DNA of 64,000 nucleotides, from contig NZ_FNQK01000006.1 in the NCBI RefSeq assembly GCF_900107625.1, forward strand, positions 62,001 through 126,000. The letters are read 5' to 3'. The translations under genes and the position numbers were made by a program. Under the pieces are notes generated by a model. The model ran no database searches. It was not told the DNA's origin and worked only from the letters and a program-made list of their open reading frames with translations. The stretch comes from Bizionia paragorgiae. Its GTDB lineage: Bacteria; Bacteroidota; Bacteroidia; Flavobacteriales; Flavobacteriaceae. Below, one piece after another: positions 1-64,000 of the stretch; position 1 is the stretch's first letter; the number at the start of each line of letters is the position of its first letter.

Positions 1-810
1 TCCAATGTTTAGGGCGTTCATAGCGATTTTAAATCCTTCACCACGACCAGCTAACATGTTTTCTGCAGGAACTACTGTGTCATTAAAAAACACCTGACGT
101 GTAGAAGACGCACGAATTCCTAATTTGTGTTCTTCTTCACCTAAAGTAATTCCGTTAGGGTTATTTTTATCGTATTCTACAATAAAACCAGTAATATTTT
201 TGTCATCTTCAATACGTGCAAAAACAATCATCAAGCTACAGAAACCTGCATTTGATATCCACATTTTTTGTCCGTTGATTTTATAAGACTTTCCATCAGC
301 AGAAAGTTCTGCAGTTGTTTTTCCTGAATTCGCATCCGATCCTGCGCCGGGCTCTGTTAAACAGTACGCACCAAACCATTCTCCTGTTGCTAATTTAGGA
401 ACGTATTTTTTCTTTTGCTCTTCAGTACCATAAAGGGTAATTGGCATTGTTCCAATTCCTGTATGTGCACCAAAAGCGGTACTAAAAGAACCGGTACCAG
501 AAGATATATAATCACATGTTAATACGGTTGAAACAAAACCCATTCCTAATCCTTCATAAGCTTCAGGAACAGCAACTCCTAAAAATCCAAGTTCACCAGC
601 TTTACGCATTACCTCTTCGGTTAACGCATAATCTTTAGCTTCAAATCGTGCTCTATTTGCAATGATTTCACGATCGTTGAACTCCATTACAGCCTCCTTC
701 ATCATTGTTTGTTCTTCTGAAAAATCTTCAGGAGTAAAAACGTCTTCACATTGTGTTTCTTTTACTAAGAATTGACCTCCACGAAGGATGTCTTTTTCTA
801 AATCTGCCAT
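1..810 (-). CDS. fadE: Acyl-CoA dehydrogenase, N-terminal 270 residues (cut by left window edge)
   Basis: Catalyses the first, FAD-dependent step of fatty-acid beta-oxidation (acyl-CoA to trans-2-enoyl-CoA). The frame opens at the ATG at 810 (MADLEKDILRGGQFLVKE) and is open to base 1, so the C-terminus is missing. Visible family signatures are GFLGVAVPEAYEGLGMGF in the N-terminal helical domain and the FAD/substrate loop AYCLTEPGAGSDAN followed by KMWISNAGF. Related flavobacterial proteins are about 600 residues, so over half is probably outside the window; that length is from memory. It starts 27 bases after the thiolase stop and is the last gene seen of the marR-fadN-fadA-fadE operon, the same order as the Bacillus fadNAE operon. 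Confidence 0.93.
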   Translation of the reverse strand, partial: MADLEKDILRGGQFLVKETQCEDVFTPEDFSEEQTMMKEAVMEFNDREIIANRARFEAKDYALTEEVMRKAGELGFLGVAVPEAYEGLGMGFVSTVLTCDYISSGTGSFSTAFGAHTGIGTMPITLYGTEEQKKKYVPKLATGEWFGAYCLTEPGAGSDANSGKTTAELSADGKSYKINGQKMWISNAGFCSLMIVFARIEDDKNITGFIVEYDKNNPNGITLGEEEHKLGIRASSTRQVFFNDTVVPAENMLAGRGEGFKIAMNALNIG

Positions 811-837
811 TTTATAGTATTGTATTAAGTTCTTTGA

Positions 838-2028
838 TTAGTTTAAAAATTCGAATATTCCACATGCACCTTGACCTGTACCTACGCACATAGTTACGGC
901 ACCATATTTTCCTTGCATGTTTCGCTGACGCATTTCGTCGAATAACTGCACAGATAATTTAGAACCGGTACAACCTAGTGGGTGACCTAAGGCAATTGCC
1001 CCACCATTCACGTTAATGATATCTGGATTAAGATCTAACTCTCTAATTACAGCTAAAGACTGTGAAGCAAAAGCTTCGTTTAACTCGATTAAAGATAAAT
1101 CGTCTTGTTTTAATCCTGCTTGTTTTAAAGCCTTCGGAATTGCTTTTACTGGTCCGATACCCATAATACGGGGCTCGACACCTGCTGCTGCATAATTTAC
1201 TAAGCGCGCAATTGGTTCAAGATTTAATTCTTTTACCATGTCTTCACTCATAATCATAACAAAGGCAGCACCATCACTCATTTGTGAGGAGTTACCGGCA
1301 GTTACACTACCGTTAGCAGCAAATACTGGACGCAATTTTGCTAAAGCGTCTTTACTAGTTCCTGCACGTGGTCCTTCGTCTTTAGTTACTGTATACGATT
1401 TTGTAGCTCTTTTTCCGTTAGCATCAATATAAGTTTGTTCTACGTCAATAGGCACAATTTGATTTTGAAAACGATTTTCAGCTTGCGCTTTTAAAGCTTT
1501 CATGTGTGAGTTAAAGGCAAATTCATCTTGATCTTCTCGAGATACGTTGAATTGTTTTGCTACTGCTTCAGCAGTATTTCCCATTCCCCAATAATAATCT
1601 TCATGACCAGCTTTTACTGTATCATAATTTAATTCTGGTTTAAAACCGGTCATAGGTACAGCGCTCATGCTTTCTGCTCCTCCAGCAATAATACAATCTG
1701 CCATTCCTGCTTGGATTTTGGCAGTTGCAATTCCGATAGTTTCTATACCTGAAGCACAGAAACGATTTACGGTTACACCAGGTACATCTACACTATCTAA
1801 TCCGATTAAGGAAATAAAACGTGCCATATTTAATCCTTGTGCACCTTCAGGCATGGCGTTTCCAACGATGACATCGTCAATACGCTTTTTATCCAAATTT
1901 GGAAGTTCCTTCATCATGTACTGAATGGTTTCAGCCGCTAATTCATCGGTTCTTTTAAAACGGAACACACCTTTTGGAGCTTTACCAACTGCGGTTCTGT
2001 ATGCTTTTACTATATATGCTGTTTTCAT
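838..2028 (-). CDS. fadA: Acetyl-CoA C-acyltransferase (3-ketoacyl-CoA thiolase)
   Basis: Last step of the beta-oxidation cycle: thiolytic cleavage of 3-ketoacyl-CoA to acetyl-CoA and a shortened acyl-CoA. The 396-residue length is normal for a degradative thiolase. The nucleophile is Cys91 in VNRFCASG, the C-terminal catalytic pair is His349 in GHPLG and Cys381 in MCVGTGQG, and ALGHPLGCTGS is intact. The start MKTAYIVKAYRT at 2028 fits the usual N-terminal strand. It lies 81 bases after the 3-hydroxyacyl-CoA dehydrogenase stop and 27 bases before the acyl-CoA dehydrogenase start, so the genes are probably cotranscribed and under the MarR-type protein at the head of the operon. A biosynthetic acetoacetyl-CoA thiolase is less likely given the neighbours. 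Confidence 0.95.
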   Translation of the reverse strand: MKTAYIVKAYRTAVGKAPKGVFRFKRTDELAAETIQYMMKELPNLDKKRIDDVIVGNAMPEGAQGLNMARFISLIGLDSVDVPGVTVNRFCASGIETIGIATAKIQAGMADCIIAGGAESMSAVPMTGFKPELNYDTVKAGHEDYYWGMGNTAEAVAKQFNVSREDQDEFAFNSHMKALKAQAENRFQNQIVPIDVEQTYIDANGKRATKSYTVTKDEGPRAGTSKDALAKLRPVFAANGSVTAGNSSQMSDGAAFVMIMSEDMVKELNLEPIARLVNYAAAGVEPRIMGIGPVKAIPKALKQAGLKQDDLSLIELNEAFASQSLAVIRELDLNPDIINVNGGAIALGHPLGCTGSKLSVQLFDEMRQRNMQGKYGAVTMCVGTGQGACGIFEFLN

Positions 2029-2109
2029 TTGTTTTAGTATTTAGTTGTTAGTAATTAGTATTTAGTGATATTTTCATCCTTAGTACTAATTCCTTATTAC
2101 TATCCGCAA

Positions 2110-4518
2110 CTAGTTGCGAAGTGGTTTCCCTTTTGTTAACATGTGTTGGATTCTTTCTAAAGTCTTACGTTCTGTACATAAGCTTAAGAAGGCTTCACGC
2201 TCTAAATCCAATAAATACTGTTCTGTAACGCGCGTAGGTTCTGATAAATCACCACCTGCCATAACATAAGCAAGTTTATTTGCGATTTTCATATCGTGCT
2301 CAGAGATGTAGTTCGAATCTTGCATAGAATCTGTTCCTACTAAGAACATACCTAAGGCTTGTTTACCAAGAACTAAAATGTCATCTCTGCGAACAGGTTG
2401 TGTGTAACCTGAATCGGCCATTAATCTTGCGTGTTGCTTAGCAACTGCTATTTGGCGGTCTTTATTTACCACAACGATATCTTTTCCTTCTTGTAAAAGG
2501 TTTAAGTCGAAAGCTTCATAAGCAGAAGTTGATACTTTTGCCATCCCAATAGTTAAGAAATGCTCTTGTAAAATGTTTAATTGCACATCTCCTTTTTGGA
2601 AAAGGTCCTGCGCTCTTAAAGCCATTTCTTTAGAACCACCACCTCCAGGGATTACACCAACACCAAATTCTACTAGTCCCATATAGGTTTCTGCTGCTGC
2701 AACTACTTTATCTGCGTGTAATGAAATTTCACATCCACCACCTAAAGCCATTCCATGTGGAGCAGAGATAGTTGGTATTGCAGAATAACGCATACGCATC
2801 ATCGTGTCTTGGAAGTATTTAATAGCCATGTTAAGCTCGTCGTACTCTTGTTCTGCAGCCATCATGAAAATCATTCCGATGTTCGCTCCAACAGAGAAGT
2901 TAGGACCTTGGTTACCGACTACTAAACCGTCGAAATCTTTTTCAGCTAAGTCAATAGCTTTATTTAAACCAGCTAAAACATCACCACCAATCGTATTCAT
3001 TTTAGATTGGAATTCAACATTAAGGATTCCATCTCCTAAATCCTCAACAACAACTCCCGAGTTTTTAAAGACTTCGTTTGTTTTACGAATATTATCTAAG
3101 ATGATAAATGCATCTTGACCAGGAACTTTAGTTTGTTTTTTACTAGGAATGTCGTAGAAATAAGTAGCGCCTTCTTTTACTGTATAGAACGAGGTGTTTC
3201 CTGAAGCTATCATGTCATTAACCCAAGCAGCAGGCTCTAAACCTTCGGCTTTCATTAATTCGATACCTTTTTCAACGCCAATAGCATCCCAGATTTGGAA
3301 AGGACCATGTTCCCATCCGAAACCTGCTTTCATGGCATCGTCAATTTTATATAATTCATCTGTAATTTCCGGAATACGATTAGATACGTAAGCAAATAGG
3401 GCAGTGAAACTTTTTCTGTAAAACTCACCAGCTTTATCTTTTCCTTTAACTAATATTTTAAAACGATCTACAACTTTATCGACTGTTTTAGTCAGTTCTA
3501 AAGTAGCAAATTTCGCTTTTTTAGACGGGCGGTATTCTAAAGTGTTTAGGTCTAAAGATAGAATCTCTGAAGATCCGTCTTCTTTTCTTACTTTTTTGTA
3601 GAATCCTTGTCCTGTTTTACTACCTAGCCATTTGTTTTCCATCATAGTGTTGATGAAGTCAGGCAATTCAAACAATTCTAAACGTTCATCTTTCGGACAG
3701 TTTTCTCTAATACCGTTGGCAACGTGAACTAAAGTATCTAAACCAACAACATCTACCGTACGAAAGGTTGCCGATTTCGGACGACCAATTACTGGTCCTG
3801 ATAATTTATCAACTTCCTCGATAGTTAAATCTAAATCTTTAACGGCGTGGAATAAACTTTGTATGCTGAAAATACCAATTCTGTTTCCAATAAATGCTGG
3901 TGTATCTTTAGCCACAACAGACGTTTTCCCTAAGAATTTTTCACCATATTCATTTAAGAAATCTAATACAGCTTTATCTGTTTTAGGTCCAGGGATGATT
4001 TCAAATAATTTTAAGTAACGCGCGGGATTAAAGAAGTGCGTTCCACAGAAATGTTTCTGGAAATCTTCACTACGTCCTTCGCTCATAAACTTAATAGGGA
4101 TTCCCGATGTATTTGAAGTAATTAGTGTACCAGGAGTTCTGTATTTTTCTAATTTTTCGAATACCTGTTGTTTGATGTCTAATCTTTCAACAACAACTTC
4201 CATTATCCAATCTACATCGGCAACCTTAGCGATATCATCTTCTAAGTTACCAGTAGTAATTCTGCTTGCAAATTTTTGATTGTATATAGGAGAGGGTTTC
4301 GATTTTAATGAGGCTGTTAAGGCATCATTTACCAATCTGTTTCTTACAACTTTGTCTTCTAAAGTTAATCCTTTTGCTTTTTCTTTATCGGTTAATTCTC
4401 TTGGTACAATGTCTAATAATAGTACATCTACACCAATATTGGCAAAATGACAAGCGATACCGCTTCCCATAATTCCGGAACCAATAATAGCTATTTTTTT
4501 AATTCTACGTTTGCTCAT
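2110..4518 (-). CDS. fadN: Bifunctional 3-hydroxyacyl-CoA dehydrogenase / enoyl-CoA hydratase, FadN type
   Basis: Carries out the two middle steps of beta-oxidation. At 802 residues it has the order seen in Bacillus FadN and opposite to E. coli FadB: an N-terminal NAD-binding dehydrogenase domain (IAIIGSGIMGSGIACHF near residue 10; HFFNPARYLKLFEIIPGP near 165) followed by a crotonase-like hydratase domain (oxyanion-hole region near SAPHGMALGGGCEIS, then VEFGVGVIPGGGGSKEM). The start codon is 5 bases after the MarR stop, so the two are translationally close. Function is firm by family; the chain-length preference cannot be read from sequence. Confidence 0.94.
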   Translation of the reverse strand: MSKRRIKKIAIIGSGIMGSGIACHFANIGVDVLLLDIVPRELTDKEKAKGLTLEDKVVRNRLVNDALTASLKSKPSPIYNQKFASRITTGNLEDDIAKVADVDWIMEVVVERLDIKQQVFEKLEKYRTPGTLITSNTSGIPIKFMSEGRSEDFQKHFCGTHFFNPARYLKLFEIIPGPKTDKAVLDFLNEYGEKFLGKTSVVAKDTPAFIGNRIGIFSIQSLFHAVKDLDLTIEEVDKLSGPVIGRPKSATFRTVDVVGLDTLVHVANGIRENCPKDERLELFELPDFINTMMENKWLGSKTGQGFYKKVRKEDGSSEILSLDLNTLEYRPSKKAKFATLELTKTVDKVVDRFKILVKGKDKAGEFYRKSFTALFAYVSNRIPEITDELYKIDDAMKAGFGWEHGPFQIWDAIGVEKGIELMKAEGLEPAAWVNDMIASGNTSFYTVKEGATYFYDIPSKKQTKVPGQDAFIILDNIRKTNEVFKNSGVVVEDLGDGILNVEFQSKMNTIGGDVLAGLNKAIDLAEKDFDGLVVGNQGPNFSVGANIGMIFMMAAEQEYDELNMAIKYFQDTMMRMRYSAIPTISAPHGMALGGGCEISLHADKVVAAAETYMGLVEFGVGVIPGGGGSKEMALRAQDLFQKGDVQLNILQEHFLTIGMAKVSTSAYEAFDLNLLQEGKDIVVVNKDRQIAVAKQHARLMADSGYTQPVRRDDILVLGKQALGMFLVGTDSMQDSNYISEHDMKIANKLAYVMAGGDLSEPTRVTEQYLLDLEREAFLSLCTERKTLERIQHMLTKGKPLRN

Positions 4519-4523
4519 GTTAT

Positions 4524-4973
4524 TTATGATGTTAGCTTTTGATTGTAAATTTTTTTATTTGAAATCAATTCTGTAATTGTTTCGGTAACTTCTTGAAAGT
4601 GTTGCAACTTTTCTTCTGAGATATGCTTTTTAATGGTATTATTAAATGTTAATACACGATCTCGAGAAAACTCTCGCTTTTCCTTTCCGAATTCGGTGAG
4701 ATAAATTAAAACACCACGTCCGTCTTCAGGATTAGGTTTACGCTCAATTAATCCTAGTTCTTCCATTTTTTTTAAGATACGAGATAAACTCGTTGCTTCC
4801 ATACCCATTATAGGGCCCAGTGAAGTAGATGGGGTGCCTTTTTCCGGATCTATACTTAATAATGTAAATCCAGTAGCCATTGTAGTATCAAACTTAGCAG
4901 CTTCTTCATTATACATTTTATTGACAGCCAGCCAAGTGGTACGTAATAAATAGTCAATGGTTTTTTCTCTCAT
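4524..4973 (-). CDS. MarR-family transcriptional regulator, likely regulator of the beta-oxidation operon
   Basis: A 149-residue winged-helix repressor-type protein. The MarR core is visible: GPIMGMEATSLSRILKKMEE is the recognition-helix region and IERKPNPEDGRGVLIYLTEFG the wing. It is first in the operon ahead of the dehydrogenase/hydratase, thiolase and acyl-CoA dehydrogenase genes, so autoregulation together with control of fatty-acid degradation is a reasonable inference; the ligand (acyl-CoA or other) is unknown. A -7 box and a short palindrome lie 29-60 bases upstream (5002-5033) and could be its own promoter/operator. Confidence 0.9.
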   Translation of the reverse strand: MREKTIDYLLRTTWLAVNKMYNEEAAKFDTTMATGFTLLSIDPEKGTPSTSLGPIMGMEATSLSRILKKMEELGLIERKPNPEDGRGVLIYLTEFGKEKREFSRDRVLTFNNTIKKHISEEKLQHFQEVTETITELISNKKIYNQKLTS

Positions 4974-5001
4974 TCTTTTGTCTTCGTAATTCTATGAATA
5001 C

Positions 5002-5009
5002 CAAAGATA
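5002..5009 (-). promoter_or_regulatory. Bacteroidota-type -7 box for the marR-fad operon
   Basis: Read on the minus strand the eight bases are TATCTTTG, an exact TAnnTTTG match, 28 bases upstream of the MarR start codon. No TTG lies at the expected -33 distance; instead the palindrome TATGC-AC-GCATA occupies 5022-5033. Confidence 0.55.
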
Positions 5010-5021
5010 AGAAAAAAATAC

Positions 5022-5033
5022 TATGCACGCATA
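5022..5033. promoter_or_regulatory. Candidate MarR operator palindrome
   Basis: Perfect inverted repeat TATGC, 2-base spacer, GCATA. It sits 12 bases upstream of the -7 box of the marR-fad operon, where a -33 element would be. Position and symmetry suit an autorepressor site; no binding evidence is available. Confidence 0.35.
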
Positions 5034-5063
5034 ATAAATTATGGAAAATTATTATGAAATTCC

Positions 5064-5097
5064 AAAAAAAAACTCCTTAATAAATTTAAGGAGTTTT
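5064..5097 (-). terminator. Terminator of the acyl-CoA synthetase gene
   Basis: On the minus strand an 8-bp stem (ACTCCTTA at 5072-5079 with TAAGGAGT at 5087-5094) is followed by a run of T. It starts within about 5 bases of the stop codon of the gene ending at 5102. Confidence 0.8.
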
Positions 5098-5101
5098 TAG
5101 T

Positions 5102-6871
5102 TTACGGTCTATATATTTTTTCGATAAGGTCTTTGTAAATTTCTTTAATAACCTTACGCTTCATTTTCATAGTAGGGGTGAGGTGTCCTCCTTCAATCGT
5201 CCATAAGTCCGGAGTTATTTCAAACTTTTTAATTTGTTCCCAATGACCAAATTTTTCGTTGACTTCATCTATTTCTTCTTGAATACGGTCTCTAAGTATT
5301 TGGTTAGAAGTAATCTCCTCTTTGTTTTTAAAGGTAAGTTTACGTCTTTTTGCCCATTCTTCGACAAATTCATAATTAACTTGAATAAGAGCCGCTGGCA
5401 TTTTCTCGCCTTCTCCAATAACCATGATCTGTTCTATAAATCGAGATTGTTTGAATTTGTTTTCTAATAGAGCAGGGGCTACATATTTACCACCAGATGT
5501 TTTAAACATCTCTTTTTTCCTATCCGTGATTTTTAAGAAGCCATCACTATCTATTTCACCAATATCTCCAGTATGGAAATACCCATCTTTAAGGACTTCG
5601 GCTGTTTTTTCTTCATCTTTGTAGTAGCCAATCATTACGTTAGGCCCTTTAACTAAAATTTCACCATCACTAGCTATTTTAATTTCAATATTATCAATAG
5701 CTTTTCCTACCGTTCCTACTCTAAAACCACCATCCCTCATATCATTCACAGAAATTACTGGAGATGTTTCTGTAAGTCCGTAGCCTTCCATAATAGGTAA
5801 TTCTGCCGCAGCAAAAACGCGGGTAAGTCTAGGTTGTAAAGCGGCACTACCAGAAACCATAAGGTCTAATTTTCCGCCAAGACCTTCTTTCCATTTACTA
5901 AAAATAAGTTTTCGAGCAAGTTTTAATTGGGTTTCGTACCACCACCCATTAGCACCATAGGGTTCATATTTTAAACCTAAGTCTACAGCCCAAAAGAAAA
6001 GTGCTTTTTTAATACCAGAAAGGTCAGCACCTTTAGCAACTATTTTATCAAAAACTTTTTCATATAAGCGTGGTACAGCGGTCATAACATGTGGTTGAAC
6101 CTCTTTTAAATTGTCGCTCATTTTTTCAATGGACTCTGCAAAATAAATTTCTACACCACAATATTGGTATAAATATAGAATCATGCGCTCAAAAACGTGA
6201 CAAACTGGTAGAAAACTTAATGACTTAGATTGTCCGTAATCGAAAGGTACGCGCTTTTCACTATTAAGTACATTCGATACGATATTTTTGTGGGATAGCA
6301 TTACTCCCTTTGGTTTACCTGTGGTTCCAGAGGTGTAAATTAAGGTTGCAAGATCGTTTTCATTTACCGCTTCTTTTCTCGCTTCTACTTCGTTTTGGTT
6401 ACTAGTATCTTCTCCTAGTTTTAAGATATCATTCCAACTCTTTTCATTGGCTACATCATCAAAAGTGTAGACTCCTTTTAGTTTCGTGTTAGCTTTAATC
6501 TGGTTTAGTTTTTCTAAAATACTCTCGTCTGAAACAAAACAATAGGTCGCTTCAGAGTGATTTAAGATGTATTCGTAGTCTTCCTTTGATATCGTTGGGT
6601 ATATGGGTACGTTTTGTGCTCCAGTTTGGAGTATACCAATATCCATGATGTTCCATTCTGTTCTGTTGGTCGTAGAAATAACAGCAATTTTATCATTAGG
6701 CTGTACACCTAAGCGAAGTAAACCGCGGCTTATAGCATTTGCTTTATCAATATATTCTTTTGTAGATGTTTTAATCCATTCACCATTAACTTTAGAGACT
6801 AAAGCAGCGTCTAAATTATAGGTCTCCAATTGATAGTATGGAAAATCAAAAAGTTTTGTGATTTCTTGCAT
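5102..6871 (-). CDS. Long-chain fatty-acid--CoA ligase (AMP-forming)
   Basis: Activates free fatty acids with ATP and CoA, feeding the adjacent beta-oxidation operon. The 589-residue protein has the AMP-binding A3 motif TLIYTSGTTGKPKGVM around residues 177-191, the EGYGLTETSPVIS motif, and the C-terminal YFHTGDIGEIDSDGFLKITDRKKE hinge with GGKYVAP. The sequence class is that of the FAA1/FadD15-like long-chain synthetases with an extended C-terminus (HWEQIKKFEI, LTPTMKMKRKVI). It is a separate unit from the marR operon, separated by a terminator and the MarR promoter, but shares the direction. Start MQEITKLFDFPYY is the usual start of this family in flavobacteria. Confidence 0.93.
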   Translation of the reverse strand: MQEITKLFDFPYYQLETYNLDAALVSKVNGEWIKTSTKEYIDKANAISRGLLRLGVQPNDKIAVISTTNRTEWNIMDIGILQTGAQNVPIYPTISKEDYEYILNHSEATYCFVSDESILEKLNQIKANTKLKGVYTFDDVANEKSWNDILKLGEDTSNQNEVEARKEAVNENDLATLIYTSGTTGKPKGVMLSHKNIVSNVLNSEKRVPFDYGQSKSLSFLPVCHVFERMILYLYQYCGVEIYFAESIEKMSDNLKEVQPHVMTAVPRLYEKVFDKIVAKGADLSGIKKALFFWAVDLGLKYEPYGANGWWYETQLKLARKLIFSKWKEGLGGKLDLMVSGSAALQPRLTRVFAAAELPIMEGYGLTETSPVISVNDMRDGGFRVGTVGKAIDNIEIKIASDGEILVKGPNVMIGYYKDEEKTAEVLKDGYFHTGDIGEIDSDGFLKITDRKKEMFKTSGGKYVAPALLENKFKQSRFIEQIMVIGEGEKMPAALIQVNYEFVEEWAKRRKLTFKNKEEITSNQILRDRIQEEIDEVNEKFGHWEQIKKFEITPDLWTIEGGHLTPTMKMKRKVIKEIYKDLIEKIYRP

Positions 6872-7149
6872 AGGGATAATTTGTATTGTCGACTTGCAAA
6901 TTAAGAAAAGGAATGGTTATTTTAAAATTAGATTGACAAAAACATTTATAATTACTTTTATGGTGTTTTATATTTTGTTAGTTATTGTTATTCAGGGCGT
7001 TGTGTGCTTATTTGAGTTTTTGTAATAGGTTGTATTATTCTTATTTGTGAGGAATTGTAATCATCTTGAATTAAAAAATTATTAAATTATAGCTAGAAAG
7101 CGCCAAGACCTTGTTAAATCTGTGGTCGTATTAAAAAACACATTGCAAA

Positions 7150-7278
7150 TTATTGGTATTCTTTAATTTTAGTTGAAATATTAGTATTTGTTCTTGCTTT
7201 TTGTTGTTCCGGTTGCACTAGTTCAATACCTTCAAATTCTAATAGGGATAAAATGGTTTCGGATGTTAAACTTTTCAT
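7150..7278 (-). CDS. Doubtful small ORF, 42 residues, unknown
   Basis: The frame starts at the ATG at 7278 (MKSLTSETILSLLEFEG) and ends at the TAA at 7150. Composition is protein-like (IELVQPEQQKAR in the middle, lysine/threonine-rich end) and not low complexity. No promoter box of the Bacteroidota type or Shine-Dalgarno site precedes it, and its start codon overlaps a palindrome. I do not recognise it; it may be a real small protein, a remnant or chance. Confidence 0.2.
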   Translation of the reverse strand: MKSLTSETILSLLEFEGIELVQPEQQKARTNTNISTKIKEYQ

Positions 7279-7293
7279 TAAACCCTGGTTTAA
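7278..7293. promoter_or_regulatory. 16-bp palindrome, candidate operator of the membrane-protein pair
   Basis: Perfect inverted repeat TTAAACC, CT, GGTTTAA. It ends 14 bases before the plus-strand -7 box at 7308, covering the -33 region, which itself lacks a TTG. That is the arrangement expected of a regulated promoter; the binding protein is unknown. Confidence 0.35.
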
Positions 7294-7307
7294 GGGTAGA
7301 TAAATAG

Positions 7308-7315
7308 TAATTTTG
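7308..7315 (+). promoter_or_regulatory. -7 box of the membrane-protein pair
   Basis: TAATTTTG is an exact TAnnTTTG match 63 bases upstream of the ATG at 7379. It overlaps the alternative TTG start at 7313, which argues against that start because transcription would begin downstream of it. Confidence 0.5.
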
Positions 7316-7378
7316 CATGCTTATTTGCTATTGAAACACTATTGCTTAATACTAAACTCTAGGCTTTCAGCCTTTTTA

Positions 7379-7936
7379 ATGACTAATAAACGAGTAAAAC
7401 AAGTTACTTTTATCCTCATATTACTAATCCACTTTAGTTATGTTGGGGTGCTACTTTATAGCTATTTAGAAAACCCCTTCATAATAGTAGGGCTTATACT
7501 AATTCTTTTAATGTTAGTTGTAACCTATATAAAGAAGCCGGTACGGCCACAGCATAATAGTTTAGACGAAATTCACAGTATTTTTTTCGTGTTTATAGGG
7601 GCGTTTTCTACTTACGTATTGCATACCTCTACAGCTTTAAGTGCGGTGCTTGCGGCTAGCATGGTAGGTTTAGTTGTTTCTTTTGTTCCTAATATTTTTA
7701 AAAATAATATCACATTACAGTCTATGCCTGCCGCAGTGTATTGTGGTACTTTTGTGGGAATGACAAGTGCTGTGGTGGCGTCTGGATATTTATTTATTTT
7801 CTTAGCGAGTTGTATAACAGGTCTTTTGTTGGTGAGTGCTAGTGGTGTCTTTCATAATATGGGAGGTAAGCTGGGCACTTTAGCTTTTGGAGGTGTATTG
7901 TTAACTTTTGTCATCACTTTAATAGTAGGCTCATGA
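7379..7936 (+). CDS. Small multi-pass membrane protein, unknown (first of a paralogous pair)
   Basis: 185 residues from the ATG at 7379 (MTNKRVKQVTF). An in-frame TTG at 7313 would add 22 residues but lies inside the -7 box. I count five or six hydrophobic segments: two near the N-terminus, then a core running from HSIFFVFIGAFSTYVLHTS to LLTFVITLIVGS. The core carries YCGTFVGMTSAVVASGY and SASGVFHNMGGKLGTLAFG, both of which recur in altered form in the next gene, so the two proteins are homologous. Its stop overlaps the next start by 4 bases (ATGA), implying translational coupling and joint function. No catalytic motif is visible. It could be a transporter or channel, but I cannot support a specific call. 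Confidence 0.7.
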   Translation: MTNKRVKQVTFILILLIHFSYVGVLLYSYLENPFIIVGLILILLMLVVTYIKKPVRPQHNSLDEIHSIFFVFIGAFSTYVLHTSTALSAVLAASMVGLVVSFVPNIFKNNITLQSMPAAVYCGTFVGMTSAVVASGYLFIFLASCITGLLLVSASGVFHNMGGKLGTLAFGGVLLTFVITLIVGS

Positions 7937-8379
7937 ATTTTGAAACCATAGTTTTATGTAGTGTTGGAGCTCTTTCGGTTATAGCGACCTTTGTTTTGCA
8001 TACTAAATACAATCAGAGTGCGGTTCGAGCTTCATCTCTTATCGGCCTCTCGTCTGGTATTACAGTGCTTCTTTTTCAAAGTTTTTTCTCTGAGTACCTT
8101 TTTGAACATATACCACTAGTTGCTTTTGGAGCGTCGTTTATTGGAATGGTGTCCTCTTCGGTAGTCTCGAATTATGTTTTATTAGGTGCTGCAGGAGGGT
8201 TATTTGCTGTTTTGTTTTTATCAGCAAATTCTGTGTTTAACGGTTTTGGTGGTGGTTTAGGTGTTGCGGCCTGTATTTCGTTATTGGTTGCTTTAGCTCT
8301 TTCTGTAATCCTAAGGAAAGAACGTATACAAGGTATTCTAGTAAGGTTAAAGAGTAGGGGGTCTAAAACAGAGAACTAG
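7933..8379 (+). CDS. Small multi-pass membrane protein, unknown (second of a paralogous pair)
   Basis: 148 residues, almost entirely hydrophobic, with about five membrane segments and a basic cytoplasmic-type tail (RKERIQGILVRLKSRGSK). It aligns by eye with the C-terminal 130 residues of the preceding protein: GALSVIATFVLHTKYNQSA matches GAFSTYVLHTSTALSA, ASFIGMVSSSVVSNYV matches GTFVGMTSAVVASGYL, and SANSVFNGFGGGLGVAA matches SASGVFHNMGGKLGTLA. The glycine-rich GGxLG motif after SAxxVF is the best conserved feature of both. The genes overlap by 4 bases. Function unknown; a heteromeric membrane complex is the simplest inference. Confidence 0.7.
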   Translation: MNFETIVLCSVGALSVIATFVLHTKYNQSAVRASSLIGLSSGITVLLFQSFFSEYLFEHIPLVAFGASFIGMVSSSVVSNYVLLGAAGGLFAVLFLSANSVFNGFGGGLGVAACISLLVALALSVILRKERIQGILVRLKSRGSKTEN

Positions 8380-8402
8380 CCGATCTTTAAAAGTAAGGTA
8401 AA

Positions 8403-8434
8403 AAAAAAGAGCTATATAGATATATAGCCCTTTT
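8403..8434. terminator. Probable bidirectional terminator between convergent genes
   Basis: Stem GCTATATA (8411-8418) with TATATAGC (8421-8428) and flanking A/T pairs, with T4 on the right (plus strand) and A8 on the left (minus strand). It follows the second membrane-protein gene by about 25 bases. Confidence 0.6.
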
Positions 8435-8487
8435 ACTAATAGATTGATAACAAAACGTTATGTGGTATTAAGTAAATTTAATTATAG

Positions 8488-8519
8488 TATTAAATGAATC
8501 CCTTAACTTTCATTTAATA
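8488..8519. repeat. Inverted repeat of 11 bp
   Basis: TATTAAATGAA (8488-8498) pairs with TTCATTTAATA (8509-8519) around a 10-base loop. It lies 84 bases beyond the AraC stop and has no clear T-run, so whether it is a terminator or another site is open. Confidence 0.4.
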
Positions 8520-8602
8520 TAAATAAACTTCACATAAGTTTTCTCAAAAATATACAGAATAAAATGAATATTATTGTAAAAATTCGTAAATGCTAAATTA
8601 TT

Positions 8603-9406
8603 TTAGCGATTTATGTATTTTTTTATAAAATCGGTCTCGTTAGTAAAGAAGTTTTTTGGCGTTTCGTTCATAAAGAGCTTAAAATCTTTGTAAAAATGAG
8701 CTTCATCATAATAGTTATATTTAAAAATCAAGTTTTTTAAATTTATATCCTGATTCTCATATTGCCTCATAAGATTAATAAAGCGTTTTAATTTAATAAA
8801 ACGTACAGGTGTTAAACCCACTATCTTTTTAAATTGGGATTCCAAGGTTTTTTGGGATATGTTCATATCGCTCAATAATTCACTAACGCTTAAAAGCCCT
8901 TTTTTCTTTATTATAGTATTAACTGCTAAATCGATTTGTTGAACGTTAGAATCGTTGACTTTTACTAATGGTTTTAATGCTTTTTCCATAGCTAAAAGTG
9001 CTTTTTTACCCGTTACTCCAGTTTCGATTATAGCGGTAATCGTTTCAGATAATTCCTCGGAAACATGTTCGAGTGCAGTGTATTTATTGCTGAATTTGGA
9101 AATGTCTGTGTTTAAAAGCTTGTATAATGTTGTAGGGTGTAAGGTAATACCTGCGGCTTTATAGGCATCGTTAATTTCCATATTGTATGCTCTATAGAAT
9201 TGCCCAGTTAAAATTATCCCATCAACGGTGTAATCATTGTTTGGGGTCTTAGCTCTAAATAGGCCGTCTTTAATATATGTAATCGATGGCATTGCAACTG
9301 GAAGTAGTGTTGAGTGGTAGGGGATAATAGAATCTGGGCAATAGACTTCAAAGTATTCGTCTACCAAAGCTCCTTTGGTTGAGGATCGGTGTGAGTTGTA
9401 GGTCAT
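8603..9406 (-). CDS. AraC-family transcriptional regulator with DUF6597-type N-terminal domain
   Basis: 267 residues. The C-terminal third is a two-HTH AraC domain: SVSELLSDMNISQKTLESQF is the first helix-turn-helix, GLTPVRFIKLKRF the linker, and FKYNYYDEAHFYKDFKLFM followed by TPKNFF the second HTH and family signature. The first 110 residues (YFEVYCPDSIIPYHSTLLP, then GIILTGQFYRAYNM) resemble the DUF6597 sensor domain often fused to AraC HTHs. It converges on the membrane-protein pair, from which it is separated by a terminator, so a regulatory link is possible but unproven. Ligand unknown. Confidence 0.85.
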   Translation of the reverse strand: MTYNSHRSSTKGALVDEYFEVYCPDSIIPYHSTLLPVAMPSITYIKDGLFRAKTPNNDYTVDGIILTGQFYRAYNMEINDAYKAAGITLHPTTLYKLLNTDISKFSNKYTALEHVSEELSETITAIIETGVTGKKALLAMEKALKPLVKVNDSNVQQIDLAVNTIIKKKGLLSVSELLSDMNISQKTLESQFKKIVGLTPVRFIKLKRFINLMRQYENQDINLKNLIFKYNYYDEAHFYKDFKLFMNETPKNFFTNETDFIKKYINR

Positions 9407-9436
9407 TTAAGGGGTTATTAATCTTAATAGCAACTC

Positions 9437-9444
9437 CAAAAATA
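9437..9444 (-). promoter_or_regulatory. -7 box of the AraC-type regulator
   Basis: On the minus strand TATTTTTG, an exact TAnnTTTG match, 30 bases upstream of the start codon. No TTG is visible at -33. Confidence 0.45.
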
Positions 9445-9506
9445 TTATTATTTTTTGTCTTAAGATGGTTTTAGTCGTAAAATCTTACATATTTAAAGTA
9501 TTAAAT

Positions 9507-9545
9507 TAAAAAGGGGCTAGTTTAATAAAACCGCCCCTTTTTTTA
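9507..9545 (-). terminator. Terminator of purL
   Basis: AAGGGGC (9511-9517) pairs with GCCCCTT (9533-9539). On the minus strand the stem is followed by T-rich sequence; T-runs flank both sides, so it could act both ways. It lies about 20 bases past the purL stop. Confidence 0.8.
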
Positions 9546-9560
9546 ATTATATAGTGTTTG

Positions 9561-12500
9561 TTATTTTTTAGATTCTATCCAGAGCCTAGCATTAACAAAT
9601 GCTTCTAGCCAAGGGCTGACTTCATCCGTTCTGTTTTCAGGGTAATTGGCCCAGTTCCACTGAAATGTAGAGCGCTCAATATGAGGCATTGTGACTAAAT
9701 GTCTTCCTGTTTTATCACATAACATTGCTGTGTTAAAATCGGAACCATTTGGATTACTTGGGTAACTGTCATAACCGTATTTAGCAACAATGTTATAGTT
9801 GTTTTCGCCTTGAGGTAAATTAAACTTTCCTTCACCATGAGAAATCCATACTCCTAACGTGCTACCTTCTAAAGAGGATAACATGACCGAGTTGTTTTTT
9901 TGAACATGTACCGAAGTAAATGCACTTTCGTGTTTTTTAGAATCGTTATGAATCATTTTCCCATGTACCTCATGTTCTGGATTTATTAAATCGAGTTCCA
10001 TAAATAACTGACAACCGTTACATATACCTACCGATAAAGTGTCTTCTCTTTTAAAGAAATCCGAAATGACTTCGTTCGCTTTTTCGTTGAATTTTATCGC
10101 ACCGGCCCATCCTTTAGCAGATCCTAATACATCACTATTAGAGAAACCTCCTACGGCACCCAGAAACTGAATGTCTTTTAAATCTTCGCGACCAGAAATT
10201 AAATCGGTCATATGCACATCCTTAACATCAAAACCTGCTAAATACATGGCATTGGCCATTTCACGCTCACTATTACTTCCTTTTTCTCTTAGAATAGCTG
10301 CTTTTGGTCTTGGTTTAGAGCTATCGATTACTGGTAATTTTCCAGTAAAATGAGTAGGGAAGGTATATTGAAGGGGTTGATTTGCGAAGTTTTTATAACG
10401 TGCTTCAGCTAAACCGTTAGCGGTCTGTTTTTGGTCTAATAAAAATGAGGTTTTATACCAAACATCTCTTAACCTTGAAACTGTTAACGTGTAAACTTCA
10501 TTTTTATTTATAATATTTAACACATCGCTATGAGTTGGTTTTCCAATGTTGAAAAACTTAATATTAGCGTCTGTTAATACGTTTTCTATAGTTTGATCTT
10601 TTGCTTGGAAAACTAGTCCTGAGTTTTCAGAGAATAATAATTTTACAGAATCTTCTTCTCCTAGAGCTGTTAAGTCTAATTCTGCTCCTAAATTAACTTC
10701 GGCAAAACAAAGCTCTAATAAGGTTGTAATTAATCCTCCTGAAGCGACATCGTGACCAGCAATAATCTTACCGTCCTTAATAAGTTGTTGAATGGTATTA
10801 AAGGTCGTTTTAAATTGAGAGGCATTTTTTATGGTTGGCGTGTCTTTACCAATTTTATTAAGTGTTTGAGCAAAAGCACTTCCTCCTAATTTAAAGTCAT
10901 CTTCCGAAAGATTGATATAATAAATATCACCACCGTTATGGCTTAAAACTGGCTCGACTACCTTAGAGATGTCGTTACAGTTACCAGCAGCAGAAATTAT
11001 AACCGTACCAGGAGAAATTACTTCCTCGTTCGGATATTTTTGTTTCATCGATAAAGAATCTTTCCCGGTCGGTACATTTATACCTAAATCGATGGCAAAT
11101 TCTGAAACAGCTTCTACAGCATCATATAACCTGGCATCTTCACCTTCATTTTTACAAGGCCACATCCAGTTTGCAGAAAGAGAAACCGACTGTAATCCGT
11201 CTTTTAAAGGCGCCCAAATAATATTAGTTAAAGATTCTGCAATAGCATTTCTACTCCCTGCTGTTGGACTTATTAATCCAGAGATAGGCGAGTGGCCTAC
11301 AGAGGTTGCAATACCTTCTTTACCTTTAAAGTCTAAAGCCATTACCCCACAATTGTTAAGTGGTAATTGTAAAGAACCCGCACATTGTTGTTTGGCAACT
11401 TTACCACCTACACAACGGTCTACTTTATTAGTTAACCAATCCTTACAAGCTACAGATTCTAACTGTAAGACATTATCGATATATTCAAGAATTTGATCTG
11501 GATTATAGCTAAGGTCTTCGTAGTTTCTATTAACAGTAACATCGGTCATGATTGTTTTTGGAGAGCTTCCAAACATATCTTCAAGTGCTAAATCCATAGG
11601 TTTTTCGCCTGTAGTTTTAGACTCGAATGTAAAACGATTGTTTAAAGTAACATCACCAACAGTATACATTGGCGAGCGCTCACGTTCGGCAATTCTATGT
11701 AGTGTATCAATATGTTTTTCGGCAATGACTAATCCCATTCTTTCTTGAGATTCATTACCAATAATTTCTTTTGCTGATAAGGTTGGGTCACCAACAGGGA
11801 GCTTATCTAAATCGATATGTCCTCCTGTGTCTTCAACTAATTCTGATAAACAATTTAAATGTCCACCGGCACCATGATCGTGAATAGATACGATATAGTT
11901 CTCTTCACTTTCTACCATACCTCTTACGGCATTGGCAGCACGTTTTTGCATTTCAGGGTTAGAACGTTGAACGGCATTGAGTTCAATTCCCGAAGCAAAT
12001 TCTCCTGTATCGGCACTAGAAACGGCAGCGCCTCCCATTCCAATACGGTAGTTTTCACCACCAAGAATTACAATTTTATCCCCTTCTTTTGGAGTATCTT
12101 TTAAGGCTTGGTCTGCTTTACCATAACCAATTCCTCCTGCTTGCATGATCACTTTATCGAAGCCTAATTTTTGGGCTTCTTCTTCGTGTTCGAAAGTAAG
12201 AACAGAACCACAAATTAATGGTTGTCCGAATTTGTTCCCAAAATCAGAGGCTCCATTACTTGCTTTTATTAATATATCCATTGGCGTTTGGTATAACCAA
12301 TTGCGTTCTTTCATTTTTTGTTCCCATGGTCTAGCTGCCTCTAATCGTGAGTAAGACGTCATGTAAACCGCAGTTCCAGCTAAAGGTAAAGATCCTTTTC
12401 CTCCCGCTAGACGGTCTCTGATCTCTCCTCCAGATCCAGTTGCCGCACCATTAAAAGGTTCAACAGTAGTAGGAAAGTTATGAGTTTCTGCTTTTAATGA

Positions 12501-13226
12501 AATAACAGACTCATAATCTTTTGTGGTATAAAAATCAGGCTTATCAGCAGTTTTAGGAGCAAATTGCTCGACTACTGGTCCCTTAATAAATGCCACATTA
12601 TCTTTATAAGCAGATACAATGGTGTTTGAATGTTGCTTGGAAGTTTCTTTTATTAGTTTAAAAAGTGAGGTGTCCTTTTCCTCTCCATCAATAATAAACG
12701 TCCCGTTAAAAATCTTGTGTCTACAGTGTTCAGAGTTCACTTGGCTAAAACCAAAAACTTCAGAATCGGTTAAAGAGCGTCCAATTTTCTTAGCAACACC
12801 TTCAAGGTATTGAATTTCTTCATCGCTTAACGCAAGTCCTTCTTGTTCATTATAAGCGGCAATATCCTCGATATTTAAAATAGCTTCTGGCTGAATGTCA
12901 ATAGAAAAAGACTGCTGGTTTAAGCCTTTATATAACTCAGAAATCATAGGGTCGAAATCTGAAAATCCTTCTGTTGAAGCTAAAAACTCTTCAATTCTAA
13001 TTATTCCAAAAATCCCCATGTTTTGGGTAATCTCTACTGCGTTTGTACTCCAAGGCGTTATCATAGCTGCTCGAGGTCCAACAAAAAAAGCATCTAGAGA
13101 TGCTTGTTCAATTTTTGGTTGGTCACCAAATAACCATGTTAATTTTAAGATGGTTTCAGTTGATAATTCTTTTGCTGTTTGTACTGCAAATACTTTGCTG
13201 TTTACGTTTCCAAAGAAATGAATCAT
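9561..13226 (-). CDS. purL: Phosphoribosylformylglycinamidine synthase, long single-chain form
   Basis: Converts FGAR, glutamine and ATP to FGAM in purine biosynthesis. At 1221 residues it is the fused large form (synthetase plus glutaminase). The order is as expected: N-terminal PurS-like domain, linker with FGFSQVNSEHCRHKIFNG, two ATP-grasp-like synthetase halves (KAETHNFPTTVEPFNGAATG; AGHDVASGGL), and a C-terminal class I glutaminase with nucleophile Cys1072 in GICNGCQ and the His1182/Glu1184 pair in MPHIERSTF. It stands alone between terminators. A -7 box 33 bases upstream (13260-13267) gives it its own promoter. The organism also has purB in this window at 51261-52604. Confidence 0.97.
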   Translation of the reverse strand: MIHFFGNVNSKVFAVQTAKELSTETILKLTWLFGDQPKIEQASLDAFFVGPRAAMITPWSTNAVEITQNMGIFGIIRIEEFLASTEGFSDFDPMISELYKGLNQQSFSIDIQPEAILNIEDIAAYNEQEGLALSDEEIQYLEGVAKKIGRSLTDSEVFGFSQVNSEHCRHKIFNGTFIIDGEEKDTSLFKLIKETSKQHSNTIVSAYKDNVAFIKGPVVEQFAPKTADKPDFYTTKDYESVISLKAETHNFPTTVEPFNGAATGSGGEIRDRLAGGKGSLPLAGTAVYMTSYSRLEAARPWEQKMKERNWLYQTPMDILIKASNGASDFGNKFGQPLICGSVLTFEHEEEAQKLGFDKVIMQAGGIGYGKADQALKDTPKEGDKIVILGGENYRIGMGGAAVSSADTGEFASGIELNAVQRSNPEMQKRAANAVRGMVESEENYIVSIHDHGAGGHLNCLSELVEDTGGHIDLDKLPVGDPTLSAKEIIGNESQERMGLVIAEKHIDTLHRIAERERSPMYTVGDVTLNNRFTFESKTTGEKPMDLALEDMFGSSPKTIMTDVTVNRNYEDLSYNPDQILEYIDNVLQLESVACKDWLTNKVDRCVGGKVAKQQCAGSLQLPLNNCGVMALDFKGKEGIATSVGHSPISGLISPTAGSRNAIAESLTNIIWAPLKDGLQSVSLSANWMWPCKNEGEDARLYDAVEAVSEFAIDLGINVPTGKDSLSMKQKYPNEEVISPGTVIISAAGNCNDISKVVEPVLSHNGGDIYYINLSEDDFKLGGSAFAQTLNKIGKDTPTIKNASQFKTTFNTIQQLIKDGKIIAGHDVASGGLITTLLELCFAEVNLGAELDLTALGEEDSVKLLFSENSGLVFQAKDQTIENVLTDANIKFFNIGKPTHSDVLNIINKNEVYTLTVSRLRDVWYKTSFLLDQKQTANGLAEARYKNFANQPLQYTFPTHFTGKLPVIDSSKPRPKAAILREKGSNSEREMANAMYLAGFDVKDVHMTDLISGREDLKDIQFLGAVGGFSNSDVLGSAKGWAGAIKFNEKANEVISDFFKREDTLSVGICNGCQLFMELDLINPEHEVHGKMIHNDSKKHESAFTSVHVQKNNSVMLSSLEGSTLGVWISHGEGKFNLPQGENNYNIVAKYGYDSYPSNPNGSDFNTAMLCDKTGRHLVTMPHIERSTFQWNWANYPENRTDEVSPWLEAFVNARLWIESKK

Positions 13227-13259
13227 TGTATGTTAAATTGTGTTGTTGTTTGTAATATG

Positions 13260-13267
13260 CAAATTTA
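13260..13267 (-). promoter_or_regulatory. -7 box of purL
   Basis: On the minus strand TAAATTTG, an exact TAnnTTTG match, about 33 bases upstream of the purL ATG. The -33 element is not clear. Confidence 0.55.
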
Positions 13268-13338
13268 ACTTTTTTAATGATATGGTTTATTAAAAAAGTG
13301 GGCATTATTTTAAAGGTTATTCACGTGGTTATTAACCA

Positions 13339-13363
13339 AAAAAAAAGCGGCTCGAAAGCCGCT
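13339..13363 (-). terminator. Terminator of the endonuclease I gene
   Basis: AGCGGCT (13346-13352), CGAA tetraloop, AGCCGCT (13357-13363); on the minus strand it is followed by eight or nine T. It begins 6 bases after the stop. Confidence 0.88.
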
Positions 13364-13369
13364 TAATAA

Positions 13370-15163
13370 TTATTGTTTTACTAATTTCTTAGTGATGTTT
13401 CCAGATGGTGTTTTAATTTTAATTAAATACAATCCGTTATTAAGGTTGGAAACGTTTATTGTTTTTTCGTCGGTGGTCCCAGATTTTACACGTTGACCTA
13501 GAACATCGTAAATAGTATATGGTAAAGGTCTTTTCGTTTTTATAGTTAGGGTACTACCCGCAATAGGGTTAGGGTATATGCTAATGTCTGATGTTTCATT
13601 AAAAGTTTCTGTTCCTAATACCGAGTAGCAGGTCCACGATAAGTCATCTATCGCCACGCGATCACCTTGGGAAGTATTTTCTGAAATAGTGACACTAACA
13701 TTACCTTCTGTATTTATTCCAGAAAGGGATGTTGTTTGCACAGTATTATCGTAAGGTACTGTACCTTTAAGAACACCGTTAACATAAACACTTAAATCTC
13801 CAGTACTACCACCAAAAACACGTTTTGTAGTCAGGGTTAAGTTACCTATTCCTCCAGAAATTGTCGGTGAAGTAAGCGTGCCCATAGTAGAGCCTCTACC
13901 ATCTATAACGATAGCTTTACCATTAATCATTTGGTCTGTACGCGCTTCGGTAGCTGTCCATGTTAAACCATTATCTCCAGTCCAGTTTACATCGGTGTAG
14001 CTACTAGAACTTGTTGATATGTTTTCAAAGGTTTCAGTAACGCAATCTTGAGTTCCTGTTCCCGAATTAGTTGTTGTCTCACAAACTTCATTACTTATAG
14101 CTGACTCGTTTGCATTGGCGTCTAAGGCAGTCACTGTAAAACAATACATTGTGTCTGGTTGTAAGCCATTAACAACGGTAGATGTTGTTGTATTTGAAGT
14201 GTTAAAGGCTAAAGTACCACCAATATATACGTTATAAGAGGTTACGGCTACATTATCGCTAGAAGCATTCCAATCTAAATTCACAGAATTATCTGTAGGG
14301 TTAAACGCAACAAGCATAGTTGGTGTTGTTGGAGGTGTAACATCTGGGTTCGGGTTCCAAATTAATTGAGCGTATTCAGGGTGGCTCACAAAAGGATTTG
14401 CGTTATTTTGGTAATTATAAGCCGCATTGTTTCTGTCTATTTCTCTTTGAGAAACAGGGTCGTTTGCGTGCCATTGTAATAAAAGATCTAAAGCCCAATC
14501 GGTAAACACTTTATCATTAGAGCCATCAAACATTGGGAAATTCCAATTGCCTACTTGGCCTTCGTAACGCACAGCAAAATATAAAACAGCTCTTGCAATA
14601 TCACCTTTAAATTCATCAATAGGTTCAAAAGCTTGTCCGTTGTAACCCACTGTGGTATAGTTTCCGACTTTAGAACCGTTTGTAGAGATCCAAGAAGGAC
14701 TACTGACAATTCCAAAAGGAAAATTACTACGCTGACCATTAACTTTTCCATCTGTTGGGATAACTTGATGGATGTCGGTACGCATAGGTAATGCTTGGTT
14801 ATAAACAGATTGTGGAATTAAATGCTCTCTATTGTAGCAATCACCTTCACTGTTGTAATTTCCACATTGGTCTCCACTGGTGTGATTGTAATTATAGGCA
14901 TCAGTACCTGCAGGTTTTTCCGAATACATATCTAAAACGGTTCCATCATTCTCATAGTAGAGGTCTACATCGGTAGTTTGGTAACCCGTATAAAGATTGT
15001 CGTATGAATTTTGTTGATAGCCTGTGCTTATTATATTATGCAATTCTGTTTTTAAGCTGTAACCATTTAATCCTGCAGCACTGTCGTAATAGTTGCTAGG
15101 AATTTGGGCTATAGCAGAAATGCTAATTAAAATTAGGGATAATGATAGGTAGAACTGTTTCAT
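13370..15163 (-). CDS. Secreted endonuclease I-family nuclease with fibronectin III domain and T9SS type A sorting domain
   Basis: 597 residues in four parts. A signal peptide ends near residue 20 (LILISISAIAQ). The endonuclease I domain occupies about 20-270 with the catalytic-type motif NREHLIPQS and HQVIPTDGKVNGQRSNFPFG. A fibronectin type III module follows at about 275-365 (TPTMLVAFNPTDNSVNLDW), then a beta-sandwich-like stretch. The last 75 residues form the sorting domain (ISIYPNPIAGSTLTI, LGQRVKSG, NLNNGLYLIKI, KKLVKQ). It is predicted to be exported by Sec and then T9SS and to degrade extracellular DNA or RNA, perhaps for nutrition. It begins 18 bases after the rsmB-type stop, so it probably depends on that promoter. 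Confidence 0.92.
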   Translation of the reverse strand: MKQFYLSLSLILISISAIAQIPSNYYDSAAGLNGYSLKTELHNIISTGYQQNSYDNLYTGYQTTDVDLYYENDGTVLDMYSEKPAGTDAYNYNHTSGDQCGNYNSEGDCYNREHLIPQSVYNQALPMRTDIHQVIPTDGKVNGQRSNFPFGIVSSPSWISTNGSKVGNYTTVGYNGQAFEPIDEFKGDIARAVLYFAVRYEGQVGNWNFPMFDGSNDKVFTDWALDLLLQWHANDPVSQREIDRNNAAYNYQNNANPFVSHPEYAQLIWNPNPDVTPPTTPTMLVAFNPTDNSVNLDWNASSDNVAVTSYNVYIGGTLAFNTSNTTTSTVVNGLQPDTMYCFTVTALDANANESAISNEVCETTTNSGTGTQDCVTETFENISTSSSSYTDVNWTGDNGLTWTATEARTDQMINGKAIVIDGRGSTMGTLTSPTISGGIGNLTLTTKRVFGGSTGDLSVYVNGVLKGTVPYDNTVQTTSLSGINTEGNVSVTISENTSQGDRVAIDDLSWTCYSVLGTETFNETSDISIYPNPIAGSTLTIKTKRPLPYTIYDVLGQRVKSGTTDEKTINVSNLNNGLYLIKIKTPSGNITKKLVKQ

Positions 15164-15181
15164 CGGTAATAGAGTAATAAA

Positions 15182-16387
15182 TTATTTTCTTTCTAATAAA
15201 GCCATGTAAAATCCATCAAATCCAGATTTATGCGACAGTACTTTTTTCTCTTTTATAAAAGTAAACTCTTTATTGGTCTCTAAAAAAGCTTTTACTTGAT
15301 TTTCATTTTCTGAAGGAAGTATAGAGCATGTTGCATACACTAATTTTCCACCAGGTTTTACCATTCTAGAATATTGCACTAAAATGTCTTGTTGAGTTTT
15401 TTTGATTTTTTCTATAAACTCAGGTTGTAATTTCCATTTAGCATCAGGATTACGTCTTAGTACCCCAAGACCAGAACAAGGCGCATCAATTAAAACACGA
15501 TCGGCTTTATCGTATAATTTTTTAATCGGTTTTGTAGAGTCTATAACTCGGAATTCAATATTATGAGCACCCGCTCGTTTTGCTCGGCGTTTTAATTCCT
15601 TAAGTTTATTCTCATAGATATCCATAGCTATGATCTGACCTTTGTTTTCCATAAGAGCAGCCATATGCAAGGTTTTTCCTCCTGCTCCTGCACACGTATC
15701 TACAACTTTCATTCCTGGTTTAACCTCTAAGAACTCAGCTACTAATTGAGATGATGCGTCTTGCACTTCAAACCATCCTTTTTGAAAGGCATCAGTTGTA
15801 AAAACATTAGCACGTTCCTTTAGTTTTAAAGCATCAGGATAGCCTTTAATAGATTCTGTTTCGATATCTAAATCAAACAATTCTGTTTGTAATTTTTCTT
15901 TTGTTGTTTTTAAGGTGTTCGTTCTTAAAATAACATCGGCTTGTTCATTTAAAGCCGTAGCTTCTTTATTCCAAACAGCTTCACCAAGTTCACTAACAAT
16001 AAGTTCATCCATCCAATCTGGAATAGACTCTTTAATTTTTCTTACTTTCGAAAGCTCATCGAATCGGCCTTTGATTTTTCGTAATGGCGTGCCTTCAAAG
16101 TATTTCCAATCCGGTAATTTAATACCTCGCAGTGTTGCCCATACGGCAAACATTCTCCAAACATCATCACGGCTAAACGGTTCTTTAACGTCTGCAATTT
16201 CTGCATATAAACGCTTCCATCTTACAATATCGTAAGTGGTTTCAGCTACGAAACCGCGATCGCGACTTCCCCAACGTTTATCTCTTTTTAATAATTGTTG
16301 TACAACTTTGTCGGCGTACATACCTTCGTTAAAGATTTGTAATAAACCATCAACCGTTGCAAAACATAAATTTCTATGTAATCTCAT
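15182..16387 (-). CDS. RsmB/NOP-family rRNA (cytosine-5) methyltransferase
   Basis: 401-residue SAM-dependent m5C methyltransferase of the RsmB/NOL1/NOP2/Sun group. The N-terminal 150 residues are the NusB-like/RNA-binding part. The Rossmann domain shows motif I VDTCAGAGGKTLHMAALM, the Pro-Cys motif DAPCSGLGVLRRNPDAKW with Cys304, and the second cysteine Cys354 in YATCSILPSENE, the catalytic pair of the family. Target assignment to 16S rRNA C967 is by analogy only; other m5C sites are possible. A 7-bp hairpin lies in its leader (16409-16424) and a -7 box at 16483-16490. The secreted nuclease gene follows closely and is probably cotranscribed. Confidence 0.9.
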   Translation of the reverse strand: MRLHRNLCFATVDGLLQIFNEGMYADKVVQQLLKRDKRWGSRDRGFVAETTYDIVRWKRLYAEIADVKEPFSRDDVWRMFAVWATLRGIKLPDWKYFEGTPLRKIKGRFDELSKVRKIKESIPDWMDELIVSELGEAVWNKEATALNEQADVILRTNTLKTTKEKLQTELFDLDIETESIKGYPDALKLKERANVFTTDAFQKGWFEVQDASSQLVAEFLEVKPGMKVVDTCAGAGGKTLHMAALMENKGQIIAMDIYENKLKELKRRAKRAGAHNIEFRVIDSTKPIKKLYDKADRVLIDAPCSGLGVLRRNPDAKWKLQPEFIEKIKKTQQDILVQYSRMVKPGGKLVYATCSILPSENENQVKAFLETNKEFTFIKEKKVLSHKSGFDGFYMALLERK

Positions 16388-16408
16388 CTTTGTGTATTCG
16401 TTGTCTTT

Positions 16409-16424
16409 CTTCTACAAGTAGAAG
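16409..16424. repeat. Hairpin/palindrome in the rsmB-type leader
   Basis: CTTCTAC, AA, GTAGAAG, a perfect 7-bp inverted repeat 22 bases upstream of the start codon and downstream of the proposed promoter, so it would be in the mRNA leader. Confidence 0.4.
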
Positions 16425-16482
16425 CTTATTTATCTGTAATAATATATAGAATTAAAGCGATTAACGCTTCAAATTCAGCCTG

Positions 16483-16490
16483 CAAAGTTA
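16483..16490 (-). promoter_or_regulatory. -7 box of the rsmB-type methyltransferase
   Basis: On the minus strand TAACTTTG, an exact TAnnTTTG match. It implies a leader of roughly 90 bases that would contain the hairpin at 16409-16424. Confidence 0.45.
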
Positions 16491-16561
16491 CATTAAAAGC
16501 TTCGAATAGACGATTATTTTTAAATTATCTGTATTATATTATCTTTAACAAAAATATAAAA

Positions 16562-17668
16562 ATGAAGACTAAATTATTCCTGTTACTAGCAATCGTACTA
16601 TGTTATGGTTGTAAAAAAGATACTAAAAATGAGGGCTCTAACTTAGAAGAGCTGTCTTTGAAAGTGAATAAAACATCATTTTCTGAAGTTGAAATTGCCG
16701 TATTGCTTAGTGATTCGACGCTAAATATTAGAGCTTTAGAATTGCTTAAAAATGAAGCGGGATGTTATTTTCTAACTTCTAAAGGGTTTGCAGGGCAAGT
16801 AAAAACGCCCGATTTAAACAATGTGTTTTTAGATGAGATTACTTATCCTATTAACATCGACGCTGATAAAACAGATTTAAATTTCAGAGCTTTAGCGGTG
16901 ACTAACACGGCTAAATTCGGGATTTCTGTTGGGAGTCCGGCATACCTTTATAAAATTAATGACTCTAGTGCGTCTTTAGTCTATCAAGAAGATCATGAGA
17001 AAGCGTTTTATGACGCCATGGCATTTTGGAATGATATGGAAGGTATTGCCATAGGTGACCCTACCGATTCTTGTATGAGTATTATAATTACTCGTGATGG
17101 GGGAGAAACATGGACAAAAATAGACTGTGAGAATTTACCGCCTTCTAAAGAAGGTGAAGCAGCTTTTGCGGCTAGTGATACGAATATTAAAATTAGTGGT
17201 GATAAAACTTGGGTTGCTACTGGAGGCAAGGCGAGTCGTGTATTATTTTCTGGGGATAAAGGGTTAACCTGGGAGGTTTTTGACACTCCAATTGTTCAAG
17301 GGATTGAAACGGCAGGAATGTATTCTATAGATTTTTATGATGATAAAATGGGGTATGCTATAGGAGGAGACTACACCAAACCCGACGCTATGAATACGAA
17401 TAAAATAAAAACTCAAGATGGAGGGAAAACGTGGCATGTAGCCGCTAAAAACAAAATTCCGGGTTATAGAAGTTGTGTGCAATATGTGCCAAATAGTGAC
17501 GGGAAGTCTTTGGTTGCTGTTGGTTTTAAAGGTATAGATTACTCAAATGACGGTGGAGAGCATTGGACGCATTTAACGAACGAAGGTTTTTATACGATTC
17601 GATTTGTAAATGATAGTGTTGCTTATGCCGCGGGAAATAAACGTTTGGCTAAGCTTACTTTTAGATAA
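16562..17668 (+). CDS. BNR/YCF48-like beta-propeller lipoprotein
   Basis: 368 residues. Lipobox LCYGC gives Cys17 as the lipidated residue, so the protein is periplasmic or outer-membrane anchored. Four BNR (Asp-box) copies are visible: SXDXGXTW-type motifs RDGGETWTKID, SGDKGLTWEVFD, TQDGGKTWHVAA and SNDGGEHWTHLT, spaced as in a beta-propeller. Flavobacterial homologues are often labelled oxidoreductase or photosystem II stability factor-like (YCF48), neither of which is supported by a catalytic motif here. It is a monocistronic unit bounded by a terminator. Function unknown beyond a propeller lipoprotein; glycan or protein binding is possible. Confidence 0.85.
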   Translation: MKTKLFLLLAIVLCYGCKKDTKNEGSNLEELSLKVNKTSFSEVEIAVLLSDSTLNIRALELLKNEAGCYFLTSKGFAGQVKTPDLNNVFLDEITYPINIDADKTDLNFRALAVTNTAKFGISVGSPAYLYKINDSSASLVYQEDHEKAFYDAMAFWNDMEGIAIGDPTDSCMSIIITRDGGETWTKIDCENLPPSKEGEAAFAASDTNIKISGDKTWVATGGKASRVLFSGDKGLTWEVFDTPIVQGIETAGMYSIDFYDDKMGYAIGGDYTKPDAMNTNKIKTQDGGKTWHVAAKNKIPGYRSCVQYVPNSDGKSLVAVGFKGIDYSNDGGEHWTHLTNEGFYTIRFVNDSVAYAAGNKRLAKLTFR

Positions 17669-17679
17669 ATTAAAGCATA

Positions 17680-17706
17680 AAAAAAGCAGCCATTGGCTGC
17701 TTTTTT
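17680..17706. terminator. Bidirectional terminator between convergent genes
   Basis: GCAGCC (17686-17691), ATT, GGCTGC (17695-17700), flanked by A-run and T-run, placed between the BNR lipoprotein stop and the Spy-like protein stop. Confidence 0.88.
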
Positions 17707-18155
17707 TATTTTTTGTATTCTTTTTTATGACGATCTTTAAATTCTTCAATCATTTTTTTTCGGAAAGAACGATTGGCTTGAATAACCTTGATAATTTTCT
17801 TTGCAGATAATACACGTTCTAATTTAGCATAGTATTCCTTCTGATTAATATGGTAATCTTCTTCAATTTTTAGAAGGGTATTTAGATATTGTTTCGCTGC
17901 TGATTCCGAAATGCCTTCTAAATTTTCTTTTTTACGTTCTTTAGACGCTTCTTGAAGTGCATTACGCTGATCTTCGTAAGCATTATATAAAGGCCAAAAG
18001 GCTTGAGCTTCTTGTTGCGTAAAGTTTACTTGCTCTGTAATATGAGCTACTTTTAGTGCCTTTAACTTGTTTCGGTCTATTTTTTCACCGTGATCTTGTG
18101 CTGATAGTTGAAAACTAAAAACAGCAAGTAATGCGGTTAGGATAAGGTGTTTCAT
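17706..18155 (-). CDS. Spy/CpxP-like small periplasmic protein linked to an ECF sigma
   Basis: 149 residues with a cleavable signal peptide (LLAVFSFQLSAQ, cut near residue 20). The rest is highly charged and helical, with the pattern VNFTQQEAQAFWPLYNAYEDQ that resembles the LTxxQ-type motifs of the Spy/CpxP family. It begins 1 base after the preceding gene stop and is third in the operon after the sigma factor and the membrane protein. In flavobacteria such proteins are commonly named sensor of ECF-type sigma factor; a periplasmic chaperone or stress sensor role is the likely inference. Confidence 0.75.
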   Translation of the reverse strand: MKHLILTALLAVFSFQLSAQDHGEKIDRNKLKALKVAHITEQVNFTQQEAQAFWPLYNAYEDQRNALQEASKERKKENLEGISESAAKQYLNTLLKIEEDYHINQKEYYAKLERVLSAKKIIKVIQANRSFRKKMIEEFKDRHKKEYKK

Positions 18156-18156
18156 T

Positions 18157-18636
18157 TTATTCTAAAATTAATTCGTCAAAATCTTTAGTGTCTAATAAAG
18201 AATCTATGGTGTCTATATTCAAATCGAAATCAATAAACTGCGATTCGGTGAGTTCTGAGTTTGAAAATAAAAGAGATAATTCGGTACTACTTGATTCTTC
18301 TAACAAATAACTATCTAAAGTTGCTGAGCTTAGTGAATCGAAACTTAAATCTTTTTTAAATAAATTCAAACTAAAAAATAAAAGAAGAGCAGCCGCAATA
18401 CTACCAACAGACACCACAATTTTTTTATAAAGCGGTATTACTTTTACTTCTTTGTTAGAGGCTGGAATACTAACCTCGAAAGTTTCGAAATAATCACTTG
18501 GCGCTTTTAAACCAGATTGTGCTGCATTGTTTTTTAAGCGTGCAGTAGTTAGTATCTCAGTTTCTAGACCTTCAAAATAATTTGATGGTGTTTTAAATCC
18601 TGATTCTTTTATAATATGTAATCCTTTGTTTTTCAT
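18157..18636 (-). CDS. Single-TM anti-sigma-like protein with two FKxPxxYFE repeats
   Basis: 159 residues. The N-terminal, probably cytoplasmic part carries two copies of one motif: ESGFKTPSNYFEGLETEI near residues 10-29 and QSGLKAPSDYFETFEVSI near 41-58. One membrane helix follows (VVSVGSIAAALLLFFSLNLF, about 91-110), then an acidic, serine-rich tail of about 50 residues ending DFDELILE. It sits 33 bases after the ECF sigma stop, the standard place for an anti-sigma factor, but I see no zinc-binding HxxxCxxC motif. The repeats may be sigma-binding elements; that is inference. Confidence 0.65.
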   Translation of the reverse strand: MKNKGLHIIKESGFKTPSNYFEGLETEILTTARLKNNAAQSGLKAPSDYFETFEVSIPASNKEVKVIPLYKKIVVSVGSIAAALLLFFSLNLFKKDLSFDSLSSATLDSYLLEESSSTELSLLFSNSELTESQFIDFDLNIDTIDSLLDTKDFDELILE

Positions 18637-18669
18637 TCTATTAATAAGACTGTTAAAAAGTCAAATAGT

Positions 18670-19212
18670 TTAATGCGCTTTTAAATAGGCTTCAATTTTT
18701 TTTGAAGCCAAGTGGTAAGAGGCTTTTAAAGCCCCTTCGCTAGTATTTAATATCTCTGATATTTCTTTGTATTTTAAATCTTGAAAATATTTCATATTAA
18801 AAACCAATTGTTGTTTTTCTGGTAATATTGCTATAGCCTTTTGTAATTGTAATTGAATGTCATTGCCTTCAAAATACACGTCGGATTGTAAATTGTTTAT
18901 GGCTAATTCTTGAACTTCTTCATTAGAGATTTGTAGACGTTTTGCATTTTTATTTATTAAGGTAATTGCTTCGTTTGTTGCAATGCGATAAAGCCAGGAA
19001 TATAATTTACTATCGCCTTTAAAACCATTAATATTTCTATACACTTTAATAAAAGTGTTTTGTAATGCATCGTCGGCATCATCGTGAGATTTAACAATGT
19101 TACGAATATGCCAATACAGGCGCTCTTTGTAAAGAGTAACTAACTCTTTAAAAGCGGCGTCTTTATTCTTGTTAGACTGTAATTGTATTAAGAGCTCTTT
19201 TTCTTGTAGCAC
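18670..19212 (-). CDS. ECF-type RNA polymerase sigma-70 factor
   Basis: 180 residues, the normal size of an ECF sigma. Region 2 is visible as DDADDALQNTFIKVYRNINGF with SKLYSWLYRIATNEAI, and region 4 as LPEKQQLVFNMKYFQDLKYKEISEIL followed by GALKASYHLASKKIE. The frame begins with GTG at 19212 (LQEKELLIQLQS follows); no upstream ATG is better placed. It leads a three-gene operon with a membrane anti-sigma-like protein and a Spy-like periplasmic protein, consistent with envelope-stress signalling. Confidence 0.9.
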   Translation of the reverse strand: MLQEKELLIQLQSNKNKDAAFKELVTLYKERLYWHIRNIVKSHDDADDALQNTFIKVYRNINGFKGDSKLYSWLYRIATNEAITLINKNAKRLQISNEEVQELAINNLQSDVYFEGNDIQLQLQKAIAILPEKQQLVFNMKYFQDLKYKEISEILNTSEGALKASYHLASKKIEAYLKAH

Positions 19213-19324
19213 TATAACGATTTTGTTTTTAGACTATAAATTACGATAAAGGTTTAAAATATTGTTTTTTATCTTCCAATCCAAGGTGTTTTAAAACACT
19301 TTAAATACCAGTTGTGGTAGAACT

Positions 19325-19366
19325 AAAAAGAGAAGTGATTTTATAGTTTAAAAATCACTTCTCTTT
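19325..19366 (-). terminator. Terminator of the ABC exporter operon
   Basis: A perfect 16-bp stem (19327-19342 with 19351-19366) around an 8-base loop; on the minus strand it ends in five T. It lies 30 bases past the exporter stop. Confidence 0.75.
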
Positions 19367-19395
19367 AGGGGTATTGTGTAAGTACTTTATGAAGC

Positions 19396-21225
19396 TTATT
19401 CGAAACTTTGCATTTCGACTAAGCGTTTATACATGCCATCTTTTTTAATTAACTCAACATGCGTTCCTTGCTCTACAATTCGTCCGTTTTGCATAACGAT
19501 AATTTGGTCTGCACTTTGTATTGTCGACAAACGGTGAGCAATGACAATTGAAGTTCTGTTTTTCATCATATTTTCTAAAGCCACTTGAACTAATCGTTCA
19601 CTTTCGGTGTCGAGGGCCGATGTAGCTTCATCCAAGATCATAATTGGAGGGTTTTTAAGTACCGCTCTAGCGATGCTTATCCGTTGCTTTTGTCCGCCAG
19701 AAAAATTATTTCCAGCATCACCTACATTGGTTTCCATGCCCTGAGGTAGATCTTTAACAAATTCCCAAGCATTAGCGATTTTTAAGGCGTCTATAATTTG
19801 GTCGTCTGTAGCATTTGGTTGCCCAATAAGAATGTTGTTTTTTATGGTATCGTTAAATAGTATGGAGTCTTGTGTGACTAAGCCCATAAGGCTTCTAAGT
19901 GATTTTTTTGTTACATTTTTAATGTCATTTCCATCGATTAAGATACTGCCTTCATTAATATCGTAAAATCGGGTAACTAAGTTAGCAATTGTACTTTTTC
20001 CACTTCCTGACTGTCCAACTAATGCGACCGTTTTTCCCTTGGGAACAGTGATGCTAAAATTCTTAAGAACTAGGTCGTTATCATACTTAAATGAAATATT
20101 GTTTATACTTAGTTCTTTTGTGAAACCGTCTAGTATTTTAGCGTTTGGAATATCTTCCATGTTGTCTTTTTCGTGAAGAATTTCGAATACACGATCGGCC
20201 GCTGCAATACCATTTTTAACACGGTAAGATGCTTTTGAGATGGCTTTAGCAGGAGTTAAAATACCATAAGCTAATCCCATAAAGGCTAAGAAATCGGTTC
20301 CTGCTATAACATTATCTATAAGTACAAGTTGTCCGCCATACCACAGTAAGACGGCAATAGTTGCAATACCTAACACTTCACTAACAGGGCCAGCCAAATT
20401 GTTTTTTAAGCCTATTTTATTGGATAACTTTAAAATTCTGTCTGCAGAATTGATAAAGTGGTTTCTAAATGTATTTTCAGCATTATAACTTTTTATAATT
20501 TTTAAACCCGTTAAAGATTCTTCGACAATAGATATAAGACGACCAGATTCTTGTTGTGCTTTAAGAGAATTGCTTTTTAAACTTTTTCCAATTCTTGAGA
20601 TTAAAAATCCGGAGACAGGAATAAATAGTAATACAAATAAGGTTAACTTCCAACTGAATGAAAACATTATAATTAGTGAGAATATAATTGTAGCAGGTTC
20701 TCTTACAATAAGTTCTAAGACAATAAAAAATGAATTTTGCATTTCATTAATGTCTCCCAAAACTCTCGCCATCACATCTCCCTTTTGGCGTTTGGAATAG
20801 AAACTTAATGGGAGTTTGATTATCTTATCATACATATCTTTTCTTAAGCTATTTAAAACGCCGTTTTTAAGATACATCATATGCTGCATAGCAAAATATC
20901 CAAATAGGTTTTTTAATAAAAACGTAAAAATCACAAGTGAAACTACTATTAATAAGGCCATTTGAGCATTGCCATTTTCTAAGTAGCCACTCACTTTGTA
21001 ATTTAAAAACTGTTCACCATAGGTTTTGATTTCTGCAATACCTGTCCAAACAGGAGCTTTGGTGACCACCTTTGTTTTACTAAATAGCACATTCATCATG
21101 GGGATAAGCGAGACAAATGCTAGGGCGCTAAATAAAGCATAAAGTATATTAAAAAAAACGTTTAAGTATACGTGCCTTTTAAAACGCTTGATAAATGGTA
21201 GAAGTTGTCGTACTATTTCTTTCAT
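19396..21225 (-). CDS. ABC exporter, fused permease-ATPase (MsbA/type IV half-transporter)
   Basis: 609 residues: about 330 of membrane domain with six predicted helices (start KEIVRQLLPFIKRFKRHV) and a C-terminal nucleotide-binding domain. Walker A is GQSGSGKST near residue 405, the signature FSGGQKQRISIARA, Walker B IMILDEATSALD and the H-loop IAHRLST. It is of the MsbA-like lipid/multidrug exporter class; the substrate cannot be read. Its ATG abuts the stop of the phosphohexomutase with no gap, so translation is likely coupled. The neighbours (glycosyltransferase, phosphohexomutase) make an envelope lipid or glycan substrate plausible. Confidence 0.9.
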   Translation of the reverse strand: MKEIVRQLLPFIKRFKRHVYLNVFFNILYALFSALAFVSLIPMMNVLFSKTKVVTKAPVWTGIAEIKTYGEQFLNYKVSGYLENGNAQMALLIVVSLVIFTFLLKNLFGYFAMQHMMYLKNGVLNSLRKDMYDKIIKLPLSFYSKRQKGDVMARVLGDINEMQNSFFIVLELIVREPATIIFSLIIMFSFSWKLTLFVLLFIPVSGFLISRIGKSLKSNSLKAQQESGRLISIVEESLTGLKIIKSYNAENTFRNHFINSADRILKLSNKIGLKNNLAGPVSEVLGIATIAVLLWYGGQLVLIDNVIAGTDFLAFMGLAYGILTPAKAISKASYRVKNGIAAADRVFEILHEKDNMEDIPNAKILDGFTKELSINNISFKYDNDLVLKNFSITVPKGKTVALVGQSGSGKSTIANLVTRFYDINEGSILIDGNDIKNVTKKSLRSLMGLVTQDSILFNDTIKNNILIGQPNATDDQIIDALKIANAWEFVKDLPQGMETNVGDAGNNFSGGQKQRISIARAVLKNPPIMILDEATSALDTESERLVQVALENMMKNRTSIVIAHRLSTIQSADQIIVMQNGRIVEQGTHVELIKKDGMYKRLVEMQSFE

Positions 21226-22956
21226 TTAGTGGAGTTGCATATCTTTTATGATAGCATCAATTTTGGTTTCTAATTTGTTTTCTGTGCTTTGAAAGTGAGC
21301 AGCTGACTCTAAAACAGTGTTTACACTAATATAAAATTTAATTTTAGGCTCTGTTCCACTTGGTCTAAGTGCAATCTTACTACCATCTTCAGTGTAATAA
21401 ATTAAGACATTTGATTTAGGGATGTCTAAAGGAGTTACTGTATTATTTATTGTATTTGTAGCTGTAGATAATTGGTAGTCTTCAATTTTAATCACTTTAG
21501 AACCGTTTACAGTTTGTAGTGGGTTTTCTCGAGCATCAATCATCATTTGTTTAATTTCCTGAGCACCTTCAATGCCTTTTTTGGTCATTGAAATTAAACG
21601 CTCTTTAAACATCCCATGATTGACGTATAAATCGATTAGTTTTTTATATACCGAACTGCCTTCAGCTTTAGCTTGAGCAGCGATTTCACAAATTAATAGG
21701 GTAGAGGTAACAGCATCTTTATCACGTACAAAATCGCCTACCATAAAACCAAAACTTTCTTCTCCACCACCAATAAAATTGAGTTCTGGGAAGTCTTTAA
21801 TCATTTTAGCAATCCATTTAAAACCTGTTAAACCTACTTTGAGTTCTACATTATAGGCATCGGCAATGTTTTGCATCATTGGGGTAGATACAATGGTGCT
21901 AGCAATAAACTCTTGACCATTAATTTTGTTGCTTTTTTTCCATTGTTCGGTTAAAAAAGCTGTCATTAATACCATCGTTTGGTTACCGTTAAGTAATACC
22001 AACTCTCCGTCAAGATTTCTAACAGCAACGCCTAATCGATCGCAATCAGGATCGGTTCCAATTACGATATCACCATGTGTTTTGTTAGCTAATTCTAAAG
22101 CCATTTTTAAGGCTTCAGGCTCTTCGGGGTTAGGCGACTTAACTGTTGGGAAATCACCGTCAGGAACACGCTGTTCCTCAACAATATTAACCTGTTTATA
22201 ACCTGCACGATTTAAGGTTTCGGGAACAGCTGTAATAGACGTTCCGTGTAATGAGGTGAACACAATATTTAACTCATCTTTAGCAGATTGAGGCGTGTTA
22301 AAGCTTCCGTTTTTAACGGCTGCATCTATAAACGCATTATCGATATCTTCTCCTATATAAGTAATTAATTTCTCGTTAGGTTCAAATTTAATAGCGCCAT
22401 AGTCAAGGGCATTAATTATCGAAATAATTTCAGCATCTTGCGGCGGAACTAATTGTCCGCCATCCTGCCAGTACACTTTATATCCGTTATATTCTGGCGG
22501 ATTGTGAGAGGCGGTTAAAACAATACCACAATGACAATTTAAATGTTTTAAGGCAAACGATAATTCAGGAGTAGGGCGTAAGTCTTCAAATAAAAAGACT
22601 TCTATATTATTAGCGGAAAATACGTTTGCTACTATTTTTGCTAACGATTTACTATTGTGTCTACAATCGTAAGCAATAGCGACTTTTAATTGTTCTCCAG
22701 GAAAAACGCTATGCATATAATCGCTTAGTCCTTGAGTGTTTTTTCCCAATGTATATTTATTAATACGATTGGTACCAATACCCATTACACCTCGCATTCC
22801 TCCGGTTCCAAATTCTAAGTTTTTATAAAAACTCTCTTTTAAGGTTTTAGGGTCTTCAGCAATAAGCGTCTTAATATACTCTTGGGTTTCTTTATCAAAA
22901 GCTGGTGTTAACCATGTATTTACTTTATCTAATAATTCTGGTTCTATATGTATCAT
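21226..22956 (-). CDS. Phosphoglucomutase/phosphomannomutase (alpha-D-phosphohexomutase)
   Basis: 576 residues, the longer bacterial form. The phosphoserine loop is [13 protein letters not shown] with Ser150, the metal loop [10 protein letters not shown], the sugar-binding loop GGEESFGF and the C-terminal phosphate-binding [12 protein letters not shown]. It interconverts hexose 1- and 6-phosphates for glycogen, exopolysaccharide or LPS precursors. Whether glucose or mannose is preferred cannot be decided from motifs. The gene is 86 bases after the glycosyltransferase stop and directly joined to the ABC exporter gene. Confidence 0.93.
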
Positions 22957-23042
22957 GTTTTAATAGTACTGCGTAATGAGATATACTAACTAAGTAATTA
23001 TTTTGCTAAAATAAGCATAATAAAAATGTTAGAAATAACGGT

Positions 23043-23990
23043 TTAAAAATTAAGTTCCTTTTTTATTAAGTAGCGTTTTTTATCGGGAGTATTTCTTAGG
23101 ATAATTTCACCTAAAAATCCTGCAACAAAAAACTGAGAACCTATAATCATAGTTACTAAGGAAATATAAAACTGAGGTCTTTGGGTAATTAATCGTCCGT
23201 AAGGGTGAAAAAACAACTTGTCTACGCCTAGGTAAAAAGCGAAGCTTAAACCAATAGCAAACATAATTACACCTAAAGCGCCAAACAGGTGCATAGGACG
23301 TTTTCCAAAGCGAGAGATAAACCAAATGGTGATGAGATCGAGGAATCCATTTACAAAACGATCCATTCCAAATTTCGTTTCGCCATATTTTCTCGCTTGA
23401 TGTTGAACCACTTTTTCTCCAATCTTTAAAAAGCCTGCGTTTTTGGCTAAAACAGGAATGTAACGGTGCATTTCACCATTAACATTAATATGCTTTACAA
23501 CGTTATTATGGTACGCTTTTAATCCGCAATTAAAATCGTTTAGTTTTACGCCAGAGGTTTTTCTTGCTGCCCAATTAAAGAGTTTAGACGGTAAGTTTTT
23601 AGTGAGTTTATTATCGTAACGTTTCTTTTTCCACCCTGAAACCAAATCGAAGTTATCATTAACAATCATCTTATAGAGTTCAGGTATTTCTTCGGGATTA
23701 TCTTGCAGGTCGGCATCCATAGTAATCACTACTTCGCCTTTCGCTTTAGAAAATCCTGCGTGGAGGGCTTGAGATTTCCCAAAGTTTTTCAAAAAACGTA
23801 TGCCTTTTACATTCGGATCGTGTTTAGAAAGGGTCTCTATTTGTTGCCAAGAACCATCGGTGCTACCGTCGTCAATGAATATGATTTCATACGAAAAATG
23901 ATTGGACTGCATAACTTTTGCGATCCAATCATATAGCTCTTTTAAAGATTCTTTTTCGTTAAGTAGTGGTATGACTACTGATATATTCAT
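23043..23990 (-). CDS. Family 2 glycosyltransferase (DPM1/ArnC/GtrB-like) with C-terminal membrane anchor
   Basis: 315 residues. The GT-A core begins at residue 1 (NISVVIPLLNEKESL) and has IIFIDDGSTDGSW, the catalytic-metal VITMDADLQDNPEEIP and KRYDNKLTKNLPSKLFN typical of polyisoprenyl-phosphate glycosyltransferases. Two hydrophobic segments near 235-300 (ALGVIMFAIGLSFAFYLGV; FYISLVTMIIGSQFFVAGFLGE) form the membrane anchor. Likely role: transfer of a sugar to undecaprenyl phosphate for envelope glycans. It lies 39 bases after the DUF4199 gene and ahead of the phosphohexomutase, in one direction. Confidence 0.9.
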   Translation of the reverse strand: MNISVVIPLLNEKESLKELYDWIAKVMQSNHFSYEIIFIDDGSTDGSWQQIETLSKHDPNVKGIRFLKNFGKSQALHAGFSKAKGEVVITMDADLQDNPEEIPELYKMIVNDNFDLVSGWKKKRYDNKLTKNLPSKLFNWAARKTSGVKLNDFNCGLKAYHNNVVKHINVNGEMHRYIPVLAKNAGFLKIGEKVVQHQARKYGETKFGMDRFVNGFLDLITIWFISRFGKRPMHLFGALGVIMFAIGLSFAFYLGVDKLFFHPYGRLITQRPQFYISLVTMIIGSQFFVAGFLGEIILRNTPDKKRYLIKKELNF

Positions 23991-24029
23991 ACTATGCGTT
24001 TGAAATTTGATGCTTCAAATATAAGGTTA

Positions 24030-24560
24030 TTATGCGTTTTCTAGCTTTCTTTTCATTACTAAAGCAACAATAAGACCTATAACACTGAAGCCAATAAGTT
24101 GAAATACCATAGATTGAATAACATTTCCAATAGAAAAAATATTCTCTTGCTCTTCAAATTGAGCTACCACTTCAGCAATTGATTCTTCTGGGGCGTTAAA
24201 ATTTCTCATCATTTCTACTTGAGAATCTAACATAAGGTCTTTAATAGTAATCGCTGCTTCGGGATCTATAAAATTATAAATAACAATGCTCACTACAGAA
24301 CTGATGGCTAAACCAAGGGCGATGGTAATAAAATAAGAAGTGAAAGCTTCCTTAAACGTTATAAAACCATCTTGAAGACTTTTAGATTTTACAGTAGATA
24401 AAATACCTATTATAATGACTAAAGACATTAATCCAATGCCGTACCACCAGGCCGTATAAAGCGATAAGTCTACAGCGTAAGCTATAATTGTTGCAATACT
24501 TAAAGCAGCTCCTAAATAAAGGCCATAATTGGTAGCGTTAGATTTTAATGAATTTTCCAT
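24030..24560 (-). CDS. DUF4199 family membrane protein
   Basis: 176 residues with four hydrophobic segments (YGLYLGAALSIATIIAY; GIGLMSLVIIIGIL; SYFITIALGLAISSVVSIVIY; FQLIGFSVIGLIVALVMKRK) and the hydrophilic loop DSQVEMMRNFNAPEESIAEV before the last one. Pattern and length fit DUF4199, common in Bacteroidota next to family 2 glycosyltransferases, as here. Function not established. A TATCTTTG -7 box lies about 40 bases upstream of its ATG, divergent from the L31 promoter. Confidence 0.85.
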   Translation of the reverse strand: MENSLKSNATNYGLYLGAALSIATIIAYAVDLSLYTAWWYGIGLMSLVIIIGILSTVKSKSLQDGFITFKEAFTSYFITIALGLAISSVVSIVIYNFIDPEAAITIKDLMLDSQVEMMRNFNAPEESIAEVVAQFEEQENIFSIGNVIQSMVFQLIGFSVIGLIVALVMKRKLENA

Positions 24561-24600
24561 ATCTTTGGTGTTTTTGAAGTTAATTATAGTTGTTAGTTTT

Positions 24601-24608
24601 CAAAGATA
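24601..24608 (-). promoter_or_regulatory. -7 box of the DUF4199-glycosyltransferase operon
   Basis: On the minus strand TATCTTTG, an exact TAnnTTTG match, 40 bases upstream of the DUF4199 ATG. Confidence 0.5.
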
Positions 24609-24651
24609 AGCAAACGTTACAGAAAAAGTTTAAATATTTTTGTGGAAAAGG

Positions 24652-24681
24652 TTGGTAATATGTAAAATTTACTTAAATTTG
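24652..24681 (+). promoter_or_regulatory. rpmE2: Promoter of rpmE2
   Basis: TTG at 24652-24654 and TAAATTTG at 24674-24681, with a 19-base spacer, matching the Bacteroidota -33/-7 consensus. The ATG at 24718 is 36 bases downstream. Confidence 0.65.
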
Positions 24682-24717
24682 CACCTCGAAATTAGAATAC
24701 AATTAAAGCATTTAGAG

Positions 24718-24969
24718 ATGAAAAAAGATATACATCCAGAAAATTATAGATTAGTAGCATTTAAAGACATGTCTAATGACGACGTGTTCTTAACTAAGTC
24801 TACAGCAGTTTCAAACGAAACAATTGAGTTCGAAGGAGCAGAATACCCATTAATAAAAATGGAGATTTCTAGAACATCTCACCCTTTTTACACCGGTAAA
24901 TCTAAATTAATAGATACTGCAGGTCGTATCGATAAATTCAAAAACAAATACGCGAAATTCAAAAAGTAA
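24718..24969 (+). CDS. rpmE2: 50S ribosomal protein L31 type B
   Basis: 83 residues starting [20 protein letters not shown] at the ATG at 24718. A longer in-frame reading from 24640 would span the promoter boxes and is rejected. The type B (zinc-free) form is indicated by lack of the CxxC pairs of type A L31 and by the [16 protein letters not shown] core. It is a structural protein of the large ribosomal subunit. It has its own promoter and a strong terminator, so it is monocistronic. Confidence 0.95.
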
Positions 24970-24991
24970 TTTCCGTAGTTTTATTATATTT

Positions 24992-25022
24992 AAAAGCCTT
25001 TCATTTACTGAAAGGCTTTTTT
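24992..25022 (+). terminator. Terminator of rpmE2
   Basis: 12-bp stem (AAAAGCCTTTCA, 24992-25003, with TGAAAGGCTTTT, 25009-25020) followed by six T. Confidence 0.9.
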
Positions 25023-25039
25023 GTTATGCCTAATATATT

Positions 25040-25047
25040 TACTTTTG
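25040..25047 (+). promoter_or_regulatory. -7 box of the GlmU-like gene
   Basis: TACTTTTG, an exact TAnnTTTG match, 25 bases upstream of the ATG at 25073. The nearest TTG (25021-25023) is 16 bases upstream and lies in the T-run of the rpmE2 terminator. Confidence 0.5.
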
Positions 25048-25072
25048 AATTAACTTATCAACTCAAGACAAC

Positions 25073-26248
25073 ATGAACTATATTCTTTTTGACGGTCCAG
25101 CAAGAAACCAATTACTTCCTTTTACTTATACACGTCCTGTGGCAGAGATAAGAGTTGGAATTATGACTATTAGAGAAAAATGGGAACATTATTTAGGCAC
25201 CACAACCACAACAATTACCGAAGACTATTTGTCTGATAAATATCCAATGGTGGAATTGGAGGAGAATATATTAATTAATGCATCTTTTTGTCCGACACCT
25301 CAATTAATAGAATTAGTAAAAGGGTTAAAGGAGAATCAAGCCATTTTTAGCGGCGAGGATATGATTGCTTTTTTTACTAAAGATTCTCAAGAGGAAGTGG
25401 ATTTAGATACTTATGAAGCTATTGAGTTTACACATGATTGTGTAAAGATTGAGCATACTTGGGATATCTTTTCTAAAAATGCCGAAGCAATTGCATTAGA
25501 TTTTGAGTGCTTAACTCACAACAGGCAGTCAGAACCCATTCCAAGCTCTAATAATGTAATTGCTCCAGAAAATATATTTATAGAAGAAGGTGCAACTTTA
25601 GAATTTACGACATTAAATGCAAGCTCCGGTCCGATTTATATAGGTAAAAACGCCGAGATTATGGAAGGGACTGTAGTTCGTGGTCCTTTAGCGTTATGTG
25701 ATAACGCAACTTTAAAATTAGCAACTAAAATTTATGGTGCGACTACTGTTGGTCCACATTGTAAAGTTGGGGGTGAAGTCAATAACTCTGTATTAATGGG
25801 GTATTCTAATAAAGGTCATGATGGGTTTTTAGGGAATTCTGTATTGGGAGAATGGTGTAATATAGGAGCAGATTCTAATAATTCGAACTTAAAAAATAAC
25901 TATGCCGAAGTAAAACTCTGGGACTACGAGACGGAACGGTTTGCAAAAACGGGTCTACAATTTTGTGGTTTAATGATGGGAGATCATAGTAAGTGTGGTA
26001 TAAACACCATGTTTAATACGGGGACTGTTGTTGGGGTTAATGCTAATATCTTTGGAAGTGGTTTTCCTAGAAACTTTGTACCTAGTTATAGTTGGGGTGG
26101 TAGTGCAGGTTTTACAACTTATAAAACAGATAAAGCTTTTGAAGTTGCCGAAGTGGTGATGTCGAGACGTGGTATTGAGTTCTCAGAACAAGATAAAGCC
26201 ATTCTGGAGTTTGTTTTTGAGGAGACAAAAAAATATAGAAGAGACTAG
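25073..26248 (+). CDS. GlmU-family sugar nucleotidyltransferase-like protein
   Basis: 391 residues. The N-terminal 170 residues are nucleotidyltransferase-like but lack the usual GxGTRM loop; the corresponding start is FDGPARNQLLPFTYTRPVAEIRVGI, where PFTYTRPVAEIR replaces the phosphate-binding motif. Residues about 180-350 form a left-handed beta-helix with hexapeptide-like turns (IYIGKNAEIMEGTVVRGPLA; GPHCKVGGEVNNSVLMGYSN; LGEWCNIGADSNNSNL). This is the Bacteroidota GlmU-like family annotated as putative sugar nucleotidyl transferase. Substrate unknown; acetyltransfer or sugar-phosphate binding is possible. It has its own promoter and terminator. Confidence 0.8.
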   Translation: MNYILFDGPARNQLLPFTYTRPVAEIRVGIMTIREKWEHYLGTTTTTITEDYLSDKYPMVELEENILINASFCPTPQLIELVKGLKENQAIFSGEDMIAFFTKDSQEEVDLDTYEAIEFTHDCVKIEHTWDIFSKNAEAIALDFECLTHNRQSEPIPSSNNVIAPENIFIEEGATLEFTTLNASSGPIYIGKNAEIMEGTVVRGPLALCDNATLKLATKIYGATTVGPHCKVGGEVNNSVLMGYSNKGHDGFLGNSVLGEWCNIGADSNNSNLKNNYAEVKLWDYETERFAKTGLQFCGLMMGDHSKCGINTMFNTGTVVGVNANIFGSGFPRNFVPSYSWGGSAGFTTYKTDKAFEVAEVVMSRRGIEFSEQDKAILEFVFEETKKYRRD

Positions 26249-26277
26249 TCTTAAATGATGCTAAACGTCTTTGATTA

Positions 26278-26317
26278 AACAACAAACCACATCTTATGGG
26301 ATGTGGTTTGTTGTTTT
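26278..26317. terminator. Terminator between the GlmU-like gene and the convergent peptide-binding gene
   Basis: A perfect 16-bp stem, 26278-26293 with 26300-26315, six-base loop, then T4 on the plus strand. Confidence 0.85.
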
Positions 26318-26348
26318 AATTCGTGAGTTCTTTTAAATTTGAATAGTT

Positions 26349-27977
26349 TCAATTCTTTCTCACCCGCTTAAGTTCTAATAAATTAATAGGGTTGTTTCCT
26401 AAACCGGTGATGCCTTTTTGAGTAAAACGAATCACTTCGTCGTAATATAAAGGAACAATTGGAGCCTCTTTCATAACCAAACTATCCATTTTAGTATAGA
26501 GTTCTTCACGTTTTTTATTATCTGTTAATTTAAAAGATTCGGTATACCAAGTATCAAAAATCGGATTTGTATAATGTGTATAATTTGGGCCGTTAGGCGC
26601 GAAATTCTGACTGTAAAATAACGATAAGTAGTTTTGAGCATCAGGATAATCGGCTACCCAACTTGCTCTAAATAGATCTAATTTACCATTCGCTTTAGCG
26701 TCTTTTAAAGTTGCAGGTGGCATTACATCAACACTAACTTCCAAGCCAATTTTTTGTAATTCACGTTGAATATATTCACAGAAATTAAGATAATTACTCG
26801 TTGTTGTTAATGTTATTTTTGGATTGGAGTTTCCTGTTTGGGTACGATATTGTTCTAATAATTGTTTCGCTTTATTGGGGTTATAACTGTAGCCAATAGA
26901 ATCATTAAAACCAGGTAATCCTTTTGGTATAAATCCGCCATTTGCAGGGATACCAACGCCATTACGCAAATAAATCATCATTTTTTTTCTGTCGAACCCG
27001 TAATTTACAGCTTGTCTTAAAAGTGAAGACTGCATTTCGGAGCTTTCAGAATCTAGGAAAAACGCTAGGTATTCGGTGTTTAGATAAGGCCCGCGAATAA
27101 GGTTTATAGACTGATTGTATTTGCCTCTTAACTCCCCTTTAGAGGTTAAAATATCATCTTGGTAGGACGCGTCAAGAGAGTTTAAAAAATCTAAATTACC
27201 TTGAATAAACTGTAAGAATTCACTTTGTTTATCTGGTAAAAACGAAATAGCTACGGCTTCCAAATAGGGTAAGGAATTTCCTAAATTATCTTTTTCAAAA
27301 TAGGTGTCGTTTTTACGTAATACCAACTTGATATTTTCTATCCATTGTTGAAATTTAAAAGGACCAGTTCCTATAGGGTTAGCTCGAAAATCATTGCCAT
27401 AGTGTTCTACAATTTCGCGAGGAACAACCGAACAGTACTTCATGGTGAGTTTACCTAAAAACGAGGGGTCCGGAGTGTTTAGGGAAATGTGCAAAGAATC
27501 TGAGGATATAACATCAATAGATTTTATGTTTTTTACCACCCAACTTCCTGGAGAGGCTAATTTGGTATCACTAATTCTTAAAATACTGTATTTAACATCT
27601 TGAGCAGTTACTTGTCGCGTGGAATCTGTGCCAAAAAGGTGGTGTTTATGGTAAAATACATCCTTTCTTAATTTAAAGGAGTAGGTGAGTGCATCGGGAG
27701 AAATCTTCCAATGTGAGGCGATACTAGGGACAATATTTAGGCTATCGTCCATTTGTATTAAGCCATTAAATAATTGGTTAACGGCCCAAATATCTGCATT
27801 ATCTTTAGCGAAGGCAGGGTCTAAGGAACCTATGTTTTTATGTTCGTTATAACGAAATACCAAACGGTCTTGTTTCGAGTCTGTTTCATTTCCGCATGAG
27901 AAAAAAAAGAAAACAAAGCAACTAATTAATAAACAGTTGTTTAGTGAATGAAATTGCTTGGCTATAGGTTTTATCAT
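26349..27977 (-). CDS. Peptide/oligopeptide ABC transporter substrate-binding lipoprotein (SBP family 5)
   Basis: 542 residues. Lipobox FFFFSCGN gives lipidated Cys28. The mature protein is a family 5 solute-binding protein: RYNEHKNIGSLDPAFAKDNA near the start, VTAQDVKYSILRI, VPREIVEHYGNDFRANPIGTGPFKF, then ASWVADYPDAQNYLSLFYS and the C-terminal YTKMDSLVMKEAPIVPLYY. It would bind peptides in the periplasm or at the outer membrane. No permease or ATPase genes are next to it, so it works with components elsewhere. Its start is 44 bases from the divergent mtaB start. Confidence 0.9.
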   Translation of the reverse strand: MIKPIAKQFHSLNNCLLISCFVFFFFSCGNETDSKQDRLVFRYNEHKNIGSLDPAFAKDNADIWAVNQLFNGLIQMDDSLNIVPSIASHWKISPDALTYSFKLRKDVFYHKHHLFGTDSTRQVTAQDVKYSILRISDTKLASPGSWVVKNIKSIDVISSDSLHISLNTPDPSFLGKLTMKYCSVVPREIVEHYGNDFRANPIGTGPFKFQQWIENIKLVLRKNDTYFEKDNLGNSLPYLEAVAISFLPDKQSEFLQFIQGNLDFLNSLDASYQDDILTSKGELRGKYNQSINLIRGPYLNTEYLAFFLDSESSEMQSSLLRQAVNYGFDRKKMMIYLRNGVGIPANGGFIPKGLPGFNDSIGYSYNPNKAKQLLEQYRTQTGNSNPKITLTTTSNYLNFCEYIQRELQKIGLEVSVDVMPPATLKDAKANGKLDLFRASWVADYPDAQNYLSLFYSQNFAPNGPNYTHYTNPIFDTWYTESFKLTDNKKREELYTKMDSLVMKEAPIVPLYYDEVIRFTQKGITGLGNNPINLLELKRVRKN

Positions 27978-27992
27978 ATTATAATTAAGTTG

Positions 27993-28000
27993 TAAATTTG
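27993..28000 (+). promoter_or_regulatory. -7 box of mtaB
   Basis: TAAATTTG, an exact TAnnTTTG match. It covers the in-frame TTG at 27998, so the ATG at 28022 is the better start. Confidence 0.55.
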
Positions 28001-28021
28001 GACCTTGGTAAAAATACGAGA

Positions 28022-29350
28022 ATGAACGCTAGAAAAAAAGTCGCTTTTTATACTTTAGGATGTAAACTTAATTTTTCTGAAACCTCTACAATAGCGAGGA
28101 GTTTTAAGGAGGAAGGGTTTGACCGTGTCGATTTTACTGAATCGGCAGATATTTATGTTATAAATACATGTTCGGTTACAGAGAATGCCGATAAACGTTT
28201 TAAGACTATTGTTAAACAGGCTCAAAAGAAAAACCCTGATGCTTTTGTCGCTGCTGTAGGATGTTATGCGCAATTAAAACCACAAGAATTAGCCGATGTA
28301 CACGGTGTAGATCTTGTTCTTGGAGCAACCGAAAAATTTAAAATCACCGATTATTTAAACGATTTGTCTAAAAATGATTTTGGTGAGGTGCATTCTTGTG
28401 AAATTGAAGACGCCGATTTTTATGTAGGAAGTTACTCTATAGGTGATCGTACACGTGCTTTTTTAAAGGTTCAAGACGGTTGTGATTATAAATGTACTTA
28501 CTGTACTATTCCCTTGGCTAGAGGAATCTCTAGAAGTGATGAATTAGAGAATGTGCTGAAAAATGCGAAAGAGATTTCTGAAAAAAATATTAAAGAAATT
28601 GTTTTAACTGGTGTAAATATTGGAGATTATGGTAAGGGTGAGTTTGGAAATAAAAAACACGAACATACCTTTTCTGAGTTGGTAGAAGCTTTAGATACTG
28701 TAGAAGGTATCGAGCGTTTACGTATTTCTTCTATAGAACCTAATCTTTTAAAAAATGATACTATAGACTTTGTGTCTAAAAGTAGAACTTTTGTTCCGCA
28801 TTTTCATATTCCATTGCAAAGTGGAAGTAATACTATTTTAAAATTAATGCGTCGCCGTTATTTAAGGGAGTTGTATGTAGATCGCGTAAATAAAATAAAA
28901 GAAGTTATGCCTCATGCGTGTATTGGGGTTGATGTTATTGTCGGTTTTCCCGGTGAAACAGATGAGTTGTTTTTAGAAACGTATAACTTTTTAAATACGC
29001 TTGATATTTCATACTTACACGTTTTTACCTATTCGGAAAGAGATAATACGGTAGCTGCAGATATGGATGGGGTTGTTCCTAAAAACGTCCGGTCTAAGCG
29101 CAGTAAAATGTTACGAGGCTTAAGTGTTAAATTGCGTCGCGCTTTTTATGAGAGTCAGTTAAATACCACTAGAGAGGTGCTTTTTGAAAGTGAAAATAAA
29201 GAAGGGTATATTCACGGATTTACAGAAAATTATGTCAAAGTCAAAGCGCCTTGGAATCCAGAATTAGTAAATACTTTACATCGTGTAGAGTTAACGCATA
29301 TTGATGAAGATGGCTTGGTAAGGTTTGAATTTGTAAAAGAATTAGTATAA
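28022..29350 (+). CDS. mtaB: tRNA (t6A37) methylthiotransferase
   Basis: 442 residues from the ATG at 28022 (MNARKKVAFYTLGCKLN). Converts t6A to ms2t6A at tRNA position 37. The N-terminal UPF0004 domain provides three cluster cysteines (TLGCKLN, VINTCSV, AVGCYAQ), the radical SAM domain has the CxxxCxxC motif in DGCDYKCTYCTIPLARG, and a TRAM-like C-terminal domain ends the protein (EVLFESENKEGYIHGFTENYVKVK). The KLN sequence after the first cysteine separates MtaB from MiaB and RimO. A reading from TTG 27998 adds eight residues but falls inside the promoter. Confidence 0.95.
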   Translation: MNARKKVAFYTLGCKLNFSETSTIARSFKEEGFDRVDFTESADIYVINTCSVTENADKRFKTIVKQAQKKNPDAFVAAVGCYAQLKPQELADVHGVDLVLGATEKFKITDYLNDLSKNDFGEVHSCEIEDADFYVGSYSIGDRTRAFLKVQDGCDYKCTYCTIPLARGISRSDELENVLKNAKEISEKNIKEIVLTGVNIGDYGKGEFGNKKHEHTFSELVEALDTVEGIERLRISSIEPNLLKNDTIDFVSKSRTFVPHFHIPLQSGSNTILKLMRRRYLRELYVDRVNKIKEVMPHACIGVDVIVGFPGETDELFLETYNFLNTLDISYLHVFTYSERDNTVAADMDGVVPKNVRSKRSKMLRGLSVKLRRAFYESQLNTTREVLFESENKEGYIHGFTENYVKVKAPWNPELVNTLHRVELTHIDEDGLVRFEFVKELV

Positions 29351-29351
29351 A

Positions 29352-29385
29352 TAAAAAAAGTCAAGCATTACGCTTGACTTTTTTT
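29352..29385. terminator. Bidirectional terminator of mtaB and the convergent GNAT gene
   Basis: AAGTCAAGC (29358-29366) with GCTTGACTT (29372-29380), A-run on one side and T-run on the other. Confidence 0.9.
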
Positions 29386-29682
29386 TTAAATTCTTAGTCC
29401 TACCGGGAGTAGGCTTTTGTATTGTCTGTTTCGTCTTACAAATTTTGCGATTTCAGGGCTTGTGGGTACAATGCTTAAATTGCGCTCTTTTACATTTTCA
29501 AAAACAAGTTTTAAAAAATTATCTAGAAAGTCTTCATCAGTGATGGCTTCCGGAATAATTAATTTAGTTAAGAATATTTTTCGGTCTTGTAAAGAATACT
29601 CAATTTTTGCAAAATGACCATCAATGGTTAATTCAAATTGACGTTGAAATTCATTATCAACAAGTTCATCAGCATCTATCAT
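29386..29682 (-). CDS. Small GNAT-like N-acetyltransferase (COG2388 type)
   Basis: 98 residues, short for a GNAT protein but typical of the COG2388/YjdJ type. Visible features are the central strand FAKIEYSLQDRKIFLTKLIIPEAITDED and the helix-turn region VFENVKERNLSIVPTSPEIAKFVRRNRQYKSLL, corresponding to the P-x-[ST]-x-x-I and HxEY-like end of the family; the usual HPEY is RNRQY here. Substrate unknown. It converges on mtaB and shares its terminator. Confidence 0.75.
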   Translation of the reverse strand: MIDADELVDNEFQRQFELTIDGHFAKIEYSLQDRKIFLTKLIIPEAITDEDFLDNFLKLVFENVKERNLSIVPTSPEIAKFVRRNRQYKSLLPVGLRI

Positions 29683-29707
29683 AATTATGTGTTTTTGTGT
29701 AGAGAAT

Positions 29708-29715
29708 CAAAAATA
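29708..29715 (-). promoter_or_regulatory. -7 box of the GNAT-like gene
   Basis: On the minus strand TATTTTTG, an exact TAnnTTTG match, 25 bases upstream of the ATG. Confidence 0.45.
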
Positions 29716-29794
29716 GTATCAACTATTTTATAAATTTATCTTTCAAATTTAAGCATTATTATCATCAATAGTAAATCTATATTGTTAAAACCTT

Positions 29795-30457
29795 ATGAAT
29801 CAAGAAATAATCCATGTTTACTTAATGCCGGGTATGGCGGCAAACCCATCTATATTTGATAACATAGCTTTACCAAAGGAACAATTCGAGTTGCATAAGC
29901 TACATTGGATTATTCCATTAGACAATGAAACTTTAGAGGCTTATGCTTTGCGAATTATTAAAGATATAAAACATGAAAATATAGTATTGTTAGGGGTGTC
30001 TTTTGGAGGTGTTTTAGTTCAAGAAATGATTAAGCATATTAAAGTGCGTAAATTATTTGTCGTATCTAGTGTTAAAACCAAAAATGAAATGCCTAGGCGA
30101 TTTAAAGTGTTAAGGGCGACAAAGGCTTATAAGATTTTACCTACACAGTTGTTGGGGAATATTGATTTATTAGCAAAGTTTGCCTTTGGTGAAACGGTGA
30201 CAAAACGGGTGGAGTTATACAAGAAGTATTTGTCGGTTAACGATAAAAAGTATTTAGACTGGGCTATCGAGCAAATGGTGTGTTGGGATCAAGAGGAGCC
30301 CGTGCCGGAAGCAATTCATATTCACGGTGATGCAGACCTTGTTTTTCCTCATCATTATTTAGGCGATTGTATTACCATTAAAGGAGGTACACATATTATG
30401 ATAATTAATAAATATAAATGGTTTAACGAGAATTTACCAAAGCTAATTTTAGGTTAA
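29795..30457 (+). CDS. Alpha/beta hydrolase
   Basis: 220 residues, cytoplasmic (no signal peptide). The nucleophile elbow is LLGVSFGGVLVQEMI with Ser69, an acid is probably Asp181 in IHGDADLVFPHH, and the histidine is His200 in KGGTHIMII; an oxyanion loop LMPGMAANP precedes. It resembles carboxylesterase-like minimal hydrolases. Substrate unknown. It lies 53 bases upstream of the lytic transglycosylase gene and may be cotranscribed with it and the cardiolipin synthase. Confidence 0.85.
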   Translation: MNQEIIHVYLMPGMAANPSIFDNIALPKEQFELHKLHWIIPLDNETLEAYALRIIKDIKHENIVLLGVSFGGVLVQEMIKHIKVRKLFVVSSVKTKNEMPRRFKVLRATKAYKILPTQLLGNIDLLAKFAFGETVTKRVELYKKYLSVNDKKYLDWAIEQMVCWDQEEPVPEAIHIHGDADLVFPHHYLGDCITIKGGTHIMIINKYKWFNENLPKLILG

Positions 30458-30510
30458 ATATCTTGAGGATACCGCAATATTTTTTAAATTTATAAAAAAT
30501 ACAAAGTAAG

Positions 30511-31440
30511 ATGAAATACATACAAAAAGGATTAATGGCGGTGGGATTATTGGCGGTGGGAGCAGTGTCAATAAATGCATTTCAAGAAGCTCCAACTGAC
30601 GAGTTCGTGGAGAAAAAATTTAAGAATGAATATAATGTTTATGCACTTCAAGTACCTGAAAAACTAGATTTTGCTGGTGAACCGGTGCCCTTGCATAATC
30701 CAGATATTTTAGAGCGCATGGACCGTGAGTTGTTGGTAAATACCTACTGGCAATCTAATGGTTTATTAATGTTTAAACGTGCTAAAAAGTATTTCCCAAT
30801 TATTGAACCGATACTTGAAAAACACGGCATTCCAGAAGATTTTAAATATTTAGCGGTAATTGAAAGCGGATTAACAAATGCGCGCTCTCCTGCAGGTGCT
30901 AGTGGATTTTGGCAAATTATGTCGGCTACAGCAAAAGAAAACGGGCTAGAGGTAAATGATAATGTCGATGAACGTTATCACCTTGAAAAAGCAACGGAAG
31001 TAGCATGTAAATATTTAAAGGACTCTAAAGAACGTTTAGGATCGTGGACTCTAGCTGCGGCGGCTTATAATGCAGGGAATTATGGTGTGTCTAGACGTCT
31101 TAAAGAACAAAAAGTAGAGGGGTATTACGATTTGTTATTAGGAGAGGAGACTGGGCGTTACGTGTTTAGAATCGTAGCTCTAAAAGAAATTTTATCCAAC
31201 CCTGATACCTATGGTTTTAATTTTAGACCAAAAGATTTGTACAGTTATGTGCCAACTTATAAAATAGAAGTGGATACGGCAGTTTCCGATTTTGCTCAGT
31301 TTTCAAAAGATTTAGGCATTAATTATAAAATATTAAAACTTCATAATCCATGGTTAAGAGAGAACCGTTTAAATAATAATTCTCGAAAAAAATACCAATT
31401 GGATATTCCTAGAGAAGGTTATTATACCAGTAAACCTTAA
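30511..31440 (+). CDS. Membrane-associated lytic transglycosylase (MltD-like, SLT domain)
   Basis: 309 residues. Signal peptide LMAVGLLAVGAVSINAF (cleavage near residue 23). Transglycosylase SLT domain at about 95-220 with catalytic Glu118 in YLAVIESGLTNARSPAGASG, then FWQIMSATAKENGL and the conserved LAAAAYNAGNYGVSRRL. The C-terminal part (KLHNPWLRENRL) is LysM-adjacent-like but I see no full LysM repeat. It cleaves peptidoglycan glycan strands in the periplasm. Its stop TAA overlaps the next ATG by one base (TAATG), coupling it to cardiolipin synthase. Confidence 0.92.
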   Translation: MKYIQKGLMAVGLLAVGAVSINAFQEAPTDEFVEKKFKNEYNVYALQVPEKLDFAGEPVPLHNPDILERMDRELLVNTYWQSNGLLMFKRAKKYFPIIEPILEKHGIPEDFKYLAVIESGLTNARSPAGASGFWQIMSATAKENGLEVNDNVDERYHLEKATEVACKYLKDSKERLGSWTLAAAAYNAGNYGVSRRLKEQKVEGYYDLLLGEETGRYVFRIVALKEILSNPDTYGFNFRPKDLYSYVPTYKIEVDTAVSDFAQFSKDLGINYKILKLHNPWLRENRLNNNSRKKYQLDIPREGYYTSKP

Positions 31441-32897
31441 TGTTAGAGCTGTTTCAAAATAATATTTGGTATGTCTTAATAGTCATTAATTATTTATTGG
31501 CTATTTCTGCAGTAACGACGCTTTTATTTAGAAATATAAATCCTACAAAAACACTATCCTATATTATAGTTTTAGTGTTTTTTCCTTTTTTTGGGTTACT
31601 CGTTTATTACCTCTTTGGTCAAGAGTATAGAAAGAGTAAAATATTTAATCGGAAAAATATTTTAAACCAAAGTATTGTAAAAAAACTAAATGCGAGCTTA
31701 GAGCAAACCAAGTCCCAATTAGATGCCTTGGAGGATGATTTTTTAGAAGATAAAATAAAACTTGTAAAACTATTACAAAAGAGTGATAAAGCACCGCTAA
31801 CGAAATGTAATACGGTTGATATCCTATTAAACGGTGAAACTAAATTTGATCGTTTATTAGAAGATTTAAAAGCTGCTAAGCATCACATTCATATAGAATA
31901 CTACATTGTTAGAGATGATAAAATAGGTTCTAAAGTATTAAATCTCTTGTGTGAAAAAGCGCTAAGCGGCGTAAAAGTGCGGCTTAGTATAGACGATGTG
32001 GGGAGCAGTATAACCCGTAAAATGAAGACTAAGCTTAAAGAAAGTGGTGTCGAGTTTTACTCTTTTATGCCTGTGCTATTTCCTAAATTCACAGGACGTA
32101 TGAATTATAGAAATCATCGTAAAATTGTAATTATAGATGGCGCCGTTGGTTATATTGGAGGTATTAATATTTCTGATGCCTATGTTAATTACCCAGAAAG
32201 TGAAGATTACTGGAGAGACACTCATTTACGTTTAGAAGGGGAGGCTATTGTAACACTACAAGTTCAGTTTTTAATAAACTGGAATTTTGTTTCTGACAGT
32301 GATGTTGATATCAGCGAGGATTTCTTTCCTAATAAACCGTGTAAAGATGAAATAGCGGTGCAAATCGCAGCGAGTGGTCCCGATACGGATTGGGCTAACA
32401 TTATGGAAGTTATTTTCTCAGCGATTACTAGCGCAGACGATTATATTTACCTAACAACACCCTATTTTATACCCAATCCACAAATTATAACAGCCTTACA
32501 GGTGGCCTCTAAGAGCGGTATTGATGTTAGACTGCTTATACCCGATAAATCTGATTCGTGGACAGCAAAGCACGCAACAAATGCTTATTTAGACAGCTTG
32601 TTCGATGCAGGAATTAAAGTGTATCGCTATCAAAAAGGATTTATTCATGCTAAAACCTTAGTGGTAGATGATGTATTTAGTACCATAGGAACTTCAAATA
32701 TGGATTATCGCAGTTTTAATATCAATTTTGAGATTAATGCTGTTGTTTATAATAAAAAGGTAAGTAAAGAGCTTAAAGCTATATTTTTAAAGGATTTAGA
32801 GTCGGCGCAAGTAATGAATCCAGAGGCTTGGATTAAGCGCCCTAAATCAGAAAAGATAAAGGAATCTATTTGTAAGTTATGGGCGCCCTTATTATGA
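31440..32897 (+). CDS. cls: Cardiolipin synthase (phospholipase D family)
   Basis: 485 residues. Two N-terminal membrane segments (NIWYVLIVINYLLAISAV; YIIVLVFFPFFGLLVYYLFG) precede two HKD catalytic motifs: His226-x-Lys228-x4-Asp233 in YRNHRKIVIIDGAVGYIGG and His403-x-Lys405-x4-Asp410 in FIHAKTLVVDDVFSTIGTSN. It condenses two phosphatidylglycerols into cardiolipin at the inner membrane. One-base overlap with the transglycosylase gene suggests coordinated envelope synthesis and remodelling. Confidence 0.94.
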   Translation: MLELFQNNIWYVLIVINYLLAISAVTTLLFRNINPTKTLSYIIVLVFFPFFGLLVYYLFGQEYRKSKIFNRKNILNQSIVKKLNASLEQTKSQLDALEDDFLEDKIKLVKLLQKSDKAPLTKCNTVDILLNGETKFDRLLEDLKAAKHHIHIEYYIVRDDKIGSKVLNLLCEKALSGVKVRLSIDDVGSSITRKMKTKLKESGVEFYSFMPVLFPKFTGRMNYRNHRKIVIIDGAVGYIGGINISDAYVNYPESEDYWRDTHLRLEGEAIVTLQVQFLINWNFVSDSDVDISEDFFPNKPCKDEIAVQIAASGPDTDWANIMEVIFSAITSADDYIYLTTPYFIPNPQIITALQVASKSGIDVRLLIPDKSDSWTAKHATNAYLDSLFDAGIKVYRYQKGFIHAKTLVVDDVFSTIGTSNMDYRSFNINFEINAVVYNKKVSKELKAIFLKDLESAQVMNPEAWIKRPKSEKIKESICKLWAPLL

Positions 32898-32931
32898 TAA
32901 TTTTGATAGATCTTAAAGAGTACACAAAAAT

Positions 32932-32965
32932 AAAAACGCCTTAATGTAGTATTAAGGCGTTTTGT
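32932..32965. terminator. Bidirectional terminator after cls
   Basis: AACGCCTTAAT (32935-32945), GTAGT loop, ATTAAGGCGTT (32951-32961), A-run on the left, T-run on the right; located between convergent genes. Confidence 0.85.
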
Positions 32966-32967
32966 TG

Positions 32968-33540
32968 TTATCGTCTAGTTGCTCTGCGCTGTTGGCGACC
33001 ACCACCGTAATGTTGGTTTGGCATTTGAGCTTTCTTCATATTCTCTTTCATCATTTTAATTTGATCCTTAAGCATGCCTTGCTTATCTAGTTTTTGTGCT
33101 TCATTAATTAATAAGGTAGCTTCTTGTTTTCTGCGTTTAGAAAAAGCAATACCTGCTAAATTTAATTTAGCCATTGCCATATCTTGATCCATAGATAAAC
33201 CTAAAGTCACAGCTTTTTTAAAGTAGCGCTCTGCCGCATTCATATCGGTTTGAGATACCATAATACCATTAAGGTAATTGTAGTACCCTTGTTGTTTAGA
33301 CGTTAATGCAGTTTCTGGTGTTTTAATTTTATCTAACCATTTTTTTGCACCATCAAAATCTTGTTTTCTCAGTTTTAAAAAGGACATTAAAATAAACTCA
33401 TTTTTAAAATATAAGAATACAAAGATTAAAGACAATAGAATAAGCATGATACCATTTCCAATGCCTCCTTTTGTAAATTGCCAAACGGCTGCAGCAATAA
33501 TTAAAGCTGCGATGACTAATTTTAAATTTTTATTATACAT
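32968..33540 (-). CDS. Two-TM membrane protein with TPR-like helical domain
   Basis: 190 residues. Two N-terminal membrane segments (LVIAALIIAAAVWQF; IMLILLSLIFVFLYF) precede a soluble helical region with tetratricopeptide-like pairs (DFDGAKKWLDKI; YYNYLNGIMVSQTDMNAAERYFKKAVTLGL; AKLNLAGIAFSKRRKQEATLLINEAQKL). The tail is basic (GGGRQQRRATRR). Common in flavobacteria as a hypothetical or TPR protein; no enzymatic motif. Likely scaffolds protein contacts on the membrane. Confidence 0.75.
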   Translation of the reverse strand: MYNKNLKLVIAALIIAAAVWQFTKGGIGNGIMLILLSLIFVFLYFKNEFILMSFLKLRKQDFDGAKKWLDKIKTPETALTSKQQGYYNYLNGIMVSQTDMNAAERYFKKAVTLGLSMDQDMAMAKLNLAGIAFSKRRKQEATLLINEAQKLDKQGMLKDQIKMMKENMKKAQMPNQHYGGGRQQRRATRR

Positions 33541-33843
33541 ACTAGCTGTGTTTTACGTATCGAATGTTGAATTTTTATGATTTTTTCTTCAAAAAAATGT
33601 TTGAGGGTGCAAAGAAACTAATTTTTTATGGTAAAATGAAGCTAAAGAAAAACTAAAAATCATAACTTGTCGCTATATTATAGCTGTGTTTTATTTTAAA
33701 TTGAAGAGAAATCACATCATTTCAAAAATAATTTTAAATAAGGTTTGCGAAATTAAAAAGTCGTTGTATATTTGCGGTCAGTTTTGGAGAAATACTAAAG
33801 CAAATAAAACAAATTACATTTCAGACTTTAAAGATATTATAAA
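33541..33843. other. Intergenic region holding the rpmH promoter
   Basis: About 300 bases between the divergent TPR protein and rpmH. The right half contains the rpmH promoter at 33744-33774 and a leader of about 60 bases; the left half (33541-33740) is AT-rich and I see no clear site in it. Confidence 0.5.
33744..33774 (+). promoter_or_regulatory. rpmH: Promoter of rpmH
   Basis: TTTG at 33744-33747 and TATATTTG at 33767-33774, spacer 19, a nearly ideal Bacteroidota promoter. Confidence 0.75.
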
Positions 33844-34005
33844 ATGAGTAAAAGAACGTTTCAGCCATCAAAAAGAAAGAGAAGAAACAAGCACGGTTTC
33901 AGAGAAAGAATGGCTTCTGCTAATGGTAGAAAAGTATTAGCTCGTAGAAGAGCTAAAGGAAGAAAGAAAATATCTGTTTCATCTGAAACTAGACATAAAA
34001 AATAA
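33844..34005 (+). CDS. rpmH: 50S ribosomal protein L34
   Basis: 53 residues, very basic: [18 protein letters not shown], then [22 protein letters not shown], the textbook L34 pattern. It is short and easily missed. It has its own near-consensus promoter and a strong terminator 26 bases after its stop. The usual rpmH-rnpA-dnaA arrangement is not present here; the downstream gene is carB. Confidence 0.97.
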
Positions 34006-34030
34006 TGATTAACAATTGTTAATATATTAA

Positions 34031-34059
34031 GGCGTTACTTAGGTGTAACGCCTTTTTTT
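34031..34059 (+). terminator. Terminator of rpmH
   Basis: GGCGTTAC (34031-34038) with GTAACGCC (34045-34052), then seven T. Confidence 0.92.
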
Positions 34060-34074
34060 GTATCTAATATTTAT

Positions 34075-34082
34075 TATTTTTG
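34075..34082 (+). promoter_or_regulatory. -7 box of carB
   Basis: TATTTTTG, an exact TAnnTTTG match, 20 bases upstream of the carB ATG. The nearest TTG (34058-34060) is only 14 bases away and belongs to the rpmH terminator tail. Confidence 0.45.
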
Positions 34083-34102
34083 CCACACAATAAAACAACG
34101 CA

Positions 34103-36955
34103 ATGCCTAAAAATTCAAAATTAAAATCAATCCTTATTATTGGATCGGGACCTATAGTAATTGGTCAAGCATGTGAGTTCGATTACTCTGGAACACAGGC
34201 TTTAAGATCCTTGAGAGAAGACGGAATTGAAACCGTTTTAATTAACTCTAATCCAGCAACAATTATGACCGATCCGTCTATGGCCGATCATGTCTACTTG
34301 TTACCTTTAACAACAAAATCTTTAGTTAAGATTTTAAAAGAACATCCGCAAATCGATGCTGTATTACCAACTATGGGTGGGCAAACGGCATTAAACTTAT
34401 GTATTGAAGCCGATGAAAAAGGTATTTGGGAAGATTTTGGAGTAGAAATTATTGGAGTCGATATTGATGCAATAAACATTACCGAAGACCGTGAGAAGTT
34501 TAGAGAATTAATGCTTAAAATTGGTGTGCCTATGGCGCCTCAAGCTACAGCAACTTCGTACTTAAAGGGTAAAGAAATAGCTCAAGAGTTTGGTTTTCCT
34601 TTGGTTATTAGAGCCTCTTTTACTTTAGGTGGAGCAGGAGCTTCGATCGTGTATAAAGAAGAAGATTTTGACGAGTTATTAACACGCGGATTAGAAATTT
34701 CTCCAATCCACGAGGTGATGATCGATAAAGCTTTAATGGGCTGGAAAGAGTATGAATTGGAATTACTTCGTGATGCCAATGATAATGTCGTTATTATTTG
34801 TACTATCGAAAATATGGATCCAATGGGAATCCATACTGGAGATTCTATTACTGTGGCACCAGCAATGACTTTGAGTGATAAAACATTCCAAAGAATGCGT
34901 GACATGGCTATTAATATGATGCGTAGTATAGGTGATTTTGCAGGAGGGTGTAACGTACAATTTGCAGTGAGTCCAGACGAAAATGAAGATATTATTGCCA
35001 TTGAAATAAACCCTCGTGTATCGCGTTCATCGGCATTAGCAAGTAAAGCTTCAGGTTATCCTATTGCTAAAATTGCTGCTAAATTAGCGATTGGTTATCA
35101 CTTAGATGAATTACAGAATCAAATTACAAAATCTACATCTGCTTTATTCGAGCCGACATTAGATTATGTGATCGTAAAAATACCGCGATGGAATTTTGAT
35201 AAGTTTGAGGGGTCAGACCGTACTTTAGGCCTTCAAATGAAATCTGTTGGAGAAGTTATGGGTATTGGGCGTTCGTTCCAAGAAGCGCTTCACAAGGCAA
35301 CACAATCCTTAGAGATTAAACGTAATGGTTTAGGTGCCGACGGAAAAGGCTATACCAATTACGATCAAATTATAGATAAATTAACTCATGCCAGTTGGGA
35401 TCGTGTGTTTGTTATTTATGATGCCATTCAAATGGGAATTCCTTTAAGTCGAATCCATGAGATTACAAAAATCGATATGTGGTTCTTAAAGCAATACGAA
35501 GAACTTTATAAGCTAGAACAAGAAATTTCTACCTTTAAAATTGATACTTTACAAAAGGACTTGTTGCTTGAAGCAAAGCAAAAAGGATATGGAGATCGAC
35601 AAATAGCTCACATGCTAGGATGTTTAGAAAGTGAAGTGTATACTAAACGTGAAGAATTAGGAATTAACAGAGTGTACAAGTTAGTAGATACTTGTGCTGC
35701 TGAATTTAAAGCGAAAACACCGTATTACTATTCTACTTTCGAGAATGATGTAGAATTGGCAAATGGTGAGCGTTATGCAGATAATGAAAGTGTGGTCTCT
35801 GATAAGAAAAAAATTATAGTTTTAGGATCAGGACCTAATAGAATCGGACAAGGTATCGAGTTCGATTACTGTTGTGTACATGGTGTTTTAGCTGCTGCAG
35901 AATGTGGTTACGAAACCATTATGATTAACTGTAATCCTGAAACAGTGTCTACCGATTTTGATACTGCCGATAAATTGTACTTCGAGCCCGTATTTTGGGA
36001 ACATATTTACGATATTATAAAGCACGAAAAACCAGAAGGTGTTATTGTGCAATTAGGTGGACAAACCGCTTTAAAATTAGCTGAAAAATTAGATCGCTAC
36101 GGTATTAAAATTATAGGAACAACTTACGAATCACTAGATTTAGCTGAAGATAGAGGGAGTTTTTCTAAATTATTAAAAGAAAATAATATTCCTTATCCTG
36201 AATTTGATATTGCTGAAACTGCAGAGCAAGCCTTAGCTGTTTCCGATACATTAGATTTCCCAATATTAGTAAGGCCATCGTATGTATTAGGAGGTCAGGG
36301 AATGAAAATTGTAATTAATAAAAAGGAACTAGAAGAACACGTAGTTGATTTACTACGTAGTATTCCAGGAAATAAATTACTATTAGATCACTATTTGGAT
36401 GGTGCTATTGAAGCAGAAGCCGATGCCATTTGTGATGGGGAGAATGTGTATATCATTGGTATTATGGAGCACATTGAGCCTTGCGGAATTCACTCTGGAG
36501 ATAGTAATGCGACCTTGCCACCATTTAACTTAGGGAATTTAGTGATGCAACAAATTAAAGATCACACTAAAAAGATTGCTCTAGCCTTAAATACAGTAGG
36601 TTTAATTAATATTCAATTTGCGATTAAAGATGATGTCGTTTATATTATTGAAGCTAATCCAAGAGCCTCTAGAACAGTTCCTTTTATTGCGAAAGCTTAC
36701 GGTGAACCGTATGTAAACTACGCGACTAAAGTGATGTTAGGAGATAAAAAAGTAACTGATTTTGATTTTAAGCCTATGTTAAAAGGGTATGCAATTAAAC
36801 AACCAGTTTTCTCTTTTGATAAGTTTCATAATGTAAATAAAAAACTAGGACCAGAAATGAAAAGTACTGGAGAGAGCATTTTATTTATCGATGATTTAAA
36901 AGATGATGAGTTCTATAACTTATATGCAAGACGTAAAATGTACTTGAGTAAATAG
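34103..36955 (+). CDS. carB: Carbamoyl-phosphate synthase large subunit, short form without the allosteric domain
   Basis: Makes carbamoyl phosphate from bicarbonate, ammonia and two ATP for arginine and pyrimidine synthesis. 950 residues with the two homologous ATP-grasp halves: first half IIGSGPIVIGQACEFDYSG and GGQTALNL; second half VLGSGPNRIGQGIEFDYCC and VQLGGQTALKLAEKL. Metal and ATP motifs such as IEINPRVSRSSALASKA and IEANPRASRTVPFIAKA are intact. E. coli CarB is 1073 residues; here the protein stops after the second synthetase half (DDEFYNLYARRKMYLSK), so the C-terminal MGS-like domain that binds UMP, IMP and ornithine is absent. No frame continues past the stop. carA is not adjacent. 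Confidence 0.95.
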   Translation: MPKNSKLKSILIIGSGPIVIGQACEFDYSGTQALRSLREDGIETVLINSNPATIMTDPSMADHVYLLPLTTKSLVKILKEHPQIDAVLPTMGGQTALNLCIEADEKGIWEDFGVEIIGVDIDAINITEDREKFRELMLKIGVPMAPQATATSYLKGKEIAQEFGFPLVIRASFTLGGAGASIVYKEEDFDELLTRGLEISPIHEVMIDKALMGWKEYELELLRDANDNVVIICTIENMDPMGIHTGDSITVAPAMTLSDKTFQRMRDMAINMMRSIGDFAGGCNVQFAVSPDENEDIIAIEINPRVSRSSALASKASGYPIAKIAAKLAIGYHLDELQNQITKSTSALFEPTLDYVIVKIPRWNFDKFEGSDRTLGLQMKSVGEVMGIGRSFQEALHKATQSLEIKRNGLGADGKGYTNYDQIIDKLTHASWDRVFVIYDAIQMGIPLSRIHEITKIDMWFLKQYEELYKLEQEISTFKIDTLQKDLLLEAKQKGYGDRQIAHMLGCLESEVYTKREELGINRVYKLVDTCAAEFKAKTPYYYSTFENDVELANGERYADNESVVSDKKKIIVLGSGPNRIGQGIEFDYCCVHGVLAAAECGYETIMINCNPETVSTDFDTADKLYFEPVFWEHIYDIIKHEKPEGVIVQLGGQTALKLAEKLDRYGIKIIGTTYESLDLAEDRGSFSKLLKENNIPYPEFDIAETAEQALAVSDTLDFPILVRPSYVLGGQGMKIVINKKELEEHVVDLLRSIPGNKLLLDHYLDGAIEAEADAICDGENVYIIGIMEHIEPCGIHSGDSNATLPPFNLGNLVMQQIKDHTKKIALALNTVGLINIQFAIKDDVVYIIEANPRASRTVPFIAKAYGEPYVNYATKVMLGDKKVTDFDFKPMLKGYAIKQPVFSFDKFHNVNKKLGPEMKSTGESILFIDDLKDDEFYNLYARRKMYLSK

Positions 36956-36980
36956 AAAATTTTAATCTTTATATTTTAAC

Positions 36981-37010
36981 AAAAAACCTCTATTATTAGA
37001 GGTTTTTTTT
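36981..37010 (+). terminator. Terminator of carB
   Basis: AACCTCTA (36985-36992), TTAT, TAGAGGTT (36997-37004), then a long T-run. Confidence 0.9.
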
Positions 37011-37074
37011 GTTTTCTATCGTTTTGTGTTAATAAAAGGTGTAACTTTAATAGAATCCCTTAACTTTTTAAATT

Positions 37075-37686
37075 ATGAAGAAAACTTTACTTTTTATGTT
37101 TTTATTGGTTTTCTACATCAGTGCTATTGCGCAAACGCAGACCTATAATTTAAATTGGTTTGCAGGTATAGGTTCTAATGTAGACCTCACTATAGAAACT
37201 GGAGACACGGTGATTTGGACGTGGACCAGTCCAAACCATTCCGTGGAAAATGACCCTGCAGGAACGAGTGTAGAAACATTTAATAGTGGTGTTTTAGCCG
37301 CAAACGGATCTACTTTCTCGTATACTTTTGCAAACCTAGGAGCTAACGATTATTACTGTGGTGTTCACGGTGCAGCTAGTATGTCGGGAACAATTACAGT
37401 GGTGGCCGAAGGTACTTTAAGTACGCCTCAATTTGAAACACCCCGTTCCTTTTCAATGCACCCAAACCCTGGACGCTTTAGTCTGGAGGTCCATGTGCCT
37501 AGTGTAACTACAGATGGATTGTTGTTTGAAGTATTCGATATCTTAGGAAAACGTATTCATAAGCAGCGTTTAACAAAATTAAAGTCTACAATTGGAATTT
37601 CTACATGGGAGTCCGGTGTATACTTAGTACGGGTGTCAGACAGTAAGCAGTCTGTAAGTTTAACCAAACGATTTGTGAAAATGTAA
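37075..37686 (+). CDS. Secreted cupredoxin (plastocyanin-like) with T9SS type A sorting domain
   Basis: 203 residues. Signal peptide ending FYISAIAQ (residue 20), a type I copper domain at about 22-112 and a sorting domain at about 125-203 (SMHPNPGRFSLEVHV, FDILGKRIHKQ, WESGVYLVRV, TKRFVKM). The four copper ligands are in place: His55 in SPNHSVEND, and Cys95, His98, Met103 in DYYCGVHGAASM. It would be an electron-transfer or copper-binding protein exported by T9SS to the surface or medium. Partner unknown. Confidence 0.9.
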   Translation: MKKTLLFMFLLVFYISAIAQTQTYNLNWFAGIGSNVDLTIETGDTVIWTWTSPNHSVENDPAGTSVETFNSGVLAANGSTFSYTFANLGANDYYCGVHGAASMSGTITVVAEGTLSTPQFETPRSFSMHPNPGRFSLEVHVPSVTTDGLLFEVFDILGKRIHKQRLTKLKSTIGISTWESGVYLVRVSDSKQSVSLTKRFVKM

Positions 37687-37701
37687 AACCCTATTTTAAT
37701 T

Positions 37702-37742
37702 AAAAAAAAGCCTATACAATCCAGATTGTATAGGCTTTTTTT
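37702..37742. terminator. Bidirectional terminator between cupredoxin and thioesterase genes
   Basis: 16-bp stem (37705-37720 with 37725-37740) around CCAG, with A- and T-runs; it reaches the thioesterase stop codon. Confidence 0.9.
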
Positions 37743-38298
37743 ATAAGTCTGTGGGTAGTTCTATACGCACTTTATGCCCCTCTAGGTCGGCAAGATAGTT
37801 ATCCAAAGAAAAGCCGTGATGATCAAATTCTTGTTTTCTTTGCTGCTTTGTTTGGTTTCGTTTAATCGCTTTTAAAAAGCGTTTTAACTCTGTTTTGTCA
37901 TTTAATATTAACCCCGGTACTTTAACCGAGCTGCCATTCTCGTCTTTTGCAACCATAGTAAAATAAGAAGAGTTACAGTGTTTAGTCACTCCTGTTTGTA
38001 TGTTTTCGGCTTCCACGCGAATACCTACAACCATCGATGTATTACCGACATAATTAACGGAGGCTTTCATGGTTACTAGCTCTCCAACTTCAATAGGTGC
38101 TAAAAAATCGACGGTGTCTACAGATGCCGTAACACAATACATTTTAGAATGCTTAGACGCACAAGCAAAAGCAATTTGATCTAATAAATGAAGGATATAA
38201 CCCCCATGAATTTTCCCGCTAAAATTAGAATGTGAGGGTAACATTAATTCTGATATACTAATGCGTGAGGCATCGACTGTTCTATAAGTGTTTTCCAT
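37741..38298 (-). CDS. Acyl-CoA thioesterase, hotdog fold (YciA/BACH-like)
   Basis: 185 residues. Hotdog core with SELMLPSHSNFSGKIHGGYILHLLDQIAFACASKH (shown here only as family region 13-48) carrying the HGG motif, then VASVDTVDFLAPIEVGEL-like strand and NYVGNTSMVVGIRVEAEN. The C-terminal 50 residues are a charged extension (KQQRKQEFDHHG). Hydrolyses acyl-CoA to free acid and CoA in the cytoplasm; chain length cannot be read. It lies 46 bases after rmuC and shares direction, so it may be cotranscribed. Confidence 0.88.
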   Translation of the reverse strand: MENTYRTVDASRISISELMLPSHSNFSGKIHGGYILHLLDQIAFACASKHSKMYCVTASVDTVDFLAPIEVGELVTMKASVNYVGNTSMVVGIRVEAENIQTGVTKHCNSSYFTMVAKDENGSSVKVPGLILNDKTELKRFLKAIKRNQTKQQRKQEFDHHGFSLDNYLADLEGHKVRIELPTDL

Positions 38299-38344
38299 TT
38301 TTATTCGTGTTTTTTAATTTTAAATATACAACAGGTTTTCTAAT

Positions 38345-39742
38345 TTAGAGCGTTGTTTCATGATCCTCATCAGCGCGTCTTAAAAGGTTTTCAGGCAGTG
38401 ATTTTTTTGCTTTAGCGCCCATTTTTTTTAGTTTTTCGACACTTTTTATAATATTTCCTCTGCCGTCAACCAATTTATTCATAGCTGCAGAGTAGTCTTT
38501 TTTAGCATCGTCAATCTTTTTACCTACGCCAGTTAGATCTTTTACTAAACCTTCAAACTTATCATATAAGGCACCTGCTTGTTTTGCAATTTCTATAGCG
38601 TTTTGCTGCTGCTTTTCGTTATTCCACATCGTGTCAATAGTTCGTAATGTTGCGAGTAGGGTAGACGGTGTTACTATCACAATATTGCGTTCGAATGCTT
38701 TATTATAAAGAGCGTTATCTTCATTAATAGCAATAGCAAAAGCGGGTTCGATAGGAATAAATAACAAGACAAAATCTGGTGATTCGATATCGTATAAATC
38801 CTGATAATTTTTTTCCGATAGTTGCTCTATATGACGTTTTATAGAATTTATGTGTGCTTTTAAATAGGGTTTCCGCTCGTCTTCATCGGCATTTACAAAC
38901 CGCTCGTAATCGGTTAGTGAGACCTTACTATCAATAATCATACGCTTCCCATCGGGTAGGTGTAGCACAACATCGGGGAGTACACGGGAGCCATCGGCGA
39001 GGGTGAAACTTTGTTGAACAAAATACTCACGGTCTTTCTCTAATCCCGATTTTTCTAGGACGCGCTCTAAGACCAATTCACCCCAATTTCCTTGCATTTT
39101 ACTATCCCCTTTTAATGCCCGCGTTAGGTTGGTGGCCTCCTTGGTCATTTGTAAGTTCAAATCTTTTAATCCTAGAAGTTGCTCTTTTAGAGCACTGTGC
39201 ATGCTAATGCTTTCTTTTTGCGTATCGTCTACCTTTTTTTCGAACACCTGAATACGATCTTGCAAGGGGGTTAAAATGTTTTTTATGTTTTCTTTATTCT
39301 GAAGCGTGAATTTCTCAGATTTCTCTTCTAGGATTTTAGTAGCTAAAAGTTCGAAGTCTTTTCGTAATTGCTCTTGCCTTAATTCAATGTCTTGTTCCCG
39401 ATTTTGACTCTGTTGTTTTAAATTATCATATTCTGTCGACTTTCGCGTGAGTTCTGTATGTAAAAATTCTTTTTCTCTACGGATGTCTTCGCGATCACTT
39501 TCAGCTTTAGAAAGTCTGTTTTTTAAGTCGGATAGCTGCTGATTAAATTGAAGCTCTTGTTTTTGAAATTCAGTTTCAGCTGCCTGTTTGGTTTCAGCCA
39601 ATTGCTGAATTAAGTTATTGTGACGCTCTTCGAGTCTGCTCTTTTCACCTTTACTTTTTAAACGCGAAATAATAAGCCCTAAATAGCCACCAATAATGGC
39701 TGAAATAAGAATGGCGAGAATTAGAATGAGATTGTCGTTCAT
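38345..39742 (-). CDS. rmuC: DNA recombination protein RmuC
   Basis: 465 residues. One N-terminal membrane helix (LILILAILISAIIGGYLGLII), a long coiled coil (about 30-200; ESDREDIRREKEFLHTEL, then KESISMHSALKEQLLGLKDL) and the RmuC nuclease-like domain with GDSKMQGNWGELVLERVLEKSG, LPDVVLHLPDGKRMIIDSKVSL and FVLLFIPIEPAFAIAIN. Limits chromosomal rearrangements in E. coli. The domain is related to PD-(D/E)xK nucleases; the IIDSKVSL strand is the probable catalytic core. Confidence 0.93.
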   Translation of the reverse strand: MNDNLILILAILISAIIGGYLGLIISRLKSKGEKSRLEERHNNLIQQLAETKQAAETEFQKQELQFNQQLSDLKNRLSKAESDREDIRREKEFLHTELTRKSTEYDNLKQQSQNREQDIELRQEQLRKDFELLATKILEEKSEKFTLQNKENIKNILTPLQDRIQVFEKKVDDTQKESISMHSALKEQLLGLKDLNLQMTKEATNLTRALKGDSKMQGNWGELVLERVLEKSGLEKDREYFVQQSFTLADGSRVLPDVVLHLPDGKRMIIDSKVSLTDYERFVNADEDERKPYLKAHINSIKRHIEQLSEKNYQDLYDIESPDFVLLFIPIEPAFAIAINEDNALYNKAFERNIVIVTPSTLLATLRTIDTMWNNEKQQQNAIEIAKQAGALYDKFEGLVKDLTGVGKKIDDAKKDYSAAMNKLVDGRGNIIKSVEKLKKMGAKAKKSLPENLLRRADEDHETTL

Positions 39743-39855
39743 GAAATAGGTTGAATTTTATTCACTTTTAAAGTACATACAAAAAACTATTAAATACTAA
39801 TGTCTGAATTTTTTTCATTTCCATAATATAAAGTGCCAGTTTTAGCATTTTTTGG

Positions 39856-40380
39856 TTATGCAAAAAATAGTGTTAGTGTTGTAGATCGTAGTTTTTTTGA
39901 ATAAAAGTGCATTATTAATAAATCTGGTTTCTTAGTTGTGCCATAGTTAAATGGTAGGTCTACATTTTGGATGCCATCAAAATTATAATCTAAATAAGTA
40001 TCCTTGATTTCTGGGGCATACAATTTTTTATTTCTTTTTAGCTTAGGTTTTACTTTTGAAACTCTACCAAAAGGGATTAGATTAGTAAATCTTTTGGCTA
40101 AAACATCGGTAGGCCTGAATCTTAAGTTGTTTTCATGATCTATTAAAGATATTTTATTTGGATCAAATACACCTTTTTTTTCTGTTGACTCTATTTTAAT
40201 TTTAACACTAATTTTATTTACATTATTTGATTTGTAGTTAGCACTAAATGTTGTTATCTCTTTTATTGTTTTTTTTGCTTTAATAAACTCAACATTAAAA
40301 CTGTCACTTTGTGAATAAGATGGACTACAAGTTGAAAATAAAATTGAAAATAAAATTAAAAAAGATATATTTAGATTCAT
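39856..40380 (-). CDS. Orphan small lipoprotein, unknown
   Basis: 174 residues. Lipobox LFSTC gives Cys18; the next residues SPSYSQSD are typical of an exported lipoprotein. The mature part is lysine-rich and beta-strand-like (NKISVKIKIESTEKKGVFDP; NLIPFGRVSKVKPKLKRNKK; LDYNFDGIQNVDLPFNYG). No family I recognise. The gene stands alone between rmuC and the BtuD-type ATPase gene, 68 bases after that gene in the same direction, with no clear promoter box. Its A+T content looks higher than its neighbours, so it may be a recent or strain-specific addition. Confidence 0.6.
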   Translation of the reverse strand: MNLNISFLILFSILFSTCSPSYSQSDSFNVEFIKAKKTIKEITTFSANYKSNNVNKISVKIKIESTEKKGVFDPNKISLIDHENNLRFRPTDVLAKRFTNLIPFGRVSKVKPKLKRNKKLYAPEIKDTYLDYNFDGIQNVDLPFNYGTTKKPDLLIMHFYSKKLRSTTLTLFFA

Positions 40381-40448
40381 TGTAGTAAACGTGTTTTTTG
40401 GAAAATGATGATTTTCAAGACAGTTTTTTTTTAAGTTAATGGGAATAA

Positions 40449-41243
40449 TTATTTTTTAACCTTAAAACGCTCTGTTTCTTTATCAAAAACAATTAAATCA
40501 TTAGGGAATAAGTTATCAAATACACCTTGAGAGATTAAATGACATGGTTTGTCGCAAACAATACTATCTGTTTTCATTACGATTAGGCGGTCGCATAACT
40601 GAATGGCCAAATCAATTTCATGAGACGAAAATAAAATGGTTTTTCCTGTGTCTTCTACTAGTTTTTTAAGCCATTTTAAGATGTAAGCTTTATGATACAT
40701 ATCTAAATGAGTGGTAGGCTCGTCCAAAATAATAAGATCTGTATCTTGGGCCAATGCTCGAGCAATCATTACCTTTTGCAATTGTCCGTCGCTAAGCTCG
40801 TAACATTTTTTATTTTGTAAGCTCTCTAAATTAGTTTGAGAAATAGCAGAGGTAACGGCCTTTAAATCTGTTTTTGTGAGTGACCCCACCCAATTGGTAT
40901 AAGGTTGTCGGCCCAAGGCAATCAACTCAAAAACCGACATGTTTTTCGACGCAATAGGTTCTGTAAGTACAATACTTAAAACTTTTGCTAATGCGAGGTT
41001 ATCGTATTTTTCTATAGGTTTGTTGTGTAAAAACACACGGCCGTTTAATGCGGGTTGTACATGTGTTAAGGTTCTTAATAGCGTCGATTTACCAATACCA
41101 TTACCGCCAACGAGGCCCACAAGCTCTCCCTTTTTTAGGTTCAAATTAATTCCCGAAGCGATACTGGTTTCCGATTTTTTAGAACGGTATCCTATACTTA
41201 AATCTTCGGTTTTTAGTATGGTATGTTGTGTGGCGTCATTCAT
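40449..41243 (-). CDS. btuD: ABC transporter ATPase, vitamin B12/iron-chelate type (BtuD-like)
   Basis: 264 residues. Walker A is GLVGGNGIGKSTLLRTL near residue 47, the signature is LSDGQLQKVMIARAL (C-loop SDGQ), and Walker B DLIILDEPTTHLD. It is the energy-coupling subunit of the importer encoded by the next two genes; the permease stop is one base before its start. The family is shared by siderophore (FecE) and B12 (BtuD) systems; the cobalamin riboswitch of the divergent operon and the BtuG-like gene there favour B12. Confidence 0.9.
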   Translation of the reverse strand: MNDATQHTILKTEDLSIGYRSKKSETSIASGINLNLKKGELVGLVGGNGIGKSTLLRTLTHVQPALNGRVFLHNKPIEKYDNLALAKVLSIVLTEPIASKNMSVFELIALGRQPYTNWVGSLTKTDLKAVTSAISQTNLESLQNKKCYELSDGQLQKVMIARALAQDTDLIILDEPTTHLDMYHKAYILKWLKKLVEDTGKTILFSSHEIDLAIQLCDRLIVMKTDSIVCDKPCHLISQGVFDNLFPNDLIVFDKETERFKVKK

Positions 41244-41244
41244 A

Positions 41245-42276
41245 TTAAAAGACCATTTTACGTTTTCTAATTAATAACCAAATAACAACGGGTGCACCAA
41301 TTAATGAGGTAATAGCATTAATAGGCAAGGTATAATCTGTGTTTGGTAATTGCGCTATGCTATCGCAAATAAGCATGACGATTGCTCCAAACAAAAAGAC
41401 TGCAGGTATTAGCGTTCTATGATTAGCGGTATTAAATACCAAGCGTGTTATATGTGGAATGGCCAAACCAATAAAAGCAATAGGACCTGCAAATGCAGTA
41501 ATCGTTCCTGCCAACAAACTGGTAGCGATGATAATAATAAGTCGGCTTTTTTTTAGGTCTAAACCTAAGCTTTTCGCATAATTCTCACCTAATAACAGCG
41601 TGTTTAAAGCTTTTATAGATGCGATACTAAATAGTAAACCAACAGTGTAAATGGCGGCAAATACGCCGAGTTCATCCCACTGTAAATCACCTAAGCTACC
41701 AAATCCCCAAAATATATATTGTTGTAAATCTTCAGCCGAACTAAAATATGAGAGTACACTTACAACCGCCGATGTGATACTTCCAAACATTAAACCTATA
41801 ATAAGTATAGCCATAGTATCACGTACTTTAGATGACACGATTAAAACCGTAAGCAGAACTAAAAAACTTCCTATGCTAGCGGCGATTACCAAGCTCCATT
41901 TTGATATGAGCAAGGACGCAAAAACACCTCCAATTGCTGAGGCTCCCATAATAACAAGAGCAACACCCAAACTGGCTCCCGAAGTAATTCCTAAAACAAA
42001 AGGGCCCGCCAAAGGATTGCGAAATAAGGTTTGCATTAACAGTCCAGAAATACCAAGCCCAGACCCCACCAAAACCGCAGTTAAAGCTTTTGGTAATCTA
42101 TAATTTTGAATAATATATTCCTTGTTACTATACTGTGAAGCTTCAGTGAAAAAACTACTAAATATTTCGGTAAATGGAATAGAAATAGAACCCAAACTCA
42201 CATTGACGAAAAATAAAAGCACGACAAGAAAGAGAAGTATGATAAAGGTAACCGTATATGATGGCTGTGGCTTCAC
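41245..42276 (-). CDS. btuC: ABC transporter permease, vitamin B12/iron-chelate type (BtuC-like)
   Basis: 343 residues, about ten membrane segments, FecCD/BtuC family. Family motifs visible: YRLPKALTAVLVGSGLGISG, QTLFRNPLAGPFVLGITSGA, LLGENYAKSLGLDLKKSR and AGPIAFIGLAIPHITRLV (the coupling-helix region). The start is GTG at 42276, two bases after the btuF-type stop; no ATG is better placed. Forms the inner-membrane channel with two BtuD-type ATPases. Confidence 0.92.
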   Translation of the reverse strand: MKPQPSYTVTFIILLFLVVLLFFVNVSLGSISIPFTEIFSSFFTEASQYSNKEYIIQNYRLPKALTAVLVGSGLGISGLLMQTLFRNPLAGPFVLGITSGASLGVALVIMGASAIGGVFASLLISKWSLVIAASIGSFLVLLTVLIVSSKVRDTMAILIIGLMFGSITSAVVSVLSYFSSAEDLQQYIFWGFGSLGDLQWDELGVFAAIYTVGLLFSIASIKALNTLLLGENYAKSLGLDLKKSRLIIIIATSLLAGTITAFAGPIAFIGLAIPHITRLVFNTANHRTLIPAVFLFGAIVMLICDSIAQLPNTDYTLPINAITSLIGAPVVIWLLIRKRKMVF

Positions 42277-42278
42277 TA

Positions 42279-43427
42279 TTATTTTAGGGGTTTAAAAAAG
42301 TGTGGTGTATAGTCCGGTAAAACCTCTGGGTGACAGATTTTTATAATGTCTTTTAATACTAAATCTGGTCGTGCCATCCCTGATTCATAATAGGTAACCC
42401 CACCTGTGCGACCTGCGGTGTTGGCAAAGGTGTAAATGGTATTGTTTTTAAACGCGTCAAAATTACTATAGTGGGTATTGGCTTGCTCTAATTCAGCTTT
42501 ACTACGGTAATAGGCCGGACTTAACCAAATATCCGCATCTTTTGCAGTGTCATAAACGACTTCAAAGTTTAAAGAAAGGCTTCCAGAACCTTTAGTATTA
42601 CGCCACAAATAGTTAGCATTGGCATCTTTTAAAAATTGTGCCTCTGTACTTTCTCCATTTGGTAAGTGCCAAACGTCTTTATACATGGCTCCGCTTAATA
42701 TAGTAGGCTTTTTAGTGGTGTTTAAAGCTAATTTTTTAGCGTCGTTATAATCCGTTTGAATACGGTTAAATATCGAGTCGGCTTGCTGTTCTTTATTATA
42801 AAGCGCTCCGAAAAATTTAATCCATTCGGCTTTTCCTAAAGGCGATTTCTCCATCCAATCTCCGTTATAAATTACAGGAATGTTTGCTTTTTTTATGGTT
42901 TCTAAGGCTTTGTTTTTACCATCTAAACCAAAAGCCACTAAGACATCGGGAGCAATGTCTAAAACTACTTCGGTATTTAGGCCTTCAGTTTTTCCTAACT
43001 CACGAACGGCATTAGAATCAATCCTAGTGCGTGTTTTTTCTGAAGAAATATAGTCAGTACCCGGAAAACCACGCAGTGTTTCTTCAACATTTAAAAGTTC
43101 TAATGCTGGGATATGAGTGGTTGAAGTCACTATTATGTTTTCGATAGGCGTAATAATAATACCGTCGTATGCCTCTTTCATAAAGGTCGTTTTGGCTGCC
43201 TCTTCACGAGAAATTAAAACATAGTTAAAGCTTTTTTTTGCTTTTGGCCACGGACTTTTTATTTCAATAACCGAGTGGTTGTCGTGTTTGGTTATAGTAA
43301 ATCCTTTTGCATATGATATGGGTACTGTTGTACGCTGTGTTGTTGGAAGTGTACTGCTGTTTTGGGATTCCTGTTTACAAGACCAGAATGAAACACTAAC
43401 TAATAGAAAGAATACTATTTTTTTCAA
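42279..43427 (-). CDS. btuF: Periplasmic B12/chelate-binding lipoprotein (BtuF-like)
   Basis: 382 residues. The frame begins with TTG at 43427 (KKIVFFLLVSVSFWSC follows); upstream in frame there is a TGA and no ATG, so TTG is the start. Lipobox SFWSC gives lipidated Cys17. The mature protein is a class III solute-binding protein (TroA/BtuF fold): RTRIDSNAVRELGKTEGLN, then DVLVAFGLDGKNKALETIKKANIPVIYNGDW as residues about 180-215, and WLSPAYYRSKAELEQ. It delivers substrate to the BtuCD-type pair. Its promoter (43447-43475) overlaps the divergent riboswitch promoter, and its leader is only about 12-20 bases, too short for a riboswitch. Confidence 0.9.
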   Translation of the reverse strand: MKKIVFFLLVSVSFWSCKQESQNSSTLPTTQRTTVPISYAKGFTITKHDNHSVIEIKSPWPKAKKSFNYVLISREEAAKTTFMKEAYDGIIITPIENIIVTSTTHIPALELLNVEETLRGFPGTDYISSEKTRTRIDSNAVRELGKTEGLNTEVVLDIAPDVLVAFGLDGKNKALETIKKANIPVIYNGDWMEKSPLGKAEWIKFFGALYNKEQQADSIFNRIQTDYNDAKKLALNTTKKPTILSGAMYKDVWHLPNGESTEAQFLKDANANYLWRNTKGSGSLSLNFEVVYDTAKDADIWLSPAYYRSKAELEQANTHYSNFDAFKNNTIYTFANTAGRTGGVTYYESGMARPDLVLKDIIKICHPEVLPDYTPHFFKPLK

Positions 43428-43446
43428 AGCTTTAAGTTTTAGGTAT

Positions 43447-43475
43447 CAAAAGTAATATTAATTAATCTTTTGCAA
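43447..43475 (-). promoter_or_regulatory. Promoter of the btuFCD-type operon
   Basis: On the minus strand TTG (43475-43473) and TACTTTTG (43454-43447) with an 18-base spacer. It overlaps the plus-strand promoter of the receptor operon, so the two may interfere. Confidence 0.6.
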
Positions 43476-43502
43476 TAACATAAACTAAAATGTTTACTTT
43501 TG
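43469..43502 (+). promoter_or_regulatory. Promoter of the B12 receptor operon
   Basis: TTTG at 43469-43472 and TACTTTTG at 43495-43502, spacer 22. A transcript starting near 43509 would carry the complete riboswitch. Confidence 0.65.
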
Positions 43503-43544
43503 CAGCGAATTTTGGTTCGTTATAGAACACTATCAAAATAGTTT

Positions 43545-43710
43545 TGATCTGTCTGTACCGATTAAAAGGGAATTCCGTTAAATTCGGAAGCTGTTCCCGC
43601 AACTGTATTCTTAGTTCACGTTAGTGAATGCTTACTATTACACTTCAAGTCACTGGATATTTTTTCTGGGAAGACAAATAGTAAGACGAAAGCCAGGAGA
43701 CCTGCCATTT
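43545..43710 (+). ncRNA. Cobalamin riboswitch
   Basis: All hallmarks are present in order: AAAGGGAA (43564-43572 region), P5-like helix TTCCG/CGGAA (43573-43577 with 43585-43589), GCTGTTCCCGCAACTGTA (from 43590), the CACTGG ... TCTGGGAAGAC segment (about 43650-43676), and the B12 box AGCCAGGAGACCTGCC at 43691-43706. P4-like pairing is GGGAA (43568-43572) with TTCCC (43594-43598). The exact 5' edge is uncertain. It precedes the TonB-dependent receptor by about 45 bases and should repress it when cobalamin is abundant. Confidence 0.95.
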
Positions 43711-43725
43711 TTCATCATCTAAATT

Positions 43726-43744
43726 GACTTTCGGGAGAAAAGTC
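43726..43744 (+). promoter_or_regulatory. Hairpin just upstream of the receptor start, probable expression platform
   Basis: GACTTT (43726-43731) pairs with AAAGTC (43739-43744); the loop is CGGGAGA. The hairpin ends 10 bases before the ATG and has no following T-run, so it suggests translational control and not termination. The loop bases CGGGA are complementary to TCCCG at 43595-43599 in the aptamer. Confidence 0.5.
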
Positions 43745-43754
43745 CTCAAGATTT

Positions 43755-45605
43755 ATGAAACATATAATTTGTCTTTTACTAGTATTGAGTGTTTGTTTTG
43801 GTGGTATCGCCCAAACACAATTGGATTCTATCCAATCCTTAGATGAGGTGGTTTTAAGTGATGTGAAACTTAAACAGTACGCACCAGGATTTAAAATTGA
43901 AGTTTTAAAAGATTCTGTTCTCAGAACTAATGCACAGTCTTTAACAGGGCTTCTCGCGTTTAATTCTAATATCTACTTTAAAGAAAATGGTAACGGCATG
44001 GTGTCTTCCCCTTCATTTCGTGGCACTAATGCTTCGCAAACGGCCGTAATTTGGAACGGTATACCTATAAACTCTCAACTTAATGGTCAAACCGATTTTA
44101 ATACTATAAATACCACACATTATAATGATATTGCCATTCGTAGTGGTGGTGGTAGTGTGCAATATGGTAGTGGTGCAATAGGAGGGAGTATTCACCTAAA
44201 TAACACGCTTTTATTTAAGCCGCATTTTGATACTACCATGCGTCTAGGATATGGGAGTTACGATACGAAAACGGGGAGTGTGTCTAGCGCTATTGGTAGT
44301 GACCGCTGGTCTGTTAATGTGGGATTAGCCTATAACGCATCTGAAAATGACTATCCTTATCTTGGAACAACAAAGAAAAACGTTAACGGCGCATATAATA
44401 ACCTTGACCTAAATCTCAATCTCGGGTATTTTATTTCAGATAATGATGTGTTGAAACTTTACCATCAGCATTTTATAGGCAATCGAGATTTTTCGGGAAC
44501 GGTTGCGACGCCCTCTCAAAGTCATTATGAAGATAAAAATTACCGCAGTTTAATCGAGTGGTCCCATTTGGCTAAAGCGTTTAATTATCAATTAAAAGTG
44601 GCTCACTTACAAGAGCATTTTAAATATTTCGGCACCCAATCGACCTCTAATTTTTCCTACGGAAAAGTAAATACTCTAATCGTGAAACCGTCATTTAACT
44701 TTCGGTTTTCAAGAAAAATTAAACTGCAAACAAGTGTTGATTATACTAAGTACGATGCTGAAGGCACTAGCTTTGGCACTCCAAGTCGTTCTAATGTTTC
44801 GGCAACAGCTTTATTAAATCATAAGGTTTCACGAGCGTTTAGCTATGGTGTGAATTTGAGAAAGGATTTCACTTCCACATTTAGTAATCCGCTAGTGTTT
44901 TCTGTCGATACGGAATATGCTGTTACTAAACACTACAGTTTACAGCTTAACGGGTCGCGAAACTACCGTGTTCCCACTTTTAACGATTTGTATTGGCAAC
45001 CGGGAGGGAATTTGGACCTGATTCCTGAATCGTCGTATCAAGTTGATTTAGGTCAGCAATTATCGTTTGGTTTTGCTCAATTAAAATTAAACGGATACTT
45101 TATTAAAACTAGTGAATTAATTGTGTGGAAACCCAATAGTATCGGGTTATGGTCGCCTGTTAATATAGCATCAACTCAAAGTTATGGGGCAGAAATAGAA
45201 GGCCACGCCGAGGTGCATTTTAAATCACATTATTTTAAGTTAGATGGCCATTATTCGTATACCGTTTCTGAAGATACAAATACTAAAAAGCAACTTATTT
45301 ATGTGCCTTTTCACAAAGCCAATTTCTCTATAGCGTATTCTTATAAAAAGTTAGCACTGTTTTTTCAACATGCTTTTAACGGTGATGTATTCACTACCGA
45401 AGATAATTTAAAAGGACGGTTAACGTCATTACCATCGTATGATGTATCTAACCTAGGCCTAGAGTATAGTCTTTACAATAAAGGAAATAATACATTAAGC
45501 TTAGGGGGAACAATCAATAACGTATTTAATAAATCGTATCAAAGCGTAGCTTTTAGACCTATGCCCAATAGAAATTTTAATATACAATTACACTATAAAT
45601 TTTAA
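43755..45605 (+). CDS. btuB: TonB-dependent outer-membrane receptor, predicted vitamin B12 transporter (BtuB-like)
   Basis: 616 residues. Signal peptide ends near residue 20 (LSVCFGGIAQ). The plug domain occupies about 25-150 (LDEVVLSDVKLKQYAPG; SSPSFRGTNASQTAVIWNGIPIN; IRSGGGSVQYGSGAIGGSIHL) and a beta-barrel follows, ending in the aromatic C-terminal residue Phe (NRNFNIQLHYKF). Sequence alone does not fix the substrate; B12 is inferred from the riboswitch directly upstream and from the BtuG-like lipoprotein 11 bases downstream. Energy comes from TonB-ExbBD encoded elsewhere. Confidence 0.9.
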   Translation: MKHIICLLLVLSVCFGGIAQTQLDSIQSLDEVVLSDVKLKQYAPGFKIEVLKDSVLRTNAQSLTGLLAFNSNIYFKENGNGMVSSPSFRGTNASQTAVIWNGIPINSQLNGQTDFNTINTTHYNDIAIRSGGGSVQYGSGAIGGSIHLNNTLLFKPHFDTTMRLGYGSYDTKTGSVSSAIGSDRWSVNVGLAYNASENDYPYLGTTKKNVNGAYNNLDLNLNLGYFISDNDVLKLYHQHFIGNRDFSGTVATPSQSHYEDKNYRSLIEWSHLAKAFNYQLKVAHLQEHFKYFGTQSTSNFSYGKVNTLIVKPSFNFRFSRKIKLQTSVDYTKYDAEGTSFGTPSRSNVSATALLNHKVSRAFSYGVNLRKDFTSTFSNPLVFSVDTEYAVTKHYSLQLNGSRNYRVPTFNDLYWQPGGNLDLIPESSYQVDLGQQLSFGFAQLKLNGYFIKTSELIVWKPNSIGLWSPVNIASTQSYGAEIEGHAEVHFKSHYFKLDGHYSYTVSEDTNTKKQLIYVPFHKANFSIAYSYKKLALFFQHAFNGDVFTTEDNLKGRLTSLPSYDVSNLGLEYSLYNKGNNTLSLGGTINNVFNKSYQSVAFRPMPNRNFNIQLHYKF

Positions 45606-45616
45606 AACCAAACACA

Positions 45617-46675
45617 ATGAAAAACATTTTATTACCAGTAGTAGCTCTTTTACTTTTAACTTTCTCGTGCTCTAGCGATGATGATACTTTTTATGAAGAA
45701 GAAGTGGTAGCACCTTTAGGGGCTTATGAGGATGGTATTTTAGTAAGTTCTGAAGGCGGACCGTCGTCAATTGCTTTTATTTCTGAAGATTTATCAACTA
45801 GTGAAAATACAATTTATTACAACGTGAATAACGAGGATTTAGGAGTTTACCTACAGTCTATCGGGTTCAATAATGACTTGGCTTATATAGTAACAGATAG
45901 TAATAATACAATTACTATAGTAAACCGAAATACATTCGAAAAAGTAGGAGCAATTACAACAGGACTTGAATTACCACGTTATATTTCATTTTTAAATGGA
46001 AAAGGGTACGTTTCAAATTGGGGAGATCCTAATGATGCAACAGATGATTTTATTGCTGTAATTGACCTAGCAACAAATACTGTTGAATCAACTGTTCCTG
46101 TTGGAGAAGGACCTGAGCGTATTTTAGCAAATGATAATAAATTATTTGTTTCTCATAAAGGTGGATATGGTTCTAATAATATAATTTCTGTAGTACATGC
46201 TAACAGTACTGTTGTGAATACTATTACTGTTAACGATAATCCAGATGAAATGATTATGAACAACTCAGGGCAACTGGTTGTATTATGTGGAGGTAAAGAG
46301 GCGTGGTCTGGAACTGAAACTCTTGGATCTATTACAAAAATTAATGTGACTAACAATACTGTTATTTCTAACCATGAGTTTCCAATGGGAGTACACCCAA
46401 ATTTAATGGATTACGGTAATGGTAACTTATACTTTCAAACTTCAGATAATAAAATTTATAGTATGACAGATGCTGATACGAGTTTACCTACGACATCAAT
46501 ATTAGAGTTAACAACAGGGTATACTTATGGTATGGCTGTTAAAGACAATAGATTGTTTGTAGCTGATGCTAGTTTTACGTCACAAAGTGAAATTTTAGTT
46601 TATGACTTGTCTACAGCGACGCAAACACATTCTTTTGATGCAGGAATCGGAGCCTCAAAAATTTACTTTAATTAG
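45617..46675 (+). CDS. BtuG-like surface lipoprotein, YncE/DUF5074 beta-propeller
   Basis: 352 residues. Lipobox LLTFSC gives Cys18, followed at once by SSDDD, an acidic stretch of the sort that directs lipoproteins to the cell surface in Bacteroidota. The body is a YVTN-like propeller: DLAYIVTDSNNTITIVNRNTF, GKGYVSNWGDPND, FIAVIDLATNTVESTVPVG, NKLFVSHKGGYGSNNIISVV, and YFQTSDNKIYSMTDAD. Bacteroides BtuG has this architecture and binds cobalamin tightly on top of BtuB. Placement directly after the riboswitch-controlled receptor gene supports the same job; binding itself is inferred. Confidence 0.82.
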   Translation: MKNILLPVVALLLLTFSCSSDDDTFYEEEVVAPLGAYEDGILVSSEGGPSSIAFISEDLSTSENTIYYNVNNEDLGVYLQSIGFNNDLAYIVTDSNNTITIVNRNTFEKVGAITTGLELPRYISFLNGKGYVSNWGDPNDATDDFIAVIDLATNTVESTVPVGEGPERILANDNKLFVSHKGGYGSNNIISVVHANSTVVNTITVNDNPDEMIMNNSGQLVVLCGGKEAWSGTETLGSITKINVTNNTVISNHEFPMGVHPNLMDYGNGNLYFQTSDNKIYSMTDADTSLPTTSILELTTGYTYGMAVKDNRLFVADASFTSQSEILVYDLSTATQTHSFDAGIGASKIYFN

Positions 46676-46713
46676 GGATTAATCAAACAACCAATTATCG
46701 CTATTAATTCCGT

Positions 46714-46753
46714 AACTGCTTTGTTCTACCTTGTGTAGGCAAAGCAGTTTTTT
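46714..46753. terminator. Terminator of the B12 receptor operon, probably bidirectional
   Basis: AACTGCTTTG (46714-46723) with CAAAGCAGTT (46740-46749), inner CTAC/GTAG pairing, then a T-run. It separates the operon from the convergent COG2102 gene. Confidence 0.82.
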
Positions 46754-47451
46754 TATGATTGTAAATCACAAAACCAAAATCCGGATTTCCCTCCTTTAAC
46801 ATTAGGGGAGTCGTATTCGCGATAGGTTTTTTCTCCAATAGAATAGGCTACAGGTGTTTTAAAAATAGGACCATCGTAGCAAAAGGTATGGAACTCTCCG
46901 TTTTCACCGCAAGGGTCAACACCTTCCGGTAACTTTTTAATAAGATCTTTGCTAAGTGTTTGTCCTACAAAATCGTCGTTAAAATATTTTGCATCTGCAC
47001 AAACTATAACGGCTTTAAAACCTAAATCTAGAAAGGTATTAATAAGTGTTTTAGTGTCCTTTTTCCATAAAGGAAAAATGCCAGTCAGTTCTACTTTTTC
47101 TAATTCATTTTCGCGATACTGTTTTAAATCTTCCAAAAAAATATCTCCAAACAAACTATGTGTATACCCTTCATTCTTTAACCGTGTTGTAGTGCGCTTC
47201 ATTATTTGGTTGTACGCCTCCATCGATGGGTTTTCGGGTAATTCTATAGTTGTACCTTTAATACCAATAGCTTCCGTCTGTGCGTGAAGCAAATTAAGTG
47301 GTAAACCGTGCATGGTCACCCGTTGATAGTGTGAGTTTACAGAAGTAACGAGTTCGCTAACATCGAAACGCTCGTCTTTAAGTGTATAATACAACGCAAG
47401 GGCAGCATCTTTGCCGCTGCTCCAGTTGCAATAGGTTTTGTGTTTAAACAT
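46753..47451 (-). CDS. COG2102 ATP-pyrophosphatase (diphthine--ammonia ligase-like)
   Basis: 232 residues. The PP-loop is at the N-terminus (YCNWSSGKDAALALYYTL, SGGKDS-like with SSGKDAA), and the family motifs GDIFLEDLKQYREN, GIFPLWKKDTKTL and DPCGENGEFHTFCYDGPIF are intact. In archaea and eukaryotes the family amidates diphthine on EF-2; bacteria lack diphthamide, so that name should not be taken literally here. It probably adenylates and amidates some carboxylate. It lies 14 bases after the S41 peptidase stop and is convergent with the B12 operon. Confidence 0.85.
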   Translation of the reverse strand: MFKHKTYCNWSSGKDAALALYYTLKDERFDVSELVTSVNSHYQRVTMHGLPLNLLHAQTEAIGIKGTTIELPENPSMEAYNQIMKRTTTRLKNEGYTHSLFGDIFLEDLKQYRENELEKVELTGIFPLWKKDTKTLINTFLDLGFKAVIVCADAKYFNDDFVGQTLSKDLIKKLPEGVDPCGENGEFHTFCYDGPIFKTPVAYSIGEKTYREYDSPNVKGGKSGFWFCDLQS

Positions 47452-47465
47452 GAGTACTTATTGTA

Positions 47466-48863
47466 TTAGTCAATGTACATGTCCTTAGAAAACGGTATGA
47501 AATCATTACTATCTCCAACGGCTTCAAACGATTTACCTTCAACAGAATGTGATGTTTTATTGGTGTTGGCAATATCATTTAATGCTTCAGCTAAAAGAGG
47601 TTCATTCTCATTTCCAAGTACACCTAAGTTATTCAGTTGCTCTTTATATTCTATTACAGGCACTAAACCAGTCGGTGGCACACCTTCATCTAAAACATTT
47701 ACTGTTTTGGCTACCAAGGGTTGCAGTGCATAGGTATGTCGAGGATCGGCATTGGTACGTCCAAAATCTGGAGAATCATAAAGTGTGATTGAAGCTTGCG
47801 ATTTTCCTGTTGTAATATCGCCAACTTGTACCACGGTGAGATAAGGTTTTAAACTATTAATCACCATTTCGCTCGCTGAAGCCGAACTTTTTGAGGTTAG
47901 GACATAGACTTTATTCAAATTTAAACTATAGCCTTGAGAGCTAAAAGTATAGCTGGTATTATTACTTTGCAATTGGTAGTTGTACTGTAGTTTTGAGAAC
48001 GTTTCACCGCTAAAGTTCCCGTTGATAAGACTTCCTAATAGCGCCGCGGTGGTTACCGAACCTCCAGAATTATAACGCAAATCGATTACTAAATGCTGCA
48101 CGGCATTCGCTTTTAAAATTCCAAATGCATTTTTTAGAGATTCATTAAAATTGGCAACGAATCCGTTGTACATTAGGTAGCCCACATTTTCACCTTCCAC
48201 TTGTAATATAGTCGTTTTATATACAGGGTTTTCAGTATAGGAAACCATGCTTAAATCGACTGTGTTTGGTGTAGGGTCAATACTATCATCATCAGGGTCT
48301 GTTGTATTGTTATTATTATAGGCCGCTAAATTTAAGGTAAATGCATATTGATTTAATAAACCTCTGTAATTAGAGACTGTTAATGGAGTGCCGTTAACAG
48401 CATAAAATAAATCACCACGTTGTAAGCCTGCACTTTCTGCACTGGTATTTGGTAAAATATAACGCACATAGCCAAAAATAGCATCCGATCCTGAGGCATA
48501 ACGCACAAGACCATATTCCATACCTGTAGTTGTAGATAGTCCACTAAATAATTGTTCTAATGCTAAATAATCGGTTGTAATCCAACTAAATTTATCCACC
48601 GTAGTACGGTTATATATTAAAGTTTCGAAGAGGTCTTGGGGTTGTGTATATTGCGATAAATAACTAGTGTAATCAGGGCGCGATACTTTATCTTCAAGTA
48701 AATGAGGTACTTGATCCTTATATAAATAATAAGTATCCATTGCTTTGTAAACAAAATCATTAATGTCGACGGAATCTATAGGTTTATCATCTAAATCTTC
48801 GAAACAACTTGTAAACAGAAAGGATATGGCTACAGCAAATAGAATTTTATGGAGGCTTTTCAT
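47466..48863 (-). CDS. S41 family (C-terminal processing-like) peptidase, lipoprotein
   Basis: 465 residues from the ATG at 48863 (MKSLHKILFAVAISF). A longer in-frame reading to 49013 adds 50 unlikely residues and overlaps the divergent sigma gene, so the shorter start is chosen. Lipobox FLFTSC gives Cys20. A helical cap follows, then a PDZ-like domain (YVRYILPNTSAESAGLQRGDLFYAVNGTPL) and the S41 core with HLVIDLRYNSGGSVTTAA and VLTSKSSASASEMVI, the latter holding the serine; the lysine is probably in GKSQASITLYD. It would act in the periplasm or at the surface. The COG2102 gene follows 14 bases downstream. Confidence 0.88.
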   Translation of the reverse strand: MKSLHKILFAVAISFLFTSCFEDLDDKPIDSVDINDFVYKAMDTYYLYKDQVPHLLEDKVSRPDYTSYLSQYTQPQDLFETLIYNRTTVDKFSWITTDYLALEQLFSGLSTTTGMEYGLVRYASGSDAIFGYVRYILPNTSAESAGLQRGDLFYAVNGTPLTVSNYRGLLNQYAFTLNLAAYNNNNTTDPDDDSIDPTPNTVDLSMVSYTENPVYKTTILQVEGENVGYLMYNGFVANFNESLKNAFGILKANAVQHLVIDLRYNSGGSVTTAALLGSLINGNFSGETFSKLQYNYQLQSNNTSYTFSSQGYSLNLNKVYVLTSKSSASASEMVINSLKPYLTVVQVGDITTGKSQASITLYDSPDFGRTNADPRHTYALQPLVAKTVNVLDEGVPPTGLVPVIEYKEQLNNLGVLGNENEPLLAEALNDIANTNKTSHSVEGKSFEAVGDSNDFIPFSKDMYID

Positions 48864-49006
48864 TATAATAGGTTTCTTTTTCAGTTTAAATGTACTTACT
48901 TTTAGTCGGATTAAAAATAAATTGTAACAAAACTGGCATCCAATCGTCGTAATAGTATAGTGCGATAAAAAGCACTGTAAAACAAACCACCAACCAAAGC
49001 AAAATA

Positions 49007-49516
49007 ATGACACAGTCCGATTTTTTAACTATTGTGACGCCTTTTAAAGACAAAGTCTTTCGTTTAGCAAAACGATTGCTAGTGTCGACAGAAGAAGCAG
49101 AAGATGCGACACAAGAAGTCATGATAAAGCTTTGGAAGAATAAAAAGAATATAAAAAACTATAAGAATGTTGAAGCTTTTTCGATGACCATGACCAAGAA
49201 TTTTTGTTATGACAAATTAAAATCGAAGCAAGCTCAAAATTTAAAAATAGTTCATAATAATTACGAAGACACGCAAGTAGGTTTACAAAAACAGTTGGAG
49301 GACAGTGATAGTTTAGACTGGGTGGGTAAAATAATGAATGGTTTACCTGAGCAGCAAAAACTAATCGTTCAACTTCGTGATATCGAGCAATACGAATTTA
49401 AAGAGATTGCACAAATGCTAGATATGAATGAAACCGCAATTCGCGTTGCTTTATCTAGAGCTAGAAAAACTATTAAAGAACAATTAACTAATACACATAA
49501 TTATGGTATTAAATAA
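49007..49516 (+). CDS. ECF-type RNA polymerase sigma-70 factor
   Basis: 169 residues. Region 2: VSTEEAEDATQEVMIKLWKN; region 4: LPEQQKLIVQLRDIEQYEFKEIA followed by ETAIRVALSRARKTIKEQL. It heads a four-gene operon: its end overlaps the next start by 14 bases. The module differs from the sigma operon at 17706-19212, which has a Spy-like protein in place of the DUF4252 pair. Confidence 0.92.
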   Translation: MTQSDFLTIVTPFKDKVFRLAKRLLVSTEEAEDATQEVMIKLWKNKKNIKNYKNVEAFSMTMTKNFCYDKLKSKQAQNLKIVHNNYEDTQVGLQKQLEDSDSLDWVGKIMNGLPEQQKLIVQLRDIEQYEFKEIAQMLDMNETAIRVALSRARKTIKEQLTNTHNYGIK

Positions 49517-49976
49517 TATAGAAAAACTATTAGAAAAATACGATAATGGGGAAACCACATTACAAGAAGAGCAGCAGTTAAAAAACTATTTTTCTCAGGA
49601 AACTGTAGCGCCGCACTTGGAAATGTATAAACCTATGTTTGCCTATTTTTCTAAGAGCAGTAAAGAGCAGTTTACCAAGCAGGTGCCTTTAAAAACTAAA
49701 AGTAGTTTATACTACAAATGGTTATCTGTTGCAGCGGTAGGTGTTTTAATATTCGGATTTTTCTACAACTCTTCTATAAATAATACTGACGAGTACACGC
49801 AAACCGAGAAAGAACTCGCTTACCAACAGGTAAAAGAGTCCTTACATTTTGTGTCTAAACAACTTAATAAAGGAACAGAAAAAGTAAGTTATTTGGGCAT
49901 AATTAATACAGCCGGAACACAGGTCGACTACTTAAAAGAATTTAACCATCCCTTGCGGAGAATATTTAAAAATTAA
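49503..49976 (+). CDS. Single-TM anti-sigma-like protein
   Basis: 157 residues, overlapping the sigma gene by 14 bases. The N-terminal 75 residues are hydrophilic and helical (LNNIEKLLEKYDNGETTL; EEQQLKNYFSQETVAPHLEMY), a pattern seen in flavobacterial anti-sigma-like proteins; one membrane helix follows (WLSVAAVGVLIFGFFYN, about 77-93), then a 60-residue periplasmic tail. No zinc-finger motif. The role is inferred from position and topology. Confidence 0.68.
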   Translation: MVLNNIEKLLEKYDNGETTLQEEQQLKNYFSQETVAPHLEMYKPMFAYFSKSSKEQFTKQVPLKTKSSLYYKWLSVAAVGVLIFGFFYNSSINNTDEYTQTEKELAYQQVKESLHFVSKQLNKGTEKVSYLGIINTAGTQVDYLKEFNHPLRRIFKN

Positions 49977-49988
49977 AACAAAGAAATC

Positions 49989-50597
49989 ATGAAAACACGT
50001 ATAAATATAGCATCAATTAAAAAATTAGAAACCATGAAAAAATCAATTGTATTATTCGCTTTAGCCGTTATTTTAATGCCATTAACAGGGTGGGCTCAAA
50101 GTGATATATTTTCGAAATATAGCGACAATAGCAGCGTGACTTACGTGTCTATTAAACCAAAAATGTTTCAAATGTTAGCGAAAATGGATATTAATCCTGA
50201 AGATGCTGAAGCCAAAGAGTTTATGCAAATGGTGAATAGTATAACTAGTTTTAAAACGCTAGCTACAGACGATAAAACTATTGCTGCCGATGTGTCTAAA
50301 TGGGTTAAGTCAAGATCAAACGCATTAGAAGAGTTAATGGAAGTTAAAGACAACGGTGTAGTCGTAAAATTCTACGTAAAACAAGGTAAAGACGAAGACC
50401 ATGTTGCAGAACTTTTAATGTTTGTAAATGGGTTGGAAGCGGTAATGAAAGATAGCGATATCAACATAAATGGACAAAAGCGTAGTTTAGAAACGGTGAT
50501 AGTTTCCTTTACCGGAGATATTAATTTGAATCACATTTCTAAATTAACGAAAAAATTTGACCTACCAGGTAGTGACGAATTAGAGAAGAAAAAATAA
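49989..50597 (+). CDS. DUF4252 exported protein
   Basis: 202 residues from 49989, or 187 from a second ATG at 50034 (MKKSIVLFALAVILM), which gives a normal signal peptide ending TGWAQ. The mature part shows the DUF4252 pattern: FSKYSDNSSVTYVSIKPKMFQML, then VKFYVKQGKDEDHVAELLMFVNG, and TVIVSFTGDINLNHISKLTKKF. Function unknown; the family is common near ECF sigma factors in Bacteroidota. It is followed 28 bases later by a second, lipidated member. Confidence 0.85.
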   Translation: MKTRINIASIKKLETMKKSIVLFALAVILMPLTGWAQSDIFSKYSDNSSVTYVSIKPKMFQMLAKMDINPEDAEAKEFMQMVNSITSFKTLATDDKTIAADVSKWVKSRSNALEELMEVKDNGVVVKFYVKQGKDEDHVAELLMFVNGLEAVMKDSDININGQKRSLETVIVSFTGDINLNHISKLTKKFDLPGSDELEKKK

Positions 50598-50625
50598 TTA
50601 ACGATTCCGAAAATCACCATCAATC

Positions 50626-51171
50626 ATGAAACATTTCTTTAAATTATTTGCATTAAGCACCTTCTTTTTATTAGCACTTTTTAGTTGTAAAAACGAAGAG
50701 TCTATACAAACATACTTTGTAGAGCATCAAGATAAACCCGAGTTTTTAATGATAGATCTCTCTCCTAAAATGATAGATATTTCGCAAACCGAACTCGATG
50801 ACGAACAACGAAAAGTTTACAATTCGTTTAAAAAGGTTAATGTTTTAGGTTATAAAGCCGATAAAACTGATAAAACGACCTATGCTTCAGAATTAGAGAA
50901 AGCGAAAACTGTTTTTAAGAATAAAGAGTATAGTGAATTAATGGAGTTTAGCGATAATGGTATGAAGTTTCAAGTTAATACCATTGGAGAAGGTGAAGAG
51001 ATTGATGAGTTTATACTTTTAGCAAGCTCAGAAGAAGTTGGTTTCGCTGTGGTTCGCGTTATTGGAGATAATATGCAACCTGAGAAATTAGTGCAACTTA
51101 TGGAGAAAATGAAAGATGTGGATATCGATAAAAACCAATTAGGTAAAGTTATGGACTATTTTAATAATTAA
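50626..51171 (+). CDS. DUF4252 lipoprotein
   Basis: 181 residues. Lipobox LALFSC gives Cys21. The mature part is a second DUF4252 (QDKPEFLMIDLSPKMIDIS; KKVNVLGYKADKTDKTTY; FVVRVIGDNMQPEKLVQLME-like end AVVRVIGDNMQPEKLVQLM). It is divergent in sequence from its neighbour, so the duplication is old. The pair could be a soluble and an anchored partner in the envelope, with the upstream sigma/anti-sigma pair as their regulator; this is inference. Confidence 0.85.
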   Translation: MKHFFKLFALSTFFLLALFSCKNEESIQTYFVEHQDKPEFLMIDLSPKMIDISQTELDDEQRKVYNSFKKVNVLGYKADKTDKTTYASELEKAKTVFKNKEYSELMEFSDNGMKFQVNTIGEGEEIDEFILLASSEEVGFAVVRVIGDNMQPEKLVQLMEKMKDVDIDKNQLGKVMDYFNN

Positions 51172-51190
51172 AGTTTATAGATCATAAAAC

Positions 51191-51221
51191 AAAAAAAAGG
51201 ATAGCGTGAGCTATCCTTTTT
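51191..51221. terminator. Bidirectional terminator between the sigma operon and purB
   Basis: GGATAGC (51199-51205), GTGA, GCTATCC (51210-51216), A-run on the left, T-run on the right. Confidence 0.88.
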
Positions 51222-51260
51222 GTATTAAAAGAGTTTCTAATCGAACTCAAAATCTTATTT

Positions 51261-52604
51261 TTATATTCCTGTATAATTACTTGGTGTAATGGCTTTTAAT
51301 TCTGTTTTAATAGCATCGCTAACTTCAAGTGTATCTATAAAATTAGCAATCGACGTTTGCGTAATCGCTTCGTTAGTACGTGTTAAACCTTTTAGAGCTT
51401 CATACGGGTTTGGGTACCCTTCACGACGCAATATGGTTTGGATCGCTTCGGCCACAACTGCCCAGTTATTTTCTAGATCGGCAGCAAATTTACTTTCATT
51501 TAAAAGCAATTTATCCAATCCTTTTAGGGTAGAGGCAAATCCGATTAACGTATGTCCAAAAGGCACACCTACATTACGTAATACCGTACTATCTGTTAAA
51601 TCACGTTGTAAACGAGAAATTGGTAATTTTGCCGATAAATGCTCGAAAATAGCATTTGCAAGTCCTAAGTTTCCTTCGCTATTTTCAAAATCGATAGGAT
51701 TTACTTTGTGTGGCATTGCGCTACTTCCAACTTCACCTGCTTTAATTTTTTGTTTAAAATAATCCATAGACACATACGTCCAGATATCTCTATCTAAATC
51801 TATAAGTATCGTGTTTATACGTTTTAAACAATCAAACAAAGCCGCCATATGGTCGTAATGCTCAATTTGAGTCGTTGGAAATGAGTGGTATAATCCTAAT
51901 TTATCGTGTACAAAGGCACTTCCAAATGCTTTCCAGTCTATAGACGGGTAAGCTACTTTATGTGCGTTGTAATTTCCTGTTGCTCCACCAAATTTAGCGG
52001 CACTTGGGATATCGTTTAATAAGTTAAACTGCTCTTCTAAACGTACAACAAAGACTTCAATCTCTTTCCCTAAACGCGTAGGAGAAGCCGGTTGCCCGTG
52101 AGTTCTAGCTAGCATAGGTACATTTGCCCATTCTTTAGCTAGTTCTTTTAAACGGTTTAATAATTTACTGTATTCTGGTACATAAGCCGCGTTCATTGCG
52201 TCTTTAATACTTAGTGGAACCGCGGTGTTATTGATATCTTGAGATGTTAATCCGAAGTGGATAAACTCTTTGTATGCCGAAAGGTCTAAGGCGTCAAACT
52301 TTTCTTTAATAAAGTACTCAACCGCTTTAACATCGTGGTTGGTTACACTTTCAATTTTCTTAATCGCTAGAGCGTCTTCCGAAGAAAAGTTTTTATAAAT
52401 CGCTCTTAAGTCTTCAAAACGAGAACTATCAACTCCTTTTAGCTGCGGTAAAGGCTGCTCACAAAGGGCGATAAAATATTCTACTTCTACTAAAACGCGG
52501 TACTTTATTAGTGCCTCCTCAGAGAAATAAAGCGTTAAATTGTCAATTTTGTTTCTATAACGGCCATCTATTGGTGAAATGGCATTTAATGTAGATAATA
52601 ACAT
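51261..52604 (-). CDS. purB: Adenylosuccinate lyase
   Basis: 447 residues. Cleaves SAICAR and adenylosuccinate in purine synthesis. Fumarase-superfamily signature SSAMPHKVNPIDFENSEGN is intact, with TSQDINNTAVPLSIKDA and ARTHGQPASPTRLGKE carrying the other active-site residues. It has its own -7 box (52634-52641). A plus-strand open frame of about 157 codons inside it is antisense and not credible. Confidence 0.96.
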   Translation of the reverse strand: MLLSTLNAISPIDGRYRNKIDNLTLYFSEEALIKYRVLVEVEYFIALCEQPLPQLKGVDSSRFEDLRAIYKNFSSEDALAIKKIESVTNHDVKAVEYFIKEKFDALDLSAYKEFIHFGLTSQDINNTAVPLSIKDAMNAAYVPEYSKLLNRLKELAKEWANVPMLARTHGQPASPTRLGKEIEVFVVRLEEQFNLLNDIPSAAKFGGATGNYNAHKVAYPSIDWKAFGSAFVHDKLGLYHSFPTTQIEHYDHMAALFDCLKRINTILIDLDRDIWTYVSMDYFKQKIKAGEVGSSAMPHKVNPIDFENSEGNLGLANAIFEHLSAKLPISRLQRDLTDSTVLRNVGVPFGHTLIGFASTLKGLDKLLLNESKFAADLENNWAVVAEAIQTILRREGYPNPYEALKGLTRTNEAITQTSIANFIDTLEVSDAIKTELKAITPSNYTGI

Positions 52605-52633
52605 AGTGTTAGTGTGTTGTTTTTGAAAAAAAA

Positions 52634-52641
52634 CAAAGATA
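52634..52641 (-). promoter_or_regulatory. -7 box of purB
   Basis: On the minus strand TATCTTTG, an exact TAnnTTTG match, 29 bases upstream of the purB ATG. Confidence 0.55.
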
Positions 52642-52710
52642 GCTTTTTTGTGTGATGATTAGCGATTGTATTTTTATGTATTTACAAAAAATATACTATT
52701 TATAGTCGCT

Positions 52711-53268
52711 CTATATTTTTTTTAGAATGTGTCGTGCTCGGGCTTTAAACCCTGAGCTTTGCATCTGATAGTCGCGTTCTAAGATACCGCGTAACTCTGG
52801 ATGTATCCAAGTATTGTCCGAACCAAGTAAAAACAAGCAATTCATAGCATAGGCTTTTGGGGCTACCTTGTTCTCGTTTATCATCCAATCAAAACACGAT
52901 GCAATAATCTTTTCTTTGTGAGATTCCGTTAGTTTTTGCCTCACTTGTGATTGGGGCTGGTTGTAATATGTTGTAACCAGGTATTCACAAACTTTAGCGA
53001 CAGGGCGTATTGCCGAATCGCGATGTACGGTATGTAATTGGTTTGTAAATGTATCCAAATAGGGTAGGGAGGCTTCTAGTTTTTTACTGCACATAAACTC
53101 GAATACCCAGGCAGCACGACACGATATAGGATCGTTAACCTGAAATAAAATATCGAGAAGTAAAGGTACTAAATCGGTGTTGTCAATAACAAGGTTGGCA
53201 TAGTATTGTCGTTTTTCTCTGGAATGATTTACGTAATTTAATTCGTTGTAGAGTTGCTGTGGTGTCAC
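52711..53268 (-). CDS. ARM/HEAT-like helical protein, unknown
   Basis: 185 residues, all-helical in appearance, no signal peptide. Helical pairs such as LVPLLLDILFQVNDPISCRAAWVFEF and EASLPYLDTFTNQLHTVHRD look like ARM/HEAT repeats. From memory, relatives next to purB are sometimes labelled adenylosuccinate lyase, but this protein has none of that enzyme's signature. The gap to purB is 106 bases and purB has its own promoter, so a common operon is doubtful. Function unknown. Confidence 0.7.
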   Translation of the reverse strand: MTPQQLYNELNYVNHSREKRQYYANLVIDNTDLVPLLLDILFQVNDPISCRAAWVFEFMCSKKLEASLPYLDTFTNQLHTVHRDSAIRPVAKVCEYLVTTYYNQPQSQVRQKLTESHKEKIIASCFDWMINENKVAPKAYAMNCLFLLGSDNTWIHPELRGILERDYQMQSSGFKARARHILKKI

Positions 53269-53285
53269 TAGTTTTTATACTTTTG
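53254..53285 (+). promoter_or_regulatory. Promoter of the haem-binding protein gene
   Basis: TTG at 53254-53256 and TACTTTTG at 53278-53285, spacer 21. It lies inside the first codons of the divergent ARM-like gene and defines the start at 53307. Confidence 0.6.
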
Positions 53286-53306
53286 ATGTCTAATGTAATC
53301 AAATAT

Positions 53307-53780
53307 ATGAAACTACTTAAGAACATAGTATTCGCTTTTTTACTGTTATTTGGTATCGCTCAGTTTTTCGGCCCAGAAAAAAATGAAGGTAGCTTAGAGT
53401 CGGTAAATGCTTTTTTAGCGGAAACTAATCCGCCTGAAAACGTCAAGGCTATTTTACAAGAATCTTGTTTTGACTGCCACAGTAATTCAACACGGTACCC
53501 ATGGTATAATAATATTACCCCTATTAACTATTGGTTAGCAGACCATGTTAAAGATGGGAAAAAACACTTGGATTTTTCTAATTGGGAGGGGAACTCAGTC
53601 AAACGAAAAGATCATAAGATGGAAGAGCTTATCGAAATGGTAGAGCAAAAGGAGATGCCATTACCAAGCTATACGTACACACATATTGAGGCGGAATTAA
53701 GCGATGCTCAAATTCAAGCGGTTATCGATTGGGCTAATCAGGTACGCTTAGGCTACGCTTTAGTGCCGATGCCGGAATAG
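53307..53780 (+). CDS. Haem-binding domain protein with one CxxCH (Haem_bd family)
   Basis: 157 residues from the ATG at 53307 (MKLLKNIVFAFLLLFG). Earlier in-frame starts at 53259 and 53286 lie in or before the promoter. One N-terminal membrane segment, then QESCFDCHSNSTRYPWYNN with Cys54, Cys57 and His58 for covalent c-type haem, and HLDFSNWEGNSVKRKDHKM and MEQKEMPLPSYTYTH-like features of the family. Likely a membrane-anchored periplasmic cytochrome-like protein. Redox partner unknown. Confidence 0.88.
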   Translation: MKLLKNIVFAFLLLFGIAQFFGPEKNEGSLESVNAFLAETNPPENVKAILQESCFDCHSNSTRYPWYNNITPINYWLADHVKDGKKHLDFSNWEGNSVKRKDHKMEELIEMVEQKEMPLPSYTYTHIEAELSDAQIQAVIDWANQVRLGYALVPMPE

Positions 53781-53795
53781 TATAAATCACTGATT

Positions 53796-55028
53796 TTGAA
53801 AAAAAACGTCCTTATTATCGGTTTTGTATGGCCAGAGCCTAAAAGTTCGGCTGCAGGAAGTCGGATGATGCAGTTAATTAATGTGTTTCAAGCGCAGGGG
53901 TACGTGGTGACCTTTGCTACCTCTTGTGCAAAAAGTGATCAGGCCTTCGATTTAAAAAGTATCGGGGTTAAAACCGTTGCAATAACTCTTAACTGTGGTA
54001 GTTTTGATGTTTTTATTTCTGAGCTGAGCCCTGAAATTGTGGTCTTTGACAGGTTTAATGTCGAAGAGCAATTTGGATGGCGCGTTGCCGAGCAGTGCCC
54101 AAATGCGCTCCGGGTTTTAGATACTGAAGACCTTCATGCTTTACGTCGTGGTCGTCATCAAGCGTTTAAGGATCAGAAAGAATTTAATAGAACGTATTTA
54201 TTTAATGATACGGCAAAACGTGAAATCGCAAGTATATACCGTTGCGATTTAACTTTGATCATCTCTGAAGCTGAAATGACGCTGTTAAAAGAGCAATTTA
54301 AAGTCGATGAGCGCCTGCTGTTATACTTGCCCTTTATGATAGATCCCGTTTCTGTTGACACACAACAGCAACTTCCAGGGTTTTTAACTCGTGAACATTT
54401 TGTAACTATAGGAAACTTTCTACATGAGCCTAATTACAATTCTATATTATATTTAAAGGAAAGCATTTGGCCCTTAATAAGACAGAAATTACCCAAAGCA
54501 GAAATGCATATGTATGGTGCTTATGCCACTCAAAAAGTAACGCAGCTTCATAACAAAAAAGAGGGGTTTGTAATAAAAGGATTTGCCGAGAATGCTAATA
54601 CAGTAATGCAAAATGCTAAAGTGTGTTTGGCACCATTGCGATTTGGAGCCGGTTTAAAAGGGAAAATTGTTGATGCTATGGTTAGTGGGACACCTTGTGT
54701 AACGACAACAATTGGAGCAGAGGGGCTTTACGGACAATTACCTCCCAATGGGTTTATTTCTGATTCTCCGGAGACCTTTGCGGAGCATGCTATAGAATTA
54801 TATACCAACGAGGCGCAATGGAATGCCCTACAAGATAACGGCTTTAAAGTCATTAATACCCGCTTTCAAAAGGTGGAGTTTGAAACCGTGTTTAGTAATA
54901 GGCTGCAGTCTTTATTGTTAAACTTAGATAGCCATAGGCAAGATAATTTTATAGGACAAGTCCTTATGCATCATACGCTTCAGAGTACGAAGTATATGAG
55001 TAAATGGATTGAAGCCAAAAATAAATAA
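53796..55028 (+). CDS. Glycosyltransferase of the GT4/GT1 type
   Basis: 410 residues. Start codon is TTG at 53796 (KKNVLIIGFVWPEPKSSAAG follows); no ATG fits as well. GT-B fold: N-terminal FVWPEPKSSAAGSRMMQLINVF, interdomain, then C-terminal donor-binding part FVTIGNFLHEPNYNSI, MHMYGAYATQKV and VCLAPLRFGAGLKGKIVDAM with the conserved glutamate region replaced by APLRFGAGLKGK. It lies 15 bases after the haem-binding gene. Donor and acceptor unknown. Confidence 0.88.
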   Translation: MKKNVLIIGFVWPEPKSSAAGSRMMQLINVFQAQGYVVTFATSCAKSDQAFDLKSIGVKTVAITLNCGSFDVFISELSPEIVVFDRFNVEEQFGWRVAEQCPNALRVLDTEDLHALRRGRHQAFKDQKEFNRTYLFNDTAKREIASIYRCDLTLIISEAEMTLLKEQFKVDERLLLYLPFMIDPVSVDTQQQLPGFLTREHFVTIGNFLHEPNYNSILYLKESIWPLIRQKLPKAEMHMYGAYATQKVTQLHNKKEGFVIKGFAENANTVMQNAKVCLAPLRFGAGLKGKIVDAMVSGTPCVTTTIGAEGLYGQLPPNGFISDSPETFAEHAIELYTNEAQWNALQDNGFKVINTRFQKVEFETVFSNRLQSLLLNLDSHRQDNFIGQVLMHHTLQSTKYMSKWIEAKNK

Positions 55029-55049
55029 TTGCCTGAGCTTTAAAAATAA

Positions 55050-55087
55050 AAAACCACCTATAACACGAAATTATAGGAGGTTTTTTT
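55050..55087. terminator. Terminator of the glycosyltransferase gene
   Basis: AACCACCTATAA (55052-55063) with TTATAGGAGGTT (55071-55082), one mismatch, followed by T7. Confidence 0.8.
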
Positions 55088-55104
55088 ATGGAATATAACA
55101 GTGT

Positions 55105-55722
55105 TTATTTACTGTTTTTATGTTTGTTTAATTCGTCTTGTAACTGACGACGCACTTTTTGTTCGCGTTCTAGTGCCACACGTCGGTGATCTTCAAATTC
55201 TTCTTCGGTTTCTGCAAGCGCTTTTCTGGCTTCCTTAGTTACTGTATTACTGTTTTTAAATTTGTAAATAAATAACAATAGTAAGGCTAATAAAGCTCCA
55301 ATAACAGACCATAGGAGGGTGTTATACCCCGATTTGCTCATTTGCAATCCGAAAAGGGACATGCTGTCTTTCTCCAAATTAGTTTCCTCTAAGGACTCTT
55401 GCGTATTTGTTAAGCTTGATTTTAGCTTCGCAATTTCTTGACTTTGAGTGTCTACAATATTCTGAGTATTGACCAGGTTTTTATTAATGGCTTTTAAAGA
55501 GTCTAACGTATGTGCTTTTAACGCATATAGCCATGTTTTCTTTACAACCTTATAATCTTGATAGTTGTTTGAACGTTGAATAACAAACTCAAATTGATTG
55601 TCTAAAGTGCCGCTATTTAAAGACAATTTTTCCTCTTCTTCCGTTATTTTTTGCTGGGCGTTTGTTTGATGTGATAAGTTGAAAATAATAAGAAATACAA
55701 CTAGTATCTTGTAGTTATTCAT
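55105..55722 (-). CDS. Exported coiled-coil single-TM protein, unknown
   Basis: 205 residues. Signal peptide (LVVFLIIFNLSHQTNAQ), a periplasmic region with coiled coil (NTQNIVDTQSQEIAKLKSSL; NTQESLEETNLEKDSM), one membrane helix (LWSVIGALLALLLLFIYKF, about 138-156), then a charged cytoplasmic helix (LAETEEEFEDHRRVALEREQ). From memory, homologues are often mislabelled tRNA (guanine-N1)-methyltransferase; there is no SPOUT knot here. Function unknown. Confidence 0.72.
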   Translation of the reverse strand: MNNYKILVVFLIIFNLSHQTNAQQKITEEEEKLSLNSGTLDNQFEFVIQRSNNYQDYKVVKKTWLYALKAHTLDSLKAINKNLVNTQNIVDTQSQEIAKLKSSLTNTQESLEETNLEKDSMSLFGLQMSKSGYNTLLWSVIGALLALLLLFIYKFKNSNTVTKEARKALAETEEEFEDHRRVALEREQKVRRQLQDELNKHKNSK

Positions 55723-55795
55723 TTTTAAAAATTAAAATAGTTATCAATACCGCTAAGGTATAAAATAAAGTTTATTGAGTTTATTTAAAGGTAAT

Positions 55796-55820
55796 AAAAA
55801 GCCTCACTAAAAGTGAGGCT
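55796..55820 (-). terminator. Terminator of the GAPDH gene
   Basis: AGCCTCACT (55800-55808) with AGTGAGGCT (55812-55820); on the minus strand five T follow. Confidence 0.85.
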
Positions 55821-55863
55821 AATGTATATACGTTAAACATCTATAATTTGGATGTTTTACTTA

Positions 55864-57312
55864 TTAGTAATATGTAAAACGTCTTACTTTAGCGATGTAT
55901 TTCGCTAAACGAATCACTTGGTGACTGTAACCATATTCGTTATCATACCAAATGTAAAGGACAGCGTTTTTACCATCAGCGCGTACAATTGTAGCTTTAC
56001 TATCGTAAATAGCAGGAGCAGAGCTTCCAACGATATCGCTAGATACTAATTCGTCGCTCATTTCATATTTAATTTGCTCTACTAAATCACCTTCTAAAGC
56101 GTATTTTTTTAGAGTTGCATTAATGCTTTCAATGCTTGCTTCAGAATCTAGTTCTAAGTTTAGAATTGCTAAAGAACCATTAGGTACAGGAACACGGATA
56201 GCGTTAGATGTTAATTTTCCTTCAAAACTTGGTAAAGCTTTACTTACAGCTTTTCCTGCTCCAGTTTCAGTAATTACCATGTTTAATGCAGCGGCACGAC
56301 CACGACGGTATTTACTATGGAAGTTATCTACTAAGTTCTGGTCATTAGTATAAGCATGAATGGTTTCTAAGTGACCACTTTTTACTCCGTATGTATCTTC
56401 AATAGCCTTTAAGATAGGCGTAATAGCATTTGTAGTACAAGAGGCTGCCGAGAAAATATCAACTTCATCAGGGTTATGCTCTAAATGGTTAACACCGTGA
56501 ACAATGTTTGGTACTCCTTTTCCTGGTGCCGTTAATAAGACTTTATCTGCTCCTTTAGAAGCTAATAAACGACTTAAAGCGTCTTTGTCTCTGAATACAC
56601 CTGTGTTATCAATAATTAAAGCATCATTTATACCGTATTGTGTGTAGTCGATGTCTTCAGGTTGATTTGCCGAGATAATTCTTACGGTTGTACCGTTAAT
56701 AATTAAGGATTCATTTTCTAAATCAATACCTACCGTTCCAGGGAAATCTCCATGAACAGAATCGTTGCGTAATAAAGATGCTCTTTTTTCTAAAACCGTA
56801 GCGTTAATTGCACCACGTGTTACAATAGCTCTAAGACGTAATTGACTTCCTTTTCCTGTTTTAGTCATTAACTCTCTAGCGACTAAACGACCAATTCTAC
56901 CAAATCCGTATAAAACAACATCTTTTGGAGTTATTGCCTCGTATTCGTTAGCGTCTTTTAGTTTACTCGCTACAAACGCCATAGCGTTGCTAAAGTTTTT
57001 CTCTTCTAAATGGTACTCGTAAGTTAATTTACCAATGTCCAACTTTGCTGGTGGTACATCTAACGTTTTTATAGCTTCAGCTATTTCTACCGAATCAAAG
57101 ACAGAGATTGGTTTTTGAACAAACTCTCCTGCATATTCGTGCAAATTTAAAATTTCGCTGACGTTTCTATCGATAAGTTGATTTCTAAAAAGAACTAACT
57201 CAATAGATTTGTCGTACCAAAGGTCGCTTACAATTTTAATAAATTCTACAGTTGCTCTACGTCTGTCTGCTTGAAAGGCTAATTCGCTTTCGTAAGTTTC
57301 GTTAACTGGCAT
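55864..57312 (-). CDS. gap: Glyceraldehyde-3-phosphate dehydrogenase, long form with N-terminal extension
   Basis: 482 residues; the classical enzyme is about 335. The GAPDH body starts near residue 131 (DVVLYGFGRIGRLVAREL) and has Cys292 in FSAASCTTNAITPI and His319 in LETIHAYTND. The N-terminal 130 residues are a helical extension (QADRRRATVEFIKIVSDLWY) seen in a subgroup of bacterial GAPDHs. After the second strand the usual Asp that binds the NAD ribose is not seen; the sequence is RAIVTRGAIN, which may favour NADP. Flavobacteria often have a second, short GAPDH; that copy is not in this window. It has its own -7 box and terminator. Confidence 0.92.
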   Translation of the reverse strand: MPVNETYESELAFQADRRRATVEFIKIVSDLWYDKSIELVLFRNQLIDRNVSEILNLHEYAGEFVQKPISVFDSVEIAEAIKTLDVPPAKLDIGKLTYEYHLEEKNFSNAMAFVASKLKDANEYEAITPKDVVLYGFGRIGRLVARELMTKTGKGSQLRLRAIVTRGAINATVLEKRASLLRNDSVHGDFPGTVGIDLENESLIINGTTVRIISANQPEDIDYTQYGINDALIIDNTGVFRDKDALSRLLASKGADKVLLTAPGKGVPNIVHGVNHLEHNPDEVDIFSAASCTTNAITPILKAIEDTYGVKSGHLETIHAYTNDQNLVDNFHSKYRRGRAAALNMVITETGAGKAVSKALPSFEGKLTSNAIRVPVPNGSLAILNLELDSEASIESINATLKKYALEGDLVEQIKYEMSDELVSSDIVGSSAPAIYDSKATIVRADGKNAVLYIWYDNEYGYSHQVIRLAKYIAKVRRFTYY

Positions 57313-57347
57313 CTTTTAAAGTGTTTAGTGTGTTGTTTTAATTTTTG

Positions 57348-57355
57348 CAAAAATA
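57348..57355 (-). promoter_or_regulatory. -7 box of the GAPDH gene
   Basis: On the minus strand TATTTTTG, an exact TAnnTTTG match, 35 bases upstream of the ATG. Confidence 0.5.
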
Positions 57356-57389
57356 GAGATTTTTAAGGTTTATTGGAAACTTTTTAACT

Positions 57390-57427
57390 AAAAAAACAAA
57401 AGCACTTTATGGTCTATAAAGTGCTTT
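57390..57427 (-). terminator. Terminator of the DegQ/HtrA gene
   Basis: AAAGCACTTTAT (57399-57410), GGTCT, ATAAAGTGCTTT (57416-57427); on the minus strand a T-rich tail follows. Confidence 0.85.
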
Positions 57428-57451
57428 CGTAAATGTTGTTTTAAAATGGAT

Positions 57452-58861
57452 TTATCGCAAGCCATATCGCGTTTTTTCACCTTTAGAATTTATAATTTCT
57501 ATACTTAGTGGTTGATATGGATTCCTGTTGGCAATAATGGTTTGTACTTCTTCTATACTATTGACCTTTGTGTTATTTATTGCTGTAATAATATTGCCTT
57601 CACTCACGCCATCACGTCTAAAGTAATCGGCATATTGACTATTTAATTTTACAATCTTTACACCTTCTTTTAACTTGTAAGGACGTAAGTCTTTTGGTTT
57701 CGCTTCTTTTATAATTCCGATATTAGGAATTGTAAAAGTGTTGTTCTTTAATAAGGTAACATCTGTCTGTTTAGTTTTACCGTTTCTTAAGAAAGTAATA
57801 TGCACTACATCGTCAGGTCGTTTTGTATCTAAATACCCTCTTAAATCAGAGAACTTAGAGATTTTAACATTGTCGATATTTTTTATAATATCACCTTGTT
57901 TTAAACCTGCTGCCTCTGCGCCACTATCTTCTTCTACGGCATCTACATAAAAGCCTTCAGTTTCGTCTACACCAAGCTTCTCTGCAGCCATACTATTTAA
58001 CGTGCCTCCTGTGACCCCTAGAATACCATTTTGAACGTTTCCATATTCCATGATATCCTCTACCACTTTTCGAGCAATATTACTCGGAACAGCAAACGAA
58101 TAGCCAATATAAGATCCTGTTTGAGAACTAATAGCCGTATTTATTCCTATAAGTTCCCCATGGGTATTTACTAATGCACCACCTGAGTTCCCAGGGTTAA
58201 CCGCAGCGTCGGTTTGAATAAAGGACTGCTGACTTTTACCTGTTAAATCTCTAGATTTAGCACTAATAATTCCGGCAGTAACCGTCGAGGTTAAGTTAAA
58301 AGGATTTCCTACAGCTAAAACCCATTCGCCAATTTTAGCTTGATTACTGTCACCAAAAGTGACGTAAGGTAGTTCTTCATCGGTTTCTACCTTTAATAAA
58401 GCAATATCCGTTTTGGGATCTGTTCCTATTATTTCTGCATCTAAGGTTTTGTTATCATTAAGGGTTATACTTAATTTCTCCGACCCGTCAATAACGTGAT
58501 TATTGGTAATGATGTAGCCGTCTGGTGAAATAATAACTCCACTACCAGTTCCCAATTGACGACGCTGTGGGACACGTCCCATAAACAAATCCTCTATTGT
58601 AGGCTGTCCGGTATTTAAAGAGATGTTTTTAACATGGACCACTGCATGTACTGTTTTTTCTGCCGCAGAAGTGAAATCGATGTCTTCGGCTGCAGCTAAA
58701 GTACTAGATTGATTGGTATAATTAACCGGTGTAAATACTGGCTTTTGTGGCTCGGCTTGTAGAGTCAAACTCTGATCTTTTTCTAAAAAGGTTTTATAAG
58801 CTCCTAGGGTAATTGCTCCTCCTAAAACTGAAACTAAAACCAATGTTAAAATCTTTTTCAT
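57452..58861 (-). CDS. Periplasmic serine protease, DegQ/HtrA family
   Basis: 469 residues. N-terminal membrane or signal segment (LTLVLVSVLGGAITLGAY), trypsin-like domain with His122 in ITNNHVIDG, Asp152 in PKTDIALLKVE and Ser226 in VNPGNSGGALVN, then two PDZ domains (GFYVDAVEEDSGAEAAGLKQGDIIKNI-type region at about 310-345 and VKIVKLNSQYADYF to EGNIITAINNTKVNSIEEV). Degrades misfolded envelope proteins. The two-PDZ layout fits DegP/DegQ more than DegS. Confidence 0.94.
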   Translation of the reverse strand: MKKILTLVLVSVLGGAITLGAYKTFLEKDQSLTLQAEPQKPVFTPVNYTNQSSTLAAAEDIDFTSAAEKTVHAVVHVKNISLNTGQPTIEDLFMGRVPQRRQLGTGSGVIISPDGYIITNNHVIDGSEKLSITLNDNKTLDAEIIGTDPKTDIALLKVETDEELPYVTFGDSNQAKIGEWVLAVGNPFNLTSTVTAGIISAKSRDLTGKSQQSFIQTDAAVNPGNSGGALVNTHGELIGINTAISSQTGSYIGYSFAVPSNIARKVVEDIMEYGNVQNGILGVTGGTLNSMAAEKLGVDETEGFYVDAVEEDSGAEAAGLKQGDIIKNIDNVKISKFSDLRGYLDTKRPDDVVHITFLRNGKTKQTDVTLLKNNTFTIPNIGIIKEAKPKDLRPYKLKEGVKIVKLNSQYADYFRRDGVSEGNIITAINNTKVNSIEEVQTIIANRNPYQPLSIEIINSKGEKTRYGLR

Positions 58862-58971
58862 TTTGTATATTAGTTTAGAATTAATAGAATAACGATTAAA
58901 ATTAATTATTTATTGAATCTGTAATTTAACTTTAACGCCCATTTAACACCAAAAATAATTATCGAAAACCC

Positions 58972-58979
58972 TATATTTG
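58972..58979 (+). promoter_or_regulatory. -7 box of the dapF operon
   Basis: TATATTTG, an exact TAnnTTTG match, 18 bases upstream of the dapF ATG at 58998. Confidence 0.55.
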
Positions 58980-58997
58980 CCATACTAAATAAGTAAA

Positions 58998-59777
58998 ATG
59001 GCACACATATTTTATAAATATCAAGGCACAGGAAATGATTTTGTGTTTTTTGATAATAGGCAACTTACTTTCAGCAAAAACGATACCAATTTAATCGCTA
59101 GATTATGCGACCGACGCTTTGGCATAGGTGCCGATGGCCTAATTTTGTTGGAGAATGATGAAACTACCGATTTTAAGATGGTATATTATAATGCCGACGG
59201 AAATGAGAGTAGTATGTGTGGTAATGGCGGACGCTGTATTGTAGCTTTTGCTAAGTTTTTAAAAATTATCGAAGATAAAACCACATTTATGGCTGTCGAC
59301 GGTCTTCATGAAGCTATAATTACAAATGAAACCGTTGCATTAAAAATGCAAGATGTTGAGGGGATTACTAGAGGAGAATCGTATAGCTTTTTAAATACGG
59401 GATCACCACATCACGTAACCTGCGTTAACGATGTGAAATCTGTAAATGTAAAAGAGGAAGGTGCTAAAATACGTTATGGCACTCCTTATAATGAAGCGGG
59501 GACTAATGTTAATTTTGTAACTCGAATTAAAGACAACCACTTTATGGTGAGAACTTATGAACGTGGAGTAGAAGATGAAACCTTGTCTTGTGGAACCGGT
59601 GTCACGGCTGTTGCTTTAGCCATGTACGATCAAAACAATACAAATGCCTCTACAGTACTCTTAGAAACCCAAGGTGGTAACTTAGAAGTCTCCTTTACTA
59701 AAACAGATGGGAAATACACCAATATTTGGCTTAAAGGACCAGCACAACAAGTTTTTAAAGGAGAAATACAATGCTAA
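58998..59777 (+). CDS. dapF: Diaminopimelate epimerase
   Basis: 259 residues. Converts LL-DAP to meso-DAP for peptidoglycan and lysine. The two catalytic cysteines are present: Cys74 in SSMCGNGGRC and Cys198 in DETLSCGTGVTA. KYQGTGNDFVFFDN is the usual N-terminus. It begins a run of overlapping genes: its stop overlaps the next start by 7 bases. Confidence 0.96.
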   Translation: MAHIFYKYQGTGNDFVFFDNRQLTFSKNDTNLIARLCDRRFGIGADGLILLENDETTDFKMVYYNADGNESSMCGNGGRCIVAFAKFLKIIEDKTTFMAVDGLHEAIITNETVALKMQDVEGITRGESYSFLNTGSPHHVTCVNDVKSVNVKEEGAKIRYGTPYNEAGTNVNFVTRIKDNHFMVRTYERGVEDETLSCGTGVTAVALAMYDQNNTNASTVLLETQGGNLEVSFTKTDGKYTNIWLKGPAQQVFKGEIQC

Positions 59778-60307
59778 CCTTACACGGCGAAAATATATAC
59801 TTACGGGCCTTAGAACCTGAAGATTTGGAATTTATCTACGCGATAGAGAACGATGAATCTATATGGGAAATTAGCGCGACCATAACGCCGTATTCACGGT
59901 ATTTAATTAAACAATACCTTGAAAATGCACATCAAGATATTTATGAAGCCAAGCAATTGCGATTGGTGATCTGTAATACGGATGATGATGAGGTTTTGGG
60001 ACTCATAGACCTGTTTGATTTTGATGTAAAAAATAAACGCGCAGGTATTGGCATTTTATTACAACACGCAGAGAATAGGAATAAAGGCTATGGAAAAGAA
60101 GCTTTAAAACTCTTGTGTAATTACTGTTTTACGCATTTAGATCTTCACCAATTATATTGTAATATATCTGAAGATAATACGGCTAGCCTTAAATTATTTT
60201 CCAACCAAGGATTCCAAGAAGTCGGTTTAAAAAAAGACTGGAGTTACTTTAATGGAAGCTTTAAAAATGAATATCTATACCAATTAATCAATACGAATGT
60301 ACATTAA
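59771..60307 (+). CDS. GNAT-family N-acetyltransferase (RimJ/RimL-like)
   Basis: 178 residues. GNAT core: LRALEPEDLEFIYAIENDES, then GLIDLFDFDVKNKRAGIGI and the acetyl-CoA loop HAENRNKGYGKEALKLLCNY, ending SEDNTASLKLFSNQGFQEVG. RimJ/RimL type, which modify proteins or small molecules; substrate not readable. It overlaps dapF by 7 bases and mltG by 11. Confidence 0.9.
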   Translation: MLTLHGENIYLRALEPEDLEFIYAIENDESIWEISATITPYSRYLIKQYLENAHQDIYEAKQLRLVICNTDDDEVLGLIDLFDFDVKNKRAGIGILLQHAENRNKGYGKEALKLLCNYCFTHLDLHQLYCNISEDNTASLKLFSNQGFQEVGLKKDWSYFNGSFKNEYLYQLINTNVH

Positions 60308-61340
60308 AAAAATCCTTGTAGCCATTGTTATTATTGGCCTTTTTGTAGCAAGTTACTTTGCTTATTTTGTTTATAACGCCATGTTTGTGCCGAATACTAA
60401 TTTCGAAGAGCCTGAAATATATGTATATATACCTACCAATGCGAGATATACCGATGTAAGAGAACAGTTAAAACCGCTGTTGAAAGATATCGATGGATTT
60501 GATGCATTGGCTGCCCGTAAAAAATACACTTCTCATATTAGAGCGGGGCGTTTTGTAATTAAAAAGGGTATGAATAACAACGCGATTATAAATACCATAC
60601 GCAGTAAAAACAAACCGTTGCAATTAGCCTTTAATAATCAGGAAACCATTGAGAAATTAGCAGGCCGTATCGCTTCACAAATTGAGCCGGATAGTTTAGC
60701 ATTATTACAAGCGATGACTGATGAGGGATTTGCAGCTAAAAATGGATTTGATACAAAAAACAGATTAGGGATGTACATTCCTAATAGTTATGAGTTTTTC
60801 TGGAATACATCGGCTGAAGATTTTAGAAATCGCATGTTAAAAGAATACAATCGCTTTTGGAATGATTCAAGAACTAAAAAAGCGGAAGCATTAAACTTAA
60901 CACGCGATGAGGTAATGACTTTAGCGTCTATTGTTCATGAAGAATCAAAACAAGCTAGCGAGCAACCGCGAATTGCTGGAGTGTACTTAAACCGTATCCG
61001 AATTGGTATGCCATTACAGGCCGATCCGACATTAAAATTTGCCGCTTATCAGTTACCCGAGTATAAGAACACCATTATAAAACGTGTATTAAATAAGCAT
61101 AAGGATATCGATTCACCATATAATACGTATCAAAATAGAGGTTTACCTCCTGGGCTTATCGCTATGCCAGACGTATCGGCTATCGATGCTGTTTTAAATC
61201 CTGAAAAGCATAGCTATTTGTATTTTGCTGCCGATGCCAAGCGCTTAGGGTTTCATAAGTTTGCTAAAACCTTAGCTCAGCACAATAAAAATGCTCAAGA
61301 TTATCACCGATACTTGTCGGCTCAAGGAATCAATAAATAA
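60297..61340 (+). CDS. mltG: Endolytic murein transglycosylase
   Basis: 347 residues. One N-terminal membrane helix (ILVAIVIIGLFVASYFAYFVY), a LysM-like segment (YIPTNARYTDVREQLKPLL) and the YceG domain with the catalytic glutamate in LASIVHEESKQASEQPRIAGVY, then GMPLQADPTLKFA and NRGLPPGLIAMPDVSAIDAV. Cuts nascent glycan strands near the membrane and sets their length. Overlaps the GNAT gene by 11 bases and the next gene by one (TAATG). Confidence 0.94.
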   Translation: MYIKKILVAIVIIGLFVASYFAYFVYNAMFVPNTNFEEPEIYVYIPTNARYTDVREQLKPLLKDIDGFDALAARKKYTSHIRAGRFVIKKGMNNNAIINTIRSKNKPLQLAFNNQETIEKLAGRIASQIEPDSLALLQAMTDEGFAAKNGFDTKNRLGMYIPNSYEFFWNTSAEDFRNRMLKEYNRFWNDSRTKKAEALNLTRDEVMTLASIVHEESKQASEQPRIAGVYLNRIRIGMPLQADPTLKFAAYQLPEYKNTIIKRVLNKHKDIDSPYNTYQNRGLPPGLIAMPDVSAIDAVLNPEKHSYLYFAADAKRLGFHKFAKTLAQHNKNAQDYHRYLSAQGINK

Positions 61341-62251
61341 TGCGTTATCGGGTCTTAATATTTTTATGCGTTGTATTACAGGCCACCGCTATAAGTGCAC
61401 AATCTAAGCTTGACTCTTTTTTAACCCCTAGCGATACGCTCCATATACCAAGACGAAATGCAGTTGTTGTTACCCAAGCTTCGCTTGGTGCTGTAACTTT
61501 AATTGGATTAAATACTTTGTGGTATAGTGAGCATAAACAATCTAAGTTTCATACCATAGACGATAGTAGTGAGTGGTTTCAATTGGATAAAATGGGACAT
61601 GCGTACAGTGGTTATCAATTGGCATGTTTAGGTGCAGCGTCTTTAAAGTGGAGTGGTGCCGATAAAAAACAGCAATTACTTTACGGAGGAACCTTAGGAT
61701 TTTCTTTTTTAACAGCTGTAGAGCTTATGGATGGTTTCTCTCAAGAATGGGGGTTTTCTTGGAGCGATTTCACGGCAAATACCGTAGGCGCTGGCTTGTA
61801 TATTGGTCAGGAGTTGTTATGGGATGAGCAGCGCATTGCCTTAAAATAGTCTTTCCATCAAACGGAATACGCCAATTTAAACCCCAATAAGCTAGGGCGT
61901 GGATTAACCGAAGAGTTTTTAAAAGATTATAACGGACAAACCTATTGGTTAAGTGTTAACCTACACTCGTTTTTTAAGGATAGCACACTGCCAAAATGGT
62001 TAAATGTAGCTTTTGGTTACGGAGCTCAAGGCATGTTGTCCGGAACACATACTGTTCAACTTGAACACGGATTTCATCAAAACCGTTACGCAGAGTATTA
62101 TTTTAGTTTAGACCTTGATTTGACTAAAATTGAGTCAAAATCGGCTTTTATTCGTACACTTTTAAGTGTTTTTAATAGTATTAAGATTCCTTTTCCAACT
62201 CTTGAAATGTCTTCTGAAAAAGGTGTGAAACTCCACGCTTTTTACTTTTAA
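61340..62251 (+). pseudogene. DUF2279 (YfiM-like) outer-membrane protein, interrupted by one in-frame TAG
   Basis: Codons 1-169 (61340-61849) encode a signal peptide (CVVLQATAISAQ) and the DUF2279 core (KMGHAYSGYQLACLGAASLKW; FSQEWGFSWSDFTANTVGAG). A TAG at 61847-61849 ends it after QRIALK. The same frame then stays open, without any other stop, from 61850 to the TAA at 62249-62251 (SFHQTEYANLNPNKLGRGL; KDYNGQTYWLSVNLHSFFK; GVKLHAFYF). Together they make about 303 residues, close to the usual family length as I recall it. So this is one gene split by a single nonsense codon, either a true mutation, a sequencing error or readthrough. The gene is last in the dapF-GNAT-mltG cluster. Confidence 0.82.
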
Positions 62252-62293
62252 CATACTTTAACACTCTGTATATCAGTATATTTAAAAAAGTTG

Positions 62294-62301
62294 TATATTT
62301 G
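62294..62301 (+). promoter_or_regulatory. -7 box of the lysozyme-like gene
   Basis: TATATTTG, an exact TAnnTTTG match, 56 bases upstream of the ATG at 62358. Confidence 0.55.
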
Positions 62302-62357
62302 CACTCGGAAATTTTAGGCACGCTTATTGAATATAGTGTCTGAAAAAATCTAAACAA

Positions 62358-63029
62358 ATGAATAAAAAAAATAGTGCAAAGTTTTTATTATTAGCAATAA
62401 CAATAAGCGCATTAGCAGCATTTTCAGTTTCTCCTAAAATAGATACAGAAATTGATATGTCAAACTATTCTACAAAGGGATTAGAACTTGATTACACGGT
62501 TTCTATTCCTGACTCTACTACTTTAGCTTTTGCTAATATTAAAGAAAAAACATTTAGTCCTAAGTTAGGAAAATCGTTTTTGGGCTTTAAGGAAGCCTTA
62601 GGTTTTAAAGAATCTCAAAACAACTATTTTACTGTAAATTCTTTGGGTTACCTAGGGAAGTATCAATTTGGAAGAAGCACATTAGCTCTTATCGGTATCA
62701 ATAACACGACCGAGTTTTTAAATACCCCTGAACTTCAAGAAAAAGCTTTTATAGCCTTGACTTCTCGTAATAAGTGGGTGTTAAGAAATGACATCAAGCG
62801 ATTTGTTGGTAAACGTATCAATGGAATTACTATTACTGAGTCTGGTATTTTAGCTGCGGCTCATTTAGCAGGACCAGGCGGTGTAAAGAAATATCTAAGA
62901 AGCTATGGTGCTACAGGATTTTCTGATGCTTATGGAACGTCTATTGGGTCTTATATGAAACGTTTTTCAGGTTACGATACCTCGGTGATTAAACCCAATA
63001 AAAAAGCTAAAGTAAAATTACAAGCGTAA
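62358..63029 (+). CDS. Exported lysozyme/transglycosylase-like protein
   Basis: 223 residues. Signal-type N-terminus (LLLAITISALAAFSVS). The core FKEALGFKESQNNYFTVNS followed by GYLGKYQFGRSTLALIGI has the glutamate and the GxYQF motif of lysozyme-like/transglycosylase folds; TESGILAAAHLAGPGGVKKYL is the second half. From memory, homologues are named peptidoglycan-binding LysM protein, although no LysM repeat is evident. Likely acts on peptidoglycan. Its terminator lies inside the convergent gene. Confidence 0.75.
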   Translation: MNKKNSAKFLLLAITISALAAFSVSPKIDTEIDMSNYSTKGLELDYTVSIPDSTTLAFANIKEKTFSPKLGKSFLGFKEALGFKESQNNYFTVNSLGYLGKYQFGRSTLALIGINNTTEFLNTPELQEKAFIALTSRNKWVLRNDIKRFVGKRINGITITESGILAAAHLAGPGGVKKYLRSYGATGFSDAYGTSIGSYMKRFSGYDTSVIKPNKKAKVKLQA

Positions 63030-63032
63030 GTT

Positions 63033-63743
63033 TTAACTTTTATGAATTATAAATAACGTTGGTCTTTTATGAAGGTCAACGTTATTTTTTTTCCATTCGT
63101 TTACCGTTAAGGTTCTAATGTATTCTGTTGGTAATGTGATATCACAAGCCACGCAAACCGAAGTGTTGCCGGTTAAATAAGCACATAAATCTTCTAGCAT
63201 CTTATTGTTACGGTAAGGTGTTTCTATAAAGGATTGAGATTGATTATGCTCGAAAGACAGGCGTTCTAAGCGTTTTATTTCTTGCTTACGTTCCCCTTTA
63301 TCTATGGGTAAATAGCCATTAAACGCAAAACTCTGTCCGTTCATTCCAGAACTCATCATGGCTAGTAATATAGATGATGGTCCGACTAATGGCACGACCT
63401 TTAAGTTTCTTTGATGTGCGATCTTAACAATGTCTGCACCCGGGTCGGCAACACCAGGACAACCAGCTTCCGACAATAGTCCCACGTGTTCTCCGTCTTC
63501 ACAAGGTAGTAAGTAGCTTGGTAAATCACTACTATCGGTGAATTTGTTTAAAGGAAATAACTTTAAACTCGACTGCTCTTTCTCGGGGCATATTTTTTTT
63601 ATAAATCGCCTTGCTGTTTTTTCATTTTCAACAATAAAAGTAGAGAGCGTTTCAATGGTGTTCTTAACCGTTATCGGTAATACGTTTAGTGGCTCGGTGT
63701 CGCCTAAAGTTGTTGGAATAAGGTATAGTGATCCTTTTTGCAT
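63033..63743 (-). CDS. SAM-dependent methyltransferase of the RsmI/tetrapyrrole methylase family
   Basis: 236 residues from the ATG at 63743 (MQKGSLYLIPTTLGD); a reading from 63776 adds 11 residues and is less typical. Family motifs: YLIPTTLGDTEPLN, GLLSEAGCPGVADPGADIV (SAM-binding) and VVPLVGPSSILLAMMSSG with NGYLPIDKGERKQEI. This is the short RsmI-like form common in Bacteroidota; methylation of 16S rRNA C1402 is by analogy. It follows the tyrosine phosphatase gene by about 80 bases. Confidence 0.87.
   Translation of the reverse strand: MQKGSLYLIPTTLGDTEPLNVLPITVKNTIETLSTFIVENEKTARRFIKKICPEKEQSSLKLFPLNKFTDSSDLPSYLLPCEDGEHVGLLSEAGCPGVADPGADIVKIAHQRNLKVVPLVGPSSILLAMMSSGMNGQSFAFNGYLPIDKGERKQEIKRLERLSFEHNQSQSFIETPYRNNKMLEDLCAYLTGNTSVCVACDITLPTEYIRTLTVNEWKKNNVDLHKRPTLFIIHKS
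63053..63092 (+). terminator. Terminator of the lysozyme-like gene, inside the convergent methyltransferase gene
   Basis: ATAACGTTG (63053-63061) with CAACGTTAT (63077-63085), G-U inner pairs, then eight T on the plus strand. It spans the last 7 to 20 codons of the minus-strand methyltransferase. Confidence 0.7.
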
Positions 63744-63823
63744 GGCAGATTTTTCTAGATTTTCTATCGGTCGCATTACTGTTTCCCGATAAAGATAAGT
63801 GGCTTTTTCTTATATAGAACGGT

Positions 63824-64000
63824 TTAGCCTTTTAATTTTTTGGCAAGACTATCGCAAGCGTTATTTAGTAAATTATAAACATCTAAAAACCCTGAGTCTC
63901 CACCGTAATACGGATCTGGAACGTCCAGATTTTGATTGGGGTGACTTTCGTTTAATATGAGTTTAACTTTTGAGATGTCTTTAGGGTTACGCGCACATTT
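63824..64000 (-). CDS. Low-molecular-weight protein-tyrosine phosphatase, C-terminal 58 residues (cut by right window edge)
   Basis: The frame is open from base 64000 down to the TAA at 63824-63826 and ends DSLAKKLKG. The visible part contains the family DPYYGG motif (VPDPYYGGDSGFLDVYNLLN), whose aspartate is the general acid of LMW-PTPs. The N-terminal P-loop CxxxxxR is outside the window. It is upstream of the RsmI-like gene in the same direction, an order I recall as frequent in flavobacteria next to dnaA. Confidence 0.9.
   Translation of the reverse strand, partial: KCARNPKDISKVKLILNESHPNQNLDVPDPYYGGDSGFLDVYNLLNNACDSLAKKLKG

Follow-up and report, generated by a model that had tools for sequence, protein, structure and literature searches.

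A stretch of 64,000 nucleotides from the genome of Bizionia paragorgiae, here called the window, very probably carries a BtuBG-BtuFCD cobamide uptake system in a member of the Flavobacteriaceae that is an obligate cobamide scavenger. The transport locus is of a known kind, BtuBG plus BtuFCD, and mostly ordinary, and the same gene block is found in relatives from Lacinutrix, Olleya and Algibacter. Its DUF71-B12 neighbour matters more than the transport locus itself, because the leading proposal for this gene needs enzymes that are missing from these genomes. All six parts named in the initial annotation (riboswitch, receptor, propeller, binding lipoprotein, permease and ATPase) were detected where it had placed them. 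The extent of 6.3 kb that it gave holds for 40449-46675, but the coordinates that it attached, 42279-46675, run only from BtuF to BtuG and leave the permease and ATPase outside; its reading of the cluster also stops short of the end of the neighbourhood, where the DUF71-B12 gene (46753-47451) lies. At the other end, a 174-aa ORF downstream of btuD (39856-40380, putatively secreted) was excluded from the system, since it has no Pfam or NCBIfam family match and no homologue at the loci of relatives.

Surface receptor and propeller

The gene at 43755-45605 on the plus strand encodes a BtuB-type TonB-dependent receptor of 616 aa with plug plus barrel (PF00593 and PF07715). A phmmer search of the PDB matched it to BtuB3 and BtuB2 at 1e-50, to BtuB1 at 1e-13 and to other TonB receptors at 1e-7. 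Its top NCBIfam match is TIGR01779 (TonB-B12), with 114 bits against an equivalog cut-off of 600, and the receptor is therefore claimed as BtuBG-type and not as a TIGR01779 equivalog.

The next gene on the same strand (45617-46675) encodes a BtuG-type beta-propeller lipoprotein of 352 aa, whose lipobox, SCSSDDD, resembles a surface-export signal and whose nearest solved relatives by sequence are BtuG3 and BtuG2 (phmmer, 5e-16 to BtuG3). In a Foldseek search with the predicted propeller model (mean pLDDT 87), ranks 1-13 were all BtuG or the uniformis homologue 3dsm, and VIA-align gave Z scores of 37-38 for BtuG2 and BtuG3, 35 for BtuG1 and 30 for the top non-B12 propeller, the best BtuG alignment (Z 38.4) covering 302 residues with an rmsd of 1.9. 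By sequence and predicted fold, the propeller belongs with the BtuG type, and corrinoid binding is predicted for it. Its affinity and ligand range stay putative, because identity to the solved BtuG proteins is low (~22-24%) and the pocket residues are at most partly conserved, with some aromatics seemingly replaced when the phmmer alignment is read by eye.

The ABC importer

Permease, ATPase and binding protein genes form one minus-strand operon running from 43427 to 40449, and the combination of a FecCD permease, an ABC ATPase and a Peripla_BP_2 protein identifies BtuFCD as a type II ABC importer. The first gene (42279-43427, minus strand, TTG start) encodes a BtuF-like substrate-binding lipoprotein (PF01497 Peripla_BP_2, 3e-18; lipobox FWSCKQES) that had no close match in a PDB search; it carries no acidic surface-export stretch after the cysteine and probably faces the periplasm. 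It is followed by a BtuC-like permease (41245-42276, minus strand, GTG start; PF01032 FecCD, 1e-80), whose top NCBIfam match is BtuC with 224 bits against a cut-off of 334, and by a BtuD-like ABC ATPase (40449-41243, minus strand; PF00005, 3e-28), whose top NCBIfam matches are FecE and corrinoid ABC ATPases, all under their equivalog cut-offs. Scores below these cut-offs mean that the permease and ATPase are putatively named, by family and context; the position of the ATPase gene is unchanged in relatives.

Riboswitch, hairpin and promoters

The initial annotation had staked its reading on a cobalamin riboswitch, and a search with the RF00174 model returned one at 43522-43723 on the plus strand, matched over its full length (1-189 of 189) with 86 bits (E 8e-20) against a curated gathering score of 31.5 bits. 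It is the only cobalamin riboswitch that the RF00174 search found in the 3.14 Mb genome. On its 3' side, a plus-strand hairpin, GACTTT-CGGGAGA-AAAGTC (43726-43744), ends 10 bases before the btuB ATG. Across 7 sequences, its stem shows standard pairing at 42 of 42 pairs, compensatory changes on both sides included, and the CGGG core of the loop does not vary; this pattern makes the hairpin a likely candidate for a P13-like expression platform.

Two copies of TACTTTTG, a Bacteroidota-type -7 element (TAnnTTTG) read directly as a pattern, lie between the divergent units, one on the minus strand before btuFCD (43447-43454) and one on the plus strand before the riboswitch-btuB-btuG transcript (43495-43502). 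The divergent TAnnTTTG pair, ~49 bases apart, recurs in four relatives (L038, L049, L040 and L052), and the two elements would act as promoters. Whereas the annotated riboswitch itself stands, its transcript carries btuB-btuG only, and control of btuFCD by the riboswitch was ruled out, since the operon has its own divergent promoter and a leader of ~20 bases that lacks room for an aptamer. The switch should consequently control the amounts of the surface proteins alone, and it is predicted to lower downstream expression with cobalamin.

Cobamide dependence of the genome

No CbiB, CobS or CbiZ was found in a genome-wide search of this 99.9% complete genome. It follows that no known route allows the cell to synthesize cobamides or to reassemble them from cobinamide, and the CbiB and CobS that CbiZ-type remodelling requires for cobamide rebuilding are both missing. 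The genome nevertheless encodes B12 users, namely methylmalonyl-CoA mutase, a fused B12-binding/MeaB mutase and a B12-binding-like radical SAM protein, together with a PduO-type adenosyltransferase; neither the MetH B12-binding domain (PF02310) nor MetE (PF01717) was found in a whole-genome search. With B12-dependent mutases and an adenosyltransferase present but CbiB and CobS absent, finished cobamide must be imported. B12 scavenging, which the initial annotation had suspected, is thereby a firm genomic inference, and the B12-dependent enzymes that it had proposed to look for are represented by the two mutases.

Ligand and uptake route

Three lines point to B12 or another corrinoid as the ligand: the riboswitch, the receptor and the propeller, for which binding is predicted. 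It could be supposed that the receptor and propeller import something else, such as a xenosiderophore, and that the riboswitch merely couples this import to B12, given that Bacteroides also uses pairs of a surface propeller and a TonB receptor for siderophores (XusB, PMC13142918) and that siderophores are also carried by FecCD-type ABC importers. This is hardly credible here. The XusAB system shares the overall architecture, but the XusB propeller is a seven-bladed DUF4374 protein (PMC13142918), whereas that of the window is of the DUF5074/BtuG type. The top sequence and structure relatives of the propeller are B12-binding BtuG proteins, the receptor is nearest to BtuB, and the riboswitch that precedes both genes is the sole copy in a genome that depends on B12 and does not make it. 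A siderophore ligand for the pair was rejected on the propeller family, the BtuB and BtuG relatives and the fold, and neither protein groups with systems for another ligand, which the initial annotation had named as a possible ground against its reading.

For a corrinoid ligand, the following route is proposed. At low cobalamin the riboswitch would allow btuB-btuG expression; the surface lipoprotein BtuG would catch the corrinoid and pass it to BtuB, which would transport it to the periplasm in a TonB-driven step, where BtuF would bind it for import by BtuCD. The imported corrinoid would then be adenosylated by the PduO-type enzyme and serve methylmalonyl-CoA mutase and the fused mutase. At high cobalamin the aptamer would close the hairpin platform and switch off the costly surface parts, and btuFCD would stay expressed from its divergent promoter when cobalamin is plentiful.

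With the E. coli BtuB-BtuFCD system, the locus shares the logic of an outer-membrane receptor plus an ABC importer; E. coli is not known to have a BtuG lid. The mechanism of BtuBG and its riboswitch control are known in Bacteroides (PMC10404256), and the BtuB2G2 and BtuB3G3 loci of Bacteroides thetaiotaomicron share with the window the riboswitch, the BtuB receptor and the BtuG lipoprotein lid (PMC10404256, PMC6143338). In contrast to those loci, the window has a single minimal locus with no extra surface lipoprotein (BtuH-like) between the genes, its btuFCD operon is divergent and outside riboswitch control, and its propeller is only ~23% identical. The locus thus represents, in Flavobacteriaceae and in an obligate B12 importer, a minimal form of the lid-and-receptor strategy of gut Bacteroides.

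The DUF71-B12 neighbour

Convergent with btuG, and here separate from the riboswitch transcript, a minus-strand gene at 46753-47451 encodes a PP-loop ATP pyrophosphatase of the DUF71-B12 type (PF01902, 1.7e-33); the genome has no other PF01902 protein. The sequence GENGEFHTF of the window protein holds the ENGEFH motif, in which ENGEF/YH replaces the Dph6 EGGE/DXE, and GENGE[FY]H is present in nearly all homologues checked. The protein shares PF01902, the ENGEF/YH motif and proximity to btu genes with the DUF71-B12 subgroup of COG2102 (PMC3541065). A role as diphthamide synthase was rejected, the host being bacterial and ENGEFH standing in place of the EGGE-type motif (PMC3541065). An S41 peptidase lipoprotein gene (47466-49013, minus strand; PF03572) lies 14 bases upstream of DUF71 and is probably its operon partner, and the S41-DUF71 order is retained in 17 of the 17 nearest relatives.

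The DUF71-B12 subgroup has been predicted to function in B12 salvage, most likely as a substitute for CbiZ, on the ground that genomes with CbiB nearly always also had CbiZ or DUF71-B12 (de Crecy-Lagard et al., 2012; PMC3541065). No experimental test of DUF71-B12 was found in the literature searched, within a limited library. Applied to the window, this proposal would make the protein a CbiZ-like amidohydrolase that splits imported pseudo-B12 for remodelling. The ENGEFH motif and the adjoining btu genes agree with it, and its basis was that DUF71-B12 and CbiB occur together in other prokaryotes (PMC3541065); the window copy sits in a genome without CbiB and CobS, and the products of such a cleavage need CbiB and then CobS.

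Distribution of DUF71-B12 across the class

A survey of 295 genomes sampled evenly across the class detected DUF71 in 95 and CbiB in 6; CobS passed its cut-off in 23 (24 if the E-value limit is applied instead), and no genome of the 295 had CbiZ. DUF71 and CbiB never share a genome, and of the 95 genomes with DUF71, 85 have neither CbiB nor CobS; Fisher tests for an association between DUF71 and the presence of either enzyme gave p 0.25 for CobS and 0.18 for CbiB, significant in neither direction. With most carriers lacking both enzymes, the role of CbiZ substitute fails here unless unknown enzymes replace the two, and it was rejected for the window, where it is highly unlikely. The class data contradict, for this class, DUF71-B12 as a CbiZ replacement in remodelling, and the survey narrows a prediction that has stood since 2012.

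The link of DUF71-B12 to B12 is real across the class. Among the riboswitch matches listed, a cobalamin riboswitch is found within 10 kb of at least 23 DUF71 matches against 0.34 expected, a statistic in which related genomes of the survey are not independent, and 21 of these 23, from 20 genomes, lie downstream of the riboswitch on the same strand. None of the 20 genomes has CbiB or CobS (among the matches listed). At two loci (L065 and L073), DUF71 comes after btuB-btuG, behind the riboswitch. In Flavobacterium rakeshii (L056), a riboswitch at 9708-9888 directly precedes DUF71 (from ~10001), and a search with the window proteins found no btu gene within 10 kb.

These arrangements speak against the idea that DUF71 in the window is unrelated to B12, belonging with the S41 peptidase and adjoining the btu genes by chance. 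That idea draws on the order of the genes, DUF71 following S41 and converging on the receptor-propeller unit in the window and 17 relatives, and on the many copies in Flavobacterium, Chryseobacterium and Aquimarina that are far from any cobalamin riboswitch among the matches listed. Set against the excess of copies near riboswitches, their shared strand and the loci at which DUF71 follows btuB-btuG or the riboswitch itself, we consider it unlikely.

If related to B12 at all, DUF71-B12 would most likely modify the imported corrinoid with its nucleotide loop left intact. One doubtful possibility, offered tentatively, is an ATP-dependent repair or conditioning of imported cobamides in cells that can neither synthesize nor rebuild them; it might, for instance, restore the amide groups of hydrolysed corrin side chains, an idea suggested by the relative Dph6, which converts a carboxylate to an amide with ATP and ammonia. 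Were this so, cobamide repair would be a salvage step for scavengers and not for remodellers, which is not described in the literature searched. The class, with so many DUF71 carriers devoid of CbiB and CobS, provides a clean setting in which to test the enzyme on imported cobamide.

Some DUF71 copies have other surroundings. On four contigs (G059:C6, G194:C1, G247:C20 and G279:C151), DUF71 lies 1-2 kb from CobS, and three of these genomes hold extra DUF71 copies. The copies of G059 and G247 (L010 and L011) have diverged from the window type, and copies of this kind suggest a separate DUF71 subgroup linked to nucleotide-loop assembly. In Chitinophagaceae bacterium DXS (L099), a riboswitch-like cobalamin box, recognized by eye, precedes a MetE-like ORF near DUF71.
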